Assembly: GCA_026986785.1 (NCBI GenBank) | Contig: JALSNW010000015.1 | Coordinates: 62,001 to 126,000 of the forward strand | Source: Deltaproteobacteria bacterium | GTDB lineage: Bacteria; Desulfobacterota; Dissulfuribacteria; Dissulfuribacterales; QOAL01 | Reading direction: 5' to 3' | Length of the DNA stretch: 64,000 bases | In this document: positions 1 through 64,000 of the stretch, piece by piece | How positions within the stretch are numbered: the stretch's first letter is position 1 | Layout of the letters: every line of letters begins with the position of its first letter | Program-made: the position numbers and the translations under genes | Notes under the pieces: generated by a model | Databases searched by the model: none | What the model saw: the letters and a program-made list of their open reading frames with translations, nothing else | Told to the model about the DNA's origin: nothing

Positions 1-1
1 G

Positions 2-1297
2 ACCGGCTATGTAGGTGGGGACGTGGAGGATCTTGTCAGGGATCTCGTCAAGGAGGCAGATGGGGACATAAAAAGGGCCCAATATGGTATCATCTATATC
101 GATGAAATCGACAAGATAGCCTCTACCCAGGGGCTGAGGGGGCCTGATGTCTCCAGGGCCGGGGTGCAAAGGGCGCTTTTGAAGCCCTTGGAAGAGACAG
201 AAGTCGACCTCAAGACCCCCCATGATCCCATCTCTCAGCTTGAGGCCATAGAACATTTCAGAAAGACTGGAAAGAGGATGCAAAAGACAATAAACACCAA
301 GAACATCCTGTTTATTGTCAGTGGCGCCTTCTCTGGCCTGGCTGATATAGTCAAAAAGAGACTCTCGAGGCAGGGTATTGGCTTTGGCGCAGATCTGGAT
401 GTGGAAGAGGATAAATATTGGCTTCGAAAGGTCAAGCCCCAGGACATGGTGGAGTTCGGTTTCGAAAACGAATTCATAGGTAGATTGCCTGTTATTGCCG
501 TCCTGGAAGAGTTGACCGAAGAAGACCTCTTTGACATATTGAAAAATCCCAAGAGCCCGGTGATCGTTAGTAAGAAGCAGGACTTCAAGGCCTATGGAAT
601 CGATCTCAAATTCGAATCTGATGCCTTGAGGTTGTTGGCTCACAAGGCCTTTCAGGAGAAAACCGGGGCTCGTGCCCTGGTTAGCGTCCTGGAAAGGGCA
701 CTTCTGCCTTTTGAGAAAAAGCTTCCCTCAACAGGTATAGATTATCTCGTGGTGACACGACAGATTATCGAAGACCCTGAAGGAGAGCTCGAAAAGCTCT
801 TGGAAGATCCTGATACCCCTGGGAGAAAAAGGTATTATGAGGCATTTCTCCAGCAGGAGAAACAGCAGATAATCGCTGGTCTCAACCCTGGAATGCTCCC
901 AGAGTGGGAGGAACAGGGCATGGTGCTGAATGATCTCAGAAAAGAGCTCATTGCCCACCTATGCCTAAAGGACGATCTAAGCGTGGAGGAAGCAGCAGCA
1001 AACGTGCTGTTCTGGATACAGCAGATCAAGAGCTATGAGGCCTCTTTCTACAATCGGTGTGAAATAGAGATAACCTTTGATGATACTGCGATAGACCGGA
1101 TCCTGGAAGCTTGCCGATTTGATCCATCGAGTCTTTACGTCCACTGTGAACGCCTTTCAAGTATTCTCGAATATGGCCTGACTCTCATTAGGGAAAAGAC
1201 AGGTCAGGAACAGTTCAATGTGCCCTCAGAAGCAGTGGATAACCCGGAACTGTTCATAAACCGCCTTATCCGTATCTGCTACGAGTCGGAAAATTAG
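2..1297 (+). CDS. ClpX-like AAA+ ATPase with C-terminal extension (5' end outside window)
   Basis: The reading frame is open to the left edge, so this is the C-terminal 431 residues of a longer protein. It begins at the ClpX pore-1 loop (TGYVGGDVEDL). A Walker B (YGIIYIDEIDKIA), the sensor-1 region (ILFIVSGAFSGL), an IGF loop (RQGIGFGADL, the ClpP-docking tripeptide of ClpX), EFIGRLP and a sensor-2 Arg (TGARAL) follow in ClpX order. About 190 residues then follow that ClpX (about 420 aa in all) does not have. They are mostly helical and charged, and I recognise no domain there. Likely role: ATP-driven unfoldase, possibly a ClpP partner because the IGF loop is kept (inference). A degenerate receiver gene and hemB follow closely downstream. 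Confidence 0.85.
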   Translation, partial: TGYVGGDVEDLVRDLVKEADGDIKRAQYGIIYIDEIDKIASTQGLRGPDVSRAGVQRALLKPLEETEVDLKTPHDPISQLEAIEHFRKTGKRMQKTINTKNILFIVSGAFSGLADIVKKRLSRQGIGFGADLDVEEDKYWLRKVKPQDMVEFGFENEFIGRLPVIAVLEELTEEDLFDILKNPKSPVIVSKKQDFKAYGIDLKFESDALRLLAHKAFQEKTGARALVSVLERALLPFEKKLPSTGIDYLVVTRQIIEDPEGELEKLLEDPDTPGRKRYYEAFLQQEKQQIIAGLNPGMLPEWEEQGMVLNDLRKELIAHLCLKDDLSVEEAAANVLFWIQQIKSYEASFYNRCEIEITFDDTAIDRILEACRFDPSSLYVHCERLSSILEYGLTLIREKTGQEQFNVPSEAVDNPELFINRLIRICYESEN

Positions 1298-1308
1298 GAG
1301 AAAAGCCC

Positions 1309-1683
1309 ATGAGTTCAAGACCCGTGGTATTGCTGGTTGACCACAGACCGGAGAGTAGACCAATATTTCAGCAGGTCGCTGAGAAAATTCCCTTTGAGCT
1401 TCTGGTGGCAGAAGATGGCCAGGCGGGCTTTGATATAGCCATGGAGACTGTGCCAGATCTGATAGTCATACGTCAGAATATTCCTATACTCAATGCCCAG
1501 TCTGTCAGCGTACTTTTGAAACAATCTCCCGATACAGACAAGATCCCCATAATGGTCATCTGTTCCCAGTTGTCAGAAGAGGAGAGGGAGAAATTCCAGG
1601 ATGCCGGGTGCAACGATTGCATCAAGGAGCCAATGGATGTGGATGCTGTTATCTCAAAAATAAAGGAGTGGCTGCCATTATGA
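1309..1683 (+). CDS. Stand-alone degenerate response-regulator receiver (pseudo-receiver)
   Basis: A 124-residue CheY-like fold with no output domain. The first strand reads [10 protein letters not shown], so the usual Asp-Asp pair is Asp-His. The phospho-acceptor site reads [11 protein letters not shown], which puts Arg where Asp is expected. The beta-5 Lys-Pro motif reads IKEPMD, which aligns Glu with the conserved Lys. Conventional phosphorylation is therefore unlikely, and the protein may act through binding. It lies 11 bp after the ClpX-like gene and overlaps hemB by 4 bp (ATGA), so the three are probably co-transcribed. Family assignment is firm; function is unknown. Confidence 0.85.
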
Positions 1684-2672
1684 TGTTTCCAGAATATAGG
1701 CCAAGGAGATTGAGGAGGACAGAGGCGTTACGTTCAATGGTGCGTGAGACCAGTATCTCCAAGGAGCACCTCATCTATCCCCTATTCGTGGCACCTGGGA
1801 AAAAGGTACGACAGCCCATAGAATCTATGCCTGGTGTGTTCCAGATGTCTGTCGACGTGGCTGTCGAGGAGGCAAGACAGGCCTATGATCTCGGGCTGCC
1901 AGCCGTTTTGATTTTTGGCCTGCCGGAAAAGAAGGATTCCAAGGGCAGCCATGCCTGGATAAAGTCCGGGATAGTCCAAAAGGCCGTCTCTGCCATAAAG
2001 AAAGACGTGCCAGACTTGATGGTGGTTACAGATGTGTGCCTATGTGAATACACCTCTCATGGGCATTGCGGCATAGTGGTCAAAGACAGGACAAGTGGTG
2101 GCCATTCTGTCATCATCGACAATGACGCAACCCTTGAGCTCCTTCAAAAGGTCGCCTTGTCCCATGCCAGGGCAGGGGCCGATATGGTGGCACCCTCGGA
2201 CATGATGGATGGCAGGGTGGGGGCCATCAGGGAGGCCCTCGACGACAATGGCTATGAACACATACCCATCATGTCCTATGCAGTAAAATACGCATCCAGC
2301 TTTTATGGCCCCTTCAGAGATGCAGCCGAGTGTGCTCCCCAATTCGGAGACAGGAGTTCCTATCAGATGGATGTCGCCAATAGTCGTGAGGCCCTGAGAG
2401 AGGCTACCCTTGATATGGAGGAAGGAGCAGATATCCTAATGGTAAAGCCAGGCATGCCATACCTGGATATTATCAGCCTATTGCGTCAAGAGTTCAGCCT
2501 TCCCATAGCTGCATATCAGGTCAGCGGTGAATATGCCATGATCAAGGCTGCGGCTGGCAACGGTTGGATAGATGAAAAACGGGTGGTCTTGGAATCCCTG
2601 CTCTGCTTCAGGCGCGCCGGAGCCGACATAATTATTACATATTTTGCCAAGGATTTTGCAAAGTCCTTTTAA
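1680..2672 (+). CDS. hemB: Delta-aminolevulinic acid dehydratase (porphobilinogen synthase)
   Basis: HemB condenses two 5-aminolevulinate molecules to porphobilinogen in the cytoplasm, the first common step to heme, siroheme and corrinoids. The 330-residue length is normal. Landmarks are the N-terminal [18 protein letters not shown], the Schiff-base lysine strand ADILMVKPG, and [12 protein letters not shown]. The metal region reads [15 protein letters not shown], with three Cys as in Zn-type enzymes. The ATG at 1680 overlaps the upstream stop (ATGA) and has AAGGAG about 12 bp ahead, so I prefer it to the in-frame ATG at 1608, which lies inside the receiver gene. The siroheme-dependent sulfite reductase at 55 kb would draw on this pathway. 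Confidence 0.97.
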
Positions 2673-3918
2673 GGCGTCGTCTTGGCCCAAGGGCCTCTCC
2701 AGCCTGAGTCACGATGGCTACAGGATCTTTCTGCTTGGCCAGGCAGTGGCCCTGTTGGGTACCTGGGTCCAGGGCACAGCACAGAGATGGCTCGTGCTGG
2801 AGCTCACAGGCTCCACCTTTTATGTGGGTCTTCTGGGCACTGTTACTGGGTTGCCCATCCTGCTTTTTGCCCTGGTGGGTGGAGTGCTCGCAGACAGGCT
2901 ACCCAAGATATCGTTTCTGATACTGGTTCACTTCCTCATCCTTTTACAGGCCATGATTTTTGGCCTCCTGGTGGAAAAGGGCTCCATTACCTTCCCGATC
3001 ATACTTGCCTTGTCTTCTATCCTTGGGGCAGGCATGGCCTTTGAAGTGCCTGCGCGGCAATCCCTGGTCTTCGATCTCGTGGGGAGGAAGGATATCACAA
3101 ATGGGATTGCCATACACTCTGCGGCCTTCAACCTGGCCCGTTTTGGCGGACCGGCCATGGCTGGCCTCCTCATGAGCGCAGGACTCATGGCAGGTTGTTT
3201 TTTCTTCAAGGCCTTCTCTTCACTCTGTATAATTTCATCCCTTCTATATGTGAGAAAGAGATATAGCCAGTTCAATAGGCCCATTGATGGCAATCGTCTC
3301 TCTGCACGAGAATCGATCTGCCAGGCCTTTACCTTTGCGGCCACCCACAAGCTCCTTTCAAAGGTACTTGCAGCCATTATGTGCTTTGGCATCCTTCTCC
3401 TACCATATTCCATCCTGCTACCCTCTCTTGGCAGAGATGTCTTGGGTCTTGGGGCCAGGGAATATGGTTTCATGTGTGCCGCAAATGGTCTGGGGGCCCT
3501 TGGTGCAGCCGTCTTTGTGGCCATGTTCGGCCACAGGGGTAGAAGGGAGAATTGGTGGTGGATCGGCTCCTTCCTCTTTCCTGCCTCCATAATGGCAGTG
3601 GCTGCTGCCAAGGACTTCTATCAGATATCCCTTCTCCTTTTCTTAAGTGGTTTTGTAATGGTAATAACATCAACGAGTGCACTTAGTATCCTGCAGATAG
3701 AATCGTCCAATGAATTGAGAGGCAGGATCATGGGACTTTTTTCTACTTGTTTCATGGGCCTTTTCCCCTTTGGAAGCCTCTTTCAGGGTTTTGTTGCACA
3801 ACATGTTGGTATACGCCTTACAATGGCAGTGACCGCCGGGTTGGCCATGGCCATGAGTACCATGTTTTTCATATCAAGGATAAGGGGCAGGAGACTGGCG
3901 AGACAAGGGGCCAATTGA
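2644..3918 (+). CDS. MFS transporter, EntS/MFS_3-like
   Basis: A 424-residue polytopic membrane protein with about 11-12 hydrophobic segments. It starts with the motif [32 protein letters not shown] and has the loop [10 protein letters not shown] typical of the MFS_3 (enterobactin exporter EntS-like) group. It is probably a proton-driven efflux carrier of unknown substrate. The TTG at 2644 overlaps the end of hemB by 29 bp. A second TTG at 2656 is possible and there is no ATG before the first conserved block, so the start is uncertain. Translational coupling to hemB is likely, and DUF3786 follows 40 bp later. Confidence 0.85.
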
Positions 3919-3958
3919 GATAGGGTAGGCTGCTGGTATTAGTTGGAGGTTGAACGAT

Positions 3959-4738
3959 ATGGCTTCTGTTTTTGATATTCTCAAAGAGACAAGGAAAGAC
4001 AACTGTGGGAAATGCGGGTACCCAACCTGTCTTGCATTCGCCGCTGCAGTGCATTCAGGGGCTGTGTCAAGGGCCCAATGTCCTTTTATCAAGGGTGAAG
4101 GCTCCAAGGAGGATGCAAGGAACAACAGGCCTGATCCTGAGACTACCCTTGTAAGACAGCTTCGGGCAAAGATCAGGGGTATGGACTTGTCAAGACTTGC
4201 TCCAGGGCTTGGTGGAAGAGTTGTAGAGACAGAGAAGGGCAAGGCGCTCGAGCTCTTTTATCTTGGCAGAAAGGTGTTTTTGAGCCAGGATGGTGTAACC
4301 TCTCAGGGAGGAGAAGATCTTGAGACAAGGGATCAGATCCTGCTTTATAACTATTTGTTTTTCAAGGGCAATGGCCCTCTTTCTGGAAGATGGGTAGGTT
4401 TAGAGTCCTTCCCAAATTCCATGTCGAAGGTGGTCACCTTAAAGAAGTATACGGAGGAAAGATTGGCCCAGGCCTTTAAATCCAGGATTGGAGACCTTAT
4501 TGATGCCTGTCTTAACCTTGACGGAAAGGCCATAGAGCCTTGCTATGCCGATGCCTGTATACTGGTCCCGGTCCTTCCAAGAGTACCCATCCAGATACAT
4601 TTCTGGGATGAAGACGAGGAGGACGGCTTTCCTGCCAAGGTCAAGGTATTGTTTGACGAACGGGCCCTTGATTTTCTCGATATCGAATCCTTGATCTTTG
4701 CGTCAGAAAGGCTGGCAGAGACCCTCACAGGTCGTTGA
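3959..4738 (+). CDS. DUF3786 protein with N-terminal [4Fe-4S] domain
   Basis: 259 residues. The N-terminal 35 residues hold the four-Cys pattern CGKCGYPTC followed 16 residues later by QCPFI. This is the FeS fold also found at the N terminus of the corrinoid Fe-S protein of acetyl-CoA synthase. The rest matches the DUF3786 type known from anaerobes (LELFYLGRKVFLS, then RDQILLYNYL). Role unknown; corrinoid or redox binding is possible but inferred only from the fold. The start is the ATG at 3959 because GGAGGT ends 8 bp upstream; the in-frame TTG at 3950 overlaps that site. Its 3' end overlaps the convergent PUA-like gene by 14 bp. Confidence 0.85.
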   Translation: MASVFDILKETRKDNCGKCGYPTCLAFAAAVHSGAVSRAQCPFIKGEGSKEDARNNRPDPETTLVRQLRAKIRGMDLSRLAPGLGGRVVETEKGKALELFYLGRKVFLSQDGVTSQGGEDLETRDQILLYNYLFFKGNGPLSGRWVGLESFPNSMSKVVTLKKYTEERLAQAFKSRIGDLIDACLNLDGKAIEPCYADACILVPVLPRVPIQIHFWDEDEEDGFPAKVKVLFDERALDFLDIESLIFASERLAETLTGR

Positions 4739-5282
4739 TGTGGACCAGGGCCTGTCTCATCGCCTTTGGGAATCGGCATAGAATCCGTGAGTTGTCCAGG
4801 ATGAGCCCAGCCCCAAGGATGTATTCACCTGTTTTTATTATGATATAACCTGGCGTTTCGATCTCCTGCGCATCTATTGACTCCAGGCCCAGATCGATCT
4901 CTCCCTCCAGGCAAAGTCGGCCTATCTGTGCCTTGTCAAGATGTAGGATATTTTTCCAGGCCAGGTGCCCAAATCTCTGGAGAAAGACAGTCGTGGGTTT
5001 TAGGTATCCAGCTACCAGCCGCATGAATGGAAGCCCACAACGCACAAACGAGGATTTGGGGAAGTCGATTTTCCCAGGCTGCCTTCTGAACAAAAATGCT
5101 TGACGCTTGAATGCATAGATATGATAGGCCTCGAAGGAGCTTGGTGCCATGCCAAATCTATCTTTGAGAAAGGCCAGGAGACCCAGTCTGTCTTCAGGCC
5201 TTAACAACTCTGGCAAGGAAGAACCCGACTGAATGGATCTTGTGGGGATAAAATCTCCTTGCCAGTCCAACCCCTTTGTCAT
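4725..5282 (-). CDS. PUA-like RNA-binding protein, likely partner of the adjacent RNA methyltransferase
   Basis: About 185 residues. The C-terminal third (TPGYIIIKTGEYILGAG then CRFPKAMRQ) looks like the PUA-type RNA-binding unit that follows the catalytic core in longer NOL1/NOP2/Sun proteins such as RsmF. The gene starts inside the 3' end of the methyltransferase gene, in another frame. From the ATG at 5282 the overlap is 89 bp; an in-frame TTG at 5216 would shorten it. An AAGGAG in the overlap does not sit correctly for either start, so the start is uncertain. Most simply it is the substrate-recognition half of a two-gene enzyme (inference). Confidence 0.6.
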   Translation of the reverse strand: MTKGLDWQGDFIPTRSIQSGSSLPELLRPEDRLGLLAFLKDRFGMAPSSFEAYHIYAFKRQAFLFRRQPGKIDFPKSSFVRCGLPFMRLVAGYLKPTTVFLQRFGHLAWKNILHLDKAQIGRLCLEGEIDLGLESIDAQEIETPGYIIIKTGEYILGAGLILDNSRILCRFPKAMRQALVHINDL

Positions 5283-6102
5283 ATTCTTTTTCCTTGAATC
5301 TTGTTATGCCAGGGGACCATGGTACAGGTGGGTCCCAAGGGGTGAGTTTTGCCCGCCTTTTCTGAAGGAGATAGTGGACAACCTCTTCGTTTTCCTCCAC
5401 ATTCAGGGTACATGTGGAATATACCATGATACCTCCACTCCTCAACAGGTCAAAGCCCTTGGTAATCAGCCCCTTTTGGATTGCAGGAAGATCGGTCTTC
5501 CCAGGTTTCATGTGGCGTATGTGGCCCGTTTCGTCCATCCTGTACCGTCCTATACCACTGCATGGTGCATCCACTATTACCTTGTCGAACTTGTGTCCCC
5601 AGGTGAAGTGTTCCCCTCTTGCCTGGGTGACAACAGTGTTGGTGATACCCATGCGCTTGATGTTTGCCATGAGGGCAGTGATGCGGCCGAGTTTTCTGTC
5701 ATTGGCCACAATGAGTCCCATGTCTTTCATTGTCTGAGCAAGGTGGGTGGCCTTACCTCCTGGGGCTGCACACAGATCAAGCAGCCTTTCGTGTGGTTTG
5801 GGGTCAAGGGCCTTTACTGGTAGGCATGAGGAGAGGGCCTGGGGGTATATGTAGCCAAGATGGTAACTCAAGACAGGCGATGGAGGCGGGTCATGGTTTT
5901 TTACGAGGACGAGTTCCTCAAAGCATGTCTCCTCAAACCAGATCCCTTCTGATCTGAGTAGACTCTTTGCCTCCTCTGTCCCTATCTTGAGGGTATTGAT
6001 CCTGTAATAGAGGGGCAGAGGCCTTTTTAGCCCCTGGAGATATCCATTGAAGTCAGGGATTAATCCTTTGTAATCAGCCAAAAAAAGGGAAAATTTATCC
6101 AT
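5194..6102 (-). CDS. NOL1/NOP2/Sun-family RNA (cytosine-C5) methyltransferase
   Basis: 302 residues. The SAM site is LDLCAAPGGKATHLAQ. Two catalytic cysteines are visible, in DAPCSGIGRYR (motif IV) and VYSTCTLNVEENE (motif VI), so the enzyme should be active on rRNA or tRNA cytosines. It ends in RFYPHKIHSVGFFLARVV, the usual end of the catalytic core, with no PUA tail. The tail appears to be supplied by the overlapping downstream gene. The start is the ATG at 6102 directly after an in-frame TTG; no clear ribosome binding site is visible. Whether the target is RsmB-like or RsmF-like cannot be told from sequence. Confidence 0.9.
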   Translation of the reverse strand: MDKFSLFLADYKGLIPDFNGYLQGLKRPLPLYYRINTLKIGTEEAKSLLRSEGIWFEETCFEELVLVKNHDPPPSPVLSYHLGYIYPQALSSCLPVKALDPKPHERLLDLCAAPGGKATHLAQTMKDMGLIVANDRKLGRITALMANIKRMGITNTVVTQARGEHFTWGHKFDKVIVDAPCSGIGRYRMDETGHIRHMKPGKTDLPAIQKGLITKGFDLLRSGGIMVYSTCTLNVEENEEVVHYLLQKRRAKLTPWDPPVPWSPGITRFKEKEYDKGVGLARRFYPHKIHSVGFFLARVVKA

Positions 6103-6164
6103 CAATAGATGTGGGATCGGTTGAGATGTGAAGGAAGCTTTTTACAGTCCAGCATGGAGACAGG

Positions 6165-6809
6165 TCATGGGGTATTGCCTGTTTTTTTTCTCCCCCCCTT
6201 TTTCTTGGGTGGTTCAGGTTTCTTTGGCTCTTCAAGGATTCCATTTAGAAAGAATTGGCTAATCTGCCTGGCAGCCGTCCTGACACTATATTTTTTTTTG
6301 GAGGAAAGTACCCAGAACCTGGACATCTCGTCAAGGGCACCAAAGAATGCCCGTTTGAATATACCAGGACGTATGTCCTGTCTGAAGATACCCTTTTTTT
6401 GCCCTTCCTTGACTATCTGGGAGATTATGTGCAGGTACTCTGCAAATTTCCTGTTCCTGTATTCTTTTATGAACTTGCTACTCTGCCTGAGTTCCACCTG
6501 GATCAGTTCTGCCAGTTCCTTGTCTTTTTCCACGAGGCTCAAGTGCAGGAGTGCAAAGTGTTGAAGTTTATCCCTGGGGTCGTCGAACCTGGCGATTTCC
6601 TGCTTGACCCTGGCAATGATCTTGCCCATCTCTTCTTCAAAGATGGTGATGAGTATGTCGTATTTGTTGTTGAAGTAGAGATAAATGGTACCATCTGCCA
6701 CATTGGCCTCTTTGGCGATCTCTGCTATGCGGGAATTAAAAAAGCCATTTCTGGCAAAGACCCTGATGGCCGCTTGGATGATTCTTCCGTGTTTGTCAGC
6801 TACTTTCAT
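6165..6809 (-). CDS. TetR-family regulator, FadR-like (fatty-acid metabolism type)
   Basis: 214 residues. The N-terminal helix-turn-helix reads IIQAAIRVFARNGFFNSRIAEIAKEANVADGTIYLYFNNK, summarised here as residues about 10-50, with the YLYF signature of FadR/FabR-like TetR proteins. The C-terminal ligand domain resembles TetR_C for acyl-CoA sensors. An unusual Pro/Lys-rich basic tail (EEPKKPEPPKKKGGRKK) closes the protein. An 18-bp palindrome that fits the Bacillus FadR operator lies 32 bp upstream of the ATG, so autorepression relieved by acyl-CoA is the likely model (inference). No fatty-acid gene is adjacent. The ATG at 6809 is preferred over the in-frame TTG at 6812. Confidence 0.9.
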   Translation of the reverse strand: MKVADKHGRIIQAAIRVFARNGFFNSRIAEIAKEANVADGTIYLYFNNKYDILITIFEEEMGKIIARVKQEIARFDDPRDKLQHFALLHLSLVEKDKELAELIQVELRQSSKFIKEYRNRKFAEYLHIISQIVKEGQKKGIFRQDIRPGIFKRAFFGALDEMSRFWVLSSKKKYSVRTAARQISQFFLNGILEEPKKPEPPKKKGGRKKTGNTP

Positions 6810-6841
6810 CAACTTTTATATATCAGATTCGGGAACAGAAG

Positions 6842-6859
6842 TGAATAAGTATTCATTCA
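6842..6859 (-). promoter_or_regulatory. FadR-type TetR operator
   Basis: On the minus strand the site reads TGAATGAATACTTATTCA. From memory, the consensus for Bacillus FadR-type regulators is TGAATGAMTANTCATTCA, which differs here at one position. It lies just downstream of a TATAAT hexamer and upstream of the regulator's own start codon, where bound repressor would block transcription. Confidence 0.75.
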
Positions 6860-6862
6860 GAT

Positions 6863-6887
6863 ATTATATTTTTACCACATTTGTCAA
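6863..6887 (-). promoter_or_regulatory. Putative promoter of the TetR gene
   Basis: A perfect TATAAT (6863-6868) and a perfect TTGACA (6882-6887) are present on the minus strand. They are only 13 bp apart, shorter than the usual 16-18, so the true -35 may be another sequence. The operator begins 3 bp downstream. Confidence 0.45.
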
Positions 6888-7059
6888 GAGAAAATAGTCA
6901 CAGGTCCCTTGTCTACAGGGTAACTTGTTGTTTCAAAGGGCAAAATCCTTTTGGGTATTTTTGAAGAGATTGCTGAATAGTCAATCAGTCTTACCCCTTG
7001 GGATAATCGACCCTTTTGCACAAGAGACATATCCCTGAACCCCGTCTATTCAATGTATG

Positions 7060-8268
7060 CTACCAACATGGGCAAAGGCGTCTTATTTCTGCCATCTGTC
7101 CCCTTTTTATCCGTGAGATCCCTTCAGGTATGACGATGACACAATCTGCAAGGGCTATCCTTTTGAGTCTGCTGGTCTCTTTTACAGGGGAGGCCAGGGG
7201 ACAAACCCCCCTCATTCGGCTCTTGGCAAGTATCAACTGGGTCCAGTCGTCTCTGCCCTTTAGGTCTGTCAACACCGTTGCCCTTTCCATAGGGGGAAAG
7301 AGTCCACCCCTGCCCATCAATCTGAGTAGCCCCGGAAGTGCTATGAAGATGAATGCCAAATAGTTTGAGGGGGGACCTCCAGGGAGATTGAATATGAACT
7401 TTGTCCCTTTTACACCCATGCACACCCCTTTCCCAGGGCCTATCCTGCATCTTTTGAAGAGGAATTTGACACCGATCCTCTCCATTATAGAGATCACCAG
7501 ATCCCTGTCTCCATCCAATACTCCGCCGCTGGTGATCACCGCATCGCTTCCATCAAAGAGTTTCAGCAAGAGTTGTTCAAGTTCTTTTTCATCGTCGCCG
7601 CACAGGGCTGTACGGCACTCGATACCAAATGTCTGCAACCAGGATACAATGGTGGCCCTATTGCTGGGGAAGATCTTTCCCTGGAGAGAACCAGCACCCT
7701 CCTCTGCCAGCTCGCTACCTGTTGCAAGGACAGAGACGATAGGTCTCTTGTAGGCCCATACCCAGTTATTTCCAGAGGCGGAGATGAGACCAGAGATGGC
7801 CGGGGTAACCAGGGTGTCCTTCTCCAGGATCAAGTGGCCAGCACGGAGATCCGTGCCCCTTTCGAGGATATTACGTCCCCTTTGTGACGGGGCAAGTGCG
7901 GATATCACGCCCTGTCCAGATGGGGTGGTCAGCTCCTGGGGCAGTATGGCAGTTGCACCAGGTGGAACCGGTGCTCCGGTCATTATCCTTACCGCCTCTC
8001 CCTGGTGGATCTCGAATTCGGTGTCGTCTCCTGCAGTGACAGTACCTTTGACAGCGAGTGGAACCGGGCTGTCTTTGGCAGCCGTCGAGATGTCGTCAGA
8101 TTTCAGGGCATAGCCATCCTTCAGAGAGGAGGTCACAGAAGGTGCATCTGTCTTGGATATGACAGGCTGGCTGAGTACCCTCAAGAGGGCATTGGATGCC
8201 TTGACCTTTTCTTCTCCCAGGGGAGGGATGGATCTTACGAAGTCCAATGCTTCGTTGAATGAAATCAT
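7060..8268 (-). CDS. moeA: Molybdopterin molybdenumtransferase
   Basis: 402 residues, normal MoeA length. MoeA inserts molybdate (or tungstate) into adenylylated molybdopterin. Visible blocks are VTSSLKDGYALKSDD (catalytic Asp region), EAVRIMTGAPVPPGATAI, VSVLATGSELAEEG, SGGVLDGDRDLV and FNLPGGPPSNYLAF, followed by the C-terminal domain. It stands alone between the TetR gene and the chemoreceptor, with no other cofactor genes nearby. It implies that the cell makes Mo or W enzymes. The ATG at 8268 has only a weak GGA upstream. Confidence 0.95.
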   Translation of the reverse strand: MISFNEALDFVRSIPPLGEEKVKASNALLRVLSQPVISKTDAPSVTSSLKDGYALKSDDISTAAKDSPVPLAVKGTVTAGDDTEFEIHQGEAVRIMTGAPVPPGATAILPQELTTPSGQGVISALAPSQRGRNILERGTDLRAGHLILEKDTLVTPAISGLISASGNNWVWAYKRPIVSVLATGSELAEEGAGSLQGKIFPSNRATIVSWLQTFGIECRTALCGDDEKELEQLLLKLFDGSDAVITSGGVLDGDRDLVISIMERIGVKFLFKRCRIGPGKGVCMGVKGTKFIFNLPGGPPSNYLAFIFIALPGLLRLMGRGGLFPPMERATVLTDLKGRDDWTQLILAKSRMRGVCPLASPVKETSRLKRIALADCVIVIPEGISRIKRGQMAEIRRLCPCW

Positions 8269-8318
8269 GTAGTTGATCCTTGTCCAAAATGGAAATGCCT
8301 GCTTGCGAAAAGTCTTAT

Positions 8319-8345
8319 TAAATAAAATCTTTCATCGGACGATAA
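8319..8345 (+). promoter_or_regulatory. Sigma-28 (FliA)-type promoter of the chemoreceptor gene
   Basis: TAAA (8319-8322), then 15 bp, then GACGATAA (8338-8345). The flagellar sigma-28 consensus is TAAA-N15-GCCGATAA, so only one base differs and the spacing is exact. It lies 48 bp before the chemoreceptor start codon, the gene class that FliA usually controls. Confidence 0.75.
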
Positions 8346-8393
8346 AGATAATGTTCATTGATCATATTTTCAAATCGAAATGGGAGGCTATTG

Positions 8394-9938
8394 ATGAAAT
8401 TTTCTCTTAACAGTATACAGGGCAAGGTTGGTTCAGTGTTGGCAATACTCCTGTTGGTAAATATCATAACCATCGCTGCAACATTTATTACCCTGGCCAA
8501 GCAGGAAAAGGACAGCGTCTATGTGGATGTGGCAGGCAGGCAGAGGATGCTGTCCCAGAAGCTGACCAAGGAGACGTTGCTCTATGTTGAAACAAAGGAC
8601 AAGGCATGGCAGCACAAGCTGGCTGTGACAAAGGACCTTTTTGAAAGGAGCCTTTATGCCCTAAGGGATGGAAACCCCAAGATGGGACTTACACCCACCA
8701 AAGATCCGTTCATTCTCAAGGAACTCGACAAACTGGCTGCCCTTTGGGGTGAGTATAAAAGGCATCTGGATACGGTGTTGACAGAGGGTGTAGACACTGC
8801 CCATGTCAAGAATGCGGTGGAATATTTAAAAGCCAACAACATGGCCCTCTTGAGGCAGGCGAACGAGGTAACCCAGGCCTTCAAGAAGATGGCAATAAGC
8901 AGTATATCGAGCCTCAAGGTCTTACAGATAGTTATGCTCTGCCTGTCTTTTGTTGTCTTTGGTTTCTCTGCCTGGTTGATCCATGCCCAGGTCTTGAGGC
9001 CCTTGAACAAGCTTCTCCCTGTTATAGACGGGATCTCAAAGGGCAATCTCAAGGTCAGGGCCAATCTCAAGGTCAAGGGTGAGCTGAGGAATCTTGCAGA
9101 GGCCATAAATGCCATGGCCGAGAGGCTTCAGAACATGATCCAGGATATCAAGGATGACTCGACCCAGATCAAGAATTCCTGCCAGGAGCTGGATGGTGTC
9201 AGTTCCAAGGTGTTCGATGGTACCTCTCATATGCATAAGATAGTTGGTGAGGTGGCAGAGGTGGCAGAGAATGTGGATGACAGGATAATATCCGTGACCA
9301 GGGCATCTCAGGAGCTTACCGAGGCCACAACTGAGATCGCGCAGAGTGTGGCCCACACCGCAAGCATAACGAACGATGCCCAGGACAAGGCCTCCAACGC
9401 CAATACCGTCATCAAGAAGCTTGGCGAGAGCTCAGACAAGATAGGCAGTATCATCCAGGTGATCAATACTATTGCTGAACAGACCAATCTACTCGCCCTG
9501 AACGCCACCATAGAGGCAGCAAGGGCAGGGGAGGCAGGAAAGGGATTTGCCGTTGTGGCAAACGAAATAAAGGAACTCGCCAGGCAGACTGGAGAGGCCA
9601 CGGAAGAGATCACCAATATGATCCAGACAATCCAGTCTGAAACCGGAATAGCCGTGGAATCGGTTGAAGAAATCACGAACATCGTGGCCCAGATCAATGA
9701 CCTGGCAAACACCATTGCCTCTGCTGCAGAAGAGCAGACCGCTACTGTTTCAGAGATAAGTGTCAATATGGAAGATGCCTCCCAGGAGGTAAAGGGTGTG
9801 AAAAACAGGAGCATGGAGGCAGCCGAACTCTCCCGCTCCGTGTCGAATATCGCCCAGGATACGGCAGAATGCTCCAAAAGACTTGGTAACTTGGCAGATG
9901 ACCTGGAGGAGATGACCAGGCAGTTTTCCACATCCTGA
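8394..9938 (+). CDS. Methyl-accepting chemotaxis protein with PilJ/NarX-like sensor domain
   Basis: 514 residues. A first membrane helix (about 10-35) is followed by a periplasmic helical domain with the PilJ/NarX signature [12 protein letters not shown], a second membrane helix (about 185-205), a HAMP linker and a long signalling coiled coil. The hairpin tip reads [30 protein letters not shown], given in part: the residues [16 protein letters not shown] contact CheA/CheW. I start at the ATG at 8394 because GGGAGG lies 6 bp upstream; the longer frame from 8358 has no site. A sigma-28 promoter precedes it and a strong terminator follows, so it is a single-gene unit. Confidence 0.95.
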
Positions 9939-9970
9939 AACGACCGATATTGTCTTTCTATTGATATCAA

Positions 9971-10006
9971 GCCGGGATATTGCCAATGGCGGTATTTCGG
10001 CTTTTT
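9971..10006 (+). terminator. Rho-independent terminator of the chemoreceptor gene
   Basis: A 14-bp stem pairs 9971-9984 with 9988-10001, with four G-U pairs and a 3-nt AAT loop. Five T residues follow directly. It lies 33 bp after the chemoreceptor stop codon. Confidence 0.85.
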
Positions 10007-10103
10007 GTATTTTGGTCTCCCATGTTTCAATTGAAAGGTATGGTCTGGTATGGAATAATCCCATCAAATTCATCCAGCATATCCCTGCGAAAGGTTATAG
10101 AAA

Positions 10104-11624
10104 ATGGCGAGAGAACAGTGGAACAGCCAGCTTGGATTCGTACTGGCAGCAGTGGGTTCGGCCATTGGCCTTGGAAATATCTGGCGCTTTAGTTACATGG
10201 CCTATGAGTACGGTGGCGGGGCGTTCCTCATCCCTTACGTCCTGGCCCTGATAACAGCAGGGATTCCCCTGCTCCTCCTGGAGTTTGCCATTGGTCACGA
10301 AAGGAGTGGCTCTGCTCCCATGGCATTTGCAAAGATAGACAGGAGGTTCGAATGGGCTGGCTGGTGGGCTGTCACCTTTGTCATGTTTGGTATAGTGCTT
10401 TATTATTCCGTGATTATCGCATGGTGTCTCAATTACTGTATCTATTCATTGAATCTGGGTTGGGGTAGTGATCCCAATGCCTTTTTCTTCAAGGAATTTC
10501 TTGGGCTCAGTTCCCACCCTTTGGATCTTGGCACTATTGAGATGCCCATATTCCTGTCAACTGCTGTAATATGGTTCCTGAACTGGTTCATCGTCTTCAG
10601 GGGGATTGGAAGTGGGATAGAATTGGCAAACAAGATATTCATGCCCCTTCTGTTTTTTATTACTATGGGTTTGGTCGTTTGGGCAATGACCCTGGATGGG
10701 GCATCCCAAGGGATCATGGCCTATCTCAGGCCAGATTTCTCAAAGATCTCAAAGGTGGATGTGTGGATAGACGCCTATAGCCAGATATTTTTTACGCTGA
10801 GTCTTGGCTTCGGGATCATGGTGGCCTATGCGAGTTACCTTCCGGCAAAGTCGGATCTCAGCAGAAATGCCCTCCTGACAGGGATCATAGACAGTGCCTT
10901 TGCCATTGTTGCAGGGCTTGGGGTCTTTGCCGTCTTGGGATTCATGGCAAAGGCAAAGGGACTTGGCATATCTGAGGTTGTATCCCAGAGTATAGGTTTG
11001 GCATTCGTGGTCTATCCCAAGGCCTTGAGCATAATGCCAGGAGGCAGTGTGTTCGGCTTCATCTTCTTCTTGAGCCTGGTGGTTGCTGGCCTTTCCTCAT
11101 CCATATCCATCATAGAGGCCTTTACTGCTGCCATAATAGACAAATTTGCCCTGAATAGACGATTTGTAGTAACGATAATTTGTATTGCCGGTTTCATCGG
11201 CTCCATAGTCTTTACCACCAAGGCAGGGCTTCTGTGGCTTGATATAGTGGATCATGTCCTTACCCATTATGGGCTTGTCTCCGTTGGTCTCATAGAGTGT
11301 ATCCTCGGTGCCTGGATATTCGACATTGGAAGATTGAGAAGACATATCAACAAGGTCTCTTCCATAAAGATGCCCAGGCTATGGGAACAATTGATCCAGT
11401 TCTTCATACCATTGATCCTGGGATTGATGCTTGCTGGGGATATTGTTGCAGAACTCAAGAGTCCGTATGGAGGCTATAGTTGGTTTGCCATATTCATGAT
11501 CGGTGTGAATTGGATTATATTTACCCTGATTGTTGCAGCCGTCTTCACCAGGCGTCCTTGGCACTATGAATACGCCTTGCATACCAGGGAAGAAGAAGAT
11601 GATGAAACACGTTCCTCTGGCTGA
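10104..11624 (+). CDS. Sodium-dependent symporter, NSS/SNF family
   Basis: 506 residues with about 11-12 membrane helices. The first helix carries the Na+/substrate motif AAVGSAIGLGNIWRFSY, as in LeuT and Tyt1. It probably imports an amino acid or similar small solute with Na+; the substrate cannot be told. The conserved loop ELANKIFMPLLF and the TM6-like DAYSQIFFTLSLGFGIMVAY are present. AAAGG lies about 9 bp before the ATG. Its 3' end overlaps rarA by 26 bp. Confidence 0.92.
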   Translation: MAREQWNSQLGFVLAAVGSAIGLGNIWRFSYMAYEYGGGAFLIPYVLALITAGIPLLLLEFAIGHERSGSAPMAFAKIDRRFEWAGWWAVTFVMFGIVLYYSVIIAWCLNYCIYSLNLGWGSDPNAFFFKEFLGLSSHPLDLGTIEMPIFLSTAVIWFLNWFIVFRGIGSGIELANKIFMPLLFFITMGLVVWAMTLDGASQGIMAYLRPDFSKISKVDVWIDAYSQIFFTLSLGFGIMVAYASYLPAKSDLSRNALLTGIIDSAFAIVAGLGVFAVLGFMAKAKGLGISEVVSQSIGLAFVVYPKALSIMPGGSVFGFIFFLSLVVAGLSSSISIIEAFTAAIIDKFALNRRFVVTIICIAGFIGSIVFTTKAGLLWLDIVDHVLTHYGLVSVGLIECILGAWIFDIGRLRRHINKVSSIKMPRLWEQLIQFFIPLILGLMLAGDIVAELKSPYGGYSWFAIFMIGVNWIIFTLIVAAVFTRRPWHYEYALHTREEEDDETRSSG

Positions 11625-12933
11625 GAGATTGAGGCCCAGATCCCTTGAAGAGTTTGTTGGTCAGGATCACCTCCTTGGAAAAAACAAGATCTTAAACAGT
11701 CTCCTTTCCAGGGGCCGCCTCCCCTCTATCATCCTTTGGGGGCCGCCAGGCTGTGGTAAGACAACACTTGCCCGCATATTGGCCAGGTTGGTGGACGCCA
11801 ATTTTGTCAGCTTTTCAGCCGTGCTTTCAGGTATAGGTGAGCTTCGTGCCATAGTTAAGGAGGCCAAGGAGGTCTCAAAGGAGGGTGGCCCAAGGACCGT
11901 GCTCTTTGTTGATGAGATCCATCGTTTCAACAAGGCCCAACAGGATGCCTTCTTGCCCCATGTGGAATCAGGGCTTTTAACCCTCATTGGCGCCACTACG
12001 GAAAACCCCTCCTTTGAGATTATTTCACCCCTTCTTTCCAGGTGTCAGATCCTTACCCTCAATCCCCTTGACAGACAAGCCCTTTCAACCCTGCTGGACA
12101 GGGCCCTGAACGACAGGCAAAGAGGTCTTGGCAACCTGGATATCACCATTGATCAGGATGCCAAGGAGGTCCTGGTGGCACGATCGGACGGAGATGCAAG
12201 GACCCTTTTGAATTATCTTGAATTGGCCTCTGAATTGGCCCTCTCTGGCAGGCCTGAAGGCAAGGGATCAATCATAACCCTTGAGCTTGTAGAAGAGGCG
12301 ATTCAACAAAAGGCCTTGCGTTATGACAAGGATGGTGAAGAACACTACAACCTGATTTCTGCATTTCACAAGAGCTTGAGGGGTAGTGATCCTGACGCAG
12401 CCCTCTATTGGTTGGCACGTATGTTGTCTTCTGGTGAAGATTCTCATTATATAGCCAGGAGGATGGTGCGTTTTGCAAGTGAGGATATTGGAAATGCCGA
12501 TCCCCAAGCCCTGACTGTCTCTCTAAACGCCCTAAACGCCTTTGACTTTCTTGGTAAACCCGAGGGAGAGCTCGCCCTGGCCCAGGCAGCATTATATCTT
12601 GCCACTGCCCCAAAGAGCAATGCCGTCTACAAGGCCTTGGGCCAGGTGCAGGCAGACGTGAACAAGTTTGGCAGCCTTCCGGTCCCGTTGCACATCAGAA
12701 ATGCACCTACGAGGCTCATGAAGGAATTGGGTTATGGCAAGGGTTACAAGTATGCCCACGACCATCCGGATGCCGTTGTGGAACAGGAATACCTACCTTC
12801 AGAGTTGAGAAACCGGATATATTACCATCCAACCACCAGGGGCTATGAGCGCACCATCAAGGATCGGCTGGACAAGTGGCGGAAGATCCTGGCTCGGAGA
12901 AGGGGCATGGGGAGAAAGACAAAGAAAGACTGA
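11599..12933 (+). CDS. rarA: Replication-associated recombination ATPase RarA (MgsA/WRNIP1 family)
   Basis: 444 residues. RarA is a tetrameric AAA+ protein acting at stalled forks and on single-strand binding protein. Visible parts are LAERLRPRSLEEFVGQDHLL, Walker A WGPPGCGKTTLARI, Walker B VLFVDEIHRFNKAQQDAFLPHVE, sensor-1 IGATTENPSFE and the C-terminal tetramerisation region (MVRFASEDIGNADPQAL). I place the start at the ATG at 11599 (GGGAAG just upstream), inside the end of the symporter gene; the ATGs at 11566 and 11602 are alternatives. It converges on ddl. Confidence 0.95.
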   Translation: MMKHVPLAERLRPRSLEEFVGQDHLLGKNKILNSLLSRGRLPSIILWGPPGCGKTTLARILARLVDANFVSFSAVLSGIGELRAIVKEAKEVSKEGGPRTVLFVDEIHRFNKAQQDAFLPHVESGLLTLIGATTENPSFEIISPLLSRCQILTLNPLDRQALSTLLDRALNDRQRGLGNLDITIDQDAKEVLVARSDGDARTLLNYLELASELALSGRPEGKGSIITLELVEEAIQQKALRYDKDGEEHYNLISAFHKSLRGSDPDAALYWLARMLSSGEDSHYIARRMVRFASEDIGNADPQALTVSLNALNAFDFLGKPEGELALAQAALYLATAPKSNAVYKALGQVQADVNKFGSLPVPLHIRNAPTRLMKELGYGKGYKYAHDHPDAVVEQEYLPSELRNRIYYHPTTRGYERTIKDRLDKWRKILARRRGMGRKTKKD

Positions 12934-12969
12934 TTGAAAAAACAGTATGATCCAGACTCAAGGTTGGCC

Positions 12970-13917
12970 TTAGTCTCGATTCTGTTTCTTACTCTCTATG
13001 GCCATCTCTATGAGCCTGTCAAGCAGCTTGCTGAAATCGAGCCCTGCAGCAGCAGCGGCCTGGGGAAATAGGCTCGTAGGGGTCATCCCAGGGATGGTGT
13101 TTGTCTCGATGACGAAGATTTCTCCTGCCTCGTCGACGATCATGTCTGTTCTGCTGTAGCCTGAAAGTTTCAGGGCCTTATGGGCTGTGAGTGCCAGTTC
13201 TTGGGCCCTTTTGGTTATTGTATCCGGTAAATCCGCAGGGCATATCTCCCTTGTGGCCCCAGGCTTGTATTTGGCCTCAAAATCAAAGAATTCATATTTG
13301 GCACGATCCGGTATGATCTCTACAATGGGCAGGGCCTCGAGTTTGTCGAGCCCGATGACGCCCCCTGTGATCTCCCTGCCTGTTATGAATTGTTCCACTA
13401 TTATCTCGTCATCCCATTTGAGGGCCTGTTCCACCCCAGGCAGGATTTCTTCCTCATGTCTTATTATCTTTATCCCCACACTGGATCCTTGGTTGCAGGG
13501 TTTCACCATGACAGGAAGCCCCAGTCTTTTCTTTATCGCTTCTTCATCCGCCAGGGAGGCCCCAGTGAGATGGAGCCAGTCAGGGGTGTTTATGCCAGCG
13601 TCCTTGTACACCACTTTGGAAAGGTGTTTGTCCATGGCCAGGGCACTTCCAAGGACCCCGGAACCCTGGTAGGGGATATCCAGTAGATCCAAAAGCCCTT
13701 GGACCGTACCGTCCTCACCGTATCTTCCGTGAAGTAGGACAAAGACGCAATCAAGCCCTGGGGAGTCCTTTACGAGCTTGTCGATATCCTTTGCGGCATC
13801 ATAGCGTTTGATCTGATATCTATTCTTGTCCAGGGCCATTTCAACTCCTCGTGCCCCGGCAATCGAGACCTCCCGTTCCGCTGACCTGCCTCCGAAAAGC
13901 AATCCAAGCCTAATCAT
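12970..13917 (-). CDS. ddl: D-alanine-D-alanine ligase
   Basis: 315 residues, an ATP-grasp enzyme joining two D-Ala for peptidoglycan. Landmarks are LGLLFGGRSAEREVS, VFVLLHGRYGEDGTVQGLLD, VKPCNQGSSVGI, EQFITGREITGGVIG and the metal-binding end IETNTIPGMTPTS. GGAGGG lies 7-8 bp ahead of the ATG. It is not next to murein-cluster genes. The Ddl ligand-selecting region cannot separate D-Ala from D-Lac use by eye, though D-Ala is expected. Confidence 0.96.
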   Translation of the reverse strand: MIRLGLLFGGRSAEREVSIAGARGVEMALDKNRYQIKRYDAAKDIDKLVKDSPGLDCVFVLLHGRYGEDGTVQGLLDLLDIPYQGSGVLGSALAMDKHLSKVVYKDAGINTPDWLHLTGASLADEEAIKKRLGLPVMVKPCNQGSSVGIKIIRHEEEILPGVEQALKWDDEIIVEQFITGREITGGVIGLDKLEALPIVEIIPDRAKYEFFDFEAKYKPGATREICPADLPDTITKRAQELALTAHKALKLSGYSRTDMIVDEAGEIFVIETNTIPGMTPTSLFPQAAAAAGLDFSKLLDRLIEMAIESKKQNRD

Positions 13918-14033
13918 TACTATATCCCTCCTAAAAAAGGGTTTGACAGCCGCTACCCAAAGGGTAAATACCTATCCCAAAAGATCATGGCTGGGGTCGG
14001 TTCCATTGCCAGCATATCTTAGCCTTTTGTATC

Positions 14034-14489
14034 ATGGTACAAGGGAATAAAAAAGCCTTGATAGAAAATGAATATCCAACCATGCCCAGACCTGCCGTAG
14101 GAGTGGTTGTGGTAGATGGAGACAAAAGGATATTGATGGTCAGAAGGGGCAAGCCCCCTGCCCAAGGGCTCTGGTCCGTGCCTGGAGGAAGTATCGAGCT
14201 CGGCGAGACCATTTTTCAGTGTGCAAAAAGGGAGGTCCTCGAGGAGACAGGCATAACCTGTATCCCCGCCAGGATATGCAATGCCATCGATGCCATCTAC
14301 AGGGACAAGGGAGGGACTGTAAGGTTCCATTACGTGATTGTCTATGTCGTTGCTCACTATGAAAAGGGAGAACCTTGTGCCAGGGATGACGCCCTTGAGG
14401 CTGGTTGGTTCAGCCTCGATCAGATAGAGCTCCTCGCTACCCCGGGCAGGACTGTCATGTTGCTACGCCAGATCGAAGAGCTGGATTAG
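14034..14489 (+). CDS. Nudix hydrolase
   Basis: 151 residues. The Nudix box is complete: GSIELGETIFQCAKREVLEE followed by TGI, matching GX5EX7REUXEEXGU. It hydrolyses a nucleoside diphosphate linked to another group; the substrate is unknown. The N-terminal strand PAVGVVVVDGDKRILMVRRGKPPAQGLWSVPGG (positions about 19-51) resembles ADP-ribose or NADH-type members. It stands alone between ddl (-) and a PAS/kinase gene (-). Confidence 0.9.
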   Translation: MVQGNKKALIENEYPTMPRPAVGVVVVDGDKRILMVRRGKPPAQGLWSVPGGSIELGETIFQCAKREVLEETGITCIPARICNAIDAIYRDKGGTVRFHYVIVYVVAHYEKGEPCARDDALEAGWFSLDQIELLATPGRTVMLLRQIEELD

Positions 14490-14539
14490 TTGGGTCTTCT
14501 GTGGATGCCTTTTTATTGCTTTGGACAACCCTTAGCATA

Positions 14540-15526
14540 TTATTCGGAAAGGGGCCTTTTGTTGCGGTTTGAGCTGGAGGCCGCTTTGTCTATGTCGATT
14601 ATCCTTGTTTCCCCAACATATTTTTTCACTTTGTAACTGCTTATGGCAGAGATCTTTTGGGCAATATCTGCCATCCTCTCTACCTCTTTGTATATCTTTT
14701 CCGCATTGATATAGTTGGGATCGTCCTTTTTCAGCTTCTTCAACATCATCCAGGCGATCCCCGAGACCACCTGGAGGGGCTGGTTGAGTTCGTGGGCTGT
14801 GGCCCCTGCCATTTCCAACACGCCCGCAAGCCTTTCTTTCTCGAGTCTTTCCTCCTGTGCCTTCACCTTGTGGGTCACATCGAGTACAATGGCAATGGCC
14901 TCAGGCTCAGAGCTGGGGACCTTGAGACTGCTGATATGCCAAGATATATAGGCATTGTCGGAGAGGTCGCTGTTGATCCTGACAATGATCTCGGCATTTT
15001 TCTTCCCTGCCTGGAGGTCTGCCATACACTGGAGAAATGCCTTTTTGTCCTTAGCAGAGATGAGGGAGGTCAATCTTTGCCCAGTTATTTCAGAACGCGC
15101 CTTGCCAAAGAGGCGAAGGGCTGCCCGGTTGACATCTTTTACTCTGAAGTCTATGAGGTCAAAGCGTACGATGCCTATCGATGGCGGGCCTTCTGTGAAA
15201 AACCTGTAACGTTCATGGCTTTTTCTGATTATGGCAGCAGCCCTTATTATTTTCATCTGCCTATTGATAAAATACCAGAGGCAGAATACCAGGGAAAAGG
15301 CGAGTAGTACTATCAGCCCGGATGACATGATCATGAAGTCTTGTATCTGGTGAAGAAGTGGGAGGATTTCTGGCAGAGACAGTGTATTGGCAGAGAGATG
15401 CCCCATTTCAGAGGCAATACCAAAGGTCTTTATGAGCACTATCACCACACCAATGATACACAGGAAGACAGATGTGACAAGAACGGTTTCTTTGAGGTAG
15501 GGCTTGAGCTTATTCAGTGATATCAT
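14540..15526 (-). CDS. Membrane PAS protein with histidine-kinase DHp domain but no ATPase domain
   Basis: 328 residues. Two membrane helices (about 15-35 and 68-88) flank a short external loop, followed by a PAS domain (about 105-225) and a dimerisation/phosphotransfer helix pair. The H-box reads GATAHELNQPLQVVSGIAWMM, with the phospho-accepting His intact. After the second helix the protein ends in TRIIDIDKAASSSNRNKRP, with no N, G1 or G2 box. No frameshift remnant of an ATPase domain is visible downstream before the Nudix gene, so the short form seems genuine. It may receive phosphate from another kinase (inference). Confidence 0.85.
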   Translation of the reverse strand: MISLNKLKPYLKETVLVTSVFLCIIGVVIVLIKTFGIASEMGHLSANTLSLPEILPLLHQIQDFMIMSSGLIVLLAFSLVFCLWYFINRQMKIIRAAAIIRKSHERYRFFTEGPPSIGIVRFDLIDFRVKDVNRAALRLFGKARSEITGQRLTSLISAKDKKAFLQCMADLQAGKKNAEIIVRINSDLSDNAYISWHISSLKVPSSEPEAIAIVLDVTHKVKAQEERLEKERLAGVLEMAGATAHELNQPLQVVSGIAWMMLKKLKKDDPNYINAEKIYKEVERMADIAQKISAISSYKVKKYVGETRIIDIDKAASSSNRNKRPLSE

Positions 15527-15719
15527 GGAATATTTCGACAGATTTTCATGATTGTCTTATGATAGAGCAAGGCCAGAGATTTTTCCACCTAAAAAAAAGC
15601 TTTTTTAGATTGGGATCGAAGGCGCTTGGATACAGAAAACAGGGCATTGGGAAGGTGTCAGTGGTGGCCAACTTGTTGACCTGTTAATTTTGCTGAATTA
15701 TCGTGTGCTAAAAATAAAT
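15527..15719. other. Gene-free spacer
   Basis: The divergent gap between the PAS protein (-) and the radical SAM gene (+) is 400 bp in all. This part holds an A8/T6 palindrome around a HindIII-like AAGCTT (about 15591-15608) and nothing I can assign. The rest of the gap holds a hairpin and a copy of the dispersed repeat, listed separately. Confidence 0.5.
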
Positions 15720-15742
15720 GGCCCTGCTGTTAGGGCAGGGCC
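15720..15742. terminator. GC-rich hairpin, possible terminator
   Basis: A perfect 8-bp stem (GGCCCTGC with GCAGGGCC) and a 7-nt loop. On the minus strand it is followed by ATTTATTTTT, on the plus strand by TTTG. No gene ends nearby, so it may belong to the adjoining repeat or stop read-through. Confidence 0.4.
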
Positions 15743-15748
15743 TTTGTC

Positions 15749-15902
15749 AATCCAGGTCAAGTACTTCAAATGCCTGAAGACTGATCAAGAATTGGATTTC
15801 ATCTCTTGGGTGAAAATACAATTGGGTCAGATGCATGCCAACCATGCAATCATTACAAAGGGTTTGTCTTCCTCAGGCGTTTGAGGTGCATAATCTGGGA
15901 TC
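15749..15902 (+). repeat. Dispersed TIR repeat, copy A (long form)
   Basis: About 154 bp. The left arm (AGTACTTCAAATGCCTGAAG at its core) and the reverse complement of the right arm (about 32 bp each) agree at roughly three quarters of positions. The inside contains GTGAAAATACAATTGGG and CCATGCAATCATTACAAAG, shared with copies B, D and G. It ends 24 bp before the radical SAM start codon. Confidence 0.8.
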
Positions 15903-15926
15903 AAGAAATAAAGGTTAGAGGAAATC

Positions 15927-16880
15927 ATGAAATATATTTTTGGTCCAGTTCCATCCAGGAGGCTTGGGCTTTCACTGGGGGTGGATCTTCTTCCACCCAA
16001 GACCTGTAATATGGATTGTATCTACTGTGAGCTTGGCAGGGGCTGTGGCACCATTTGTAGACAAGGTGAGTACACCCCGGTCGATGAGATCAAAGAGGAG
16101 ATCAGACAGGTCTGTCTGGAAGATCCCAGGGGCTTTGATTGCCTTACCTTTACGGCATCTGGCGAACCGACACTCCATAGCAGATTGGGGGAGCTCATAG
16201 AGTTTTCCAGGCATATCTGTGGTAAGCCTGTAGTGGTGCTCACCAATGCAGGGCTTTCGATAGTGAAAGAGGTAAGGCATAGCTTGGCTTCTGCGGATTT
16301 TGTGCTTCCCTCTCTGGATGCTGCCACACAGCAAGTCTTCAGAAGGATCAACCGCCCAGATCCTTGTCTCAGCATAGAAGAGATAATAGAGGGGCTACAG
16401 AGGCTGAAACAGGAAATGAGGGGGCAGATGTGGCTGGAAATCCTCTTTGTCAAAGGGATCAACGATTCAGAGGCCGAAGTGATGGCCCTCAAAAGGGCCA
16501 TTTCACGGATCCAGCCTGATCGGGTGCAGTTGAACACGGTGGTGAGACCGCCAGCTGAAGAATTTGCCAAACCTGTTCCCAGGAGTCGCCTTGAACAGAT
16601 ACAGGGAGAGCTCGGTGCAGGGGCAGAGATAATAGTGGACTTCTCGCGGAAGTTGAAAGAGGGTTCCCCCCTTATCCTGGAATCGGAAATCCTCGATCTG
16701 TTGAAGCGAAGGCCCTTGAGTTGTAAGGATATAAAGGAGCTATTCGGCGAAGTTGAAAAGGTCGATGAAATCCTCTCCAGACTGCTGGAAAATGGCATCA
16801 TAGACAGGAAAGAGGTGGACAGTGATGCCTTTTACTGTACGACGTCGCAGGATGGATCAGTAGGGGAGGGGGTATCTTGA
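15927..16880 (+). CDS. Radical SAM protein of the COG0731 type
   Basis: 317 residues. The N terminus FGPVPSRRLGLSLGVDLLP precedes the [4Fe-4S] motif CNMDCIYC (CX3CX2C), then TFTASGEPTLH (GxGEP-like SAM region) and TNAGL. A C-terminal winged-helix-like segment (LLKRRPLSCKDIKELFGEV) is present. Members are named from TYW1/wyosine-like proteins, but bacterial ones have no settled substrate. It heads a tightly packed plus-strand group with thioesterase, rng, hisC, DUF134 and macrodomain genes. GAGG lies 6 bp ahead of the ATG. Confidence 0.9.
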   Translation: MKYIFGPVPSRRLGLSLGVDLLPPKTCNMDCIYCELGRGCGTICRQGEYTPVDEIKEEIRQVCLEDPRGFDCLTFTASGEPTLHSRLGELIEFSRHICGKPVVVLTNAGLSIVKEVRHSLASADFVLPSLDAATQQVFRRINRPDPCLSIEEIIEGLQRLKQEMRGQMWLEILFVKGINDSEAEVMALKRAISRIQPDRVQLNTVVRPPAEEFAKPVPRSRLEQIQGELGAGAEIIVDFSRKLKEGSPLILESEILDLLKRRPLSCKDIKELFGEVEKVDEILSRLLENGIIDRKEVDSDAFYCTTSQDGSVGEGVS

Positions 16881-17359
16881 AGGCAGTACCTGAAGGTAAA
16901 CCAGTATCCGCCTCAAGGATAGAACTCACCCAGGTCATGCTCCCAGAGGATACCAATGTGGCAGGAAACGTCCATGGTGGAACACTCATGAAGCTTGCTG
17001 ACAATGCTGCCTTCGTAGTTGCCAGCAGGCATAGCCGTTCCAACGTTGTCACTGCCTCGGTAGATCGCCTGGATTTTCTCTCCCCCGTCTATATAGGGGA
17101 TCTCGTATTGCTGAAGGCACGGCTCAACTGGGTTGGGAAGGCATCCATGGAGATAGGCATAGAGATACATGCAGAAGACCTTTTTTCTGGCCAGGAACGT
17201 CATGTGGCCAATGCCCTTTTGACCTTCGTCGCCCTTGATCACAATGGCAGGCCGAAAAAGGTGCCCGATCTCATACTGGAGACCGAGGAAGACAGGATCT
17301 TGTTTGAACAGGCGGCACGAAGGGCAGAAGAGAGAAGGCGGCTTAGAAAAAGGCAATAG
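16877..17359 (+). CDS. Hotdog-fold acyl-CoA thioesterase (YciA/ACOT type)
   Basis: 160 residues. Landmarks are the hotdog helix block NVAGNVHGGTLMKLADNAA, with Asp at the catalytic place, and TASVDRLDFLSPVYIGDLV. It hydrolyses acyl-CoA thioesters in the cytoplasm, the substrate range being unknown. The start is a TTG at 16877 that overlaps the upstream stop (TTGA) and has a GGGGAGGGGG tract 5-10 bp upstream; no better ATG exists before the conserved block. The C-terminal tail is basic (RRAEERRRLRKRQ), and the next gene begins at the very next base. Confidence 0.9.
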   Translation: MKAVPEGKPVSASRIELTQVMLPEDTNVAGNVHGGTLMKLADNAAFVVASRHSRSNVVTASVDRLDFLSPVYIGDLVLLKARLNWVGKASMEIGIEIHAEDLFSGQERHVANALLTFVALDHNGRPKKVPDLILETEEDRILFEQAARRAEERRRLRKRQ

Positions 17360-18871
17360 ATGGCAGCGAAAAAGAAGAAAAAAAAGGCAGACAAGAAGGT
17401 TGTCAGGATAATAATAAATGCCCAGGCACCTGAAGAATGCAGGGTTGCCCTTGTGGAGAATAACCGGCTGGATGCCTTCGAGCTTGAAAGCCTCGGATAT
17501 GAAAAGACCAAGGGGAATATATACAAGGGCAGGATAAATAATGTCGAAACTGGCCTACAGGCCGTTTTTGTGGATATCGGGCTCAAGAGAAACGGTTATC
17601 TCCCCTTTGATGAGATACATCCAGATTATTATGGATACGTAGACAACAAGCAGAAACTCCCAGAACTACTGAAAAAGGGTCAGGATATCCTGGTACAGGT
17701 AGTCAAGGAAGAGACACCGCTAAAAGGGGCATACTGCACCACGTATCTTTCCATTCCAGGGAGGTTTCTCGTCCTCATGCCGGGCAATCCCCAGGTCGGA
17801 GTATCCAGGAAGATCGAGGACGAAAAGGAGAGAAAGAGGCTTAAAGAAATCCTCAAGAAGTCAAAGTTACCCGAAGGCGTTGGCATTATAGCCAGGACAG
17901 CCGCCTACAAAGGTACCAAGGCGGAGATACAGAAGGACCTTCGTTATCTGTCAAGGTTGTGGAATAGCTTGAAAAAGACAGTAAAGTCTGCCAAGAGTCC
18001 AGCCCTTATTTATGAGGATAGGGAGTTGGCCACGAGATTCATAAGGGATTATCTCACCAGTGATGTCTCGGAGATTATAGTAGACGACAAGGATACCTAT
18101 GAGAGGGTCAGGGCGTTTCTGAAGATCATATCGCCCAGGTACGTCTCAAAGGTTAGTTATTACAAAGGGGAGGAACCTGTATTCGAACATTTTGGCATTG
18201 AAAGCCAGATAGAACAGATCTTCCAGCCCAGGATCAATCTGCCTTCCGGTGGTTACATTGTCATAGAGCCTACTGAGGCCTTGGTGAGCATCGATGTGAA
18301 TTCCGGTAAGAATCTGAAGGAAAAAGACCTGGAGGACACGGCACTTGCCACCAATCTGGAGGCCGCTGAAGAAATTGCAAGACAGCTCAAACTCAGAGAC
18401 CTTGGAGGGCTTGTGGTTGTGGATTTCATAGACATGAAGAGCCGGGCAAACAGGCTTCAAGTCGAGCGGAGGATGAGGCAATGTCTCAAAAAAGACAAGG
18501 CCAAGACAGAGGTTTCAAGGATCTCACGATTTGGCTTGCTTGAATTGGTGAGGCAAAAACTAAAAAGCCCTGTCAGGGCATTGAGCTATGTCAAATGCCC
18601 CTATTGTAAGGGGGCGGGTATGGTAAAATCCGTGGAGACCCTGGCGATCTTGTATCTCAGAAAACTTGGAAGCAAGCTTGCCTACAGGGGGCCCCAGACA
18701 GAAGGTCAGCACATTGTCCTGGAGGTCCCTCCTCAGGTTGCATCTTACCTCTTGAACAAGAAGAGGGCGGATATCTTGAAGCTGGAAGAGGATTCGTCTG
18801 TGACCATACAGATCGAGCCAAAGGACAGACTCGGTGCTGAAGAACACTATTTGTATTGGGTAAAGGATTGA
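17360..18871 (+). CDS. rng: Ribonuclease G (Rne/Rng family)
   Basis: 503 residues, the short RNase G form without the long RNase E scaffold tail. A Lys-rich N terminus leads into an S1 domain (NIYKGRINNVETGLQAVFVDIGLKRNGYL, about 54-82), the 5'-sensor/RNase H-like core, catalytic DVNSGKN and VVVDFIDM (two Mg-binding Asp), and the Zn-link CPYCKGAG. It matures rRNA and tRNA ends and starts mRNA decay. The ATG follows the thioesterase stop directly. Confidence 0.95.
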   Translation: MAAKKKKKKADKKVVRIIINAQAPEECRVALVENNRLDAFELESLGYEKTKGNIYKGRINNVETGLQAVFVDIGLKRNGYLPFDEIHPDYYGYVDNKQKLPELLKKGQDILVQVVKEETPLKGAYCTTYLSIPGRFLVLMPGNPQVGVSRKIEDEKERKRLKEILKKSKLPEGVGIIARTAAYKGTKAEIQKDLRYLSRLWNSLKKTVKSAKSPALIYEDRELATRFIRDYLTSDVSEIIVDDKDTYERVRAFLKIISPRYVSKVSYYKGEEPVFEHFGIESQIEQIFQPRINLPSGGYIVIEPTEALVSIDVNSGKNLKEKDLEDTALATNLEAAEEIARQLKLRDLGGLVVVDFIDMKSRANRLQVERRMRQCLKKDKAKTEVSRISRFGLLELVRQKLKSPVRALSYVKCPYCKGAGMVKSVETLAILYLRKLGSKLAYRGPQTEGQHIVLEVPPQVASYLLNKKRADILKLEEDSSVTIQIEPKDRLGAEEHYLYWVKD

Positions 18872-18879
18872 CAGTAGAG

Positions 18880-19998
18880 ATGGAAATATTGAGATATGTA
18901 CCAGATTACATAAAGGAACTCGTGCCCTATCCACCAGGTAAGCCCATAGAGGAGCTCGAGAGGCAGTATGGGGTAAAGGATCCCATAAAATTGGCATCAA
19001 ATGAAAATTCCCTGGGGCCTTCCCCTGTGGCTGTAGAAAGATGCAGGCAAGGGCTTTCCAGGCTTCATAGGTATCCTGATGGCAGTGCTTATTACCTGAA
19101 ACAAGAGCTGTGCAGGAAATTGGGTGTAGCCCAGGAAAACATCGTACTCGGCAATGGTTCCAATGAACTCATTGATTTCTTGTGCCGGGTATTTATAAGG
19201 GCTGGAAGTAGTGCCATATCCAGTAGGCCCAGTTTTTTGGTATATACGAAGATGGTCCAGATCACAGGGGGGGAGAATATTGTCGTAGATTTGAAGGATT
19301 CCGTCCATGATCTTTCTGCCATTTCACGGGCTGTGACCCACGATACCAGGTTGATTTTTCTGGACAATCCCAACAATCCCATGGGCACTGTTATCAAGAA
19401 AGGGGAGTTTGATAGATTTTTATCCGATCTACCAGATTCTGTCCTGGTTGTGCTGGATGAGGCCTATGGCGAGTTCGTTCATGCTGGGACAGACACCCCA
19501 AGGGGAGTAGACTATGTGCATGAAGATCCGAGGGTAGTGACATTGCGGACGTTTTCCAAGGCATATGGACTTGCAGGTCTCAGGGTCGGATATGGCATAA
19601 TGGACAGGCACATCAGTCAACTCCTGGAGCGGGTGCGGCAGCCTTTCAATGTGAATTTGCCAGCCCAGGAAGCAGCTCGCGGGGCCCTTGAGGATACTGT
19701 CCATCTTGAGGAGACCCTGAGAAACAACTGGCATGAGATGGGCAGATTGAAGAACGAGATTAAAAAGCTTGGCTGCCAGCCCTTTGATAGCCATACCAAC
19801 TTCATGCTTATAGACACATTTCGTGATGCAGGTCAGGTTTATGAATTGATGCTCCGTAAAGGTGTTATAATAAGGGCAATGGCCGCTTACGGTTTCCCAA
19901 CATATATTAGAATAACTATTGGTACTCCAGAAGAAAATCAGCGGTTTCTCAGTGCCTTGTCACGGGTACTGGAAAAGATTCCACTAAAAGGGGGTTGA
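18880..19998 (+). CDS. hisC: Histidinol-phosphate aminotransferase
   Basis: 372 residues, a PLP enzyme of fold type I in histidine synthesis. Landmarks are IKLASNENSLGPSP, FLDNPNNPMGT, VVLDEAYGEF, the Schiff-base Lys in TLRTFSKAYGLAGLRVGYG and a C-terminal RITIGTPEEN. Some relatives serve phenylalanine or tyrosine synthesis instead. I use the ATG at 18880; a TTG at 18868 overlapping the rng stop is an alternative. No other his genes are nearby. Confidence 0.92.
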   Translation: MEILRYVPDYIKELVPYPPGKPIEELERQYGVKDPIKLASNENSLGPSPVAVERCRQGLSRLHRYPDGSAYYLKQELCRKLGVAQENIVLGNGSNELIDFLCRVFIRAGSSAISSRPSFLVYTKMVQITGGENIVVDLKDSVHDLSAISRAVTHDTRLIFLDNPNNPMGTVIKKGEFDRFLSDLPDSVLVVLDEAYGEFVHAGTDTPRGVDYVHEDPRVVTLRTFSKAYGLAGLRVGYGIMDRHISQLLERVRQPFNVNLPAQEAARGALEDTVHLEETLRNNWHEMGRLKNEIKKLGCQPFDSHTNFMLIDTFRDAGQVYELMLRKGVIIRAMAAYGFPTYIRITIGTPEENQRFLSALSRVLEKIPLKGG

Positions 19999-20003
19999 TA
20001 AGT

Positions 20004-20306
20004 ATGGCACGTCCGCCAAAATGTAGGATAGTGGATAGAGAGCCCACAGTAACCTATTTTAAGCCCCGTGGTGTTCCTCTACGTGACTTGGATGAGGTTA
20101 CCCTGACCGTAGAGGGGGCTGAGGCCCTGCGACTCAGCGAGATAGAAGGCCTGGACCAGGATTCCGCTGCAGAGCGGATGGGGATATCGAGACAGACCTT
20201 CGGTCGGATATTGGCAGATGCCAGGAGGACTGTGGCAAGGGCTGTCGTAGAGGGGCTTGGCCTGAGGATAGAAGGCGGACACTACAAACTGGCTCCCAGG
20301 AATTAG
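20004..20306 (+). CDS. DUF134 (UPF0251) DNA-binding protein
   Basis: 100 residues. It begins MARPPKCRIVDREPTVTYFKPRG, the usual DUF134 start, and contains a sigma-70 region 4-like helix-turn-helix (SAAERMGISRQTFGRILADARR). Family members often sit beside DUF5320 and FeMo-cofactor-type small proteins in anaerobes. Here it is in a group with hisC and a macrodomain gene, while a DUF5320 gene lies at 39.7 kb. AAGGGGG about 9-10 bp upstream supports the ATG at 20004. Confidence 0.9.
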   Translation: MARPPKCRIVDREPTVTYFKPRGVPLRDLDEVTLTVEGAEALRLSEIEGLDQDSAAERMGISRQTFGRILADARRTVARAVVEGLGLRIEGGHYKLAPRN

Positions 20307-20322
20307 CTGGGCGCTTGGGTCA

Positions 20323-20877
20323 ATGGCACAGGAAATGGAAGTCGTCACAATCGGCAATACGAAAATTGCCTTGAAAAGGGGTGATATTACCCAGGAGGAA
20401 GTGGATGCAATAGTAAACGCAGCCAATCCCAGGCTCTTGGGTGGTGGGGGTGTAGATGGGGCCATCCATCGGGCAGCAGGGCCTTCTCTCCTTCAAGAGT
20501 GTAGACAGATAGGTTATTGCGCACCAGGTGAGGCGGTCGTGACAGGGGCAGGTGAGCTCAAGGCAAGATATGTAATCCATACAGTGGGCCCTGTGTGGCG
20601 AGGTGGCACAAGGGGTGAGGAGAGGGTACTTGCCAGTGCTTACAAAGAATCCCTAAAGAGGGCTGTGGGAAAAGGTGCAGCCACCATTGCACTGCCAGCC
20701 ATCAGCACAGGGGCATATGGATTTCCTGTTGATCTTGCAGCAAAGGTAAGCCTTTGTGCAATAAAAGAATTTGTTGAGGAAAATCCCGGTGCTTTGGAGC
20801 AGATCAGTTTGGTCCTTTTTGGGGAGAATATCTACAAAGCCTTCGGTAAGGCCTTCGAGGCCTGTTTCATAAGATAA
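20323..20877 (+). CDS. Macrodomain protein (ADP-ribose binding, YmdB-like)
   Basis: 184 residues forming one macro domain. Typical blocks are RGDITQEEVDAIVNAANPRLLGGGGVDGAIHRAAG, VVTGAGELKARYVIHTVGPVW and LPAISTGAYGFPVDLAA. Such proteins remove ADP-ribose from proteins or deacetylate O-acetyl-ADP-ribose. It ends a plus-strand run, and a bidirectional hairpin separates it from slyD on the other strand. Confidence 0.93.
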   Translation: MAQEMEVVTIGNTKIALKRGDITQEEVDAIVNAANPRLLGGGGVDGAIHRAAGPSLLQECRQIGYCAPGEAVVTGAGELKARYVIHTVGPVWRGGTRGEERVLASAYKESLKRAVGKGAATIALPAISTGAYGFPVDLAAKVSLCAIKEFVEENPGALEQISLVLFGENIYKAFGKAFEACFIR

Positions 20878-20882
20878 GGAAA

Positions 20883-20906
20883 AGGCCGGGTTGATCCGCC
20901 CGGCCT
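20883..20906 (-). terminator. Terminator of slyD (possibly bidirectional)
   Basis: A perfect 8-bp GC-rich stem (AGGCCGGG with CCCGGCCT) and an 8-nt loop. On the minus strand it is followed by TTTTCCTT and lies 32 bp past the slyD stop. On the plus strand it lies just after the macrodomain gene but lacks a U tract. Confidence 0.75.
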
Positions 20907-20937
20907 GATATGGTTCAAGTCATAATCAATTAAACTC

Positions 20938-21459
20938 TCAACCGCAACCGCCACATGTGCCACATGTGCCTGAGGAGTTACTGCTGCAGTCACATGCACC
21001 AGCTTGCCCCATGGCTGACATCTCGGCGATGGAAGGTTCTCTTACTTCCTTGATGGTAATGTCGAAGTGGAGCCTTTCTCCAGCCAGTGGATGGTTGAAA
21101 TCAGCGGTGACAGTCTCATCATTGACAGCCTTGACTGTGAACTGTACTGGTCCGTGGGGAGACTGGGCCTGAAAGGGCATTCCAGGTTGTATGTCCATGT
21201 CAGGAGGAAAATTGCTCCTTGGGATCTCCCTGACAAGATCGGCCCTTGCTTCACCATATCCATCCTGGGGTTCTATGGTGATATTTATGTGTTCACCCTG
21301 TTTTTTCCCTTTGATGGCGTCTTCAAGGCCTTTTATTACCTGGCCTGCCCCGACGATGAACCCGAAGGGATTCCCCTCTCTGCTCTCGTCCACTGTCTCG
21401 CCAGAGTCCAGGGTAAGTTTGTAGTCAATGGCAACAAATTTTCGATCGGTAATTTCCAT
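20938..21459 (-). CDS. slyD: FKBP-type peptidyl-prolyl isomerase SlyD
   Basis: 173 residues. The FKBP domain is interrupted by an insert-in-flap (IF) chaperone domain as in SlyD: GEHINITIEPQDGYGEARADLV, then FPPDMDIQPGMPF and VTADFNHPLAGERLHFDI. The tail is Cys-rich (ACDCSSNSSGTCGTCGGCG), fitting Ni2+ binding in hydrogenase maturation. AGGAGA precedes the ATG. It has its own promoter and terminator. A second, less typical FKBP gene lies at 47.7 kb. Confidence 0.95.
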   Translation of the reverse strand: MEITDRKFVAIDYKLTLDSGETVDESREGNPFGFIVGAGQVIKGLEDAIKGKKQGEHINITIEPQDGYGEARADLVREIPRSNFPPDMDIQPGMPFQAQSPHGPVQFTVKAVNDETVTADFNHPLAGERLHFDITIKEVREPSIAEMSAMGQAGACDCSSNSSGTCGTCGGCG

Positions 21460-21493
21460 TTCTTTCTCCTAAGTATATTTGTTTAAACCAGAA

Positions 21494-21510
21494 ACCTCTC
21501 GGAGAGAGGT
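21494..21510 (-). promoter_or_regulatory. Hairpin in the slyD 5' leader
   Basis: A perfect 7-bp stem (ACCTCTC with GAGAGGT) and a 3-nt loop, about 35 bp before the slyD start codon and inside the predicted transcript. On the minus strand it is followed only by TTTC, so it may be a weak stop for upstream read-through or an mRNA-stabilising stem. Confidence 0.4.
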
Positions 21511-21554
21511 ATTTTGGGTCAGGTTTACAGATTTTACAGAAAAGATTAAGGGAA

Positions 21555-21583
21555 TAATATGCACTGGCGCCTCATGGGTCAAG
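21555..21583 (-). promoter_or_regulatory. Sigma-70-type promoter of slyD
   Basis: On the minus strand TTGACC (21578-21583), a 17-bp spacer and TATTAT (21555-21560). Each hexamer matches consensus at five of six positions. The start codon is about 90 bp downstream. Confidence 0.65.
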
Positions 21584-21635
21584 GAGAAAAAGTCCTTCTA
21601 TGGGAAATTGGTTACATGATTGGCCTCTTGCCATT

Positions 21636-22388
21636 TTAAGAACATTCACTGGAAAAGGGCCTGTAGGTCAACATGATCCTGTTGGAGCTTGACTCCTGGA
21701 TCAGTCTACAGATGCCCCTTTTGGCAATTTCAAGTATTGCAAGAAAGGTGGCTATCAGTAAGTGCCGTGGTGCCGTAGACTGAAAAAGCTCATGGAAATA
21801 TAGCCGCTTCTTTTCCTTGAGCAATTGTTCTATCTCCTCGATCCGACCTTCCATGTTGATCTTGGCCCTAAAGATCTCCATGGTCCTGGGAAAATCCTTT
21901 CTCCCCATGACCTTTTTGAATGCGTCCATCAGGTCCAGTATGGTTACATTGAAGGTCTCTTTATGGGGATGGGATGATTCTCCGTCTTCCAAGGGCGGAA
22001 GTGGCATGACCATATCCCAACAAGGTGTGAATACATCCCTTTCCAGCATGGGCCTATTCTCCAAGAGGTCGGCCAGGCGTTTTATGCGCTTCAGTTCCTC
22101 CAGGGAGCTGATGATGTCTTCTGCAGAAGGATCTGTTTCAAGGGCTGGTTCAGGCTTTGGCAAGATCATTGCCGACTTGATTTGCATCAAGGTAGCAGCC
22201 ATTACCAGGTATTCCGCTGCGACCTCTATGTCCAGGGCCTTTAAGAATTCCAGATACTCGAGATACTGATTGGTGACCAGGGAAATAGATATGTCTGTTA
22301 TACTGAGTCTATTTCTGGTTATTAGATGAAGGAGTAGGTCCAGGGGGCCCTCGAAAACCTCTAATCGGATTCTGCATTCCGGCTCCAC
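21636..22388 (-). CDS. scpA: Segregation and condensation protein A (kleisin)
   Basis: 250 residues. It starts CRIRLEVFEGPLDLLLHLITRNRLSITDISIS (positions about 5-36), the ScpA signature, followed by YLVMAATLMQIKSAMILPK and a C-terminal winged-helix segment. ScpA bridges SMC heads; the smc gene ends this window at 63 kb. The GTG start lies 28 bp inside the 3' end of trpS, which suggests coupling. No scpB follows; slyD does. Confidence 0.93.
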   Translation of the reverse strand: MEPECRIRLEVFEGPLDLLLHLITRNRLSITDISISLVTNQYLEYLEFLKALDIEVAAEYLVMAATLMQIKSAMILPKPEPALETDPSAEDIISSLEELKRIKRLADLLENRPMLERDVFTPCWDMVMPLPPLEDGESSHPHKETFNVTILDLMDAFKKVMGRKDFPRTMEIFRAKINMEGRIEEIEQLLKEKKRLYFHELFQSTAPRHLLIATFLAILEIAKRGICRLIQESSSNRIMLTYRPFSSECS

Positions 22389-23362
22389 AGTGCCTGCCTT
22401 ACCTCCGACATGGTCTTGACAGCGTTTGCCCTGGCCTTTTGTGCCCCTTGTCTCAGTATGTTACCCACTGCATCTTCATCTTTTTCGAGCTCAGCACGTC
22501 TCTGCCATATAGGTGTCATGTTGTCGATGATTGCCTCGGCCAGTTCCTTTTTGCAGGCGACACAGCCAAGTCTTGCCTCTTTGCACTGTTCTACTATCTG
22601 CTGAAGCCTTTCCTGGGGCAGATACAGCTTGTGTAGGTTGAAGGCGATACATCTTTTTTCAGGGTCACCAGGGTCTGATTTTCTGGGCCTTTCTATGTCT
22701 GTTACCATGGTCATGACCTTCTTTCTCACCTCTTCTGGTGGGTCGGACAAAAAGATGGAGTTGCCATAGCTCTTGCTCATCTTTCTGCCATCGAGACCAG
22801 GGAGCTTGGGTACATGGGCCAGAAGTGCCTCTGGTACAGGAAAGACCTCTCTATAGAGATAGTTGAACCGTCTGGTGATCTCCCTCGTGAGTTCTACATG
22901 GGGTAATTGGTCAACGCCCACTGGGACCTTGTGGGCCTTGTACATTATGATATCTGCTGCCTGTAAAACAGGGTATCCAAGGAACCCGTAAGTGGCTAGG
23001 TCTTTCTCCTTGAGCTGTTCTTTTTGTTCCTTGTACGTAGGGTTTCTTTCAAGCCATGACACAGGGGTTATCATGGAGAGAAGCAGGTGCAATTCGGCGT
23101 GTTCCTTGATGTCGGATTGTATGAAAAGCGTGGCCTTCTCGGGATCGATGCCCACTGCCAGCCAGTCCAGCACCATATCGTTTATGTTTTCTGGTATCTC
23201 ATGGGGGTTTTCATAGTTGGTGGTTAGGGCATGCCAGTCTGCAACGAAGAAGAAGCATTCATATTCATCCTGCAGTCTCTTCCAGTTGCTGAGGACCCCG
23301 TGTAGATGACCAAGATGCAGTTTACCAGAGGGGCGCATGCCGCTGAGCACTCTTTTCTTCAT
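22361..23362 (-). CDS. trpS: Tryptophanyl-tRNA synthetase
   Basis: 333 residues, a class I synthetase. The HIGH-type motif is PSGKLHLGHLHG, the KMSKS motif is GRKMSKSYGNS, and the binding strand VPVGVDQLPHVELTREI is present. I choose the ATG at 23362 (residue 21 of the longest frame) because GAGG lies 11 bp upstream and the conserved sequence begins there. It lies in a minus-strand run after the site-2 protease and before scpA, an order often seen in Desulfobacterota. Confidence 0.96.
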   Translation of the reverse strand: MKKRVLSGMRPSGKLHLGHLHGVLSNWKRLQDEYECFFFVADWHALTTNYENPHEIPENINDMVLDWLAVGIDPEKATLFIQSDIKEHAELHLLLSMITPVSWLERNPTYKEQKEQLKEKDLATYGFLGYPVLQAADIIMYKAHKVPVGVDQLPHVELTREITRRFNYLYREVFPVPEALLAHVPKLPGLDGRKMSKSYGNSIFLSDPPEEVRKKVMTMVTDIERPRKSDPGDPEKRCIAFNLHKLYLPQERLQQIVEQCKEARLGCVACKKELAEAIIDNMTPIWQRRAELEKDEDAVGNILRQGAQKARANAVKTMSEVRQALWSRNAESD

Positions 23363-23432
23363 TATTTTTAGTTCCTCGATGTTGTTTTTTGATGAAAATG
23401 CCCCATTGACACAAGATTTCATGGATATGAAA

Positions 23433-24080
23433 TCAGATGATAGGGCCTATCAGGAGCCTGTTCGCATAGTTGATGATGGGGACTATAATTCGGTCCGTAA
23501 CGCCTGTAAAGATAAGCAGGAGCAGTATCACAAAGCCATATCTTTCAATTTTGAGGTATCCTTCCAGGGCATTGTCAGGCAATATACCCATGAGGACCTT
23601 GCTGCCGTCGAGTGGCGGAATCGGGATGAGGTTGAATATGGCAAGGCCTATGTTGATCTGGATGCTGACAAATGCCATATAGAGCAAGGGCTTGATCACA
23701 TAGGCATAAGAACCCTGCCACATACTCAATGGACCGATTATCTGCCTGAGCAGTAAGGCACTGACCACTGCCAAAAGGATATTAGATACGGGCCCGGCAA
23801 GGGCTACCCAGATCATGTCTGTCTTGGGATTCTTGAAATAGAGAGGGTTGATGGGCACTGGCTTTGCCCATCCAATGGTTTGGGTGAGGAAAAATACCAA
23901 GGTACCCACAGGATCCAAGTGGCTAATGGGATTGAGGCTCAGTCTGCCCATGTTCTTTGCAGTAGGGTCTCCCAGTTTCCATGCTGCCCAGCCATGGGCG
24001 GATTCATGCACTGTAATAGCGAGGAGTATAGGTGGGGTGAGAATCAGTATCTTCTGTACGGTACTGGCGATATCTATCAC
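23433..24080 (-). CDS. Site-2 protease family membrane metalloprotease (M50)
   Basis: 215 residues, about five membrane helices. The Zn site is HESAH (HExxH) in the first helix region, and the second ligand motif is NLIPIPPLDGSKV. The short YwhC-like group has no PDZ domain. It cleaves membrane-spanning substrates that are not known here. The GTG start overlaps the stop of the tRNA nucleotidyltransferase gene by 4 bp (GTGA). Confidence 0.92.
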   Translation of the reverse strand: MIDIASTVQKILILTPPILLAITVHESAHGWAAWKLGDPTAKNMGRLSLNPISHLDPVGTLVFFLTQTIGWAKPVPINPLYFKNPKTDMIWVALAGPVSNILLAVVSALLLRQIIGPLSMWQGSYAYVIKPLLYMAFVSIQINIGLAIFNLIPIPPLDGSKVLMGILPDNALEGYLKIERYGFVILLLLIFTGVTDRIIVPIINYANRLLIGPII

Positions 24081-26791
24081 TTTTTCTTTTCTCCGAATTC
24101 TTTGATGACCAGATCTATTTCAGATTGACGGTCCCTGACCTCGTTGTCAAGGCGTGCCTCAAGTAGCCGGTCGAGAATCTTACGATAAACAGGGCCAGGA
24201 GTAAAGCCGAGTTTTTTGAGGTCCTGGCCGGTGAGCTCTGGCCTGACAAGGAGTAGGTGGGTTATATAATGTGAGATTACCTGTCGTACTGTTTCACTGC
24301 AAATAGCCATGGAAAACAATAGTATTTCGAGGTCAAGGTCTTTGAGGAGCCGGTATATGTCACTGTTTTTGGGTTGTGGCATCTCTTCTATCCTTTTACA
24401 AATGCGCTGAGCCGTTTCAGGGGCCTCGACGATCAACTTGGCTTTTGCCCCTTCGATGCCAAGGCGTTTGACAGCCTCGCCTCTTTGGGCTGGTTTTAAT
24501 CCTGATAGAATGCCAGTCAGGTAGATCAGCCATTTTTTAGGTGTCTTGTCCCTGTAGAGAAGATCATACCAGGCAAGTACGTGGTAGAGAGAGTTTAGGG
24601 TGTGGATCGTGGTATTGTCAAGGAGCAGGGCTGGATGGATAACCTGGAGTATCTTGAGCTCGTTCAACCTCTTGATGCAACCTCGTGGATCCTGTTCTTC
24701 CAGGATGAGCTTCAGCTCTGTGAGGAGGCGCTTCGAGGACAATTTATCGAGGATACCAAGTTTCAATGTATTTTTTATTAGCCTTAGGGTGTGTTTGCCA
24801 ATCTTGAACCCAAAGCGTTTTTCAAAACGCACTGCCCTCAGTATCCTTGTCGGATCGTCTATGAAGCTCAGGCTGTGAAGTACCCTTATTATACCATCCT
24901 TGATATCTCTCTGGCCGCCGAAGAAGTCTATGAGTAGGCCAAAATCCTTTGGATTCAGCTTAATGGCAAGGGTGTTTATGGTAAAATCCCTACGGAACAG
25001 ATCTAATTTTATGGAAGAGATGGCAACCGTCGGCATGGCTGCCGGGTATTCGTAATATTCCCAGCGGGCAGTGGCCACGTCTATCTTGAAGCCATCTGGA
25101 AAGATGATGACAGAGGTGCCAAATTTTTTGTGGGCCTTCACCCTTGCCGAAAATCTCTTCCCAAGCTCTTTGGCAAAACGTATTCCATCTCCTTCAACCA
25201 CCAGGTCTATGTCAAAGTTTTCCTTTCTCAGCAATAGATCCCGAACGAATCCCCCAACCACATAGACGTTCATGCCAAGCTTGTCAGCGACTATGCCAGC
25301 GGTTTTGAGCAGTTTTAGCGTCTTTTGGGGTAGCCTTTGTCTCAGGAGGAAAGCCACATTCTTTCTTTGTGCCCTGGGCGGGAGCAGAGATTCCGGCCTC
25401 TTGGAAGGATCTGAACTTATGACCTCGAGGAGATCCGTCCTTGTGATTATCCCAACTATCTGGCCATCTTCCAAGACAGGGATGAATCTTTGATGGCCCT
25501 GGACTATGAGTTCCTGTATCTGGCTCAGAGTGTCCTCAGGGGAAAGTACCTGGAAGTCAGTGGACATGAATTCAGCTACTGGTTGGATGCCAAGTCCGTG
25601 ATAGATTGCCTTTTCCACAGTATTCCTCGTGACATAACCGACCAGCCGACCTTCTTCCACAATAGGGATAATGGAAAAGCCGTATTTGGCAAACAGGTCA
25701 TGGACCTCAAATATGGGCATATCCGGGGCCACGTGTACTACTGGGGCAGACATGATGTCCTTGACCTTTGGACTCGATCCAAGGTGTTTTTCTATGGCGG
25801 ACATGAGGAGATTTTCTGCCTCTGACAGGGTGACATTTTTGAGGGTGGCAGAGGCTGCCGAGGCATGGCCGCCACCGCCAATCTCCCTGAGGATCTCGGC
25901 AACGTCAGCCCTTGATGTCCTGCTCCTGGCTACTATTATCACCTGATCCGACATCAGGGCCAGGGTGAAGAGGACCTGAAGCCTGCCCATGTCCATGAGT
26001 TCGTGGGCCAAGACGGCAAAGTCGTCCACATATCCTGGTGACGAGGTCTTGGCAATGGTTACTGGCAAGGTGCCGAAGTTGTAGGTCTGGGCCGACTGAA
26101 GGAGGTCGTTCAGCAGGGCTATGTGTTCTGGTGTGAACCTGCTGCCGATCACATGGGCGATCTGTTTTATATCTCCTCCCTGTTCCAGTAACCAGGATGC
26201 CTGTTTGAGATCCTCTGGCTTTGTGGATGAAAACGTGAAAGAACCTGTATCTTCATATATCCCAATAAGGAGTATGGTGGCCTCCTGTCTGGAAAGACTG
26301 ATCCCTTTTCTCCTGAGAAGCTTCACCATAAGGGTGGTATTGGAACCATAATCGGCGAAAGAGTTTTGATCTGCCTCGATATCGCACTCTTGTTGCTGAT
26401 GATGGTCGAAGAGATGGATTTTTACCCCGGGCAGGGAAAGGAATTGGGCGGCTTGCCCCAGCCTGCTTTTTTGGTTGGCATCCACTACCACTATCTGCTT
26501 CACCTTGGATGTGTCAATCTCTTTCATGGAGGCAAAGGGGGCAAGGGCCTTGTCCATGGATCTTAGATAATCCCTTACGGCCTTTTCTTGAGATCCTGGC
26601 AATACGATCACTGGTTCAGGATATAGCCTGGCGGCAGCCACAGCAGAGGCGACTGCATCAAAATCTGCGTTGAGATGAGTGATGACAATGGTCTTGGGAG
26701 ATTTTTGGCCAGCTTTGTGAGACAAATGTTTCGGGGGGGGCAAAAACACAGCGAGGGAGACCGTATGCCCCCCTCGTCTATTATTTAACAA
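24077..26791 (-). CDS. DHH-CBS-tRNA nucleotidyltransferase fusion
   Basis: 904 residues. Order: DHH phosphoesterase (VVVDANQKSR and FDHHQQQ, about 30-190), DHHA1 with GGGGHASAAS-type Gly/His motif IGGGGHASAASA, two CBS domains (about 340-460), then the polymerase-beta head (VYVVGGFVRDLLLRKENFDIDLVVEGDG, about 512-540, with DID catalytic Asp pair) and an RNA-binding tail. This long architecture is known among A-adding or CCA-adding enzymes of Aquificota and Desulfobacterota. It adds A or CCA to tRNA 3' ends; the DHH part may degrade oligonucleotides (inference). The TTG at 26791 follows usp by 16 bp; a GTG at 26749 is possible. Confidence 0.92.
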   Translation of the reverse strand: MLNNRRGGHTVSLAVFLPPPKHLSHKAGQKSPKTIVITHLNADFDAVASAVAAARLYPEPVIVLPGSQEKAVRDYLRSMDKALAPFASMKEIDTSKVKQIVVVDANQKSRLGQAAQFLSLPGVKIHLFDHHQQQECDIEADQNSFADYGSNTTLMVKLLRRKGISLSRQEATILLIGIYEDTGSFTFSSTKPEDLKQASWLLEQGGDIKQIAHVIGSRFTPEHIALLNDLLQSAQTYNFGTLPVTIAKTSSPGYVDDFAVLAHELMDMGRLQVLFTLALMSDQVIIVARSRTSRADVAEILREIGGGGHASAASATLKNVTLSEAENLLMSAIEKHLGSSPKVKDIMSAPVVHVAPDMPIFEVHDLFAKYGFSIIPIVEEGRLVGYVTRNTVEKAIYHGLGIQPVAEFMSTDFQVLSPEDTLSQIQELIVQGHQRFIPVLEDGQIVGIITRTDLLEVISSDPSKRPESLLPPRAQRKNVAFLLRQRLPQKTLKLLKTAGIVADKLGMNVYVVGGFVRDLLLRKENFDIDLVVEGDGIRFAKELGKRFSARVKAHKKFGTSVIIFPDGFKIDVATARWEYYEYPAAMPTVAISSIKLDLFRRDFTINTLAIKLNPKDFGLLIDFFGGQRDIKDGIIRVLHSLSFIDDPTRILRAVRFEKRFGFKIGKHTLRLIKNTLKLGILDKLSSKRLLTELKLILEEQDPRGCIKRLNELKILQVIHPALLLDNTTIHTLNSLYHVLAWYDLLYRDKTPKKWLIYLTGILSGLKPAQRGEAVKRLGIEGAKAKLIVEAPETAQRICKRIEEMPQPKNSDIYRLLKDLDLEILLFSMAICSETVRQVISHYITHLLLVRPELTGQDLKKLGFTPGPVYRKILDRLLEARLDNEVRDRQSEIDLVIKEFGEKKK

Positions 26792-26807
26792 TTAATTGTA
26801 ACGCCTG

Positions 26808-27263
26808 TTATTTCCCAACCTTGTAGGGATTCACCGTAAGCACTGGGCATGGAGCCTCCTTGATAACCCCTTCGGCAACGCTTCCGAACATGACCTTTTC
26901 AAGGCCTTTTCTGCCATGTGTGCCTATGATGATCAGGTCGATCTCCTGTTTCTTGGCGTAATCAAGGATCTCATCGACTACATCACCAACGGCGATCTGG
27001 GTTTCCACACCCTCCAGATCACCCAATTGTTCAACAACCAAGCGCCTCATGGATTTTTCAGCACCATCCATCAAGTCCTTTTCCAGGGCTGCATACCATG
27101 CTGTTCCCATTTCAAAACCCACGAATTCCTCCGCACTCCTTATGACGTGGATGACATACAGCTTTGCATCAAAGGCCTTCACCATATCCTTGACTATCGG
27201 AAGCACCTTTTCCATGTTCATGGTGAAGTCTACTGGAAAGAGAATCTTCTTGACTGTAAACAT
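26808..27263 (-). CDS. Universal stress protein (UspA family)
   Basis: 151 residues, one Usp domain. It starts VKKILFPVDFTMN and has the ATP-binding signature IGTHGRKGLEKVMFGSVAEGVI (GX2GX9GS), so it is the nucleotide-binding type. AGGAGG lies 7 bp before the ATG. It has a near-consensus promoter and heads the minus-strand run that continues through the tRNA nucleotidyltransferase to scpA. Confidence 0.93.
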   Translation of the reverse strand: MFTVKKILFPVDFTMNMEKVLPIVKDMVKAFDAKLYVIHVIRSAEEFVGFEMGTAWYAALEKDLMDGAEKSMRRLVVEQLGDLEGVETQIAVGDVVDEILDYAKKQEIDLIIIGTHGRKGLEKVMFGSVAEGVIKEAPCPVLTVNPYKVGK

Positions 27264-27311
27264 AGTACCCTCCTTTTTCTTTTAAAAACAAATTGTTTGC
27301 TTCTATGGTGT

Positions 27312-27340
27312 ATTATCATTATCCATTGGGTGGATGTCAA
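27312..27340 (-). promoter_or_regulatory. Sigma-70-type promoter of the usp operon
   Basis: On the minus strand a perfect TTGACA (27335-27340), a 17-bp spacer and GATAAT (27312-27317). It lies about 50 bp ahead of the usp start codon and is the best promoter match in the window. Confidence 0.8.
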
Positions 27341-27344
27341 GGCA

Positions 27345-27713
27345 ATTAATAAAACTTGGTGGTAGAGGCTGGTAAACAATTGATAGTGGTTCTTTTTAAG
27401 ATTTCAAATAGCACAATGAATACAGTTTATTACCATATTGGATAAATTTATTGCAAAGGGGAGGAATTAATATCAGGCATGGGCTCAGATCATGCAGCTC
27501 GCAAATTTGCCGAAGATGCGCAGCAGAGGGCATGAAGACGTACTTTGCCACTTCAACTGCCCCACTACAAAGCAGATTCGATAAATTTGTAGGCCCCTTG
27601 CGGCTTCGAATGTCTGAGTTCTTAGAGCAGGAAAATCCTCACCCTTTGGTGAAAGTATTTATCTGAAAATGTAGATAACCATCTGATTTTTTATGAAAAT
27701 TTTTGCTCAGGCA
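27345..27713. other. Gene-free spacer
   Basis: No coding signal that I can support. A 71-codon open frame (27451-27666) has no family likeness and unremarkable composition. The region is more AT-rich at its left end. Confidence 0.5.
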
Positions 27714-27853
27714 TTTGAAGAAATACCTGAAGACCTGTCATGGATTGGGCTTCGTCTTTTAGGAGAAAATACAATGGGATCGTATGTATGCTCACCATGC
27801 AATCATTCAAGGGATTATTTTTTTCAGATACTTGAGGTGTATAATCTGGGATA
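27714..27853 (+). repeat. Dispersed TIR repeat, copy B (long form, left arm shortened)
   Basis: It shares GAAAATACAATGGGATC, ACCATGCAATCATTCAAG and the right arm CTTGAGGTGTATAATCTGGG with the other copies. The left arm is reduced to ATACCTGAAGACCTG. It ends 20 bp before the hydrolase start. Confidence 0.75.
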
Positions 27854-27872
27854 AATGGCAAGGGGCAAAACA

Positions 27873-28478
27873 ATGGAGAAAGGGCCTGTTGTATGCCTTG
27901 TCCACGGTCTGTGGATGACGGGTCTGGAGATGTATCTGCTGAAAAAAAGGCTTGTCAGGGCAGGCCTTCATTGTGTGAATTTTTCCTATCAGAGCACGTC
28001 CAAAGATGTGGGGGAAAATGCAAAAAGGCTCGCAGGATTTCTTGCAGAGAAGGGTATAGGCCAGCCCTTCTTTGTCTGTCATAGTTATGGGGGGCTCGTG
28101 GTTTGCAGATATTTGAGCGGATATTGCCCTGGGCCTGGCATAAAGGTCGTTTTTCTGGGCACACCCATCAATGGTGCGAGCTTGGCAAAAAGGCTCGGGG
28201 ACATGAGATTGGTGCAAATGATCACAGGGAAAAGTCTTCCTGCCTTGAAAAAGGGCTGTGGGCCAGGGGCTGGAGGTATCCATTTCGCCATGATAGCAGG
28301 AAGTGTCAATATTGGCCTTGGCATGTTTTTTTTAAAGGGGAAGGCAGATGGCATGGTGGCAGTTGCTGATACCGTGGCCCCTTGGCTGGAGAAACACAGT
28401 GTGGTCAGATGTAGTCATCTCTTCCTGCTTTTTTCAAAAAAGGCTTCAAGGCTTTGCATAGAGTTTCTTGGTCAGTGA
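27873..28478 (+). CDS. Alpha/beta-hydrolase (lipase/esterase-like)
   Basis: 201 residues. The oxyanion region is VCLVHGLWMTG and the nucleophile elbow CHSYGG, where Cys replaces the first Gly of GxSxG. LGTPINGASLAKRL resembles small lipases that act on lipid esters. No signal peptide is visible, and the substrate is unknown. I prefer the ATG at 27873, which has AAGGGG 7 bp ahead, over the ATG at 27855, which lies in the flank of a repeat. It converges on the DUF2207 gene. Confidence 0.85.
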   Translation: MEKGPVVCLVHGLWMTGLEMYLLKKRLVRAGLHCVNFSYQSTSKDVGENAKRLAGFLAEKGIGQPFFVCHSYGGLVVCRYLSGYCPGPGIKVVFLGTPINGASLAKRLGDMRLVQMITGKSLPALKKGCGPGAGGIHFAMIAGSVNIGLGMFFLKGKADGMVAVADTVAPWLEKHSVVRCSHLFLLFSKKASRLCIEFLGQ

Positions 28479-28500
28479 GAGGCAAGGGCAGAGAAAGGTC

Positions 28501-30426
28501 TTACCAGCCTCCACCGCCGCCACCGCCGCCACCGCCGCCAGAAAACCCGCCTCCTCCGCTTCCTGAGCCTTTGGGGACAGAGGCAGCCGTGACTGCCGAG
28601 GAAAGACCGTTGCCAATGGCCGAGGATAGAAGGTTAGGCGAATAATATGTCCCAATGTACCAGGTGGGGGAATAGGCCTTCTGGCCACTTGATCTACTTA
28701 CTGCTGTCAGATATTGTGTGAACTTGTCAGCCCATTTATTTTCCACTCCAAGGGCAACTGCCCATGGTAGGTATTTTTCGAAGAGTTCAAACAGGTTGTC
28801 AGTACTGGTCAACATATCCAGGCGCTTCTTTTCTGCTGTCTCCAGAAACATCTTAAATCCCTCGATCTCATCCATGATTCTTCTTCCCTGCATGGTTGGA
28901 GCCTTCATGAGCTGGTAAAACAACAAGTTGATAACCAAGAGGCTCAAAAAGATAAAAAGTGCCTGAAAACCAACCTCGGTGCTATAGAGAAAACACCCCA
29001 GAAACCAGCCACCTGTAAAGGCAAGGCCAAAGAGTAAGGCGCGAAATGCCTGGGCAAAAGTTACAAGGGATCTTGAACCGATGGCAGCCTTAATGGCATA
29101 AAACATCATGAGTTGAAGGAAGCCGGTTCCCATGGTCCAGATTGTCAGCCATACACCCAAGAATAGTGCAGTAAAGGGGTCGTTGGCCCCAATTGCTGCG
29201 GCCCCAATAGTTAGGACAGAAAGCAGTATGCCAGGGATTAGATATTGTAGATTGGTCCTGAAATATATCCGCTCGAAATGGCTGGAAAGACTTCTCTTAA
29301 GTGTATCTATGGCAGATCTAACCCTTGAGGAATCATCCTGGGTGAGTCTTATCTCGCTTGACAGGTCAAAGAGCCTTCTCAGTAGGCTTTTTTCCCCTTC
29401 CGATAGCCTGTCCTTTTTCTTTCCCTCTTTTTTTATGAGGGTAAATTGTCCCTTGTTATCCTCTATGGTCAGATAGCCCTTTACAGCAAGGCTCAATACA
29501 GCAGCGGAAAATGCCTTGTTGTCAAAGCCCATCTTGAGGATGAAGCGGGCTGCCGCTGGACCAAAGGCCTTTGGAGGCTCGAATCTCGGTATGATCTGGC
29601 CCTTTCCCGGGTCTTTTCCTACCTTGTGCCAGGCCATGAGATAATAGATCAAAGTGGCCATAACCCCTGATATCCCAACGATGAAGCCCAGATTGTCCCT
29701 GATCATGAGAAAAAAATCATCGAGCCTGCTTGGTTGTCTTATCATGCCCTTGGGCCACGATGCGGCAACGGTGAAACCCTGCCCTGGCATAAGGGGAGCT
29801 GTGGTTTCGAAGACTATGGACCTTGGGCCTATGTCTACCACCTTGGCCCTGTTGTCAGTCGAGCCATGCCTGCCCGTATAAGAGGCATATTGGAGAAAAC
29901 GACTGTTCCAGGGCAGGATTATCCGACATCTGGCCTTTTCTATTGGGAATGCCCAGTTGTCACCGGTTACGTTCCAGTAGAGCTCATCATAGTGGTCAAG
30001 AAATCCCACCATTCTTTCCATCTTGTACGTGATTTCAAAGGAATGCAGGCCATGGGGTAGAAGATAGTCTTTTCTGCCAAGATAGATCCTTATGTTCGGC
30101 CCCCTGGATTTTAGATGATATTGGCAGGTATGCCCATCTATCCTGGTCTGGAGTATCTTTAGCCTGGAATCCCTCCAGAGGCCATTTGGAAGGTGATATT
30201 TTTTAGGGATCTCCCTGTAGATCCCATGTCTGATATGTTGGCCCAGGCAGTCTGCCTTGATCTGTTCGGTGACCACAATCGATGCGTCTGGTTGGACGAG
30301 GACGGTGCTGGAAAACTCTACTATTGCCTCTGATGCAAAGAGGTTTCCTATGGGCCAGAAGAGGTAAAAAAGAATAAAAGGCCATGATCTAATCAATACC
30401 CCCATGTATTTTTGTGATATACCCAC
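28501..30426 (-). CDS. DUF2207 membrane protein with poly-Gly tail
   Basis: 641 residues. A signal or anchor helix (about 10-32) is followed by the exported DUF2207 domain, with the typical GIYREIPKKY, WNVTGDNWAFPIEKA and ITYKMERM. A helix near 255, a cytoplasmic part (FNDKAFSAAVLSLAVKGYLTIED-like) and three or four more helices follow, ending in FSGGGGGGGGGGGW. Function is unknown. LemA/DUF2207 pairs are widespread. The GTG at 30426 has AAGGA 9 bp ahead and is preferred over the ATG at 30405. Confidence 0.88.
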   Translation of the reverse strand: MGISQKYMGVLIRSWPFILFYLFWPIGNLFASEAIVEFSSTVLVQPDASIVVTEQIKADCLGQHIRHGIYREIPKKYHLPNGLWRDSRLKILQTRIDGHTCQYHLKSRGPNIRIYLGRKDYLLPHGLHSFEITYKMERMVGFLDHYDELYWNVTGDNWAFPIEKARCRIILPWNSRFLQYASYTGRHGSTDNRAKVVDIGPRSIVFETTAPLMPGQGFTVAASWPKGMIRQPSRLDDFFLMIRDNLGFIVGISGVMATLIYYLMAWHKVGKDPGKGQIIPRFEPPKAFGPAAARFILKMGFDNKAFSAAVLSLAVKGYLTIEDNKGQFTLIKKEGKKKDRLSEGEKSLLRRLFDLSSEIRLTQDDSSRVRSAIDTLKRSLSSHFERIYFRTNLQYLIPGILLSVLTIGAAAIGANDPFTALFLGVWLTIWTMGTGFLQLMMFYAIKAAIGSRSLVTFAQAFRALLFGLAFTGGWFLGCFLYSTEVGFQALFIFLSLLVINLLFYQLMKAPTMQGRRIMDEIEGFKMFLETAEKKRLDMLTSTDNLFELFEKYLPWAVALGVENKWADKFTQYLTAVSRSSGQKAYSPTWYIGTYYSPNLLSSAIGNGLSSAVTAASVPKGSGSGGGGFSGGGGGGGGGGGW

Positions 30427-30449
30427 TTGTCGTCCTTCTCAATACGGAT

Positions 30450-31007
30450 CTAAAAGGATACCTTTGGAACCGATCGTTGTGACCGATCCTCCAATTCAAA
30501 GAACGGCTTCTTGGTAAAACCAAACATGCCGGCAATAATCGAGCTGGGAAACATCTCTATGGCAGTATTAAGATCTCTCACTGTCCCGTTGTAGTATCTT
30601 CTTGCCAATTGGATCTGATCCTCTATTGATGAAAGCTCCTGCTGGAGGCGGAGGAAATTCTCGTTGGCCTTGAGCTCTGGATAATTTTCTGCAACTGCGA
30701 AAAGGCCTCTGAGGCCTGAGCTCAGGAGTGTCTCAGCCCCTTGTCGTTCGTCAATGGAGGATGCTCCAAGGGCCATCGCCCTGGCTGAAGTCACCTTTTC
30801 AAACAGCTCCCTTTCGTGTTTCATATAGCCTTTTACGGTTTCCAAGAGGTTGGGGATGAGATTAGCCCTTCTTTTCAATTGGACATCAATACCACTCCAG
30901 GCCTCTTGACACAGATTTTTTAGCTTTATCAGCCTGTTGTAGGTAGCAATCGACCAGGTACCAATCCCTGCAATTATAAGGATTATGGCATAGCCAATTA
31001 TTTTCAT
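30450..31007 (-). CDS. lemA: LemA family protein
   Basis: 185 residues. One N-terminal membrane helix, then the LemA helical bundle: NRLIKLKNLCQEAWSGIDVQLKRRANLIPNLLETVKGY (about 24-61), KANENFLRLQQELSSIEDQI and ARRYYNGTVRDLNTAIEMFPSSIIA. The inner-membrane role is poorly defined. It is followed by DUF2207 after 23 bp, a common pair. AAAGGAC precedes the ATG. Confidence 0.93.
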   Translation of the reverse strand: MKIIGYAIILIIAGIGTWSIATYNRLIKLKNLCQEAWSGIDVQLKRRANLIPNLLETVKGYMKHERELFEKVTSARAMALGASSIDERQGAETLLSSGLRGLFAVAENYPELKANENFLRLQQELSSIEDQIQLARRYYNGTVRDLNTAIEMFPSSIIAGMFGFTKKPFFELEDRSQRSVPKVSF

Positions 31008-31088
31008 ATCATGAAGTCCTTTCTGGTGTTTGATCCATCTGTCCTTAAGATCGGAATATCGCCTGTGAAAAGTTAAATGAATAGGCCC

Positions 31089-31131
31089 TGAAAAAAACAG
31101 ATCTACCCGCTGTCCTGGGACCCAGTGGACA
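31089..31131 (-). terminator. Possible terminator after livG
   Basis: On the minus strand a stem with a small bulge (TGTC...GACA around CTGG...CCAG) begins 2 bp after the livG stop. A run of seven T residues follows about 12 bp later. The distance from stem to T run is longer than usual. Confidence 0.35.
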
Positions 31132-31132
31132 T

Positions 31133-31891
31133 CTAATCCTCTCCGAGATAGGCAGCAATCACCTCACTGTTATGTTGGATTTCATAGGGACTGCCTTGGG
31201 CCAGGAGCTCTCCATAGTTCAGGACCAATACATGGTGGGATATCTCCATCACCAGGCTCATGTTGTGTTCCACCAATATGATAGTGATGCCAGATTCACA
31301 GATCCGGCTTATGAGATTGCAAAGCTCCATGGTTTCGGTATCGTTCAGGCCTGCTGCAGGTTCATCCATGAGAAGAAGTCTTGGTTTGGCCGCAAGTGCC
31401 CTGGCGATCTCGAGCCTTTTCAAGGTGCCATAAGGCAGCGCACTTGCAGGCATATGGGCTATGTCTTGCAGGTTGCAAAACTCCAAGGCCTGACGGGCCA
31501 TTTCTCTTACCTTTTTTTCTTCTCTTGTGACAGAGGGGAGTCTCAGGGCTGCTGCAATGAGGCCAGAACTGGAATGGAGGTGACAGCCAACCATGACGTT
31601 TTCGAGGGCGGTCATGTTCAAGAAGACCTGGAGGTTCTGAAATGTGCGGGTGATCCCCATCTTTGCTATCTTGTACGGTGGTAGAGAGGTTATCTCCCTG
31701 CCCAGGAATCTTATAGAGCCCCCAGATGGCTTGTAGATATTTGTGAGCAGGTTGAAAAGCGTTGTCTTGCCTGCACCATTGGGGCCTATAACCGAGAAGA
31801 TTATCCTTTCAGTCACGGAAAAATTGAGGTCAGATATGGCCTTGAGGCCCCCAAATTTTTTCTCGAGATCCCTGACTTCAAGAAGTTGCAT
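31133..31891 (-). CDS. livG: Branched-chain amino acid-type ABC transporter ATPase LivG
   Basis: 252 residues. Walker A is GPNGAGKT, and the LivG-type insert RTFQNLQVFLNMTALENVMVG is present. The signature helix is degenerate: SALPYGTLKRLEIARALA stands where LSGGQ-like sequence is expected, which is normal for LivG. Walker B is LLLMDEPAAGLN. It is the last gene of livK-H-M-G and overlaps livM by 14 bp. The partner ATPase LivF is encoded divergently at 35.4 kb. Confidence 0.93.
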   Translation of the reverse strand: MQLLEVRDLEKKFGGLKAISDLNFSVTERIIFSVIGPNGAGKTTLFNLLTNIYKPSGGSIRFLGREITSLPPYKIAKMGITRTFQNLQVFLNMTALENVMVGCHLHSSSGLIAAALRLPSVTREEKKVREMARQALEFCNLQDIAHMPASALPYGTLKRLEIARALAAKPRLLLMDEPAAGLNDTETMELCNLISRICESGITIILVEHNMSLVMEISHHVLVLNYGELLAQGSPYEIQHNSEVIAAYLGED

Positions 31892-32846
31892 TGGCAGCTC
31901 CTTGCTCTCTCCTATTCATGAAATTGTGGAAGGCCTGTTCCATCGCCACAAAAAGACCCTGGGGCAAAAATATCATTATGGTCATGAGTATTGCCCCGAA
32001 AATCAGCACCTCGAAATCCTCGAAAACTATCAGCAGCTCTGGCAACAGGGAGAGGATGATCGCTCCTACGACTGCCCCATAGGTGGAGCCCAGGCCACCC
32101 AGAACAACCATCGTGACCAATTCGATAGAGAAGAAAAAACCGAAGGACTCCGGGCTTACAAAGTCTTGTTGATGGGCAAATAGGCTGCCGGTGATGCAGG
32201 CAAGGACAGCAGAGAACACGAATATGTGGGATTTTACCTTGGCGGTGTCTACCCCAAGCATCTGGGCTGCTATCTCACTTCCATGTACTGCTGCAAGGGC
32301 CCGTCCAGACCTGGATCTGGCAATGTTCAGGGAGAAAAGAACACTCAGGAGCATGAATATGGCAAATGTCCAGTACCATTTGATGTCATTGTCTATGGGT
32401 ATGCCAAATATGGTCAGCACCGGCAGTCCTGACATGCCGTCTGGCCCCCCAGTGAGTTGGTCTGCCTGGACGAAAAAGATATGTACTATTATGCCAAGGC
32501 CCAGGGTAGCCATTGCAAGATAATGTCCCTTGAGTTTCAGGATAGGCCTCGAGAGTATGTAGGATATCACGGCTACCATGAAGGCACCTGCGATCATGGC
32601 TATCCACGGCTCTATTCCATACTTGACCGTTAGTACGGCTGATGAATAAGCACCAAGGCCAAAAAATGCTGCATGCCCAAGGGATATCTGGCCGGCATAG
32701 CCCATCAGTAGGTTGAGGCTGACAGCCAACACGATGTTAGTGCATATGGTTACCCCAACTACTGTGACATAATAATTGTCAGGGAAAAGTATTGCTGGCA
32801 CTATGGTTGACAGTGCAAAGAGACAATATCCGACCATTGCCTTCAT
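31878..32846 (-). CDS. livM: ABC transporter permease LivM
   Basis: 322 residues, about nine helices. LMGYAGQISLGHAAFFGLGAYSSA and GGPDGMSGLP are the LivM hallmarks, and GGLGSTYGAVVGA is the coupling region. It forms the transmembrane channel with LivH. It overlaps livH by 4 bp (ATGA). Confidence 0.95.
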   Translation of the reverse strand: MKAMVGYCLFALSTIVPAILFPDNYYVTVVGVTICTNIVLAVSLNLLMGYAGQISLGHAAFFGLGAYSSAVLTVKYGIEPWIAMIAGAFMVAVISYILSRPILKLKGHYLAMATLGLGIIVHIFFVQADQLTGGPDGMSGLPVLTIFGIPIDNDIKWYWTFAIFMLLSVLFSLNIARSRSGRALAAVHGSEIAAQMLGVDTAKVKSHIFVFSAVLACITGSLFAHQQDFVSPESFGFFFSIELVTMVVLGGLGSTYGAVVGAIILSLLPELLIVFEDFEVLIFGAILMTIMIFLPQGLFVAMEQAFHNFMNRREQGAANATS

Positions 32847-33715
32847 ACCCTATCCGACTCCGCCTTTCCAAGTATGCCGCTGGGCCTTATGAACAGGACG
32901 ACCAGTATGACGAAAAATGCTATGGCATCCTTGTAGCCCGATGATATGAATCCAGCCCCTATGGTCTCTATGATGCCCAGTAGCAAGCCACCTGCAACTG
33001 CTCCCATCGAGCTGCCCATGCCCCCCAGGATGGCAGCACAAAAGCCCTTAAGCCCTAACATGACTCCAGAGTTGTAAGACATGAAGGTGATGGGGGCCAC
33101 TAGCACCCCTGCCGCCGCTCCAAGGGCGGCAGAAAGACCATAGGAGACGAGGAGCATCTGTTTCACATTGATCCCTACGAGGAAAGCAGCCTTCTTGTTG
33201 TAGGAACAGGCCATGATGGCCTTGCCCATGAGGGTCTTATCGAAAAAATATTTTACCGCAAGCACGGCAGCACCAGTGCCTACCATCACCCAGATGTTCT
33301 GAGGCAGTATGGTAGCATTTCCTATGACGATGGGTTTGTCACCAGAGAAAGGGGGGAGTCCATAGATCTCCTTTCCCCATATTAACAGGGCAGCCCCTCT
33401 CAGGAAAATGGATGCCCCAATGGTAATTATAATAGTCGTTACAACTGTGGCATTTTTGGCCGGCTCTATGGCAAATTTGTCCAAGGCGAGACCAACGAGT
33501 ACCGTGATTGCTATGGCGCAGAATACTGCAGCAGGGTAGGGCATCCCGTCTTTCAATAGAAATATGGCGCTCATGGCCCCAATCATCACGAATTCGCCCT
33601 GGGCGAAATTGACCACGTCGGATGCGTTGTAGATTATGGAGAAACCGAGGGCCACCAAGGCATAGATGGAGCCTACTGTAAGACCACTTATCAGGAATTG
33701 TAAGAGTTGATCCAT
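32843..33715 (-). CDS. livH: ABC transporter permease LivH
   Basis: 290 residues, about eight helices. The start LLQFLISGLTVGSIYALVALGFSIIYNASDVVNFAQGEFVMIGA (about 4-47) is characteristic, and the coupling loop is AILGGMGSSMGAVAGG. I use the ATG at 33715; the longest frame begins 27 bp earlier without support. A terminator and a dispersed repeat lie between livK and this gene. Confidence 0.94.
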   Translation of the reverse strand: MDQLLQFLISGLTVGSIYALVALGFSIIYNASDVVNFAQGEFVMIGAMSAIFLLKDGMPYPAAVFCAIAITVLVGLALDKFAIEPAKNATVVTTIIITIGASIFLRGAALLIWGKEIYGLPPFSGDKPIVIGNATILPQNIWVMVGTGAAVLAVKYFFDKTLMGKAIMACSYNKKAAFLVGINVKQMLLVSYGLSAALGAAAGVLVAPITFMSYNSGVMLGLKGFCAAILGGMGSSMGAVAGGLLLGIIETIGAGFISSGYKDAIAFFVILVVLFIRPSGILGKAESDRV

Positions 33716-33748
33716 AATCTTGTTTCTAATCGGTGGGAGCAAAAATTA

Positions 33749-33775
33749 CCCCCGACCAGTACTCTGGATCGGGGG
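33749..33775 (-). terminator. Terminator between livK and livH
   Basis: A 7-bp stem (TCGGGGG with CCCCCGA) is extended by an inner CCAG/CTGG stem with one bulged base. On the minus strand it is followed by TAATTTTTG. Partial read-through would give more binding protein than permease, as is common in Liv operons. Confidence 0.75.
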
Positions 33776-33805
33776 TTCGCGTCAGATATCTATCAAGGAT
33801 ACTTA

Positions 33806-33916
33806 GTCCCAGATTATGTACTTCAAACACCTGAAAGGAGTAATTCCTTTGAATGAACACATGGTTAGCATACATATCCGTGACAAGTCCTCAGGCATCT
33901 GAAGTACCACAGTCCC
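33806..33916 (-). repeat. Dispersed TIR repeat, copy C (short form)
   Basis: About 111 bp with both arms intact: CCCAGATTATGTACTTCAAA on the left and, as reverse complement, GGTACTTCAGATGCCTGAGG on the right. It lacks the inner GTGAAAATACAATGGG block of the long form. It sits between livK and the terminator. Confidence 0.8.
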
Positions 33917-33949
33917 TATGCGTGCCCTCCTGTTCCCATCAAGGGTTGA

Positions 33950-35101
33950 TTAGTAAAGGAGCTTCCAGTTCCCGTCTTGGACCTCTATCATCTTGAATGC
34001 ATCCAGTCCCAGGCCAAGGTGATCCGTTGGGCTCATGTTGAAAACACCTCCTGTACCCACAAAGCCATGGGTCTTTTCTATCTCGTCCCTGATCTTTGAT
34101 GGATCTGAGGATTTGGCCCTTTCTATGGCACCAACAGTGATGAATAGAGCATCGTAGGCATGGCCACCAAATGTTGAAACAGGGCCATATTTTGCCTCAT
34201 ATTTCTTTTTATAGTCGAGGAGCACCTTTTTCTGTGGATCATTTGCCGGGAGCTGATCCGCCACTATGAGGGCGGCAGCAGGCAGACGTACACCATTGGC
34301 AGCAGGTCCGGCAAGCTCGATGAATTTTTTGGAGGCCACCCCGTGGGATTCATAGATGGGGAGCTTGATTCCAAGCTGCCTTATATTCTTGACCACTATC
34401 GCAGGGGCCTTGCCAAAGCCGAAATTCAGGATGGCCTGGGCATCTGTGCCCCTGATCTTCGTAAGCTGTGTAGTCATGTCTGTGTCGGCATTGCCATATT
34501 TTTCATCTGCCACTATCTCTATCCCGTACTTGGGTGCCAAGGCAAAACACTGGGCCCGCCCAGACTTGTCGAAGCCACCGTTGCCCGTGATGAGGGCTAT
34601 CTTGGTTATCCCCCTTTTTTTCATGTCCTGGAATATCTTCTCTGCAGCCATCCTGTCGGTATGAGGGGTCTTGAATACCCATTTCTTCACTGGCTCTATT
34701 ATCTTTACAGAGCCGGCCAGGGAGATCAGGGGGACTTTGGCCTTTTGTACGATGTCAATGACAGCCAAGGTATTGCCAGAGGTGGTACCACCAATGATGA
34801 CATCCACCTTGTCTTTTTTTATGAGTCTGTTGACGAAATTTTTTGCCTCTTTTGCCTTTCCTTTGGTGTCATAGTGGATGAATTCTATCTTTTTGCCGTC
34901 TATGCCCCCCTTGGCATTTATTTCATCAATATACATCTGGAGGGTCTTTAGCTCTGGATCTCCCAGGAATGAGGCAGGACCGGTCACGGCTAGAAAAGAG
35001 CCTATCTTGACAGTATCTGAGGCCAATGCCTTTCCATAGCAAAACGTCATCCCTATGCACAAACACAGGACCGCTATCTTGATTTTGTCTAATGCTTTCA
35101 T
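33950..35101 (-). CDS. livK: Periplasmic substrate-binding protein, Liv type
   Basis: 383 residues. A signal peptide (KIKIAVLCLCIGMTFCYGKALA) is followed by VKIGSFLAVTGPASFLGDPEL and the Peripla_BP_6 fold, including EFIHYDTKGKAKEAKNFVNRL-type sequence and VIIGGTTSGNTLAV. It delivers a hydrophobic or aromatic amino or organic acid to LivHMGF; the presence of paaK hints at an aromatic ligand (inference). The start is the ATG at 35101, with GGGAGGAG about 7 bp ahead. Confidence 0.93.
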   Translation of the reverse strand: MKALDKIKIAVLCLCIGMTFCYGKALASDTVKIGSFLAVTGPASFLGDPELKTLQMYIDEINAKGGIDGKKIEFIHYDTKGKAKEAKNFVNRLIKKDKVDVIIGGTTSGNTLAVIDIVQKAKVPLISLAGSVKIIEPVKKWVFKTPHTDRMAAEKIFQDMKKRGITKIALITGNGGFDKSGRAQCFALAPKYGIEIVADEKYGNADTDMTTQLTKIRGTDAQAILNFGFGKAPAIVVKNIRQLGIKLPIYESHGVASKKFIELAGPAANGVRLPAAALIVADQLPANDPQKKVLLDYKKKYEAKYGPVSTFGGHAYDALFITVGAIERAKSSDPSKIRDEIEKTHGFVGTGGVFNMSPTDHLGLGLDAFKMIEVQDGNWKLLY

Positions 35102-35358
35102 GAAAATTCTCCTCCCTGATTTATTTAGATATTCCTGATGACTATTACACAAAAAGAAATCATTTATCAATCATAAATAATTGACAATTATCATCTATTT
35201 TTCTCCATATTCGATTCGAGACAGAGGGGTGCTATGGCAATAATCTGGAACCTGTGCCATATTAAGTGGAGATGAGAAAAATCCTGCCAAGGTGTTGGAT
35301 CTTTCCCAAAATCCAAGGCAGTATCAAGAGGTGAGGATTTGAACTATAAGAGCGAGCC
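35102..35358. promoter_or_regulatory. Divergent control region livK / livF
   Basis: AT-rich. It holds a perfect 15-bp palindrome, ATAATTGACAATTAT (35177-35191), whose plus-strand centre is a TTGACA hexamer. It also holds a stem of TTGGAT (35295-35300) with ATCCAA (35311-35316) plus TGCC/GGCA in the livF leader. I find no well-spaced -10 for either direction, so regulation by the palindrome is a suggestion only. Confidence 0.4.
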
Positions 35359-36093
35359 ATGCTTCACATAAAGAATCTCAATACGAAATACGGTCCCATC
35401 CACGTATTGAAAAATGTCTCACTCCATGTGGATCAGGGTGAGATCGTATCCATCATAGGGGCAAATGGTGCAGGTAAGACCACACTTCTCATATCGATAT
35501 CTGGACTCTTGCCACCGGTTTCTGGCGAGATAATCTTCGATGGCAACAATCTGTGTGGTGTCCCACCGGACAGGATTGTCTCCATGGGTATAGCCCATGC
35601 CCCAGAGGGCCGTCAGGTGTTTGCTCCCCTTACGGTCATGGAGAATTTGAGGCTTGGGGCCTATGCAAGGAAGAAGGCTGGTAGTGAAGAGATACAGGAA
35701 GACATCGAGAGGGTATTCTCCCTGTTTCCCAGGCTTGAGGAGCGGAAAGATCAGACCGCTGGTACGTTGAGTGGCGGGGAACAGCAGATGCTTGCCATAG
35801 GGAGGGCCATGATGGCCAAGCCCAGGCTCTTGCTCCTGGATGAGCCATCACTTGGGCTTGCTCCAAAGTTGGTGGAGGTGATAATTCAGACAGTGGTAGA
35901 TCTCAACAGGGAGGGTACGACCATACTCCTGGTGGAACAAAATGCAAGAAAGGCCCTGGAGATCTCCCACAGGGCCTATGTACTCGAGACAGGAAGGATC
36001 ACACTCCAGGGCCCTGCAAAGGACCTGGCAGAAGACAGTGAGATACGGCGGGCTTATCTTGGAAAGGATTATAGGGACCTTTCAGAAAGATAG
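35359..36093 (+). CDS. livF: Branched-chain amino acid-type ABC transporter ATPase LivF
   Basis: 244 residues. Walker A GANGAGKTTL, Q-loop region IAHAPEGRQVFAPLTVMENL (the LivF PEGR motif), signature LSGGEQQMLAIGRA and Walker B LLLLDEPSLGLAP are all intact. It supplies the second ATPase of the transporter encoded on the other strand. It is followed by paaK after 9 bp, so transport and CoA activation are linked. Confidence 0.95.
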   Translation: MLHIKNLNTKYGPIHVLKNVSLHVDQGEIVSIIGANGAGKTTLLISISGLLPPVSGEIIFDGNNLCGVPPDRIVSMGIAHAPEGRQVFAPLTVMENLRLGAYARKKAGSEEIQEDIERVFSLFPRLEERKDQTAGTLSGGEQQMLAIGRAMMAKPRLLLLDEPSLGLAPKLVEVIIQTVVDLNREGTTILLVEQNARKALEISHRAYVLETGRITLQGPAKDLAEDSEIRRAYLGKDYRDLSER

Positions 36094-36102
36094 GAGGGAT
36101 GG

Positions 36103-37413
36103 ATGAACAGGGACAGCGTGGAATATCTTTCTCAAGAGCAATGGGCACAATGGCATACTGAACTTCTCCAATCCACGGTGAACAGGGCCTTTTCCAGGGT
36201 TCCTTTCTACAAGGAGCGGATGAGGGATGCAGGGGTGAGCCCTGATGATATCGGATCAGTAGAGGATATCGTAAAGTTGCCCTTCACCACCAGGGATGAC
36301 ATATCAGACAACTATCCCTATGGTCTGTTCTCTGTGCCTTTGCGGGATATCGTGAGGATACATGCGCTCAGGAGTGGTCATGCAAATCCCGTTGCGAGGG
36401 GGCTGACTGCGCAAGACCTCAGGAAGAGGACAGAGCTCACAGCCAGATTTTTCAAGATCTCAGGCGTTGGGGCAGACGACATAGTCCAGATATGTCTCGA
36501 TCCAGGTATGGCCCTTCACGGGCAGGATCTCAAGGAAGGTGCGGAGAATCTTGGTGCACTCGTGATCCCACCCGATCCTGTCTCTACCTTCACGAGGCTG
36601 AGGATCATGGCCGATTTCAAGACCACGGTTCTCATAACCACTCCTTCCTATGGAAGGCATCTCTTCGAGATATTCAAGGAAAAGAACATGCCCCTTGCTG
36701 CACTGAATCTGAAGACAGTGATCCTCATAGGTGAAACCCTTACAGACGAGGTGAGGACCATTTTCGAAAGGGAACTCGATTGTGAGACCAGGGCTGCCTA
36801 TGGGATATTCGAGGCCTCTGGCCCTTCGATGGCATATGAGTGTCACTGTAAGTGCGGCCTGCACATAGCAATGGATCACGTGATCCCTGAGATCATAGAT
36901 CCAAAGACGGCTAAGCCCCTGCCTGAAGGAGAAAGGGGAGAACTCGTCATAACCACGGTTACTGCAAGGGCAAACCCCCTTATTCGTTTCCGTACCGGGG
37001 ATATCACAAGGATCACCAAGCAGGTCTGTACCTGTGGTCGTACGAGTTGGAGGATGATGCCTGTTGAATCGAGGTGTGACAACCTCTTGACCGTCAGGGG
37101 AGTGAAGATATCTGCAGGCCAGATCGAGAAGCTCATCTCGGATCGTACAGGTGCAGGTCCTCTGCCTTTTCTCGTAGTCTTGCACAAATGGAAACACCTC
37201 ACCCAGATCGAGATCCTGATAGCCATAGACGAGAAGATCTTTATGGGGAGCCTACCACAGCTCCACCGGTGGGTGAGACAAAGCGAGGAGATATTTCAAG
37301 AGGCCATTGGGATATCGTGCAGGATAAGGCCCGTGGAATTCGAGTCCATAAAGCCATGTCTTCAGGAGGGCAGATTTGCCGTCTCCGAGGAGGAATTCAA
37401 CAAGGGGTGTTGA
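36103..37413 (+). CDS. paaK: Phenylacetate-CoA ligase
   Basis: 436 residues, ANL superfamily. It activates phenylacetate or related aryl acids with ATP and CoA. Landmarks are VKLPFTTRDDISDNYPYG, YGIFEASGPSMAYEC, the Zn/Cys cluster CHCKCGLH, FRTGDITRI and the C-terminal domain with RCDNLLTVRGVKISAGQIE. In anaerobes such ligases commonly sit with indolepyruvate:ferredoxin oxidoreductase and Liv genes for aromatic amino acid use; the oxidoreductase is not in this window. GGAGGG precedes the ATG. Confidence 0.95.
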   Translation: MNRDSVEYLSQEQWAQWHTELLQSTVNRAFSRVPFYKERMRDAGVSPDDIGSVEDIVKLPFTTRDDISDNYPYGLFSVPLRDIVRIHALRSGHANPVARGLTAQDLRKRTELTARFFKISGVGADDIVQICLDPGMALHGQDLKEGAENLGALVIPPDPVSTFTRLRIMADFKTTVLITTPSYGRHLFEIFKEKNMPLAALNLKTVILIGETLTDEVRTIFERELDCETRAAYGIFEASGPSMAYECHCKCGLHIAMDHVIPEIIDPKTAKPLPEGERGELVITTVTARANPLIRFRTGDITRITKQVCTCGRTSWRMMPVESRCDNLLTVRGVKISAGQIEKLISDRTGAGPLPFLVVLHKWKHLTQIEILIAIDEKIFMGSLPQLHRWVRQSEEIFQEAIGISCRIRPVEFESIKPCLQEGRFAVSEEEFNKGC

Positions 37414-37445
37414 TATTGTGTCTCAATGCAGGTGAAGTCTGGGGG

Positions 37446-39197
37446 TTATGGTGCTCGGTTGGTATGATCGTGTCCATCCCTTGTATCCAGTTTTTTGGAG
37501 ACCTTTATGCAGAGGAGTTTGTCCTGTCTCTCCTTTTCCTGGCGGTCAGGCCAGCCCTCCCAGGGAAGAGATCTCTCCGTAAGTATCTCCTCGGCCTTGA
37601 TGTGGGGTTCAAGGGATAGGGATCCCATCAACATGGCCTTGTCTTCCCTCGAAAGGATGAAGAGCCAATCTCCACGGGTAGACAAGGCGTCCTTGACGGA
37701 ACTTGTATCTACGAAGTTTTTTACTGGCTTGTCCTGATGGAGATAAAAGCTTAGCCTTGTCCTTGCCCTGGTCCCGAGCTTGAAATAGGCAGGCGTGAAC
37801 CCTTGCTCCTTGAGCAATACTTGGCGTACATGCTTTAGAAAAGTCTTTTCTGTAGCAGCCTTGTCGAGAAGTGGTTTTTCGACCCCGCTGATCCCTGCCA
37901 TCGTGAAGAATGCAGTGGATAGAGTCAGCATTGCAAGGCCTGTTAGTCTCTTTTTGTCTCTTTGGAGCCAGAAGATGGCTGCTGTTGCACATGCCAAGAT
38001 GACGAGGCCGTGGGCCAGGACGACCACTATGAACTCTTTTGTAAACGGGACGTCTTTAGACAGTAGCCCCCAGCCCGAAGCCAGGATGAGCAGAGAGGAG
38101 AAGAGCAGAAAAAACCAGGTCTGGATACGCAAGGCGGATCTTGTTTGCCTTCTTGTCAAGATACCCTTTTCTATGATAACCCCTGTTATCAAGGCGCAAA
38201 AAGGCAGGATAGGCAGTATGTAATAGCTCCTGCGGGAACCAGCAAGGGTGAACATGCCAAAGATGGCAATAAGGGACAAGAGGAGCCATTTGGTATCCGT
38301 TGTCTGTTTTGGGAATCTTCTGAACAGAAGAAACAACATGGCCAGGAAAAGAGGGGTCCAGGGCAGGGTCCATATAGGGACAAATTCCAGGTACATGAAA
38401 GGGGAGCCCCTGTGATCGAAGGGTTTAATGGCCCTTGTCACGGTTTCATGGAAGGCTGTAGATAGCCAATTGTAACCAACAGCACCATTATCCCAGTTCG
38501 ATAGTAGAAACGGGATCAGGTAAAGGCACAGCCCGGCTCCAAGAGAAACCAAAACAACGGGTCGCATCAGGCCCTTCAACCGCCTGTTGAGCAGGATCTC
38601 TATGGCCACCACCATCAAGGTGATTACAATCCCAACCATGCCCTTCATGTGGCCAGCCAGGGCCACAAGGCATCCGAAGACAAAGACGGTCCATGGCCTC
38701 GGCTCCTGCCTCCAGTGCCAATACCAGGCAATGGCCACAGTTATGGCAGCAAGATTCAGCATGTCTGGAGATGCACATCTACCCCACTGGATGAATCCCA
38801 GACATGTACCAAGTATGCCTGTAGCAAGGAGTGCAGCTTGCCTGGAAAAGATCTTCTCCCCCAGGAAATAGGTGGCCATCAGGGCAAAAGACGCACCAAT
38901 TGCAGAAGGCAGTCTCAGGGTGAATTCGTCGAGGCTCCCTCTGAGTTTGGTGATCCCAATGACGAACCAGTAGGGCACAAGGGGTTTAGTGACATAGGGC
39001 ACCCATAGGCAGGTAGGATGAAGGAAATCCCTTTTTATGAGCATTTCCCTGACCACCTCGGCAATCCTGCCTTCTGCCTTTCCGAGTGGGGCAAGGCCGA
39101 GTCGATAGAAAAGCAGGAAGATGCCCATTGCGAACACGGCAAATGTCAAAAAGATCCACAATTCCCCATCTGCCTCATCCAGTGATTTGTTGTCCAT
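37446..39197 (-). CDS. ArnT-like membrane glycosyltransferase (PMT/GT39-GT83 type)
   Basis: 583 residues, about 11-12 helices. The first periplasmic loop has GLAPLGKAEGRIAEVVREML, with acidic residue Glu in the place of the catalytic DE pair, and KPLVPYWF follows as in ArnT relatives. It moves a sugar from a polyprenyl phosphate to lipid A or another envelope acceptor; donor and acceptor are unknown. The longest frame (from 39281) runs into dispersed repeat D, so I use the ATG at 39197. It converges on paaK. Confidence 0.9.
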   Translation of the reverse strand: MDNKSLDEADGELWIFLTFAVFAMGIFLLFYRLGLAPLGKAEGRIAEVVREMLIKRDFLHPTCLWVPYVTKPLVPYWFVIGITKLRGSLDEFTLRLPSAIGASFALMATYFLGEKIFSRQAALLATGILGTCLGFIQWGRCASPDMLNLAAITVAIAWYWHWRQEPRPWTVFVFGCLVALAGHMKGMVGIVITLMVVAIEILLNRRLKGLMRPVVLVSLGAGLCLYLIPFLLSNWDNGAVGYNWLSTAFHETVTRAIKPFDHRGSPFMYLEFVPIWTLPWTPLFLAMLFLLFRRFPKQTTDTKWLLLSLIAIFGMFTLAGSRRSYYILPILPFCALITGVIIEKGILTRRQTRSALRIQTWFFLLFSSLLILASGWGLLSKDVPFTKEFIVVVLAHGLVILACATAAIFWLQRDKKRLTGLAMLTLSTAFFTMAGISGVEKPLLDKAATEKTFLKHVRQVLLKEQGFTPAYFKLGTRARTRLSFYLHQDKPVKNFVDTSSVKDALSTRGDWLFILSREDKAMLMGSLSLEPHIKAEEILTERSLPWEGWPDRQEKERQDKLLCIKVSKKLDTRDGHDHTNRAP

Positions 39198-39217
39198 ATC
39201 TATTTTTTGGTCTTTAT

Positions 39218-39414
39218 CCTGAATTATGCGCTTCAACTGCCTGAAAAGAATAATTTTCTTAAATGATTGCATGGTTGGCATGTATATGATCCCATTGTAT
39301 TTTCACCTGAAAGCTGCAGACGACCTTGCCGTTGCTGTTTCGTTGTCTTGAAAATACATATGCGTGTCCCTTCCTCACATCTTCGACAAGGCTTATGGGC
39401 TGTATAATCAGCGG
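39218..39414 (-). repeat. Dispersed TIR repeat, copy D (long form, extended)
   Basis: Read on the minus strand it holds GTGAAAATACAATGGGATC, CCAACCATGCAATCATTTAA and the arm CAGGCAGTTGAAGCGCATAA. The other end is spread out: a weak arm (TGTATAATCAGCGG) appears near 39402-39414 on the plus strand, so the element may carry an insert of about 60 bp. Confidence 0.65.
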
Positions 39415-39679
39415 GTTTATTGTTTGTCGTCATAGATGAAGATCTCTGTACTGTAGAAAACTCGATTGCCTGGTGTCAAGATCGAGTCGTGATCAAGGCT
39501 TGGGCTATGTCTAAAAATCAGAAATTCTGTCTCAGAACAAGATTCATGGGAACGATAAATAGAGACATCTTATTGATATTTATTGTTTTTTTTGAATGCA
39601 ATAAAGTTGTTGGGTAAAAGGGCAACTTTTACATGTTCTTGTTCATGATGTTTTTCCATGGCAAAGGCAGGGTTGGCCC
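39415..39679. other. Gene-free spacer
   Basis: No supported gene. A 65-codon open frame (39420-39617) has no recognisable features. The last third is T-rich, and an imperfect hairpin (GGCAGGG with CCCTTGC, about 39667-39684) lies just before the DUF5320 promoter. Confidence 0.45.
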
Positions 39680-39724
39680 TTGCTTTTTAGTCTTATGCTC
39701 ATTATATTGTGGGCATAAGACTAA
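39680..39724 (+). promoter_or_regulatory. Promoter with overlapping 12-bp inverted repeat (operator) for DUF5320
   Basis: TTGCTT (39680-39685), a 17-bp spacer and TATATT (39703-39708). A perfect inverted repeat, TTAGTCTTATGC (39687-39698) with GCATAAGACTAA (39713-39724), spans the spacer, the -10 and the probable transcription start. The half-site centres are 26 bp apart. It is well placed for a dimeric repressor. Confidence 0.65.
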
Positions 39725-39745
39725 TATGAAAGGGGGTGTAAGATT

Positions 39746-40039
39746 ATGCCTGGATTTGACAGAACAGGCCCAACAGGTGCAGGACCTGGAACCGGTTGGA
39801 GACAGGGCCGCTGTTTCGGTTTTGGGACCCGTGGAGTGGGAAGAAACAGGGGCAGATCCTGGCGCAGGCCGGGGGCAGGTTTCTGCCGCAGAGTCGCCGG
39901 ATTCGGTGCCGGCTTTGGCTGGGGCCGTCGGGGTAATTTCCCTGCAGGGCAGGAACGAGATGCCCTTCTCGAAGAAAAGTCCTGGCTTGAGGAAAAGCTG
40001 AGGGCAATAGAAGATAGGCTTTCTTCCCTTAGGTCTTGA
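39746..40039 (+). CDS. DUF5320 small Gly/Arg-rich protein
   Basis: 97 residues. It begins MPGFDRTGPTGAGPGTGWRQGRC, the recurrent start of the DUF5320 family, continues with Gly/Arg/Phe-rich low complexity, and ends in a charged coiled-coil tail (LLEEKSWLEEKLRAIEDRLSSL). Such proteins usually occur with NifX/NafY-type dinitrogenase cofactor proteins and DUF134 regulators in anaerobes; none of the former is adjacent here. AAAGGGGG lies about 10 bp before the ATG. Confidence 0.85.
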   Translation: MPGFDRTGPTGAGPGTGWRQGRCFGFGTRGVGRNRGRSWRRPGAGFCRRVAGFGAGFGWGRRGNFPAGQERDALLEEKSWLEEKLRAIEDRLSSLRS

Positions 40040-40127
40040 GGCCTGGGGATAAGCCTTGGCCCTAAGTATCCAATGGAGCCTCGAATGTCTTTTCTATTTC
40101 GGGGCTTCTTGGAAGAAGTTTATGATT

Positions 40128-40613
40128 TCAGTCTGTTAAAAGGCCGATCGGGTCTTCGTCAAGTCTTCCGGCACGGCCCTTTTTTATGGCATCTGTGGCG
40201 AGTTTGTCTGCTATCTCGTTTTCTCCGTGACCAGCATGTCCCCGTACCCAGCGCCATGTTACATCATGTCTTTGGCACAATTGGTCTAACCTTTTCCACA
40301 GATCGGCATTCTTTACAGGCCTGTTGTCCGCCCTTTTCCAGCCCTTTGCCTTCCAGCCTGAAAGCCAGGACGTTATGCCATTTTTCAGATATTGGGAGTC
40401 TGTTGTAATGACCACCTTGCATGGCCGTTTCAATGCCTCTAGGCCCCTTATTGCTGCGAGGAGTTCCATCCTGTTGTTTGTGGTATGAGAGGAAAACCCA
40501 CAAATTCTCTTTTCATGGGTGTTGTAACGCAAGAGTGCACCCCATCCTCCAGGCCCAGGGTTGCCAGAACAGGCACCATCCGTAAATATCTCGACTACTT
40601 GTCCCTGTTTCAT
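40128..40613 (-). CDS. rnhA: Ribonuclease HI
   Basis: 161 residues. All catalytic acids are present: [16 protein letters not shown] (Asp), NRMELLAAI (Glu), TTDSQYL (Asp) and ENEIADKLA (Asp), with the basic handle [20 protein letters not shown] and the HAGHGENE loop. It removes RNA from RNA-DNA hybrids. The ATG at 40613 lies 12 bp after the kinase stop; the ATG at 40619 is an alternative. Confidence 0.96.
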
Positions 40614-40624
40614 ATGCATATAAG

Positions 40625-41737
40625 TTAGCGGTTGGCAGCTTCCTTGCCCCATGTCTTGGCTGTGCCTATCCTTGTGGGCAGGAAGATCTCCACCACGGTC
40701 CCTTCCCCCTCTACACTTGATATGTTTATAGTCCCTCCATGTTCTTCGATGATCTGTTTGACAACGCAAAGCCCCAGGCCAGAGCTCTTCTTCTTGGTGC
40801 CGAAGAATGGGACAAAGATCTTTTTTAGTACCTCTTCTGGCATACCAGTTCCATGATCTATGATCTTTACGATGGCCCCATATTTTGCATGCCTTGTGCG
40901 TACTATTATCTTCTTGCCCTCTTCACTGGCCTCTATGGCATTTCTGAGGCAATGAACCAGACTAAGCTTTATCAGATTGGCATTTACTTCCACGAACAGA
41001 GGGGTCTGGGCGAGCTCGGTCACTATGGTTATGCCCTTTTGCTTGGCTTCAGGGAGGATCATGTTGACAGAAGATTTTACGAGCCTGTTCAGATCCTCCC
41101 TCGTGAATGCCCAGGACAGGTCGCCTTTTATGGTCTCAAATTTTTTGACGATATTTTCCAGCCTGATGACCTGATGAAGAATAGCCTTTAGATATTCCCG
41201 TCTCTCTTGCCTCGGCAAAGACTTGTTGAGAATGCGCCGGATCATACCTCCTATTACCATCACAGGGTTTCGGATCTCATGGGCCACATTTAGGGCAAGT
41301 TCTGCCCTGGTCCTTTCTGAAACCAGTATCTCCGTGTTCTGGTTGAGATTCAATAGCTCCTGGCTGATCCGTTCGATCTTTTTCTTGTCTTCACCCATGC
41401 GTTCCATGATCCGTTGCATGGTCTGGAAAAACAGGGTTATGGAGGTTATCAGAAAGAATATGGCAGTATTGATGGATCCGCTTATGGGTGAAAGGACTAC
41501 CCAGTATTCCCTCTTGCCCATATATAGGAGGATATGTTTTACAATATGGCCCAAGGGACGAGAAAGGGAAAAGGCCAGGAGTGCTGCAACGAGCCAGTTG
41601 AGATAGCTATAGAATATGTTGTCGGGCCTGGTCCTTGAGATCTGTCTTGCCACCTTCAGGCATAGGAGTGAAATGATGATCATGGTCAGGCTCCCTGCCA
41701 CATCTATTACTATTATGGGAGTACAGATAGACATCAT
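40625..41737 (-). CDS. Membrane sensor histidine kinase
   Basis: 370 residues. Three membrane helices (about 8-28, 45-65, 85-105) include [13 protein letters not shown], with two His and an Arg in or near the membrane. A coiled linker, the H-box [18 protein letters not shown], an N-box region [14 protein letters not shown], the G1 box [11 protein letters not shown] and the G2 box [10 protein letters not shown] follow, so it is a complete kinase. No response regulator is adjacent. It overlaps the upstream membrane gene by one base (TAATG). Confidence 0.9.
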
Positions 41738-42285
41738 TATCTCTTGATTTCACCCTGCTCCTTTTCCTCTGCCTTTAGGTGTTGCAGAAGCTGCTTCAGG
41801 CCTACATAGAAGAACAACATGGCTGTTACACAGATTATATGGTCCAATTTGCAGGCATACCATATCCAGAACTTGAGTCCTGCGTTTTCAGGAAGGGCAG
41901 TAGGACAGTTGTCCAAGCTGTAGAGGGATATGATATGGCCTGTAAAGGTTACCGCGTTCCAGAGGGCGAGAAGTGCAGAGCCTGCTGCCAAAGACTTCCA
42001 GCACCGGCGCATCCAGAAAGAGCTTCTTCGTATCATGAAGTATAGCCAAACCATTGCTGCCCCGAAACAAATGTGTCCCAGCTGGTGCACGTAGAGGCCT
42101 TCTTTGGGCCCGTGTTCCTGAAAGGCCCATGCGGTTTCAGGGCTCAACAGTTGCAAGAATATTTGCGCCATAATCAGACTGAGAAGTGACAGAACAGTAG
42201 GAAACGATCCTTTTTGTCCAGGATGGCCTCTATTCATAGGGATGTCCCAAATATGCCCCAGGGCCTTTGTTGTATGTATAGACAT
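41737..42285 (-). CDS. Unknown membrane protein paired with histidine kinase
   Basis: Up to 182 residues, with four to five helices. Conserved-looking His residues lie in EGLYVHQLGHICFGAAMVW, VTFTGHIISL and KLDHIICVTAM; their regular placement within helices could suit heme or quinone contacts (speculation). The stop overlaps the kinase start, so the two are translated together and this may be the sensory partner. The start is uncertain: ATG at 42285 or at 42237. I do not recognise a named family. Confidence 0.65.
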   Translation of the reverse strand: MSIHTTKALGHIWDIPMNRGHPGQKGSFPTVLSLLSLIMAQIFLQLLSPETAWAFQEHGPKEGLYVHQLGHICFGAAMVWLYFMIRRSSFWMRRCWKSLAAGSALLALWNAVTFTGHIISLYSLDNCPTALPENAGLKFWIWYACKLDHIICVTAMLFFYVGLKQLLQHLKAEEKEQGEIKR

Positions 42286-42400
42286 CTATTTTCTTGGTGG
42301 GTTGAGAAGCAGCCATAAGGTTCCTGCTGGCACATCCTATTTTTTTTCAGGCAGACAAGCCCTGTTTATCCCTTCGGCCTTTTTGGGTCAAAATCCAAGT

Positions 42401-43111
42401 TTATGGCCTATGCCCACTATACAAGGTGACTATGCCCATAGTCAAAGGCCTATATGAGACGTCCTTGAATCCCGCCTCTCTCATCATATTACATATCTCC
42501 TCCTGGGAATAGAAGCCATCTATGGATTCTGCCAGGTACCTGTAGGCCTCTTTGTCGCCGGAGATCATACCTCCAAGAACAGGGAGAATCCTGTGGAGAT
42601 AAAATCTGTAGACAGGGGCAAAGACAGGGTTCGATGGCCTGGAAAACTCCAGAATGGCAGCAATCCCCCCTGGCTTCAATACCCTGTACATTTCGTCAAG
42701 GCCCTTGGTCAGATTTGACAGGTTTCTTATGCCAAAGGCCACGCTAAAACCAGAAAAGGTCTCATCAGGTAGGGGTAAAGCCTCACCATCTCCGCAAACA
42801 GGCAGGATACAATGGCCATTTTTGTGTTGGCCCAATCTTTTCATGCCGTATTCTAACATATCGAAACAGAAGTCGAGGGCGACCACAGTGCGTTTCTTTT
42901 GCCTTACTATCTCCCGTGAAAGAGGTAGGGTCCCTGCACAGATATCCAGTATAGGGCTATCACAGCCTCGCAGCAAGGAGGCTGTAAGAAAGCGCCAGTA
43001 ATGGTCTATATAGAGGCTGAGCATGGTGTTGAGAAGGTCGTATCTGGGTGTGACCGATGTAAATTTTTCCTGGACAAATGCCTTTTTGGAGGCTTTCGAT
43101 GGAAGACTCAT
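42401..43111 (-). CDS. ubiE: Demethylmenaquinone methyltransferase (UbiE/MenG)
   Basis: 236 residues. It methylates demethylmenaquinone with SAM, the last step in menaquinone synthesis. Visible are FTSVTPRYDLLNTMLSLYIDHYWR, LDICAGTLPLSREIV (SAM site), VALDFCFDML and FSVAFGIRNLSN, the MenG/UbiE signature. It directly follows mqnA in a futalosine-pathway operon, so menaquinone rather than ubiquinone is the likely product. Confidence 0.92.
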   Translation of the reverse strand: MSLPSKASKKAFVQEKFTSVTPRYDLLNTMLSLYIDHYWRFLTASLLRGCDSPILDICAGTLPLSREIVRQKKRTVVALDFCFDMLEYGMKRLGQHKNGHCILPVCGDGEALPLPDETFSGFSVAFGIRNLSNLTKGLDEMYRVLKPGGIAAILEFSRPSNPVFAPVYRFYLHRILPVLGGMISGDKEAYRYLAESIDGFYSQEEICNMMREAGFKDVSYRPLTMGIVTLYSGHRP

Positions 43112-43140
43112 GGCTGTTTGGTCTCAAAGATAGTTTTCAT

Positions 43141-43956
43141 TTATATCTCTTTCAGTTGGGGCATCTCCGGGATCTTGCCCATCTGCTTGAGGAGTCTGAA
43201 GAAGTGGCCCAGACCCTTCATCTTCAGGTGTGAGAGGTCGAACTCTATCCCTTTCAGGTAAGAAAGACATTCCCCTTGGGTCATAGGGATCCTGTTGCAG
43301 ACCATGCCAGCGATCTCACCAAGATTTTTGACCCCCTGGGTATAGGAATCGGCCAGGCGTTTTTTCAGCAGTGAAAGGGCCAAACTGCCTTCAAGGCCTG
43401 AATCCTTCCTGACAGCCCACAAGGCGAAGACAAAGGGCAGGGATGTTGTCTCGTACCACATGGATGCAAGGTCATAGGAGAAGATGTCCCTGAGATTACG
43501 TTTCAGCTTTAGGGCCTCGTCCCCTATGGCAAGATAGGCATCTGCATCCCTGTCCCTGTCAAAATCGTCAAAGGTGCCAGATGTATAGAATGGCTCAAAT
43601 CCATTGAAATATTCCAATATGATGAAAAGGAGATTGATGGAGGTCTCAGACTGGTTGGTGAGAACGATCCTTGCTCTTGACAGGTCATAGATAGGCCGTC
43701 TGCTGAACAGAAGTACACTACCAACTGTCCCGGTGGCACTGATGCAGTAGTCCTTCAAGATAAAATAGTCTTTGTGGTTCAATCCATAGGAAAACGAGGA
43801 TATGAGCCCAACGTCTATCTCTCCTGCCTTGAGCATCCTGTTGAGTTTGGAGGGATTGTCTTCAACGGTCTCCCACTGCTCTAATGCCCCCATCCTGACG
43901 AATGGGATGAGAAGAGGGGCTGTGTTTATGAAGTTGACTATGCCTAATTTGTACAC
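43141..43956 (-). CDS. mqnA: Chorismate dehydratase MqnA
   Basis: 271 residues. MqnA turns chorismate into 3-enolpyruvylbenzoate, the first futalosine-pathway step. It has the start KLGIVNFINTAPLLIPF, the MqnA/MqnD periplasmic-binding-like fold, and GLISSFSYGLNH and ALWAVRKDSGL. The GTG start (43956) has AAGGGG about 6 bp ahead and follows the deaminase stop by 1 bp, so the two are coupled. Confidence 0.93.
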   Translation of the reverse strand: MYKLGIVNFINTAPLLIPFVRMGALEQWETVEDNPSKLNRMLKAGEIDVGLISSFSYGLNHKDYFILKDYCISATGTVGSVLLFSRRPIYDLSRARIVLTNQSETSINLLFIILEYFNGFEPFYTSGTFDDFDRDRDADAYLAIGDEALKLKRNLRDIFSYDLASMWYETTSLPFVFALWAVRKDSGLEGSLALSLLKKRLADSYTQGVKNLGEIAGMVCNRIPMTQGECLSYLKGIEFDLSHLKMKGLGHFFRLLKQMGKIPEMPQLKEI

Positions 43957-43957
43957 T

Positions 43958-45226
43958 TTATCCCCTTTTGGTTTTGTCTGTTCCCTGAAAGGGCCTTACA
44001 TGTATAAGCCTTGATTGTTCAGGCCAGGAACAGACATGTGCGAAGATTTCCTTTTGGGATGGTGGCCCTTCTTCAAGTACCAGAAAAGATGACAGTGCGC
44101 CAGGTTCGAGGCAGCCCACCACACCAGACAGCCCCAGGGCAGATGCGCCGTTTATGGTGGCTGCCCTAAAGATGTCCTCAGGATGGATGTCAGGGGCCAT
44201 ATCCATCAATTTTTTCATCTCCTTGAACAAGGAAAGGTCTTGGTTGCTTGCAAGGCTGTCAGTGCCAATACAGACCTTGATGCCAGGGGCAGAAAATAGC
44301 CTTGACACTGGGGCAGTGCCAGATCCTATGAATTCGTTGCTTCGCGGGCAGAGGCAGACGTAGCAGCCCCTTTCGGACAGGAGTCTCACATCCCTATCGT
44401 CCACGTGTACGCAGTGAACACATATGGTAGAGGGATCGAGTGCCCCAACTGCGTGGAGGAGTTCCACGCTGGAGCGGGCAGGCCTGAAAAATTCATCCAC
44501 CTTTCTTCCTCGTTCCGCAAGTATGTCGGCCAGGGGGCCTCTTGCAGTCCTGACAAGTTCTGCCTCTTCCATGGATTCCGAGCAGTGTATGGAAAAGGGC
44601 AGGCCGTGGCCCCTGCACCAGTCCTTTATCTTTCTCAATGCATCTGGCGAGCAAGTATAGACTGCATGGGGTGAATACGTATTCTTTCTACATGGGCCAT
44701 AGGGCAGATCAGGCAGTCTTGGGAGATTGAGGTCATGGGGCAGGGGATGAATGATCTCCCTGAAATTTAGCGCACAGAATACATCCTTGCCCAGGCTGTC
44801 TATGGCCAAGGCCCCAAAGCTGCCATTTCCCACGTCTCCCAATGTATTGATGCCTCGGGCCACTACCTCCTTCAATGCCTGGATAGCTGCCCTTTTCACT
44901 GCCTCGTTCTTGTTCCCGATCCACTGCTGCTTCAATTCCATGGCCCTTCTAAGCCATTTGGCGAAACCAAGTCCAGTGGGTATCAGGTCCTTGGCAAAGG
45001 AGAATTCCAGATGGCAGTGGACATTTACAAGGCTTGGCAATAGGACTGCATCTCCATGATCCACTATGTCCATGTCTTTTGAGACAAAAAGGCCCAAGAG
45101 ATCTCTTTTGTCTCCAAGGGCGATTATGTGCCCCCTTTCAACGGCAATACCGCCATCTTCAATCATGGGTCTTGATCCAGGCAAAACCCATCTTGCAAGG
45201 TGTATCAGGGTTTTTTTGTGCGCCAT
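43958..45226 (-). CDS. mqnX: Amidohydrolase, probable aminofutalosine deaminase
   Basis: 422 residues. The metal sites are NVHCHLEFS (HxH), SIHCSES, HCVHVDD and GTDSLASNQDLSLF (Asp), as in the chlorohydrolase/adenosine deaminase-like group. Because it lies between mqnC and mqnA, the best reading is deamination of 6-amino-6-deoxyfutalosine to futalosine (MqnX type); a guanine/SAH deaminase role is the alternative. Context makes the call, not unique residues. Confidence 0.8.
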   Translation of the reverse strand: MAHKKTLIHLARWVLPGSRPMIEDGGIAVERGHIIALGDKRDLLGLFVSKDMDIVDHGDAVLLPSLVNVHCHLEFSFAKDLIPTGLGFAKWLRRAMELKQQWIGNKNEAVKRAAIQALKEVVARGINTLGDVGNGSFGALAIDSLGKDVFCALNFREIIHPLPHDLNLPRLPDLPYGPCRKNTYSPHAVYTCSPDALRKIKDWCRGHGLPFSIHCSESMEEAELVRTARGPLADILAERGRKVDEFFRPARSSVELLHAVGALDPSTICVHCVHVDDRDVRLLSERGCYVCLCPRSNEFIGSGTAPVSRLFSAPGIKVCIGTDSLASNQDLSLFKEMKKLMDMAPDIHPEDIFRAATINGASALGLSGVVGCLEPGALSSFLVLEEGPPSQKEIFAHVCSWPEQSRLIHVRPFQGTDKTKRG

Positions 45227-45256
45227 GTGATATGAAGATCCGGTTTGATGGCCTTA

Positions 45257-46306
45257 TCAGGCAAGCGTATAATCCATGAGCCGCTGTCTCGGTTCAAAGC
45301 CTGCATCCATGATGTGCCTTTTGATCTCTGCTTCGGACAATCGATGACTGACACCAGCTGCTGCAACCACGTTTTCTTCTATCATTGTTGAACCAAAGTC
45401 ATTTGCTCCAAAATAGAGGGCCACCTGGGCCACCTTCGGCCCCTGGGTGACCCAAGAGGCCTGGATGTTTGGGAAGTTGTCCAGGAATATCCTGGAAATA
45501 GCAAGGAGCCTGAGGTAGTCATGGGCCGTGGCAGCCATGACATCTATGGCCGTATTCCCAGGTTGGAAGGGCCAAGGGATGAACGCCGTGAATCCCCCAG
45601 TCCTGTCCTGAAGGTCCCTGAGCTCCTGGAGGTGTTGTATGCGTTGTCTTGGCGTCTCCAGGTGGCCAAACATCATGGTAGCTGTTGTCTTGAGGCCAAG
45701 TTCATGGGCAGTCTCCATCACGCTGAGCCACTGTCTTGTGGTGGCCTTTCTCGGGGCAATCCTACTTCTGACCTCATCTACCAGGATCTCAGCGCCTCCA
45801 CCCGGTATGGAGTCCAGGCCTGCTGCCATGAGCCGTTTCAGGACATCTTTTATGGAAAGATTCGAGATATTTGAGAAATGGACGATCTCGGGTGGTGAAA
45901 ATCCGTGGCAATGGATACCATATCCCTTTATGAATCTCAACATGTCCTCGTAGAATTCTATTGACAGCTCTGGGTGCAGACCTCCTTGAAGAAGGATCTG
46001 GGTGCCGCCGAGTCTTTGGGTCTCCTCTATCTTTTTCCCCAGCTCTTCATGGGAGAGCACAAATGCCCTCTCGTCTCCAGGGGCACAATAGTAGGCACAG
46101 AACTTACACCCCGAGATACAGACATTGGTGTAGTTTATGTTCCTGTCTATCACATAGGTAACGATTGGGGCAGGATTTTTTTGAAACCTACAATGGTTTG
46201 CCAACTGGGCCAGGGTATGGAGATCTGAACGGGTATAGAGGGAAAAAGCCTCATCGGCAGTGATGCGCTTGCCTTCCAGTACCTTCTCTTCGATGTGTCC
46301 CGACAT
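45257..46306 (-). CDS. mqnC: Cyclic dehypoxanthinyl futalosine synthase MqnC
   Basis: 349 residues, radical SAM. The cluster motif is CISGCKFCAYY. LLQGGLHPELSIEFYEDML, DSIPGGGAEIL and FIPWPFQPGNTAID are MqnC-type blocks. It cyclises dehypoxanthinyl futalosine. AAGGGGG lies 7 bp ahead of the ATG, and mqnE ends 11 bp upstream. Confidence 0.95.
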   Translation of the reverse strand: MSGHIEEKVLEGKRITADEAFSLYTRSDLHTLAQLANHCRFQKNPAPIVTYVIDRNINYTNVCISGCKFCAYYCAPGDERAFVLSHEELGKKIEETQRLGGTQILLQGGLHPELSIEFYEDMLRFIKGYGIHCHGFSPPEIVHFSNISNLSIKDVLKRLMAAGLDSIPGGGAEILVDEVRSRIAPRKATTRQWLSVMETAHELGLKTTATMMFGHLETPRQRIQHLQELRDLQDRTGGFTAFIPWPFQPGNTAIDVMAATAHDYLRLLAISRIFLDNFPNIQASWVTQGPKVAQVALYFGANDFGSTMIEENVVAAAGVSHRLSEAEIKRHIMDAGFEPRQRLMDYTLA

Positions 46307-46317
46307 GGCATGCCCCC

Positions 46318-47418
46318 TTATTCAGAAACGATGTTGTAGAGGGTATCTCTTTCCACAGGGTGTCTTCCCGCCCCTTTGATCAGGTGTTCTATCCTGCGGT
46401 TTGACATGGCCTGTGATGTCTCTGCCCCTGCCATATGGGTTATCTTCTCTTCCAGTACTGTACCGTCTAAGTCGTCTGCCCCAAAGGAAAGGGCCAACTG
46501 CGCAATCTTGGGGCCCAGCATGATCCAGTAGGCCTTTATGTGAGGAAAATTGTCGAGCATCAGCCTGGAGACGGCTATGTTTTTTATGTCATCGATACCG
46601 CTTGTTGGGGCTACGTGGTCCAGGGCCGTATTCTTTGGATGAAAAGCAAGAGGTATGAAACACATGAATCCACCGGTGTCGTCCTGGGCCTCTCTCAGGG
46701 CCATGAGATGTTCTATCCTTTCTTCAAGGGTCTCTATGTGGCCGTATAGCATGGTGGCATTGCTCTTGATGCCCATTTTGTGTGCTGTTTTCGCCACCTG
46801 GATCCATTTGTCCCCTGGGAGCTTTTCCGGGCAAAGCCTTTTCCTTATCCTGGTGCTGAATACCTCGGCGCCACCGCCAGGTATGGATCCAAGCCCTGCC
46901 TCCACAAGTTCTTCAAGGGTCTCTTCCAGGCCTTTGTTCCCCATCTGTGCAATATGTGCGATCTCCACACAGGTGAAGGCCTGGATATGGATCTCCGGGC
47001 GTACCTCTTTAATGGCCTTCAACATGTCGATATAATATGAGTACGGCAGTTCTGGATGGATCCCTCCAACTATGTGAACCTCCTTTATGGGCTCGTCGAG
47101 GCGCTGGCGGATCTTGTCGGCAATCTCTTCTATGGACATGCAATAGGCCTTTTCGTGGCCATTTTCCTTGCCAAACGCACAGAATTTACACAGATTCGTG
47201 CATATGTTCGAATAATTTACATGCTGATTGTATATATAGTAGGCATTGTTGCCATTGAATCTTTCCCTGACGATATTCGCCAGAAAACCCAGGGCAGGAA
47301 GGGCAGAGGTTTCAAACAGGCGCAATCCATCCTCTTTGGAAAGCCTCTGCGAATTCTGTATCTTTTCGTAGATGTCCCCCAGGCCGGCATCCTCTACTGC
47401 TTTTTCCATGATATTCAT
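46318..47418 (-). CDS. mqnE: Aminofutalosine synthase MqnE
   Basis: 366 residues, radical SAM. The cluster motif is CTNLCKFCAF, and HIVGGIHPELPYSYYIDML, GSIPGGGAEVF and FIPLAFHPKNTALDH fit MqnE. It joins 3-enolpyruvylbenzoate (with SAM) into aminofutalosine. I use the ATG at 47418 (GAGG about 10 bp ahead); the ATG at 47409 is possible. It is the first gene of mqnE-C-X-A-menG. Confidence 0.95.
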   Translation of the reverse strand: MNIMEKAVEDAGLGDIYEKIQNSQRLSKEDGLRLFETSALPALGFLANIVRERFNGNNAYYIYNQHVNYSNICTNLCKFCAFGKENGHEKAYCMSIEEIADKIRQRLDEPIKEVHIVGGIHPELPYSYYIDMLKAIKEVRPEIHIQAFTCVEIAHIAQMGNKGLEETLEELVEAGLGSIPGGGAEVFSTRIRKRLCPEKLPGDKWIQVAKTAHKMGIKSNATMLYGHIETLEERIEHLMALREAQDDTGGFMCFIPLAFHPKNTALDHVAPTSGIDDIKNIAVSRLMLDNFPHIKAYWIMLGPKIAQLALSFGADDLDGTVLEEKITHMAGAETSQAMSNRRIEHLIKGAGRHPVERDTLYNIVSE

Positions 47419-47465
47419 AACTAAAAGTACCTCTATAGATTTTCGATGTTTTTGGAGACACCGGG

Positions 47466-47494
47466 AAGATAGCAATATGGCAGAAAAATTTCAA
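47466..47494 (-). promoter_or_regulatory. Putative promoter of the mqn operon
   Basis: On the minus strand TTGAAA (47489-47494, five of six), a 17-bp spacer and TATCTT (47466-47471, four of six), about 50 bp before the mqnE start. Confidence 0.5.
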
Positions 47495-47592
47495 ATAAGC
47501 CTATTTGTTGAGCCCTTTGCCGTGCCCCCTTTCATGTAGTCCAGACAAAAGCTATTTCATCCTATTGTTTCAAGGAATAGCCATGGGGAAAG

Positions 47593-47672
47593 ACTTGATC
47601 CCGGAATAGCATGCTGACAATGCAAGCGTTCAAGAGAATTGTCTTTTTCAGGACTTTGAAATACATAATCTA
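47593..47672 (+). repeat. Dispersed TIR repeat, copy E (short form, decayed left arm)
   Basis: It shares AGCATGCTGACAATGCAAGC, TTCAAGAGAATTGTCTTTTT and an arm TTTGAAATACATAATCTATA with the other copies. Like copy C it lacks the inner GAAAATACAATGGG block. Confidence 0.6.
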
Positions 47673-47713
47673 TATGTTGATGGATATGCTGGCTGGAAGT
47701 AACTGGGCTGCAA

Positions 47714-48253
47714 TCATTTTTCAGGTGCCTGTGGTGGCTGGGGACTGTCTTCTTGGTTGGACCCCTGTACCTCCCTTATGGAGACCTCGAACTTGAGGAC
47801 CTGACCTGCAAGCGGGTGATTGAAGTCTACCATGATGGCCCCCTTCCACACATCCCGTATGACTGCTGGTCTCGTTATCCCCAACTCGTCAGGGACCTTT
47901 ATTACTTTTCCCGCCTCTATTGGGCCAGATATCCTTTCGGAGGCCACTAACATCTGTTTCTTTGGGTCATAAAGTCCATATGCGAAATAGGGATGGACAG
48001 TGATGGTCCTGGATTCACCAGGTGCCATGCCTACTATGCCATCTTCCACAGGCCTTGGAAATCTACCCTTTCCACAGACGAAGCTGGCCGGGCCGCCACT
48101 TTTTTCAGAAGAATCCACAACCTTGCCAGTGGACAGGCGCACCACATAGTCCATTATCACTATACAACCTGGTTCCACCACTTTGGGGCCTGGTTCAGAT
48201 GGGCCGTGGCTCTGTGTAGAAGACATCTCCACTCCCTGTTCTTGGATGCTCAC
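47714..48253 (-). CDS. FKBP-type peptidyl-prolyl isomerase, SlyD-like
   Basis: 179 residues. It has IVIMDYVVRLSTGKVVDSS, the flap region with GESRTITVHPYFAYG, and VDFNHPLAGQVLKFEVSI, matching SlyD order, but no Cys/His metal-binding tail; the end is Pro/Gln-rich. Starts: GTG at 48253 (AAGGA 9 bp ahead) or ATG at 48226 (GGGAG 5 bp ahead); both are plausible. It follows the DUF1178 gene by 2 bp. Confidence 0.88.
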   Translation of the reverse strand: MSIQEQGVEMSSTQSHGPSEPGPKVVEPGCIVIMDYVVRLSTGKVVDSSEKSGGPASFVCGKGRFPRPVEDGIVGMAPGESRTITVHPYFAYGLYDPKKQMLVASERISGPIEAGKVIKVPDELGITRPAVIRDVWKGAIMVDFNHPLAGQVLKFEVSIREVQGSNQEDSPQPPQAPEK

Positions 48254-48255
48254 TT

Positions 48256-48675
48256 TTAATTTTCCTTCCCGTCTTTTTTTCTTGGCAGAGGGATCCTGAA
48301 AAACTCCACCCCTTCATCCCTAAGTATCTTTTCTTCCTCCTCAGTGGCAATTCCCCTTATGCTCCTGTGTTCTTTAACCCCGTAGTGCATCTTCAAGGCC
48401 TCTGATGTGAAGCGGGTCCCTACGTCCTCGCTGTTTTTTATGATATTTTCATACATGGTATTGATTGCCGATACGAGTGCCTCTTGGGACACAGGCGAGT
48501 CTTCTCTCCTGTGCCTTTTCAGCTTAACGGGAGAAAGGAGTTTTTTCACATTGCCGCTGCCGCAAACTGGGCATTTGAGTAGGCCTTGATCTTTTTGCTC
48601 CTTGAAATTTGAACTGTCCTTGAACCATGCCTCGAATACATGGCCATTTTCACATCCCAGATCAAAAACTATCAT
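48256..48675 (-). CDS. DUF1178 family protein
   Basis: 139 residues. It begins MIVFDLGCENGHVFEAWF, with a Zn-ribbon-like pair completed by CPVCGSGNVKKLLSP. The C-terminal half is acidic and helical, ending near EEEEKILRDEGVEFFRIPLP. Widespread in proteobacteria, function unknown. It uses the ATG at 48675 after an in-frame TTG; no clear binding site is visible. Confidence 0.88.
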   Translation of the reverse strand: MIVFDLGCENGHVFEAWFKDSSNFKEQKDQGLLKCPVCGSGNVKKLLSPVKLKRHRREDSPVSQEALVSAINTMYENIIKNSEDVGTRFTSEALKMHYGVKEHRSIRGIATEEEEKILRDEGVEFFRIPLPRKKDGKEN

Positions 48676-48712
48676 GGTCAACCAAGGTTAAAACATATAG
48701 CCTCAGGCACTG

Positions 48713-48889
48713 CTACAGGAATTTCTTCTGCAAGAATTCACATTCCTTTGGAGAGAGATCGAATCTCACCTCAGCATCCAAGATTATCTCTTTTCTGGAT
48801 TTTTCTGGATGCTCTTTCACCATTTCAGAAAGCCATTTTACCGCTTTTCTGAGTTTGTCGCCTTCGGGCAGAAGTTCTTCTGTCGACAT
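48713..48889 (-). CDS. Small conserved-type protein, 58 aa
   Basis: 58 residues from ATG 48889 to TAG. A strong AGGAGG (48899-48904) lies 9 bp upstream. The sequence contains KLRKAVKWLSEMV, KSRKEIILDAEVRFDLSP and ECEFLQKKFL, and looks like a compact two-helix protein. I recall the pattern of a KW-S-E helix followed by RFDLSP in short hypothetical proteins of Desulfobacterota, but cannot name a family. It sits between the C_GCAxxG_C_C and DUF1178 genes on the same strand. Confidence 0.8.
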   Translation of the reverse strand: MSTEELLPEGDKLRKAVKWLSEMVKEHPEKSRKEIILDAEVRFDLSPKECEFLQKKFL

Positions 48890-48925
48890 CTCTTCTCTCC
48901 TCCTGTTTGGAAGTTTTTTCCACCC

Positions 48926-49402
48926 TCAAGAAGCGGCAGAGGCCTCTTCCAATATCTCGCCCAGGGCCTGTGCCGTGGCGCCTATGACCTTCAGACAATC
49001 CTTCTTTCTGCTATCTGGTCCATTACTGTAATATATCTTGACCTGTTTTCTGTCTCTCCAGTCTATCCTGGCAATATCTTTACAGTCTATTCCCCCGTAT
49101 CCTTGAGTGATTGTCTCAAAACGTTTCACAAGTTTGTAGGCATATTTCCACATGAGTCTGTGGTCTTTTTCCGAGGGTTTTTCCTTGCCCATTGCAAGGC
49201 CCAGTACGGCAAGCGCCCCGGAAAGGCTGCCGCACACATGTCCTGTACTTCCCATACCGCCTCCAAAGGGTGCCAGGGCAGCAATAACCTCATGAGAGTT
49301 GCGGCCAAGTTTTTCGCATCCTGTGGAGAAGATGGCCTGGCTGCAGTGAAAGCCTTGCTCGTAAAGTTGTTGGGCCCTCGAGTTCATCTCTTCAGGTGTC
49401 AT
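48926..49402 (-). CDS. C_GCAxxG_C_C family putative redox protein
   Basis: 158 residues. The Cys pattern is FHCSQAIFSTGC, then GGGMGSTGHVCGSLSGALAVLGLAMG, then GGIDCKDI and KKDCLKVIG, with four to five Cys matching the family name closely. Such proteins may bind metal or act in redox; no reaction is established. GAGGAAC precedes the ATG. Confidence 0.9.
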   Translation of the reverse strand: MTPEEMNSRAQQLYEQGFHCSQAIFSTGCEKLGRNSHEVIAALAPFGGGMGSTGHVCGSLSGALAVLGLAMGKEKPSEKDHRLMWKYAYKLVKRFETITQGYGGIDCKDIARIDWRDRKQVKIYYSNGPDSRKKDCLKVIGATAQALGEILEEASAAS

Positions 49403-49472
49403 GGAATAACTGTTCCTCTTTCATTCAAGCCTTTATTGAAATAGTAGTAAAACACTCTGTTCAAGGCAAGTC

Positions 49473-50321
49473 TTACAGGGGCAAAGCCTTTTTCTGCACA
49501 ATGTCTTTCAGCCCGGAGGCCAAGGTCACGAAGTGGCTGACGGAAAGCCGTTCTGCCCTGATATCTGGGCTTATGTCCGCCTTGTTCAGCACGGCCTCGA
49601 GCAGGTGTTTTTCAAGCCTGAAAAAGGAGGATAGACAGTTGACTATCTTTTTTCGTCTCTGGGAGAAAGAGGCCCTTACAGTCTTTACAAAGAATTCGTA
49701 GTCGTCACAACGAGGCTTTTCCCCTTGGAAAAATCTAAATTGGACAAGGGCGGAGTAGACCTTTGGCTTGGGCCTGAACATGGAGGGGGGGATTTCCAGT
49801 ATTTTTTTCACATCTGCGCAGTATTGCGATACGACACTTATGGTCCCATAGTCTTTTTTGCCAGGCGGGCTTGTTATCCTGTCTGCAACTTCCTTTTGAA
49901 AGAGGAAAAAGGCCTCCTTTATAAACCTGTTCTGAGCGCACATGGAAAATACCACTTGGGTGGATATGTTGTAGGGTAGATTGCCAGCCAGATGGAGTCG
50001 ATCTCCTGTCTCCTCCCAAAGGGCTTGGTATGAGATACGGAGAATGTCCGCCTGCCTCAGCTCCACGTTGTCAGGTAGAAGTTGTTGTTTGTCGTGCCAA
50101 TGGACGAGTCTTTCGTCCAGCTCGAAGGCTATGACCCGTTTGCACCTCTGGGCAAGGGCCAAGGTAAGGTTCCCTGTCCCGGCACCGAGTTCCACGAGGA
50201 TTTCGGGATCGTTATGGCAGATCTTTTCTGCCAGAGTGTTGAGGGTCGATTCGTGGATGAGGAAGTTTTGGCCCAGTGCCTTGCTGGGCTTTGGATACCG
50301 TTGGGTCTTTATTCTGGTCAT
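49473..50321 (-). CDS. rsmA: 16S rRNA dimethyladenosine transferase
   Basis: 282 residues. KsgA dimethylates the two adenosines near the 3' end of 16S rRNA. Motifs are KALGQNFLIHESTL, LVELGAGTGNLTLAL, FELDERL and the catalytic AGNLPYNISTQV. The C-terminal domain FRPKPKVYSALVQFRF is intact. I start at the ATG at 50321; the frame extends 54 bp further without added likeness. Confidence 0.95.
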   Translation of the reverse strand: MTRIKTQRYPKPSKALGQNFLIHESTLNTLAEKICHNDPEILVELGAGTGNLTLALAQRCKRVIAFELDERLVHWHDKQQLLPDNVELRQADILRISYQALWEETGDRLHLAGNLPYNISTQVVFSMCAQNRFIKEAFFLFQKEVADRITSPPGKKDYGTISVVSQYCADVKKILEIPPSMFRPKPKVYSALVQFRFFQGEKPRCDDYEFFVKTVRASFSQRRKKIVNCLSSFFRLEKHLLEAVLNKADISPDIRAERLSVSHFVTLASGLKDIVQKKALPL

Positions 50322-50398
50322 ATTAGTCCAAACTTGGGCGGTTGGCCCGGATTCAAAGATCAACCAGGTGTTCATCCATGATTATGTCATTCCCCATT

Positions 50399-50938
50399 TC
50401 ATCCTTGCCTCAGGAACCTGCTCTGCCGCCTTTTCTGTCTCATAAGATAGAAATAGAGAGCAAGAAAATAGAAAAAAATGCCTACAGGGATGGCCAATAC
50501 CAGGCCACCAGCCAGGAGGCAGAACATTATGTTGGAAAATTTTGCAAAGAGCATCTTGGATGCCTCGATGAAGCCTGCGTGTTGCAACTGGTGAAGCATG
50601 AGACAGACCTGGTCCCAGGTAATGCTGAACGAGGTCAGCCAGGTGCCGATCCTCCATGCAAGATAGTACTGAATGGGAATGGTTATAGGGTTGCTCACTA
50701 TCCAGTTGGTTATTACCGCTGCCACGATATTGCCCTTGAACAGGGTACAAAGAAGCAGCGTCAGACCTGTGTGAAAAGGTATGGTTGGTGTAAGCCCTAC
50801 GAATGCCCCGATCCCCACACCCCTGGCGAGGATGAAAGGATTGCCCTGAAGCCTTTTGAGTCTGATCCAGTAGTATCTCAGGGCGCGTTTTGGCCCCGAT
50901 TTCTTGGTTTCTCTATCTTGATTGTACATGGCATACAT
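50399..50938 (-). CDS. DUF2062 membrane protein
   Basis: 179 residues. It has GNPFILARGVGIGAFVGLTPTIPFHTGLTLLLC and NWIVSNPITIPIQYYLAWRIG (about 32-105), which are diagnostic for DUF2062, with three membrane helices in all. It is sometimes fused to glycosyltransferases; the role is unknown. Starts at 50938 and 50929 are both possible. It heads the minus-strand run down to the FKBP gene. Confidence 0.88.
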   Translation of the reverse strand: MYAMYNQDRETKKSGPKRALRYYWIRLKRLQGNPFILARGVGIGAFVGLTPTIPFHTGLTLLLCTLFKGNIVAAVITNWIVSNPITIPIQYYLAWRIGTWLTSFSITWDQVCLMLHQLQHAGFIEASKMLFAKFSNIMFCLLAGGLVLAIPVGIFFYFLALYFYLMRQKRRQSRFLRQG

Positions 50939-51012
50939 GATGTGACAAAACGCTCTTTATACCATATCGCGGATGGATATGCTTCAAAATAGTGAATGTT
51001 TTATCCATGATT

Positions 51013-51073
51013 GTGCAGCTTCCAAGCTTGCCTACGATTCTTTCTTCCTAAGGAAAGTGTATAATCTTGGTGT
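51013..51073 (+). repeat. Possible decayed copy F of the dispersed repeat
   Basis: Only the arms are suggestive: TGCAGCTTCCAAGCTTGCCT and CTAAGGAAAGTGTATAATCT. The centre does not match the other copies. Confidence 0.3.
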
Positions 51074-51090
51074 ATTTGGTCTGATTTAAT

Positions 51091-51120
51091 TTGTGTTCTT
51101 TAAAGTTTTTTTGTTAGAAT
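51091..51120 (+). promoter_or_regulatory. Putative promoter of the flavodoxin-fold reductase gene
   Basis: TTGTGT (51091-51096), an 18-bp spacer and TAGAAT (51115-51120, five of six), 51 bp before the start codon. Confidence 0.45.
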
Positions 51121-51171
51121 AGGGAAAAACAGTAATATTGTCCTCAGGGTGCATGGGCTGCAGGAGTAAAC

Positions 51172-51795
51172 ATGAAGAAACCGTCTGTACTTATGTTTTA
51201 CGGGTCTCCAAGAAGGGGGGGGAACAGTGATCTTCTTGGAGATTTTTTCTTGTCTGGTGCCGAGGAGGCTGGTGCTACGGTGGAAAGGGTGCGCCTTTAC
51301 AAGAGGGATATCGGTCCATGTATAGAGTGTGGAGGGTGCGATACTACCGGCGAGTGTGTATTGGAAGACGACATGGTATCCATCTATCCAATGATCCAAC
51401 AGGCCGATATAGTCGTGGTGTCTTCTCCGATCTTCTTCTATAATATCACCTCTCGAACCCAGGCCCTCGTGGAGCGTTCCCAGGCCCTCTGGGTGAGAAA
51501 ATATGTACTCAAGAAACGGGCTACGGAGGGCAAGGCACGCCAGGGGGTATTCCTTTCAGTGGGGGCTACCAAGGGTAGGCTTTTGTTTGATGGAGTAAAG
51601 AGGGTGTTACGTTACTTCTTCGATGCCCTCGATGCAGATTTCGTGGCAGGCCTTTTTATCAGGGGGGTAGAAAAGAGGGCAGAGATAAAATCCCATCCCT
51701 ATGCCTTGGAACGGGCCAGGCAGCTTGGGCATGCCCTGGTTACAGGACAAGGGCTTTCCAGTCTTGAGGATGTATGGCTGCCTGGCAAAAAATGA
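51172..51795 (+). CDS. Flavodoxin-fold NAD(P)H-dependent FMN reductase
   Basis: 207 residues. The FMN phosphate loop is FYGSPRRGGNSD, and the aromatic site is SSPIFFYNITSRTQALVERSQ. The Cys-bearing insert IGPCIECGGCDTTGECVLEDDM is the iron-sulfur flavoprotein-like form seen in anaerobes; the Cys spacing (C-x2-C-x2-C-x5-C) may hold a cluster. Substrate unknown. CAGGAG lies 6 bp before the ATG. Confidence 0.9.
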   Translation: MKKPSVLMFYGSPRRGGNSDLLGDFFLSGAEEAGATVERVRLYKRDIGPCIECGGCDTTGECVLEDDMVSIYPMIQQADIVVVSSPIFFYNITSRTQALVERSQALWVRKYVLKKRATEGKARQGVFLSVGATKGRLLFDGVKRVLRYFFDALDADFVAGLFIRGVEKRAEIKSHPYALERARQLGHALVTGQGLSSLEDVWLPGKK

Positions 51796-51834
51796 GTTGT
51801 TTTTCGATGGTATCCTGTTAGTAGAGGGGGGCGA

Positions 51835-52308
51835 ATGGAATTCAAGAACGGGGAGATAAGGGGTGTGGAGATCAAGGCACTTTCCAAGTTTCTCGATGCC
51901 AGGGGTTGGCTATGTGAGCTATTCAGAAGGGATGAGCTCAAAGAGGCCGACTTTCCTCAGATGGCATATTGTTCCCTGACCTATCCTGGGGTTGTGAGGG
52001 GGCCTCATGCCCATAACGATCAGACGGATCTGTTCTATTTCATCGGGCCGGGTAATTTTGAGATCAGGCTATGGGACAACAGGAAAGATTCCGAGACCTA
52101 TGGCAATTTTATGCGGTTTTATGCTGGGCACGACTGTCCCAAATCCGTGTTGGTCCCGCCAGGCGTGGTCCACGGCTATAAGGTTATTGGTACAGAGCCA
52201 GGGCTTGTGCTGAACGCCCCCAACAGGCTTTATGCAGGCTGGGGTAGGAATGAACCAGTGGATGAGGTGCGCTACGAGGAGGATCAGGATAGCCCTTTTT
52301 CATTCTGA
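51835..52308 (+). CDS. RmlC-like cupin (dTDP-4-dehydrorhamnose 3,5-epimerase family)
   Basis: 157 residues, shorter than RmlC (about 180). It has DARGWLCELFRRDEL, RGPHAHNDQTDLFYFIGPG and VPPGVVHGYKVIG, where the two His lie at RmlC-like places. No other sugar-nucleotide genes are nearby, so an epimerase role is not assured. GAGGGGGG precedes the ATG. Confidence 0.85.
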   Translation: MEFKNGEIRGVEIKALSKFLDARGWLCELFRRDELKEADFPQMAYCSLTYPGVVRGPHAHNDQTDLFYFIGPGNFEIRLWDNRKDSETYGNFMRFYAGHDCPKSVLVPPGVVHGYKVIGTEPGLVLNAPNRLYAGWGRNEPVDEVRYEEDQDSPFSF

Positions 52309-52323
52309 AGAGGTCTCGACATC

Positions 52324-54924
52324 ATGTCTGTAAAACAAGTGGATCTGATTTCTTTTTTCCCAGACAATTTTCCGATGTGTATGGTTTTTCGGTCAGGTCA
52401 GGTGGTGGCTGCCTCCAAAGATCTTCATCTCGACGAAGTACTTCCCATGCCGGTTCAAAGGCTGGATTCCTTTTTTCATGGTTTGCCTGAACAGATACGT
52501 AAGGACATAGAGACAGGTTCCCTGAGCTTTATATATCCCTACGTATGGACACCAGATCAAAACGGCTCAGGGCCTTCTGGCATCTCGAGAAGGATAATCA
52601 TGCCGTTCAGCCAGGGCAGGGAAAATATCTTTGTCCTTTTTTCTTTGAACGATGTCTCTGACAGGATATTGTCGAGCCTTCCTGTTGCTGCCATGTATAC
52701 AAAGGCGGATGATCCCCTGAAGATCTTGTTTGTTTCAATGGCCATAGAGCGATGGACAGGTATGGACCCTGGAAGGCTCATAGGTGATGACAACCTTTTC
52801 AGTCTTGTTATCCATCCAGAGGATAGAAACAGGGTGGTCGAGGCCCTAAGGACCATAAAACCGGACACAACCGAGTTCTCCGTGGCCTACAGGCTCGCCC
52901 ACAAAAACGGTACCATTACCTGGGTGAAGCAGGAATTGGTACCGCACAACTCCTTCAATACCAATGGATATCATCTCTTCATGCTCTCCGATATCACGGA
53001 CTGGAAGGAGAAGCAACTTGCCCTGTCCCAGGCCGAGGAGCGCTACCGGCTGTTTTTCCAGCGTGGTCCTCTGGCCATTATGTGTATAGACCGCCTTGGC
53101 TTCGTCATCGATTGCAATGAACGGTTGGCCTATCTGGCAGGCCTTGCCAGGGAAGAGATTATAGGTATCAACACCCTGTCTTCGAAACACATGATACTCA
53201 GGGACTATGCCCGGGAGGTGTTAAGGGGTAGGGATGTGAGATACCAGGGCGAATATACCATCCCTGGCACTGGGAAGAAGATCATGATCTCAGTGTCTGC
53301 ATTTCCCCTCAGGAATGAAGAGGGCGCAGTGGTAGGTGGTTATGCCTTTATCGAGGATATCAGCAACAGGGCTGAGTTAAGGAAGAGGTTGGACAAGGAA
53401 AGGGATTTTAACAGGCTCACCATAGAAACAGCGGGTATCCTTGTGGCAGAGGTCCTGGGCGATGGGAGAATCATCAGGATCAATAAGATCATAGCCAAAC
53501 TTTTTGGACTTGAGGCCAGTCAATGTGAAGACAAGCCCTTCTGGGAGCTTTTCGTGGCATCTGGGAGAAGAAAGGCCTTTGTTGAAAGCTTCGAAAAGAC
53601 CCTGAGCACAGGTCATACCACTTCCTGTGAATCAGAGGTCATCGGTGCCGACGGGGAGAAGAGACAGATTGCCTGGAGGATAAATCTCTGTCCATGTTTC
53701 TTGTCGACAAAGGAGACAGAGCAGACGCACCTCATTGTCGTGGGTACAGACATCAGTTCTCAACGAAGGCTCGAGGAACAGATCAGGGAGATCCAGAAGA
53801 TGGATGCCATTGGCAGATTGGCAGGCGGGGTTGCACACGACTTCAACAATCAACTTACTGCAATACTCGGTTATTGTCAGATGCTGCTTATGGACGTCGA
53901 TCCCTCTACTACTACCTACAGGCAATTGAAGGTGATAGAAAAGGCTGCCAAGAGGGCGGCCGAGACCACCAGTCAGCTCTTGGCATTCAGCAGAAAGCAG
54001 ACCCTTCAACCCAGACGGGTCCTTCTCAATCAGGCTGTGAAGGATTCGTCCAAGCTTTTCGAAAGATTGCTTGGGGAAAATATCAGTGTAGAATTTGATT
54101 TTGCCAAGGAAGATATATTCATAGACGTGGATCCTGGCCGTTTTCAACAGGTGTTGCTCAACCTCGCCCTAAATGCCAGGGACGCCATGGAGGAAGGCGG
54201 TACCATTACCATAAGGACCTGTCTGAAGAGCGGTGCTGAATTTCCTGAAGCAGCCGTGTCGAACAAGGAGACCTTTGCAGGAATCGAGATTGTCGATACA
54301 GGTTGTGGTATGGAGCCCGAGGTCCTTGAAAAGGCATTCGAGCCCTTTTTTAGCACAAAACCACCAGGGCAAGGTACTGGTTTGGGCCTTGCAATGGTCT
54401 ATGGCACCATAAAACAGAGTGGTGGCTATATATTCATAAAAAGCAGTTCTGGCAAAGGGACCAAGGTGGATATCCTTTTACCTCTCTATCGGAGCGACAC
54501 CTCTGACCCAGAGGTGGCCGGATCTGATGAAAGCATGTTGCGCGCCGAGCCTGGCCAGTTGGTCATGGTCGTGGAGGACGAGGAGTTGGTAAAACAGACT
54601 GTGAGCGATTATCTCAAGCGTCTTGGCTTCGATGTCATCTTGTTTGCTACTGCGGAAGAGGCATTGGAATATCTAAAGCAGCCTGGTTCTGCCAGGCCTT
54701 CGATCCTGATTACCGATGTGGTCATGCCAGGGACAAGTGGCCTGGGCCTGGCTGAGAGGATAAAGTCTTTCATACCTGATGTGCCCGTGTTGTTCATGTC
54801 TGGTTACAGCCCAGAGATCATAGAAAAACAGGGAATTTTGTCTGAAAACACCCCATTTCTCACCAAGCCTTTTACTATCTCCGATCTTTCCCGTATGTTG
54901 AGAAAGATCCTCAATACGTCATGA
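52324..54924 (+). CDS. Soluble multi-PAS hybrid histidine kinase with receiver
   Basis: 866 residues with no membrane helix. Order: an N-terminal region (1-120), three PAS domains (about 120-235, 240-355, 365-490), the H-box [20 protein letters not shown], an HATPase domain with [24 protein letters not shown] and [11 protein letters not shown], then a receiver (about 745-866) with acceptor [13 protein letters not shown] and Lys in LTKPFT. All catalytic residues are present, so it can autophosphorylate and pass phosphate to itself. The signal is cytoplasmic and unknown. Confidence 0.95.
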
Positions 54925-54958
54925 TCAGGAGAAAGCTTTTCAAAACATCAACATTCAA

Positions 54959-54988
54959 TTGACATTTCCGAGACTTCCAGATTATTTT
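54959..54988 (+). promoter_or_regulatory. Putative promoter of the ferredoxin-sulfite reductase operon
   Basis: A perfect TTGACA (54959-54964), an 18-bp spacer and TATTTT (54983-54988, four of six), about 85 bp before the ferredoxin start. A short stem (CCAGC with GCTGG, about 55042-55058) lies in the leader. Confidence 0.5.
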
Positions 54989-55072
54989 CAAATGGCCTTT
55001 TCCCATGTTGGCGTATTGACGTGCGAAGGGGTGTCGAAGACCAGCAACTCTTGGCTGGCCAAAGGAGATTTT

Positions 55073-55273
55073 ATGGCAAGACAGGTTTTTATTAACAAGG
55101 TCAAGTGCAAGGGATGTGGCAGTTGCGAGGAAGTCCTTCCAAGGGCATTCAAGATGGACGAAGATTTTGAAAAGGCCGAGTTTATTGGGGATGGAGAAGA
55201 GATAGATCAAGAAGTACTGGAGAGTGCAGCTGCCATTTGTCCCACAAAGTGCATTGAAATAGACGGTGATTAA
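55073..55273 (+). CDS. Small ferredoxin, one [4Fe-4S] cluster
   Basis: 66 residues. Ligands are CKGCGSC and ICPTKCI, i.e. three Cys plus a distal Cys-Pro; the second set lacks a full motif, so one cluster is expected. It probably feeds electrons to the sulfite reductase encoded 15 bp downstream. I use the ATG at 55073 with AGGAGA 6 bp ahead; the longer frame begins at the promoter. Confidence 0.92.
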   Translation: MARQVFINKVKCKGCGSCEEVLPRAFKMDEDFEKAEFIGDGEEIDQEVLESAAAICPTKCIEIDGD

Positions 55274-55288
55274 GCAGTAGGGCAAGCC

Positions 55289-55945
55289 ATGTTGAAAGAT
55301 GGTGAAAAGGGGGCGGTAATCCAGAGGGACAAGAAGACCTATGCCATTGTGCCCCACATAGCTCTGGGGCTCGTAACCCCTTCCCAATTGAGAAAGATAG
55401 CAGACGTAGCTGAGAGATACGGCGCTGCCTTGAAAATAACCAGTGCCCAGCGTATTGCCATTGTCGGCCTAGAGGAGAAAGACATCGATCCCATCTGGGC
55501 AGAGCTTGGGATGGATCCAGGGGCTGCATTGGGCCTGTGTGTCAGGAGTGTCAAGGCATGCCCTGGCACAACTTTTTGTAGGTTGGCAAAGGGAGATGCC
55601 ATAGGCCTTGGCACGGAACTTGATCGGAGATATCACGGGATGAAATTGCCCTGGAAATTCAAGATGGCTGTTTCAGGATGTGCAAATCAGTGTGCGGAAA
55701 ATTGTATCAAGGACCTTGGATTTTATGCCAAAAGTGGTGGATGGATTGCAACTGTAGGCGGAAATGGCGGTTCTAGACCTCTCCTTGCAAGGCAGTTGGT
55801 AGCGGGGTTGAGTTACCAGGATGCCCTTGAGCTTGCCGAAAGGGTTATTGGATATTTTGATGCAAACGCCAGAAAGACCGAGCGCCTCGGTAGGCTCATA
55901 AACAGGGTTGGATTCCAGGAATTCAAGGATGCAGTACTTCCCTGA
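55289..55945 (+). CDS. Small assimilatory-type sulfite reductase (siroheme, [4Fe-4S])
   Basis: 218 residues, one half-size nitrite/sulfite reductase module: a ferredoxin-like half domain (GLVTPSQLRKIADVAERYG) and the cluster/siroheme motif CPGTTFC with CANQCAENC. The length and layout match the low-spin assimilatory-type sulfite reductase of Desulfovibrio (about 218 aa). It reduces sulfite or a related oxyanion by six electrons. A dissimilatory DsrAB is not in this window. A ferredoxin precedes it. Confidence 0.92.
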   Translation: MLKDGEKGAVIQRDKKTYAIVPHIALGLVTPSQLRKIADVAERYGAALKITSAQRIAIVGLEEKDIDPIWAELGMDPGAALGLCVRSVKACPGTTFCRLAKGDAIGLGTELDRRYHGMKLPWKFKMAVSGCANQCAENCIKDLGFYAKSGGWIATVGGNGGSRPLLARQLVAGLSYQDALELAERVIGYFDANARKTERLGRLINRVGFQEFKDAVLP

Positions 55946-55972
55946 AACAGGTATAGACATGGATGAGTAAAA

Positions 55973-56794
55973 ATGGCTGAAAAAACAGTTGACCACGAAG
56001 GGCAGGGCATGATTCGAGGCCTGAATTGGCTTGGGAGGAAAACCCTCGACATCATAGGAGAGCTTGGGGCCCTGGCCATCTTTTTCTGCTACGGTATCAT
56101 CTTGATATTTTCCCTGCCGTTCCAGTTCAGGAAGATAATACAACAGGTCTATTTCATAGGGGTGAAGTCCTTTCTGATAATCAGTCTCATTGGACTGTTT
56201 ACAGGGATGGTGTTGGGTCTTCAAGGTTATTACACCCTTGTCAAGTTCGGGGCTGAGGGGATGCTCGGTGCTGCTGTTGCCCTTTCCCTCATAAGAGAGC
56301 TCGGACCTGTGCTCACAGCCCTCATGGTCATTGGCAGGGCAGGTTCTTCAATTGCTGCCGAGATAGGCATCATGCGCATATCAGAGCAGATAGACGCCCT
56401 GGACACCATGGACATCAACCCTATGCGCTATCTCGTTAGCCCAAGGATGGCGGCCTCTGTAATCGTGTTTCCAATGCTGACTGCCCTTTTTGATGTCATA
56501 GGCATCTTTGGGGGATTTCTGACCGGGGTTCTTCTCCTTGGTATCAATTCTGGGATATATTTCAATAGGATTTACGATAGTGTTGTGTTAAAGGATGTCA
56601 CTGGCGGGTTCCTCAAGAGCCTTGCCTTTGCCTTGATAGTTTCCACGATATGTTGCTATCAGGGCTATTTTACCCATATGAGGTCTGAAGGCTTTGGTGC
56701 CAGGGGCGTCAGCCTTGCAACCACTTCTGCCGTGGTGATTTCTTGTGTGCTTGTCCTTGTACTCGACTATGTTCTCACTTCATTCCTCCTGTGA
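55973..56794 (+). CDS. mlaE: Mla-type ABC permease MlaE
   Basis: 273 residues, about five to six helices. LVKFGAEGMLGAAVALSLIRELGPVLTALMVIGRAGSSIAAEIG (about 93-136) and QIDALDTMDINPMRYLV are MlaE signatures. With MlaF, MlaD and MlaC it moves phospholipid between inner and outer membranes. No mlaB (STAS) or mlaA gene is here. Confidence 0.95.
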   Translation: MAEKTVDHEGQGMIRGLNWLGRKTLDIIGELGALAIFFCYGIILIFSLPFQFRKIIQQVYFIGVKSFLIISLIGLFTGMVLGLQGYYTLVKFGAEGMLGAAVALSLIRELGPVLTALMVIGRAGSSIAAEIGIMRISEQIDALDTMDINPMRYLVSPRMAASVIVFPMLTALFDVIGIFGGFLTGVLLLGINSGIYFNRIYDSVVLKDVTGGFLKSLAFALIVSTICCYQGYFTHMRSEGFGARGVSLATTSAVVISCVLVLVLDYVLTSFLL

Positions 56795-56799
56795 AAGAC

Positions 56800-58035
56800 A
56801 TGAATGAGCCCTTTATAGAATTTAAGGACGTTTCCAAGAGCTTTGGCAGTCTCAAGGTGCTGGACAAGGCCAATCTTGCCATTTATCAAGGTGAGATAAC
56901 GGCCATCATAGGGAAGAGCGGTGCAGGCAAAAGCGTTCTCTTGAAACATATCATAGGCCTTCTCAAGCCAGATTCGGGACAGATACTCGTGAGGGGAAAG
57001 CCTCTCAGCCAATTTACCAAGGCAGAGTGGAGACATTTCAAACGATCCCTCAGCTACATGTTTCAGAACAATGCCCTCTTCGATTCCCTGACGATCTTTG
57101 AAAATATTGCCCTCCCCCTTGTTGAACGAACCAAGATGTCTGCTGCTGAGATCAGGAAGAGGGTGATGTTTCGCATAGAACAATTCGAACTGGGAGACGT
57201 AGAGGGGAAATACCCGTCCCAGATCTCAGGAGGGATGCAAAAGAGGGTAGCCCTTGCAAGGGCAGTGGTCACCGAGCCTACAATGATCCTTTTCGACGAA
57301 CCCACCACTGGCCTAGACCCTTTGAGAAAAAACGCAGTGCTCAATATGGTGGCCCACTATCAGAGGGAGATCGGCTTTACAGGGGTGATGGTGAGCCATG
57401 ATATACCCGATGTCTTTTTTATCAGTAACAGGGTTGCCATAATAGAGAATAAAAAGATCGCCTTTCAGGGTACACCCCTTGAGCTTGAACAATCGGACGA
57501 CGAGGTGGTATGGCAGTTCATACATGGCCAGGAGGTGTTGCAAGATCAGCTTACCGGTCTTCACTCCAAATTCGAGGTGGAAAGGGCCCTCAAGCAGGAA
57601 CTCGACAGGATAGGCAGGTTTCAGGATGTCTTCTCCGTAGTCCTTTTTTCTGTGGATAGCCTGGAGCAGATCAGGGAAAAGGTTGGATATATCGCTGCCC
57701 AGAGGATATTTCAGTGCCTGGGTATGACCCTCAGAGAGAATCTTGGTACAGCAGGTTATGCCGCCAGGTTTGGCCCAGAAGAGATCCTGACGGTTATTCC
57801 CCAGGCAGATGCGACCAGGGCTGATTTGATAATAAAGGAGATCATCACTGAGTGTTCACGGCAAGAGCTGATGAACCCTGAAAGCTACAGGAAGGTCTGT
57901 CTGGATTTTGCCATAAAGGCCGGGATTGTTGAGGTTCGAAAGAAGATGAGATTGGAGGAGGTCATCTCCTTGGCGAGAAAGAGCCAGAAGGTCATTGCAA
58001 AACTCGAGTGCGATAAAGGACGAGGACCAGTATGA
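56800..58035 (+). CDS. mlaF: MlaF ATPase fused to a degenerate GGDEF-like domain
   Basis: 411 residues against about 270 for MlaF. Residues 1-245 are a full ABC ATPase: GKSGAGKS, SGGMQKR, ILFDEPTTGLDP and HDIPD. Residues about 249-350 follow the GGDEF pattern: DQLTGLHSKFEVERAL, then FSVVLFSVDSLEQIRE where the metal Asp-x-Asp is Ser-x-Asp, then ARFGPEEILTVIP at the active-site loop. Both changes argue against cyclase activity, so a regulatory or scaffold role is likely (inference). The start is the ATG at 56800; the longer frame overlaps mlaE. It overlaps mlaD by 4 bp. Confidence 0.9.
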   Translation: MNEPFIEFKDVSKSFGSLKVLDKANLAIYQGEITAIIGKSGAGKSVLLKHIIGLLKPDSGQILVRGKPLSQFTKAEWRHFKRSLSYMFQNNALFDSLTIFENIALPLVERTKMSAAEIRKRVMFRIEQFELGDVEGKYPSQISGGMQKRVALARAVVTEPTMILFDEPTTGLDPLRKNAVLNMVAHYQREIGFTGVMVSHDIPDVFFISNRVAIIENKKIAFQGTPLELEQSDDEVVWQFIHGQEVLQDQLTGLHSKFEVERALKQELDRIGRFQDVFSVVLFSVDSLEQIREKVGYIAAQRIFQCLGMTLRENLGTAGYAARFGPEEILTVIPQADATRADLIIKEIITECSRQELMNPESYRKVCLDFAIKAGIVEVRKKMRLEEVISLARKSQKVIAKLECDKGRGPV

Positions 58036-58481
58036 AGAAATATTCACAAGAGACATTAGTCGGTATATTTGTCCTGATAGGGATATTGTGTGTGGGCTAT
58101 CTCACTATCAAGCTTGGCAAGATGGAGCTGATAGGAGGTGATTTCTACAATATAATTGCGAAATTCGATTCTGTGGCAGGTCTGAAGCCTGACAGCAGTG
58201 TGCAGATGGCAGGTGTCGAGATCGGTAGAGTTACCAAGATCGATCTGGATACAAAGGATTTTGTGGCAGTGGTCACCATGAAGATCCACAAGGGGGTGCC
58301 CATACAGGAGGATGCAATAGCATCCGTAAAGACCAGTGGCCTCATCGGAGACAAGTATATCAGCATCCAGCCCGGTGGCTCAGAAGAACTTCTGAAACCA
58401 GGTGGTGTGATCACAGAGACCGAATCTGCGGTTGACATAGAGAGCCTTATCAGTAAATACGTGTTCGGCAATGTCAAGTAA
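58032..58481 (+). CDS. mlaD: MCE-domain protein MlaD
   Basis: 149 residues. One N-terminal membrane helix (ETLVGIFVLIGILCVGYLTIKLG) and a single MCE domain with GLKPDSSVQMAGVEIGRVTKIDL and IGDKYISIQPGG. It forms the periplasmic hexamer ring on MlaE. The ATG overlaps the mlaF stop (ATGA). Confidence 0.95.
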   Translation: MKKYSQETLVGIFVLIGILCVGYLTIKLGKMELIGGDFYNIIAKFDSVAGLKPDSSVQMAGVEIGRVTKIDLDTKDFVAVVTMKIHKGVPIQEDAIASVKTSGLIGDKYISIQPGGSEELLKPGGVITETESAVDIESLISKYVFGNVK

Positions 58482-58596
58482 TATCAAGGCGAACCAGATC
58501 TGTTCGATATCTTGTAATGCATGATTTGAAATAATGGCTATGAATCTATCACGTGCAGGGCTCACATTCCTGTTCACGATATTTAGGAGGCGAGAT

Positions 58597-59241
58597 ATGA
58601 ATCTGATTAGAGGCAGGCTTGGATTTTCTCTGGCCATTTTTTTGTTCACCCTGTTTTCCCTCTATTGTCCAATACAGGTGGATGCTGGAGTTACTTCTGG
58701 AGGCATCACCCCTCGCCAGGAGGTGGAACGACTGGTCAATCAGGTATTGGACGTCCTAAAGGATCCGAGATATAAAGGAGATGCCCACAAGGAAGAACGC
58801 CGCCAGAAGCTCAGGGCGCTTGTCAATCAGATATTCGACTTCAACGACATATCGAGACGGGTGCTTGGAAGATATGTCAGGCGTTTTTCAAAGGAACAGT
58901 TCAAGGAATTCAAATACCTGTTCTCAAGGCTCTTGGAAAAGATCTATCTTACCAAGATAGAACACTACTCTGGTGAGAAGGTAGTCTTCGAGCAGGAAAA
59001 GATGCTTACCCCTACCAAGGCCTCTGTCCTTACCAAGATCATCAAAAACGACCAGGAGATCCCAGTGGAATATCGTCTTGTCAAAAGGGATGGGAAGTGG
59101 ATAGGATATGACGTGGTGATAGAGGGCGTAAGCCTCGTAAAGAACTACAGGAGCCAGTTTTACGAGATCCTGCATAACAAAAAGCCAGAGGATCTGCTGA
59201 AGATAATGAGAAAAAAGGTGAAGAGTCTTCCAGACAAGTAA
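58597..59241 (+). CDS. mlaC: Periplasmic phospholipid carrier MlaC
   Basis: 214 residues. The signal peptide is FSLAIFLFTLFSLYCPIQVDA. The mature part has the MlaC/Tol-Ttg2 pattern FDFNDISRRVLGRYVRRFSKEQFKEFKYLFSRLL (about 77-110), VEYRLVKRDGKWIGYDVVIEGVSLVKNYRSQF and YEILHNKK. GGAGG 8 bp upstream favours the ATG at 58597 over the ATG at 58534. Confidence 0.94.
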   Translation: MNLIRGRLGFSLAIFLFTLFSLYCPIQVDAGVTSGGITPRQEVERLVNQVLDVLKDPRYKGDAHKEERRQKLRALVNQIFDFNDISRRVLGRYVRRFSKEQFKEFKYLFSRLLEKIYLTKIEHYSGEKVVFEQEKMLTPTKASVLTKIIKNDQEIPVEYRLVKRDGKWIGYDVVIEGVSLVKNYRSQFYEILHNKKPEDLLKIMRKKVKSLPDK

Positions 59242-59289
59242 TGGTTGGCGTTTTTGCCCATATTGGCATTGGCCCAAAACAGGGCCCTT

Positions 59290-59398
59290 GTCCCAGATTG
59301 GCCTTCACTTTTAGGTGAAAATACAATGGAATCGAATTCATACTGACCATATGATCATTCAAAGGAATTACTCTTTCCAGGCGTGTGAATAATCTGGG
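59290..59398 (+). repeat. Dispersed TIR repeat, copy G (long form, short left arm)
   Basis: It holds GTCCCAGATT, GGTGAAAATACAATGGAATC, CATATGATCATTCAAAGG and GGCGTGTGAATAATCTGGGT. The left arm is cut to its outer 10 bp. It lies between mlaC and pgi. Confidence 0.75.
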
Positions 59399-59494
59399 TT
59401 TATATGGGGAGTGCCTGATGCAAGAGAAAAGATCATGCCCGGCCTTTGAAGTACAAGCTGGGTCGAATAAAATCCAGGGAGGGAGGGGGAAGAA

Positions 59495-61174
59495 GTGATA
59501 ACCAGACCTTACAAGCTTTCTCAAGAAGAGAAGCAGGTTTTGTTGGAACGTTTCTGGCAAAAGGACCCGTCACTGTGGTCTGAATCAGAGGATGATTACC
59601 CGTCCATAGTCAATAGGTTGGGTTGGCTGGACGTGATGTCGAGGATCCAGCCTAAGTTACCAGAGATCAAAGAGTTTGGCCTCACCATAAAGAATGAAGG
59701 GTTTGAGCGTGTATGCCTCATTGGCATGGGAGGATCGAGCCTGTTCGCACTGGTCCTGTCAGAGGTCTTTGGGCCCCGGGAGGGATTTCCACCACTTGTG
59801 GTATTGGATACCACTGATCCTCAAGAGGTGGAAAAGGTGGAGAATATGGGGCTTGAAAAGACCTTTTTCATAGTATCCAGCAAGTCTGGCACCACCACGG
59901 AGGTGAAGGCCCTTTTCAATTTCTTCTGGGACAAGATGAATTCACTTTCCCAGGAACCTGGCAGGCATTTTGCAGCAATCACGGACCCTGGTACCCCGTT
60001 GGAGAAACTGGCAGACGAAAGGGGTTTTGTGCGCTGTTTCCTCAACTTCCCAGACATAGGGGGTAGATATTCTGCCCTTTCATATTTTGGTCTCATACCC
60101 GCTGCCATCCTTGGAGTCGATATAGACGAGCTTGTGGAGAGGGCCTCTGATATGGCGAGAAGATGTGGCCCAAAGGTGCCTGTTGAGGAAAATCCCGGAT
60201 ATCTCCTTGGGGAGTTTCTTGGAGAGAATGGGGGCCAGAGCAGGGACAAACTCACCCTCCTCATGGACAAGCCGGTCAGGCCTTTTGCCCTTTGGCTTGA
60301 ACAGCTCATTGCTGAGAGCAGCGGTAAGGATACCTTGGGCCTTGTCCCAATAGTTGGAGAATCCACTGGCATTCCAGGTTTTTATGGCGGTGAGAGGATA
60401 TTCGTGTATACCAGGATGAAGTATACTTCGACAGAGCAGTCCTTGGATGCCTTTGTCAATGAACTCAAGGAGGCAGACTTCCCTATCTACCGCCTTGAAC
60501 TGGATGATCTCTACGACATTGGCTCCATGGTATTTCTCTGGGAGATGGCCACTGCCCTTGCATGCCATTTCATAGGTGTCAACGCATTCAATGAGCCTGA
60601 TGTCCAAGTGGCAAAGGAGATGACAAGGCTCACCATTGAACAGTACAAGAAGGAAGGCAAGATGCCTGTTTCATTCTGGGTGGATCCACAGAGCCAGATC
60701 AACTTTCGCGCCTCTTCTGCTCTGGCTGTTTCCATGAAAGGCCTTGCCAGAACCCTCAGGGATATCTTCCAGGTCCTTCCCACCTGGGGTTACATGGGTT
60801 TCTTGTCATATCTGCCCTATGATCCCGTGGTTGATGAAGTGGTCAGTGAGATGCGTCACCTGGTGCGTCAAGAAAGGGGTTGTGCAACAGTAGCTGGTTA
60901 TGGGCCACGTTATCTCCATTCCAGTGGCCAGTTACACAAGGGGGGGCCTATATCTGCTGGATTCATAATATTCACAAGGAAAAGGTCCAAGGACTACGAG
61001 CCAGTGCCTGGTTTTGATATGTCGTTTTGGCATATCCAGTTTGCCCAGGCCATTGGGGATTTCGAGGCCCTCAACCATATCAATAGGAGGGTGGTGCATG
61101 TCCATCTCCCCTCGGACTACAGGCTGGGGCTCAGAAGTTTCAGCAAGGTGCTTGCCAGGGCAGCCAGATTGTAG
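59495..61174 (+). CDS. pgi: Glucose-6-phosphate isomerase
   Basis: 559 residues. The first SIS-like region is LIGMGGSSLFALVLSE with SSKSGTTTEV (sugar-phosphate Ser/Thr loop). The second signature is GGRYSALSYFGLIPAAILG, and ESTGIPGFYGGERIFV and GGPISAGFIIF follow. The form resembles the Pgi half of transaldolase-Pgi fusion proteins. The GTG start (59495) has GGGAGGGGG ahead. It interconverts glucose- and fructose-6-phosphate. Confidence 0.92.
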   Translation: MITRPYKLSQEEKQVLLERFWQKDPSLWSESEDDYPSIVNRLGWLDVMSRIQPKLPEIKEFGLTIKNEGFERVCLIGMGGSSLFALVLSEVFGPREGFPPLVVLDTTDPQEVEKVENMGLEKTFFIVSSKSGTTTEVKALFNFFWDKMNSLSQEPGRHFAAITDPGTPLEKLADERGFVRCFLNFPDIGGRYSALSYFGLIPAAILGVDIDELVERASDMARRCGPKVPVEENPGYLLGEFLGENGGQSRDKLTLLMDKPVRPFALWLEQLIAESSGKDTLGLVPIVGESTGIPGFYGGERIFVYTRMKYTSTEQSLDAFVNELKEADFPIYRLELDDLYDIGSMVFLWEMATALACHFIGVNAFNEPDVQVAKEMTRLTIEQYKKEGKMPVSFWVDPQSQINFRASSALAVSMKGLARTLRDIFQVLPTWGYMGFLSYLPYDPVVDEVVSEMRHLVRQERGCATVAGYGPRYLHSSGQLHKGGPISAGFIIFTRKRSKDYEPVPGFDMSFWHIQFAQAIGDFEALNHINRRVVHVHLPSDYRLGLRSFSKVLARAARL

Positions 61175-61219
61175 GAAATGGCGAGCTCCTGCTCTATCTA
61201 CCTGGGCTGATACTGCTTG

Positions 61220-62236
61220 ATGATCACCAAAAAGGTTGTAGTCATTTCAGCCCTCCTGGTCTTGTTGTGGGCTACTGGCATAGCTGGTTACATGTTGATA
61301 GAGGGTTGGGGCCTACTCGATGCAGTATACATGACTGCAATCTCCCTTAGCACAGTAGGCTTCAAAGAGGTTCACCCCTTGACAGAGCAGGGTAGGGTCT
61401 TCACCATATTGCTCATTACCCTTGGTGTAGGCCTGTTCTTTTATGCTATAGGTTCCCTGGCCGAGGGGCTGATAGAGGGACATCTCAAGGGGCTTATAGG
61501 CAGGAGACGGATGCTTAAAAAGATCTCCAGATTGGAAAGACACTATATAGTCTGCGGTTATGGCCGCCTCGGTAGGGTGATATGTCACGAGCTTCAGTTG
61601 CGGAACAAGCCCCTGGTGGTCGTGGATAATAAACAGAGTGCTGTTCAGCGGGCCGAAAAGAGGCAGCTTCTCTGGGTACTCGGTGATGCCACTGTTGACA
61701 ATGTCCTCGAGAGTGCGGGGATAAAACGGGCCAAGGGGCTAATTAGTGTCCTTGGCACTGATGCAGCCAATGTGTATATAACTATTTCAGCCAAATTCTT
61801 GAATCCCCGTGTTACCATTGTAACAAGGGCAGAGAATGAAAATGCTGAGAAAAAGATGTTCCAAGTAGGGGCCACCAAGGTGATAAGCCCCTACAAGATA
61901 GGCGCTTCGCGTATGGCACTTGCGGTTTTGAAGCCAACACTTACAGAATTCTTGGATCTTGCCAGCCATTCTGTGGGATTCGACCTGGATATTGAACAGA
62001 TAGAGATAGTGGCTGGCTCCGAATTGGACGGAAAGGCCCTCAAGGATATCTCCCTAAGGGAGAGGACAGGGGTTACAGTTATTGCCATCAAGAAAAGGGG
62101 TGGTGAGATGTCTCTACAGCTTCGTCCCGAAGAGCCCCTGGCGCCAGGAGACGTGATTGTGGCCCTTGGCAGTAGAGCCGGTATTCAAAAGGTCTTTCAA
62201 ATGGCAGGGCACAGGGAATTACCAGAAGAGTTTTGA
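61220..62236 (+). CDS. Two-helix K+ channel-like protein with RCK (TrkA-N/TrkA-C) domains
   Basis: 338 residues. Two helices flank a pore loop (YMTAISLSTVGFKEVHPLTEQG), then an RCK domain (YIVCGYGRLGRVICHEL, Rossmann GxGxxG) and TrkA-C. The selectivity filter reads TVGFK instead of TVGYG; the layout is otherwise MthK-like. It may pass K+ or be a non-selective or regulatory channel. The ATG at 61220 follows an in-frame TTG; no strong binding site is visible. Confidence 0.9.
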   Translation: MITKKVVVISALLVLLWATGIAGYMLIEGWGLLDAVYMTAISLSTVGFKEVHPLTEQGRVFTILLITLGVGLFFYAIGSLAEGLIEGHLKGLIGRRRMLKKISRLERHYIVCGYGRLGRVICHELQLRNKPLVVVDNKQSAVQRAEKRQLLWVLGDATVDNVLESAGIKRAKGLISVLGTDAANVYITISAKFLNPRVTIVTRAENENAEKKMFQVGATKVISPYKIGASRMALAVLKPTLTEFLDLASHSVGFDLDIEQIEIVAGSELDGKALKDISLRERTGVTVIAIKKRGGEMSLQLRPEEPLAPGDVIVALGSRAGIQKVFQMAGHRELPEEF

Positions 62237-62330
62237 GTTCGAAATGTTTTGTATCTAATTTTTTTATGTCATGGTATATTCTTTTTGATCCAGGATAAAG
62301 ATTATTCTCTTAGATTGAAAGGAGGACTAA

Positions 62331-62516
62331 ATGGATCCTGATTATTTTATGGAAGGTATTTTGAGAGAGCTTCAAGTTGCACTTGAAGGCATGGAAAATG
62401 CAGATTCTGTCCAGGAAAAGAAGGAATACAGCCAGATTATCAGAAATCTCAGTCAAAGCATGGGGATCTTTTTTGAGATGGCCTCGGATTTTGTCGATTT
62501 TGAAGAGGAAATATAA
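62331..62516 (+). CDS. Small acidic protein, 61 aa, unknown
   Basis: 61 residues, with AAAGGAGG 5 bp before the ATG, one of the best binding sites in the window. The sequence is acidic and helical (MDPDYFMEGILRELQVALEG, then SQIIRNLSQSMGIFFEMASD). I recognise no family. It precedes a methyltransferase gene by 26 bp on the same strand. Confidence 0.75.
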   Translation: MDPDYFMEGILRELQVALEGMENADSVQEKKEYSQIIRNLSQSMGIFFEMASDFVDFEEEI

Positions 62517-62542
62517 GGGATACACAAGGTATAGGATAGTCA

Positions 62543-63202
62543 ATGAGAGTGTGGCGTCGGCGCTACTATGACCTATTTTCCCTGATATACGATGTCATAA
62601 TTGCACTTCATAGTCGGGATAAAAGTGCAAGGCTGAGAAGATTCCTTCTGGAAAAGGCTGGCCTTATCCAAGGCCAGCGGCTGCTCGACATCTGTACTGG
62701 CACCGGAGCTGTTGCCCTTAGGGCAGGAAGGCTTCTGGGGGGAGCTGGTCTTGCAGTCGGTGTGGATTTTTCCTGGGGCATGTTGAAGAAGGCCAGCCAG
62801 AAGGCATGGGAAAACAATGTACAGGCCAACTTTGTGCTTGCAGACGTATCACGGCTTCCCTTTCAAAATGCCCGCTTCGACGTGGTGACCTGTTCTCACG
62901 CCATGTATGAACTAGATCCTGCCACGAGGCAGGCCGCCTTGTTGGAGGTCAGAAGAGTGCTGGTGCCTGGAGGGGTGTTTATAATGATGGAACACATGGA
63001 GCCATCAAATCCCCTAATACGTCTCCTTTACAATATCAGGTTGGCCTCCATGGGGTCGTCAGAGAATAAGGAATTTGCCAGGGATGAAAGGCCATTTCTC
63101 AGCCAGTATTTCGACGATGTGGTGCTGGAGGTGGCACCAGGAGGCAGATCAAAGATCATCCGCGGCATTTCACCGCCTCGAGACAGTGAAAACATGTCAT
63201 GA
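62543..63202 (+). CDS. Class I SAM-dependent methyltransferase
   Basis: 219 residues. Motif I is LLDICTGTGAVALRAG, motif II VGVDFSWGML, and the acidic loop VLADVSRLPFQNARFDVVTC. It looks like the UbiE/Methyltransf_11 type; EHMEPSNPLIRLLYNIRL near the end resembles quinone or lipid methyltransferases. The substrate is unknown. A bona fide menG/ubiE lies at 42.4 kb. Confidence 0.88.
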   Translation: MRVWRRRYYDLFSLIYDVIIALHSRDKSARLRRFLLEKAGLIQGQRLLDICTGTGAVALRAGRLLGGAGLAVGVDFSWGMLKKASQKAWENNVQANFVLADVSRLPFQNARFDVVTCSHAMYELDPATRQAALLEVRRVLVPGGVFIMMEHMEPSNPLIRLLYNIRLASMGSSENKEFARDERPFLSQYFDDVVLEVAPGGRSKIIRGISPPRDSENMS

Positions 63203-63221
63203 CTCCAGTCTGTGTCCCCTT

Positions 63222-64000
63222 TTAACTCAGTGAAACGCTTACCAGTTTCGAGACACCCTTTTCCTCCATCGTTACCCCAAACAACCTGTCGGCCGTCTCC
63301 ATCACCCTCTGGCTGTGGGTCACCAGGATTACTTGGCTTTTGGCTGCAATCTTTTTGATAAGTCTGTTGAACCTTATGGTATTGGCCTCGTCCAGGGGGG
63401 CGTCAACCTCGTCCAACAGGCAGAATGGGCTTGGTTTGATGAAAAAGATGGCAAAGATCAGGGCCAGGGCGCTCAATGCCTTTTCCCCTCCAGACAAGAG
63501 GTTGAGATTCTTGATCCTCTTGCCTGGTATCTCAATGAAGAACTCTACCCCAGAGTCCAGGATGTTGCCTGGATTATCAAGGTTGAGCCTGGCGGTGCCG
63601 CCATCAAAGAGCAAGGGGAATACCCTTTTTAGACTCTCGTTGATCTCTTCCATGGCCTGCCTGAATTTTTGCCTGCATTGTCTGTCTATTCGCCCAATGG
63701 CCAGCTTGATGTCTTCCAGGGATGTCTTAAGGTCCTCTTGCTGCAACATCAAAAAGGCGCGGCGTTTTTCTATTTCCTCAAACTCCTCTATGGCTGTCAA
63801 GTTGACTGGCCCGATCCCGTCGATCTTTTCCCTCACCGACAAGAGCATTTTTTCTGCCTGCTCCAGGGTCAGTGTCTGGACAAGGGAAGGCAGAGTGAAT
63901 TTTTCTTTTATGTCTTTGGCGAAATCTTGCCAGCACGCCTCTATCAGGTGCTCTTTTTCTTTTGAGAGTCTGGAAAGTTCGATCTCTGTCTCATGAAGCC
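63222..64000 (-). CDS. smc: Chromosome segregation protein SMC, C-terminal part (5' end outside window)
   Basis: The minus-strand frame is open to the window edge, giving about 258 residues. The coiled-coil end is followed by the C-terminal head: LNLLSGGEKALSALALIFAIF (signature), FCLLDEVDAPLDEANTIRF (Walker B and D-loop) and SQVILVTHSQRVMETADRLFGVTMEEKGVSKLVSVSL. It pairs with ScpA (gene at 21.6 kb) in condensin. It converges on the methyltransferase gene. Confidence 0.96.
   Translation of the reverse strand, partial: LHETEIELSRLSKEKEHLIEACWQDFAKDIKEKFTLPSLVQTLTLEQAEKMLLSVREKIDGIGPVNLTAIEEFEEIEKRRAFLMLQQEDLKTSLEDIKLAIGRIDRQCRQKFRQAMEEINESLKRVFPLLFDGGTARLNLDNPGNILDSGVEFFIEIPGKRIKNLNLLSGGEKALSALALIFAIFFIKPSPFCLLDEVDAPLDEANTIRFNRLIKKIAAKSQVILVTHSQRVMETADRLFGVTMEEKGVSKLVSVSLS

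Follow-up and report, generated by a model that had tools for sequence, protein, structure and literature searches.

Why does the promoter of a gene encoding a DUF5320 protein carry a long inverted repeat across its -10 region, and which protein would read it? The gene lies in a 64,000-nucleotide stretch of DNA, analysed here as a whole and referred to as the window, which also encodes a DUF134 protein. The relevant features are as follows.

39680..39685, + strand: -35-like hexamer TTGCTT; its TTG is kept 16-17 bp from TATATT in aligned family promoters
39687..39702, + strand: candidate operator 1, TTAGTCTTATGCTCAT, which takes up the spacer between -35 and -10 (family promoter comparison)
39703..39708, + strand: -10 hexamer TATATT, at the centre of the inverted repeat (family promoter alignment)
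39709..39724, + strand: candidate operator 2, GTGGGCATAAGACTAA, absent in three of 14 family promoters (G014, G018 and G005)
39687..39724, no strand: the inverted repeat as first described, with perfect 12-bp arms around a 14-bp loop
39746..40039, + strand: DUF5320 gene, 97 aa, the proposed controlled gene (PF17253, E 6.4e-17)
20004..20306, + strand: DUF134 gene, 100 aa, the proposed binder, with helix SRQTFGR (PF02001, E 1.3e-22)

The repeat was first described in an initial annotation of the window, and its two perfectly complementary 12-bp arms are indeed present: TTAGTCTTATGC (39687-39698) and GCATAAGACTAA (39713-39724) enclose the 14-bp loop TCATTATATTGTGG and end 21 bp before the DUF5320 ATG. 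The start given there, 39680, belongs to the -35 side, as the arms begin at 39687. The annotation had also called it the longest palindrome at a promoter, and none of the other perfect inverted repeats with loops of 3-20 in the 64-kb window is as long. Shuffling by a first-order Markov model yields a mean of 0.12 repeats per window with arms of at least 12, so the repeat by itself is not significant; it is taken as real because it is conserved in family genomes. The perfect half-site has no other occurrence in its own 2.59-Mb genome, where the DUF5320 gene is likewise the single match to its family.

The repeat was further said to cover the spacer, the -10 and the probable start region of the DUF5320 promoter, and this is what is seen at the sigma70-like promoter TTGCTT-17-TATATT. 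The promoter was read by eye; a promoter-consensus scan does not list it, TTGCTT matching TTGACA at three of six positions. In relatives, the -35 reads TTGATT, TTGCAT or TTGTTT.

Conservation of the promoter within the window's family

Of 60 genomes, 17 encode a relative of DUF5320, the window's own among them. Conservation upstream of orthologues had been set beforehand as the test of the repeat, and within the window's taxonomic family it is present: all 12 of these genomes that belong to it share the promoter block CTTGATTTTTGTCTTATGCTCATTATATT...GCATAAGCTC. A sequence model of this block matches strongly at a single place in each of 14 family genomes out of 19 (E <=3.1e-6, the next best being 1.1e-3), and all 14 copies precede DUF5320 or its remnant. 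The model was built from 12 of the 14 positive genomes; the other two, G013 and G002, were new to it, and here the motif lies before a shorter DUF5320-like gene and before a remnant with a stop after 12 codons, respectively. The spacer and the bases downstream of the promoter, which are normally free, are conserved down to ~45% protein identity, and the left arm together with GCTCATTAT persists where the right arm is lost (G014, G018, G005). Genus g2 (G004, G008) has a more distant DUF5320 with the compact palindrome TTGAGCAAATGATCAA at -34; the three g5 genomes lack both a DUF5320 match and a strong motif.

Two groups of weaker matches were set aside as coincidental. In genus g4, those ahead of tlyA/mrp-like genes (E ~1e-3 to 1e-2) fall in the lysine-rich start of a gene on the opposite strand, and right-half matches in g5 (L106, L107) fall in the start of a gidA-like gene. 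The remnant in G002, a genome of the same genus, was also noted for itself, as its promoter motif is intact although the gene has been cut to 12 codons (contig C120; L105 and L140).

DUF5320 genes had been assigned to metal-cofactor clusters. Outside the family they do have NifX-like and Mrp-like neighbours, but none of these occur within the family, where DUF5320 is either solitary or preceded by a DUF89-like gene (gene names taken from the sequences).

A common palindrome upstream of DUF134 genes

In other phyla, the family model finds faint matches near DUF5320 genes, readable as a compact palindrome. The operator consensus adopted here is TTATGAGCATATGCTCATAA, with the 16-bp core ATGAGCATATGCTCAT, and the putative window operator is, by sequence comparison, a degenerate form of it. 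The annotation had suggested looking for the half-site at other DUF5320 and DUF134 genes, and the palindrome was recovered at both. With up to three mismatches, ATGAGCATATGCTCAT gives 24 matches in 21 of 64 DUF5320 loci of other taxa, compared with 1-2 in Markov controls, counts that are not independent because the family-model matches had suggested ATGAGCATATGCTCAT. Most of the 24 lie directly before DUF134, and others precede DUF5320, an Mrp-like ATPase or a PAS-domain gene (names read from sequence).

Three further analyses used loci not selected on the consensus. Among 297 genomes of the phylum, exact ATGAGCATATGCTCAT occurs in 11 places: five are copies of one element, two are coding, and the remaining four all lie just upstream of DUF134. 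In the phylum set of DUF134 loci, 15 of 29 (three of them from one genus, of which the dyad count kept one) have an upstream match of at least 12/16, at -22 to -48, compared with 2.9% of random stretches. De novo dyads, sought without any consensus in 27 DUF134 upstream regions, comprise TTATG-N10-CATAA (11 of 27) and TGAGC-N4-GCTCA and TATGA-N8-TCATA (8 each), with at most 4 in coding stretches; taken together, the three dyads yield TTATGAGCATATGCTCATAA, the same palindrome. In a second set of DUF134 genes, drawn from the same loci as the DUF5320-neighbourhood scan, 20 of 34 have a match of at least 12/16, compared with 1.8% of random stretches; both random controls may contain true sites.

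The palindrome thus recurs shortly before DUF134 genes in the phylum at large, and it extends to Bacteroidota and one archaeal contig. In the latter (L081, Aenigmatarchaeota), divergent DUF134 and DUF5320 genes have in common the intergenic palindrome ATTAGCATATGCACAT at ~2896, so the arrangement extends to archaea. Elsewhere, two divergent DUF134 paralogues (L034) are separated by an intergenic region with three palindromes (890, 993 and 1046). The multicopy element seen in the exact scan is TTATGAGCATATGCTCATAATGGCG, present five times in G308 (L182, L188-L191), each ~80-95 bases from a contig end; it is a repeated, probably mobile, element in which the exact palindrome occurs by coincidence.

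Two candidate operators flank the -10 hexamer

The description as a single palindrome with a 14-bp loop gives way to a reading in which the -10 is flanked by two operators of 16 bp each. The layout in the window is TTGCTT-T-TTAGTCTTATGCTCAT-TATATT-GTGGGCATAAGACTAA, in which the -10 hexamer is the exact 6-bp gap between the two sites and the operator centres are 22 bp apart, or about two helical turns. The inner half-sites, ATGAGC and GTGGGC, correspond to the consensus, GTGGGC differing at one outer base, whereas the outer halves have diverged and form each other's complement, which produces the perfect 12-bp repeat.

The window sites match ATGAGCATATGCTCAT at only 11/16 and 9/16 positions, compared with up to 14/16 in genus g4, and in view of these poor matches the case for candidate operators is one that rests on the relatives. 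Across the 14 family promoters, operator 1 matches at 9-14/16, and its inner half, GCTCAT, is found in 12 of 12 aligned rows, a single T/C change excepted. Operator 2 takes the forms ATGAGCATAAGCCAAT and ATGAGCATAAGCCCAA (13/16) in two genomes of the same genus. Scored as a pair, the operators reach at least 22/32 in nine of 14 family promoters and in none of 2800 Markov controls; the window pair scores 20/32, a value reached by 1.6% of Markov controls.

Each of the two positions is also occupied at other loci, where the boxes were again read by eye. The operator fills the -35/-10 spacer in L040 (TTGACT-T-operator-TATATT), L069 and L077; in L054 and L183 it comes immediately after the -10 (TATATT-operator). 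These five are single-position examples, whereas both positions are filled in the window promoter. A nearby second site of 10-12/16 lies at +26, +34 or +35 in L032, L074, L040 and L069.

The DUF134 protein and its recognition helix

The initial annotation had suggested DUF134 as a possible repressor. The protein in the window is a full-length member of PF02001, a family that we take to be also named UPF0251 and COG1342, and its relatives' own promoters carry the palindrome. It falls just under the cut-off for Sigma70_r4_2 (E 2.3e-5), and its structure model (pLDDT 89) contains an HTH with DeoR and SigR region 4 as the best PDB neighbours in Foldseek (probability 1.0, E ~0.08). On this model, DUF134 is predicted to be a sigma-region-4/DeoR-like HTH protein. 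Recognition helix and fold resemble those of Sigma-70 region 4 and DeoR/SorC-type HTH domains, but the match is partial: in DUF134 the HTH is bordered on either side by additional strands, and this small protein would work by itself as a repressor. Unlike many DUF134 proteins, the window's lacks an operator of its own and, at 100 aa, the CxxC/Cys-rich tail common elsewhere. The initial annotation had considered a metal- or redox-responsive repressor; no metal-binding motif is visible in this protein.

Differences in the recognition helix, S-R-x-T-F-x-R (residues 62-68), go together with differences in the half-site before the gene that encodes it. Of 60 DUF134 rows compared, 37 have a site above threshold and 23 have no recognizable site; the second DUF134 set contributed the 28 of its 34 genes with a usable start. 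G-R helices go with ATGAGC or ATGGGC (16 sites), S/T-R with ATGAAC (7), A-R with ATGAGA (6) and G-N with ATTGGC (4), while H-R (ATTGAC) and W-R (ATGTGC) are represented by one site each. The rule fits 35 of the 37 sites, the exceptions being the G-R rows L028 and L035. The mutual information between helix and site was reached by none of 20000 permutations, which ignore kinship. Even within one genome (G128), two paralogues (loci L187 and L207) differ accordingly, FSR occurring with GAAC and FGR with GAGC.

For the window helix, SRQTFGR, the rule predicts ATGRGC, as found at DUF5320 (ATGAGC, GTGGGC), though the rule has exceptions; in the family genomes G011 and G017, operator 2 is ATTGGC despite a G-R helix. 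In 12 DUF134 loci examined later, the palindrome is present in five, and the expected half-site is exact for one of three G-R helices: QTFGR has ATGGGC as expected, and two ATFGR proteins are one base off. L239 and L245 add further half-site variants. The remaining later loci, five DUF134 genes of the GTVQR/GTIQR type and two others, have no site. Throughout this subclass (L242-L244, L246, L247, L217, L219, L220), no upstream site exceeds the threshold, and these proteins may lack autoregulation or recognize a different sequence. In L245 (G060), where the helix is SPATFCR, near-identical palindromes of the type ATGAAATATATTTCAT lie at both -90 and -37.

Proposed mechanism and alternative explanations

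The analysis supports regulation through a site that overlaps the DUF5320 promoter. As for the regulator, the operator at DUF134 genes and the co-variation of helix and operator make DUF134 the best candidate, and its suggested role as repressor is well supported by them. Judged from sequence, the inverted repeat is probably a pair of 16-bp DUF134 operators through which DUF5320 would be kept repressed until a signal releases DUF134. One DUF134 dimer would occupy each operator, both on the same face of the DNA, and the dimers would keep RNA polymerase off the -10 region; with polymerase blocked, DUF5320 would be repressed, and repression would end on release of DUF134 by the signal. Conservation, the consensus, its location ahead of DUF134 genes and the joint variation of helix and operator are computed results, whereas binding by the window's DUF134, its binding as dimers, cooperativity and repression are what we infer.

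A different regulator, such as an ArsR/SmtB-type or other metal sensor, could instead control both DUF134 and DUF5320, making DUF134 a target. We take the palindrome to be similar to ArsR-type operators, which speaks for such a regulator, as do the DUF134 genes of the window's family that lack the palindrome and the DUF5320 promoters that bear it with no DUF134 nearby. However, the half-site tracks the DUF134 recognition helix, including in two paralogues of one genome, and the other regulator would have to be present in Desulfobacterota, Bacteroidota and archaea and to have changed in step. Moreover, in the loci read, DUF134 is the only HTH gene that recurs beside the sites; a single locus, L084, has an FNR-like gene (names assigned from the sequences). 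We therefore regard this explanation as unlikely.

That the repeat is instead an RNA hairpin in the DUF5320 leader, serving as an attenuator or stability element, is hardly to be expected, although the stem of 12 bp is perfect. At five of ten pairs both sides have changed, and slid partners pair worse, but 74 to 326 of 500 column shuffles reach the observed pair measures, which is no clear excess, and RNAalifold predicts no pair. The right arm is missing in three of 14 family promoters, and no terminator-like site is listed at the repeat. With the -10 at 39703-39708, transcription would also start inside the right arm, so that the stem would lie outside the transcript of this promoter. A chance repeat in a strong conserved promoter that has no regulator is very unlikely as well. 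The 0.12 repeats expected per shuffled window leave some room for it, and -35 and -10 alone could be kept for strength, but this accounts neither for the conservation of spacer and downstream bases to ~45% protein identity nor for the match of both arms to an operator defined on unrelated genes.

Relation to known systems

The ORP (orange protein) operons of Desulfovibrio vulgaris contain Mrp/NifX-type genes of anaerobes and offer a related gene neighbourhood; their promoters are sigma54-dependent and activated (PMC6345978). The DUF5320 promoter differs in being sigma70-like, with candidate operators around the -10. Repressors of the TetR or LexA type bind palindromic operators over the -35/-10, whereas in the DUF5320 promoter two 16-bp sites are separated by 6 bp that coincide exactly with the -10 hexamer. 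The open-access papers searched yielded no study of a DUF134 operator and no function for the family. An HTH repressor with a palindromic operator is of a known kind, and DUF134 is a family with no assigned function.

DUF134, which is widespread in anaerobic bacteria and archaea, would gain a testable function, a target sequence and a specificity code, and the equally obscure DUF5320 becomes linked to it. A defined operator also opens the questions of the signal sensed by DUF134 and of the role of the NifX/Mrp/DUF5320 clusters.

Extent of the regulon

Within the window's family, DUF134 directly follows a hisC-like gene in 18 of 18 genomes, and none of these 18 loci has an operator upstream, compared with about half of relatives elsewhere. 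The autoregulation suggested elsewhere would thus be absent here, leaving DUF5320 as the one clear target. DUF134 is present in 18 of 19 family genomes, including three that lack DUF5320 and the motif, and so must have other jobs there; at this frequency, co-occurrence is uninformative as a test of the link.

In the window's own genome, the family model finds nothing else above background, the next match (E 0.03) being the same site on the other strand and the following one reaching 0.11. A palindrome scan of this genome gives 113 sites with three mismatches; those with two all lie inside ORFs (8/8), as in L226, where the site at 1228-1243 falls in the ORF 315-1427 (locus positions).

More generally, we lean towards a picture in which DUF134 proteins are small, often autoregulating repressors of bacteria and archaea, in which two helix residues set the half-site (G-R, ATGRGC; S/T-R, ATGAAC; A-R, ATGAGA; G-N, ATTGGC). 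They would control genes for DUF5320, NifX-like and Mrp-like cofactor carriers, a regulon that in the window's family may have shrunk to the double operator at DUF5320. On another contig of the same genome (C31, ~1310; L230), a NifX/Mrp-like cluster includes an FmdB-like gene whose start codon is overlapped by a 13/16 match to the palindrome.

Follow-up and report, generated by a model that had tools for sequence, protein, structure and literature searches.

The window analysed here, a stretch of 64,000 nucleotides from a Deltaproteobacteria bacterium of the order Dissulfuribacterales, encodes a phospholipid ABC transporter of the MlaEFDC type, in which a catalytically dead GGDEF fold is joined to the C-terminus of the ATPase subunit. 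The genes lie in the order mlaE, mlaF, mlaD, mlaC, and the features concerned are as follows:

55973..56794, + strand, mlaE, lipid ABC transporter permease (Pfam MlaE, E 2.6e-80)
56800..57534, + strand, mlaF, ABC ATPase part, residues 1-245 (Pfam ABC_tran, E 4.5e-37)
57535..58035, + strand, mlaF, degenerate GGDEF domain, residues 246-411 and stop codon (Pfam GGDEF and fold search; catalytic positions lost)
58032..58481, + strand, mlaD, MCE domain (TIGR04430 MlaD, E 2e-49, over the cut-off)
58597..59241, + strand, mlaC-like, periplasmic lipid-binding protein (Pfam MlaC, E 3e-48)

The mlaF reading frame is intact, running from an ATG at 56800 to a stop codon at 58033-58035 and encoding 411 amino acids, and the sequence shows an ATGA overlap between this stop codon and the mlaD start. 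The mlaC-like frame is open from position 58534, and an AGGAGG motif together with a signal peptide suggests a start at 58597. A gene for MlaA is located elsewhere in the window's genome. Adjoining mlaE on its upstream side are a ferredoxin and a 218-residue nitrite/sulfite-reductase-like protein (window 54959-55945). A scan of the window against Rfam returned no matches.

With a complete set of ABC ATPase motifs (Walker A GKSGAGKS, signature SGGMQKR, Walker B ILFDEP and H-loop SHD), all of them invariant across the alignment of relatives, and with mlaE and mlaD as operon-mates, the protein can be assigned to MlaF. The ABC_tran match covers residues 21-170, and the best NCBIfam model is PRK11831 MlaF at 194 bits, a score that lies under the 441-bit equivalog cut-off of the E. 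coli-type model NF008809. The tail matches Pfam GGDEF (PF00990) over residues 248-393 with an E-value of 9.6e-15 and 55 bits, above the curated cut-off of 23.8, and also NCBIfam TIGR00254 (E 3e-14). The core of the GGDEF fold spans approximately residues 248-404, with no linker between it and the ATPase part, so that a folded domain directly follows the nucleotide-binding domain (NBD). The first-pass annotation had placed a GGDEF scaffold on this tail from position 57544, which is residue 249, and both its motifs and its coordinates proved correct.

Structure prediction supports this assignment. An AlphaFold2 model of residues 241-411, for which ten close relatives were used, had a pLDDT of 83 and a pTM of 0.81. 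When this model was searched with Foldseek it matched GGDEF crystal structures with E-values down to 1e-8, and comparison by VIA gave Z-scores of up to 16.2 against GGDEF structures (diguanylate cyclases) over 146-150 aligned residues. The cyclase fold, whose absence from such a prediction would have spoken against the initial reading, is thus clearly seen. In the full-length AlphaFold model the ATPase part had a pLDDT mostly below 50, because the input alignment contained close relatives only.

The residues needed for catalysis were examined in an alignment of 53 fused domains from approximately 18 families with three intact GGDEF domains from the window's genome. That genome also encodes one other degenerate GGDEF domain (L053, G000:C23:91211-91606), which is N-terminal in a 363-residue frame. 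The roles of the aligned metal, guanine and phosphate positions are those established for PleD, and the columns of the phosphate-binding residues K442 and R446 align poorly at the C-terminus. The metal-binding Asp of strand 1 is absent from all 53 fused domains, being Ser in the window, and none of the 53 has the GG(D/E)EF signature loop. The window has GPEEI at this place, in which the second Gly has become Pro and the Phe has become Ile, with the two acidic loop residues kept. The guanine-binding Asp (D344 of PleD) is replaced by Gln in 48 of the 53 domains, that of the window included, and the guanine-binding Asn (N335 of PleD) is Arg in the window at a position that is unconserved overall. 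The window's domain consequently lacks all three hallmarks of an active diguanylate cyclase, namely the loop, the metal Asp and the guanine-binding Asn/Asp pair. Moreover, the RxxD motif of the c-di-GMP inhibitory site (I-site), five residues before the loop, is absent from the window; at the aligned position it occurs only in four early-branching members (L131, L150, L151 and L152). The I-site, the metal Asp and the guanine-binding residues are lost both in the window and in its whole derived clade. The loss of catalysis noted in the first-pass annotation is therefore wider than described there. A catalytically intact relative inside the clade was also sought, and there was none among the 53 fused domains. 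Judged by these residues, the window's domain is predicted to make no c-di-GMP, and binding of this nucleotide at the classical I-site is not expected in the window's lineage.

Two residues, Gly253 and Arg323, do not vary among the 53 fused domains, and the residues kept in these domains comprise the LTGL turn, Gly296, Gly375, Pro334 and Arg323. What is still conserved looks mostly structural, serving to hold the fold. Also shared by the fused domains are a conserved helix, which reads VGYIAAQRIFQC in the window, and two cysteines, Cys367 and Cys404 (codons at window 57898-57900 and 58009-58011), each of which is found in 44 of the 53 domains, with both in 38, and which are absent from the three intact domains. 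A metal, redox or packing role is possible for these cysteines.

Pairwise comparison indicates that the GGDEF domain is under purifying selection. For those pairs with usable dS and enough differences, the Nei-Gojobori dN/dS of the GGDEF part is 0.06-0.24, approximately twice that of the ATPase part, which corresponds to a constraint about half as strong. Were the tether flexible, its length should differ among relatives. In each of the 54 fused proteins, precisely 52 residues separate the H-loop Ser from the LTG turn, and this lack of length variation at the junction suggests that the orientation of the domain relative to the ATPase is most likely fixed. Given such long retention at an unvarying place, the domain probably keeps the two halves of the motor together, or controls them.

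Full-length fusions are present in 49 of 395 genomes, an even sample of the phylum, and come from approximately 19 families. The fused genes are nearly always found in mlaE-mlaF-mlaD-mlaC operons, and the same architecture is seen in 30 loci of the same order and in approximately 16 further families of the phylum. An assembly or frame artefact was considered and is ruled out by the recurrence of the fusion in dozens of independent genomes. Within the window's order, the fusion occurs in all 19 genomes of the window's own family (f1), in most of f2, in f3 (where it is truncated by the contig end) and in f5; in f4 and f6-f11 the best MlaF match is unfused. Most f2 members that have an MlaF carry the fused form, and the unfused MlaF of one member of this family (G042:C80, L091) falls in the canonical clade and is either a replacement or a second copy. 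Among 398 genomes of Pseudomonadota there were no matches at E 1e-72, in a set that contains no positive control.

In a tree built on the ATPase part, 55 fused sequences fall in one clade (support 100/100) with seven unfused sequences inside it, and 19 other MlaF proteins are placed outside. Inside the fused clade, locus L156 (3783-4655) retains a 43-residue remnant of the domain and at L155 (4139-5299) the domain is shortened in the middle, so that loss appears to be ongoing. The domain has been lost from L156 and L157, and possibly from L158-L162; it is, on this evidence, dispensable in places. The simplest reading of this history is one origin of the fusion followed by several losses; the unfused long branches L161 and L162, which sit amid poorly supported earliest branching, could predate it. 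The MlaF-like ATPases of L158-L160 (G420, G251 and G312, family f50) are 58-59% identical to that of the window and have no GGDEF domain, and no mlaE or mlaD match lies beside them. One further locus (L145 37-6829, G176:C15) contains two different mlaF-GGDEF genes, the second without an adjoining mlaE, together with mlaE, mlaD, mlaC and MlaA; behind these lies an RsbW-like HATPase_c_2 gene (PF13581, E 4e-22), which was seen in none of the remaining mla stretches.

What, then, might the dead domain do? In E. coli, the C-terminal extension (CTE) of MlaF, residues 247-269, is 23 residues long and reaches over the partner MlaF, and its deletion abolishes function (PMC7367683). The CTE has been proposed to promote MlaF dimerisation, a fused GCN4 dimeriser partly rescues the deletion, and in other ABC ATPases the association of NBDs is regulated by folded C-terminal domains (PMC7367683). 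E. coli residue 247, with which the CTE begins, aligns with the very start of the GGDEF domain, and from this common start we infer that the dead scaffold may serve as a rigid C-terminal dimerisation or regulatory domain for the MlaF NBDs, a role to which we assign about an even chance. The GGDEF fold would then take both the place and the job of the CTE, and do what folded C-terminal domains do in ATPases such as MetN and MalK. Beneath the NBD dimer it could form a pair with the second copy of itself, or lie against the adjacent MlaF; such a contact would help the NBDs to stay paired and bound to MlaE, and the domain might also offer a surface at which a partner or ligand tunes transport. Several points run counter to a pairing role. 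Most unfused MlaF proteins of the phylum have only 7-19 residues past residue 243, so that not every MlaF requires a long CTE; some members of the clade do without the domain; and GGDEF domains on their own usually form weak pairs, for which they have to be activated.

On balance, the domain more plausibly stands in for the E. coli CTE than for MlaB or for a nucleotide sensor. Replacement of MlaB as the regulator of MlaF had been the first proposal, made because the operon has no mlaB. Indeed, no STAS gene encoding an MlaB subunit is present in the window's operon, and no STAS_2 (PF13466) match was found in the window's genome (a draft, 99% complete); E. coli MlaF, for its part, requires MlaB in order to remain in the complex (PMC7367683). 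The absence does not, however, go together with the fusion. A STAS HMM, which detected the E. coli MlaB control at 33 bits, gave no matches over 60 mla stretches, fused and unfused, 20 of which have canonical unfused MlaF. Across the sampled operons of the phylum, absence of mlaB is thus the rule whether or not MlaF is fused, and since unfused operons lack MlaB too, the co-occurrence argument for its replacement fails. MlaB is, in addition, reported to be sparsely distributed among diderms (PMC10665443), and we regard its replacement by the GGDEF domain as very improbable. A hidden MlaB elsewhere in the window's genome was also considered and rejected: there are three PF01740 matches, one in a 746-residue frame and two in ORFs beside PAS and HATPase-like ORFs, none of which is near an mla gene. 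In some relatives (L081, L082, L083 and others), frames of approximately 380 residues with an N-terminal STAS_2 match adjoin a second MlaF-like gene; these belong to a second Mce-type system, whose permease may be fused to a STAS domain.

A domain that binds c-di-GMP or another nucleotide and thereby gates lipid transport would follow the example of degenerate GGDEF receptors of the PelD, PopA and SgmT type, which act as sensors for other outputs. The window's genome encodes the three intact diguanylate cyclases and has seven PilZ matches, so c-di-GMP is likely to be present in the organism; RxxD is retained in the four early-branching relatives, and the Gln at the former guanine-binding Asp, with the invariant Arg323, looks as if the pocket had been re-purposed. 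Set against this, the window and its derived clade have lost the I-site, the metal Asp and the guanine-binding residues, the position equivalent to N335 is unconserved, and the other conserved residues mostly hold the fold. The nucleotide sensing suggested for the window protein by the first-pass annotation is therefore unlikely, given that the GTP-recognition positions checked and the I-site are all gone; it is possible mainly for the few early-branching relatives with RxxD. A history in which the ancestor was a c-di-GMP-gated phospholipid transporter, with early branches still binding through the I-site and window-type lineages having swapped the ligand for, e.g., a redox cue (the conserved Gln and Cys367/Cys404), is distinctly improbable. 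That the domain is instead a docking platform for a signalling partner or localisation factor, with no part in NBD pairing, would explain why fold, helix and cysteines are retained although catalysis is gone, and there is a precedent in GGDEF proteins working through protein contacts, at least as the subject of PMC5635695; no additional gene was seen alongside the fused operons in a profile that covered known Mla components and STAS, and we consider this reading unlikely. The truncations or losses in L155, L156 and L157 and the weaker constraint relative to the ATPase would suit a domain that is mere baggage, left from a gene fusion long ago and now without a role, an idea that the purifying selection, the unchanged junction and the retention over some 19 families make highly improbable.

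Both parts of the protein belong to known families, and what appears to be new is their combination and its persistence across a phylum; no description of an MlaF-GGDEF protein was found in the literature searched, outside which lay most subscription journals and all of bioRxiv. Like E. coli MlaF (PMC7367683), the window's protein is the ABC ATPase of an MlaE/D/C phospholipid system with a Met in its signature motif, and differs in having a 165-residue GGDEF fold and no MlaB where E. coli has the 23-residue extended tail and MlaB. With the diguanylate cyclases PleD, WspR, DosC and SadC the domain shares the fold (Z approximately 16), the LTGL turn, the GH glycine and the RYGG arginine, and it departs from them in its missing metal Asp, signature loop, guanine contacts and I-site and in its fusion to an ABC ATPase. 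PelD, PopA and SgmT likewise put an inactive GGDEF scaffold to a purpose other than synthesis; these are c-di-GMP receptors that retain the RxxD I-site, which here is confined to the four early-branching relatives. In MetN, MalK and ModC, too, a domain directly follows the NBD as a candidate control of NBD pairing, with other C-terminal folds that serve substrate or regulator sensing in importers. The Amt-GGDEF transporter (PDB 8qj3) also joins a transporter to a GGDEF domain; unlike MlaF, it is a channel-like ammonium transporter with no ABC ATPase.

Most diderm bacteria lack MlaB, and a whole MlaF subfamily in which a folded but inert GGDEF domain occupies the place of the dimerising tail, carried by many bacteria of this phylum that cycle sulfur and sulfate, is a natural experiment on how Mla is assembled and regulated without it. 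If ancestral gating by c-di-GMP were true, biofilm signalling would have been coupled directly to outer-membrane lipid balance, and the few members that bear RxxD allow a direct link of c-di-GMP to lipid transport to be put to the test. If the proposed pairing or regulatory role is correct, the GGDEF fold would count among the C-terminal domains by which ABC ATPases are controlled, and the fold of a signalling enzyme would have been recruited as a part of a transporter.
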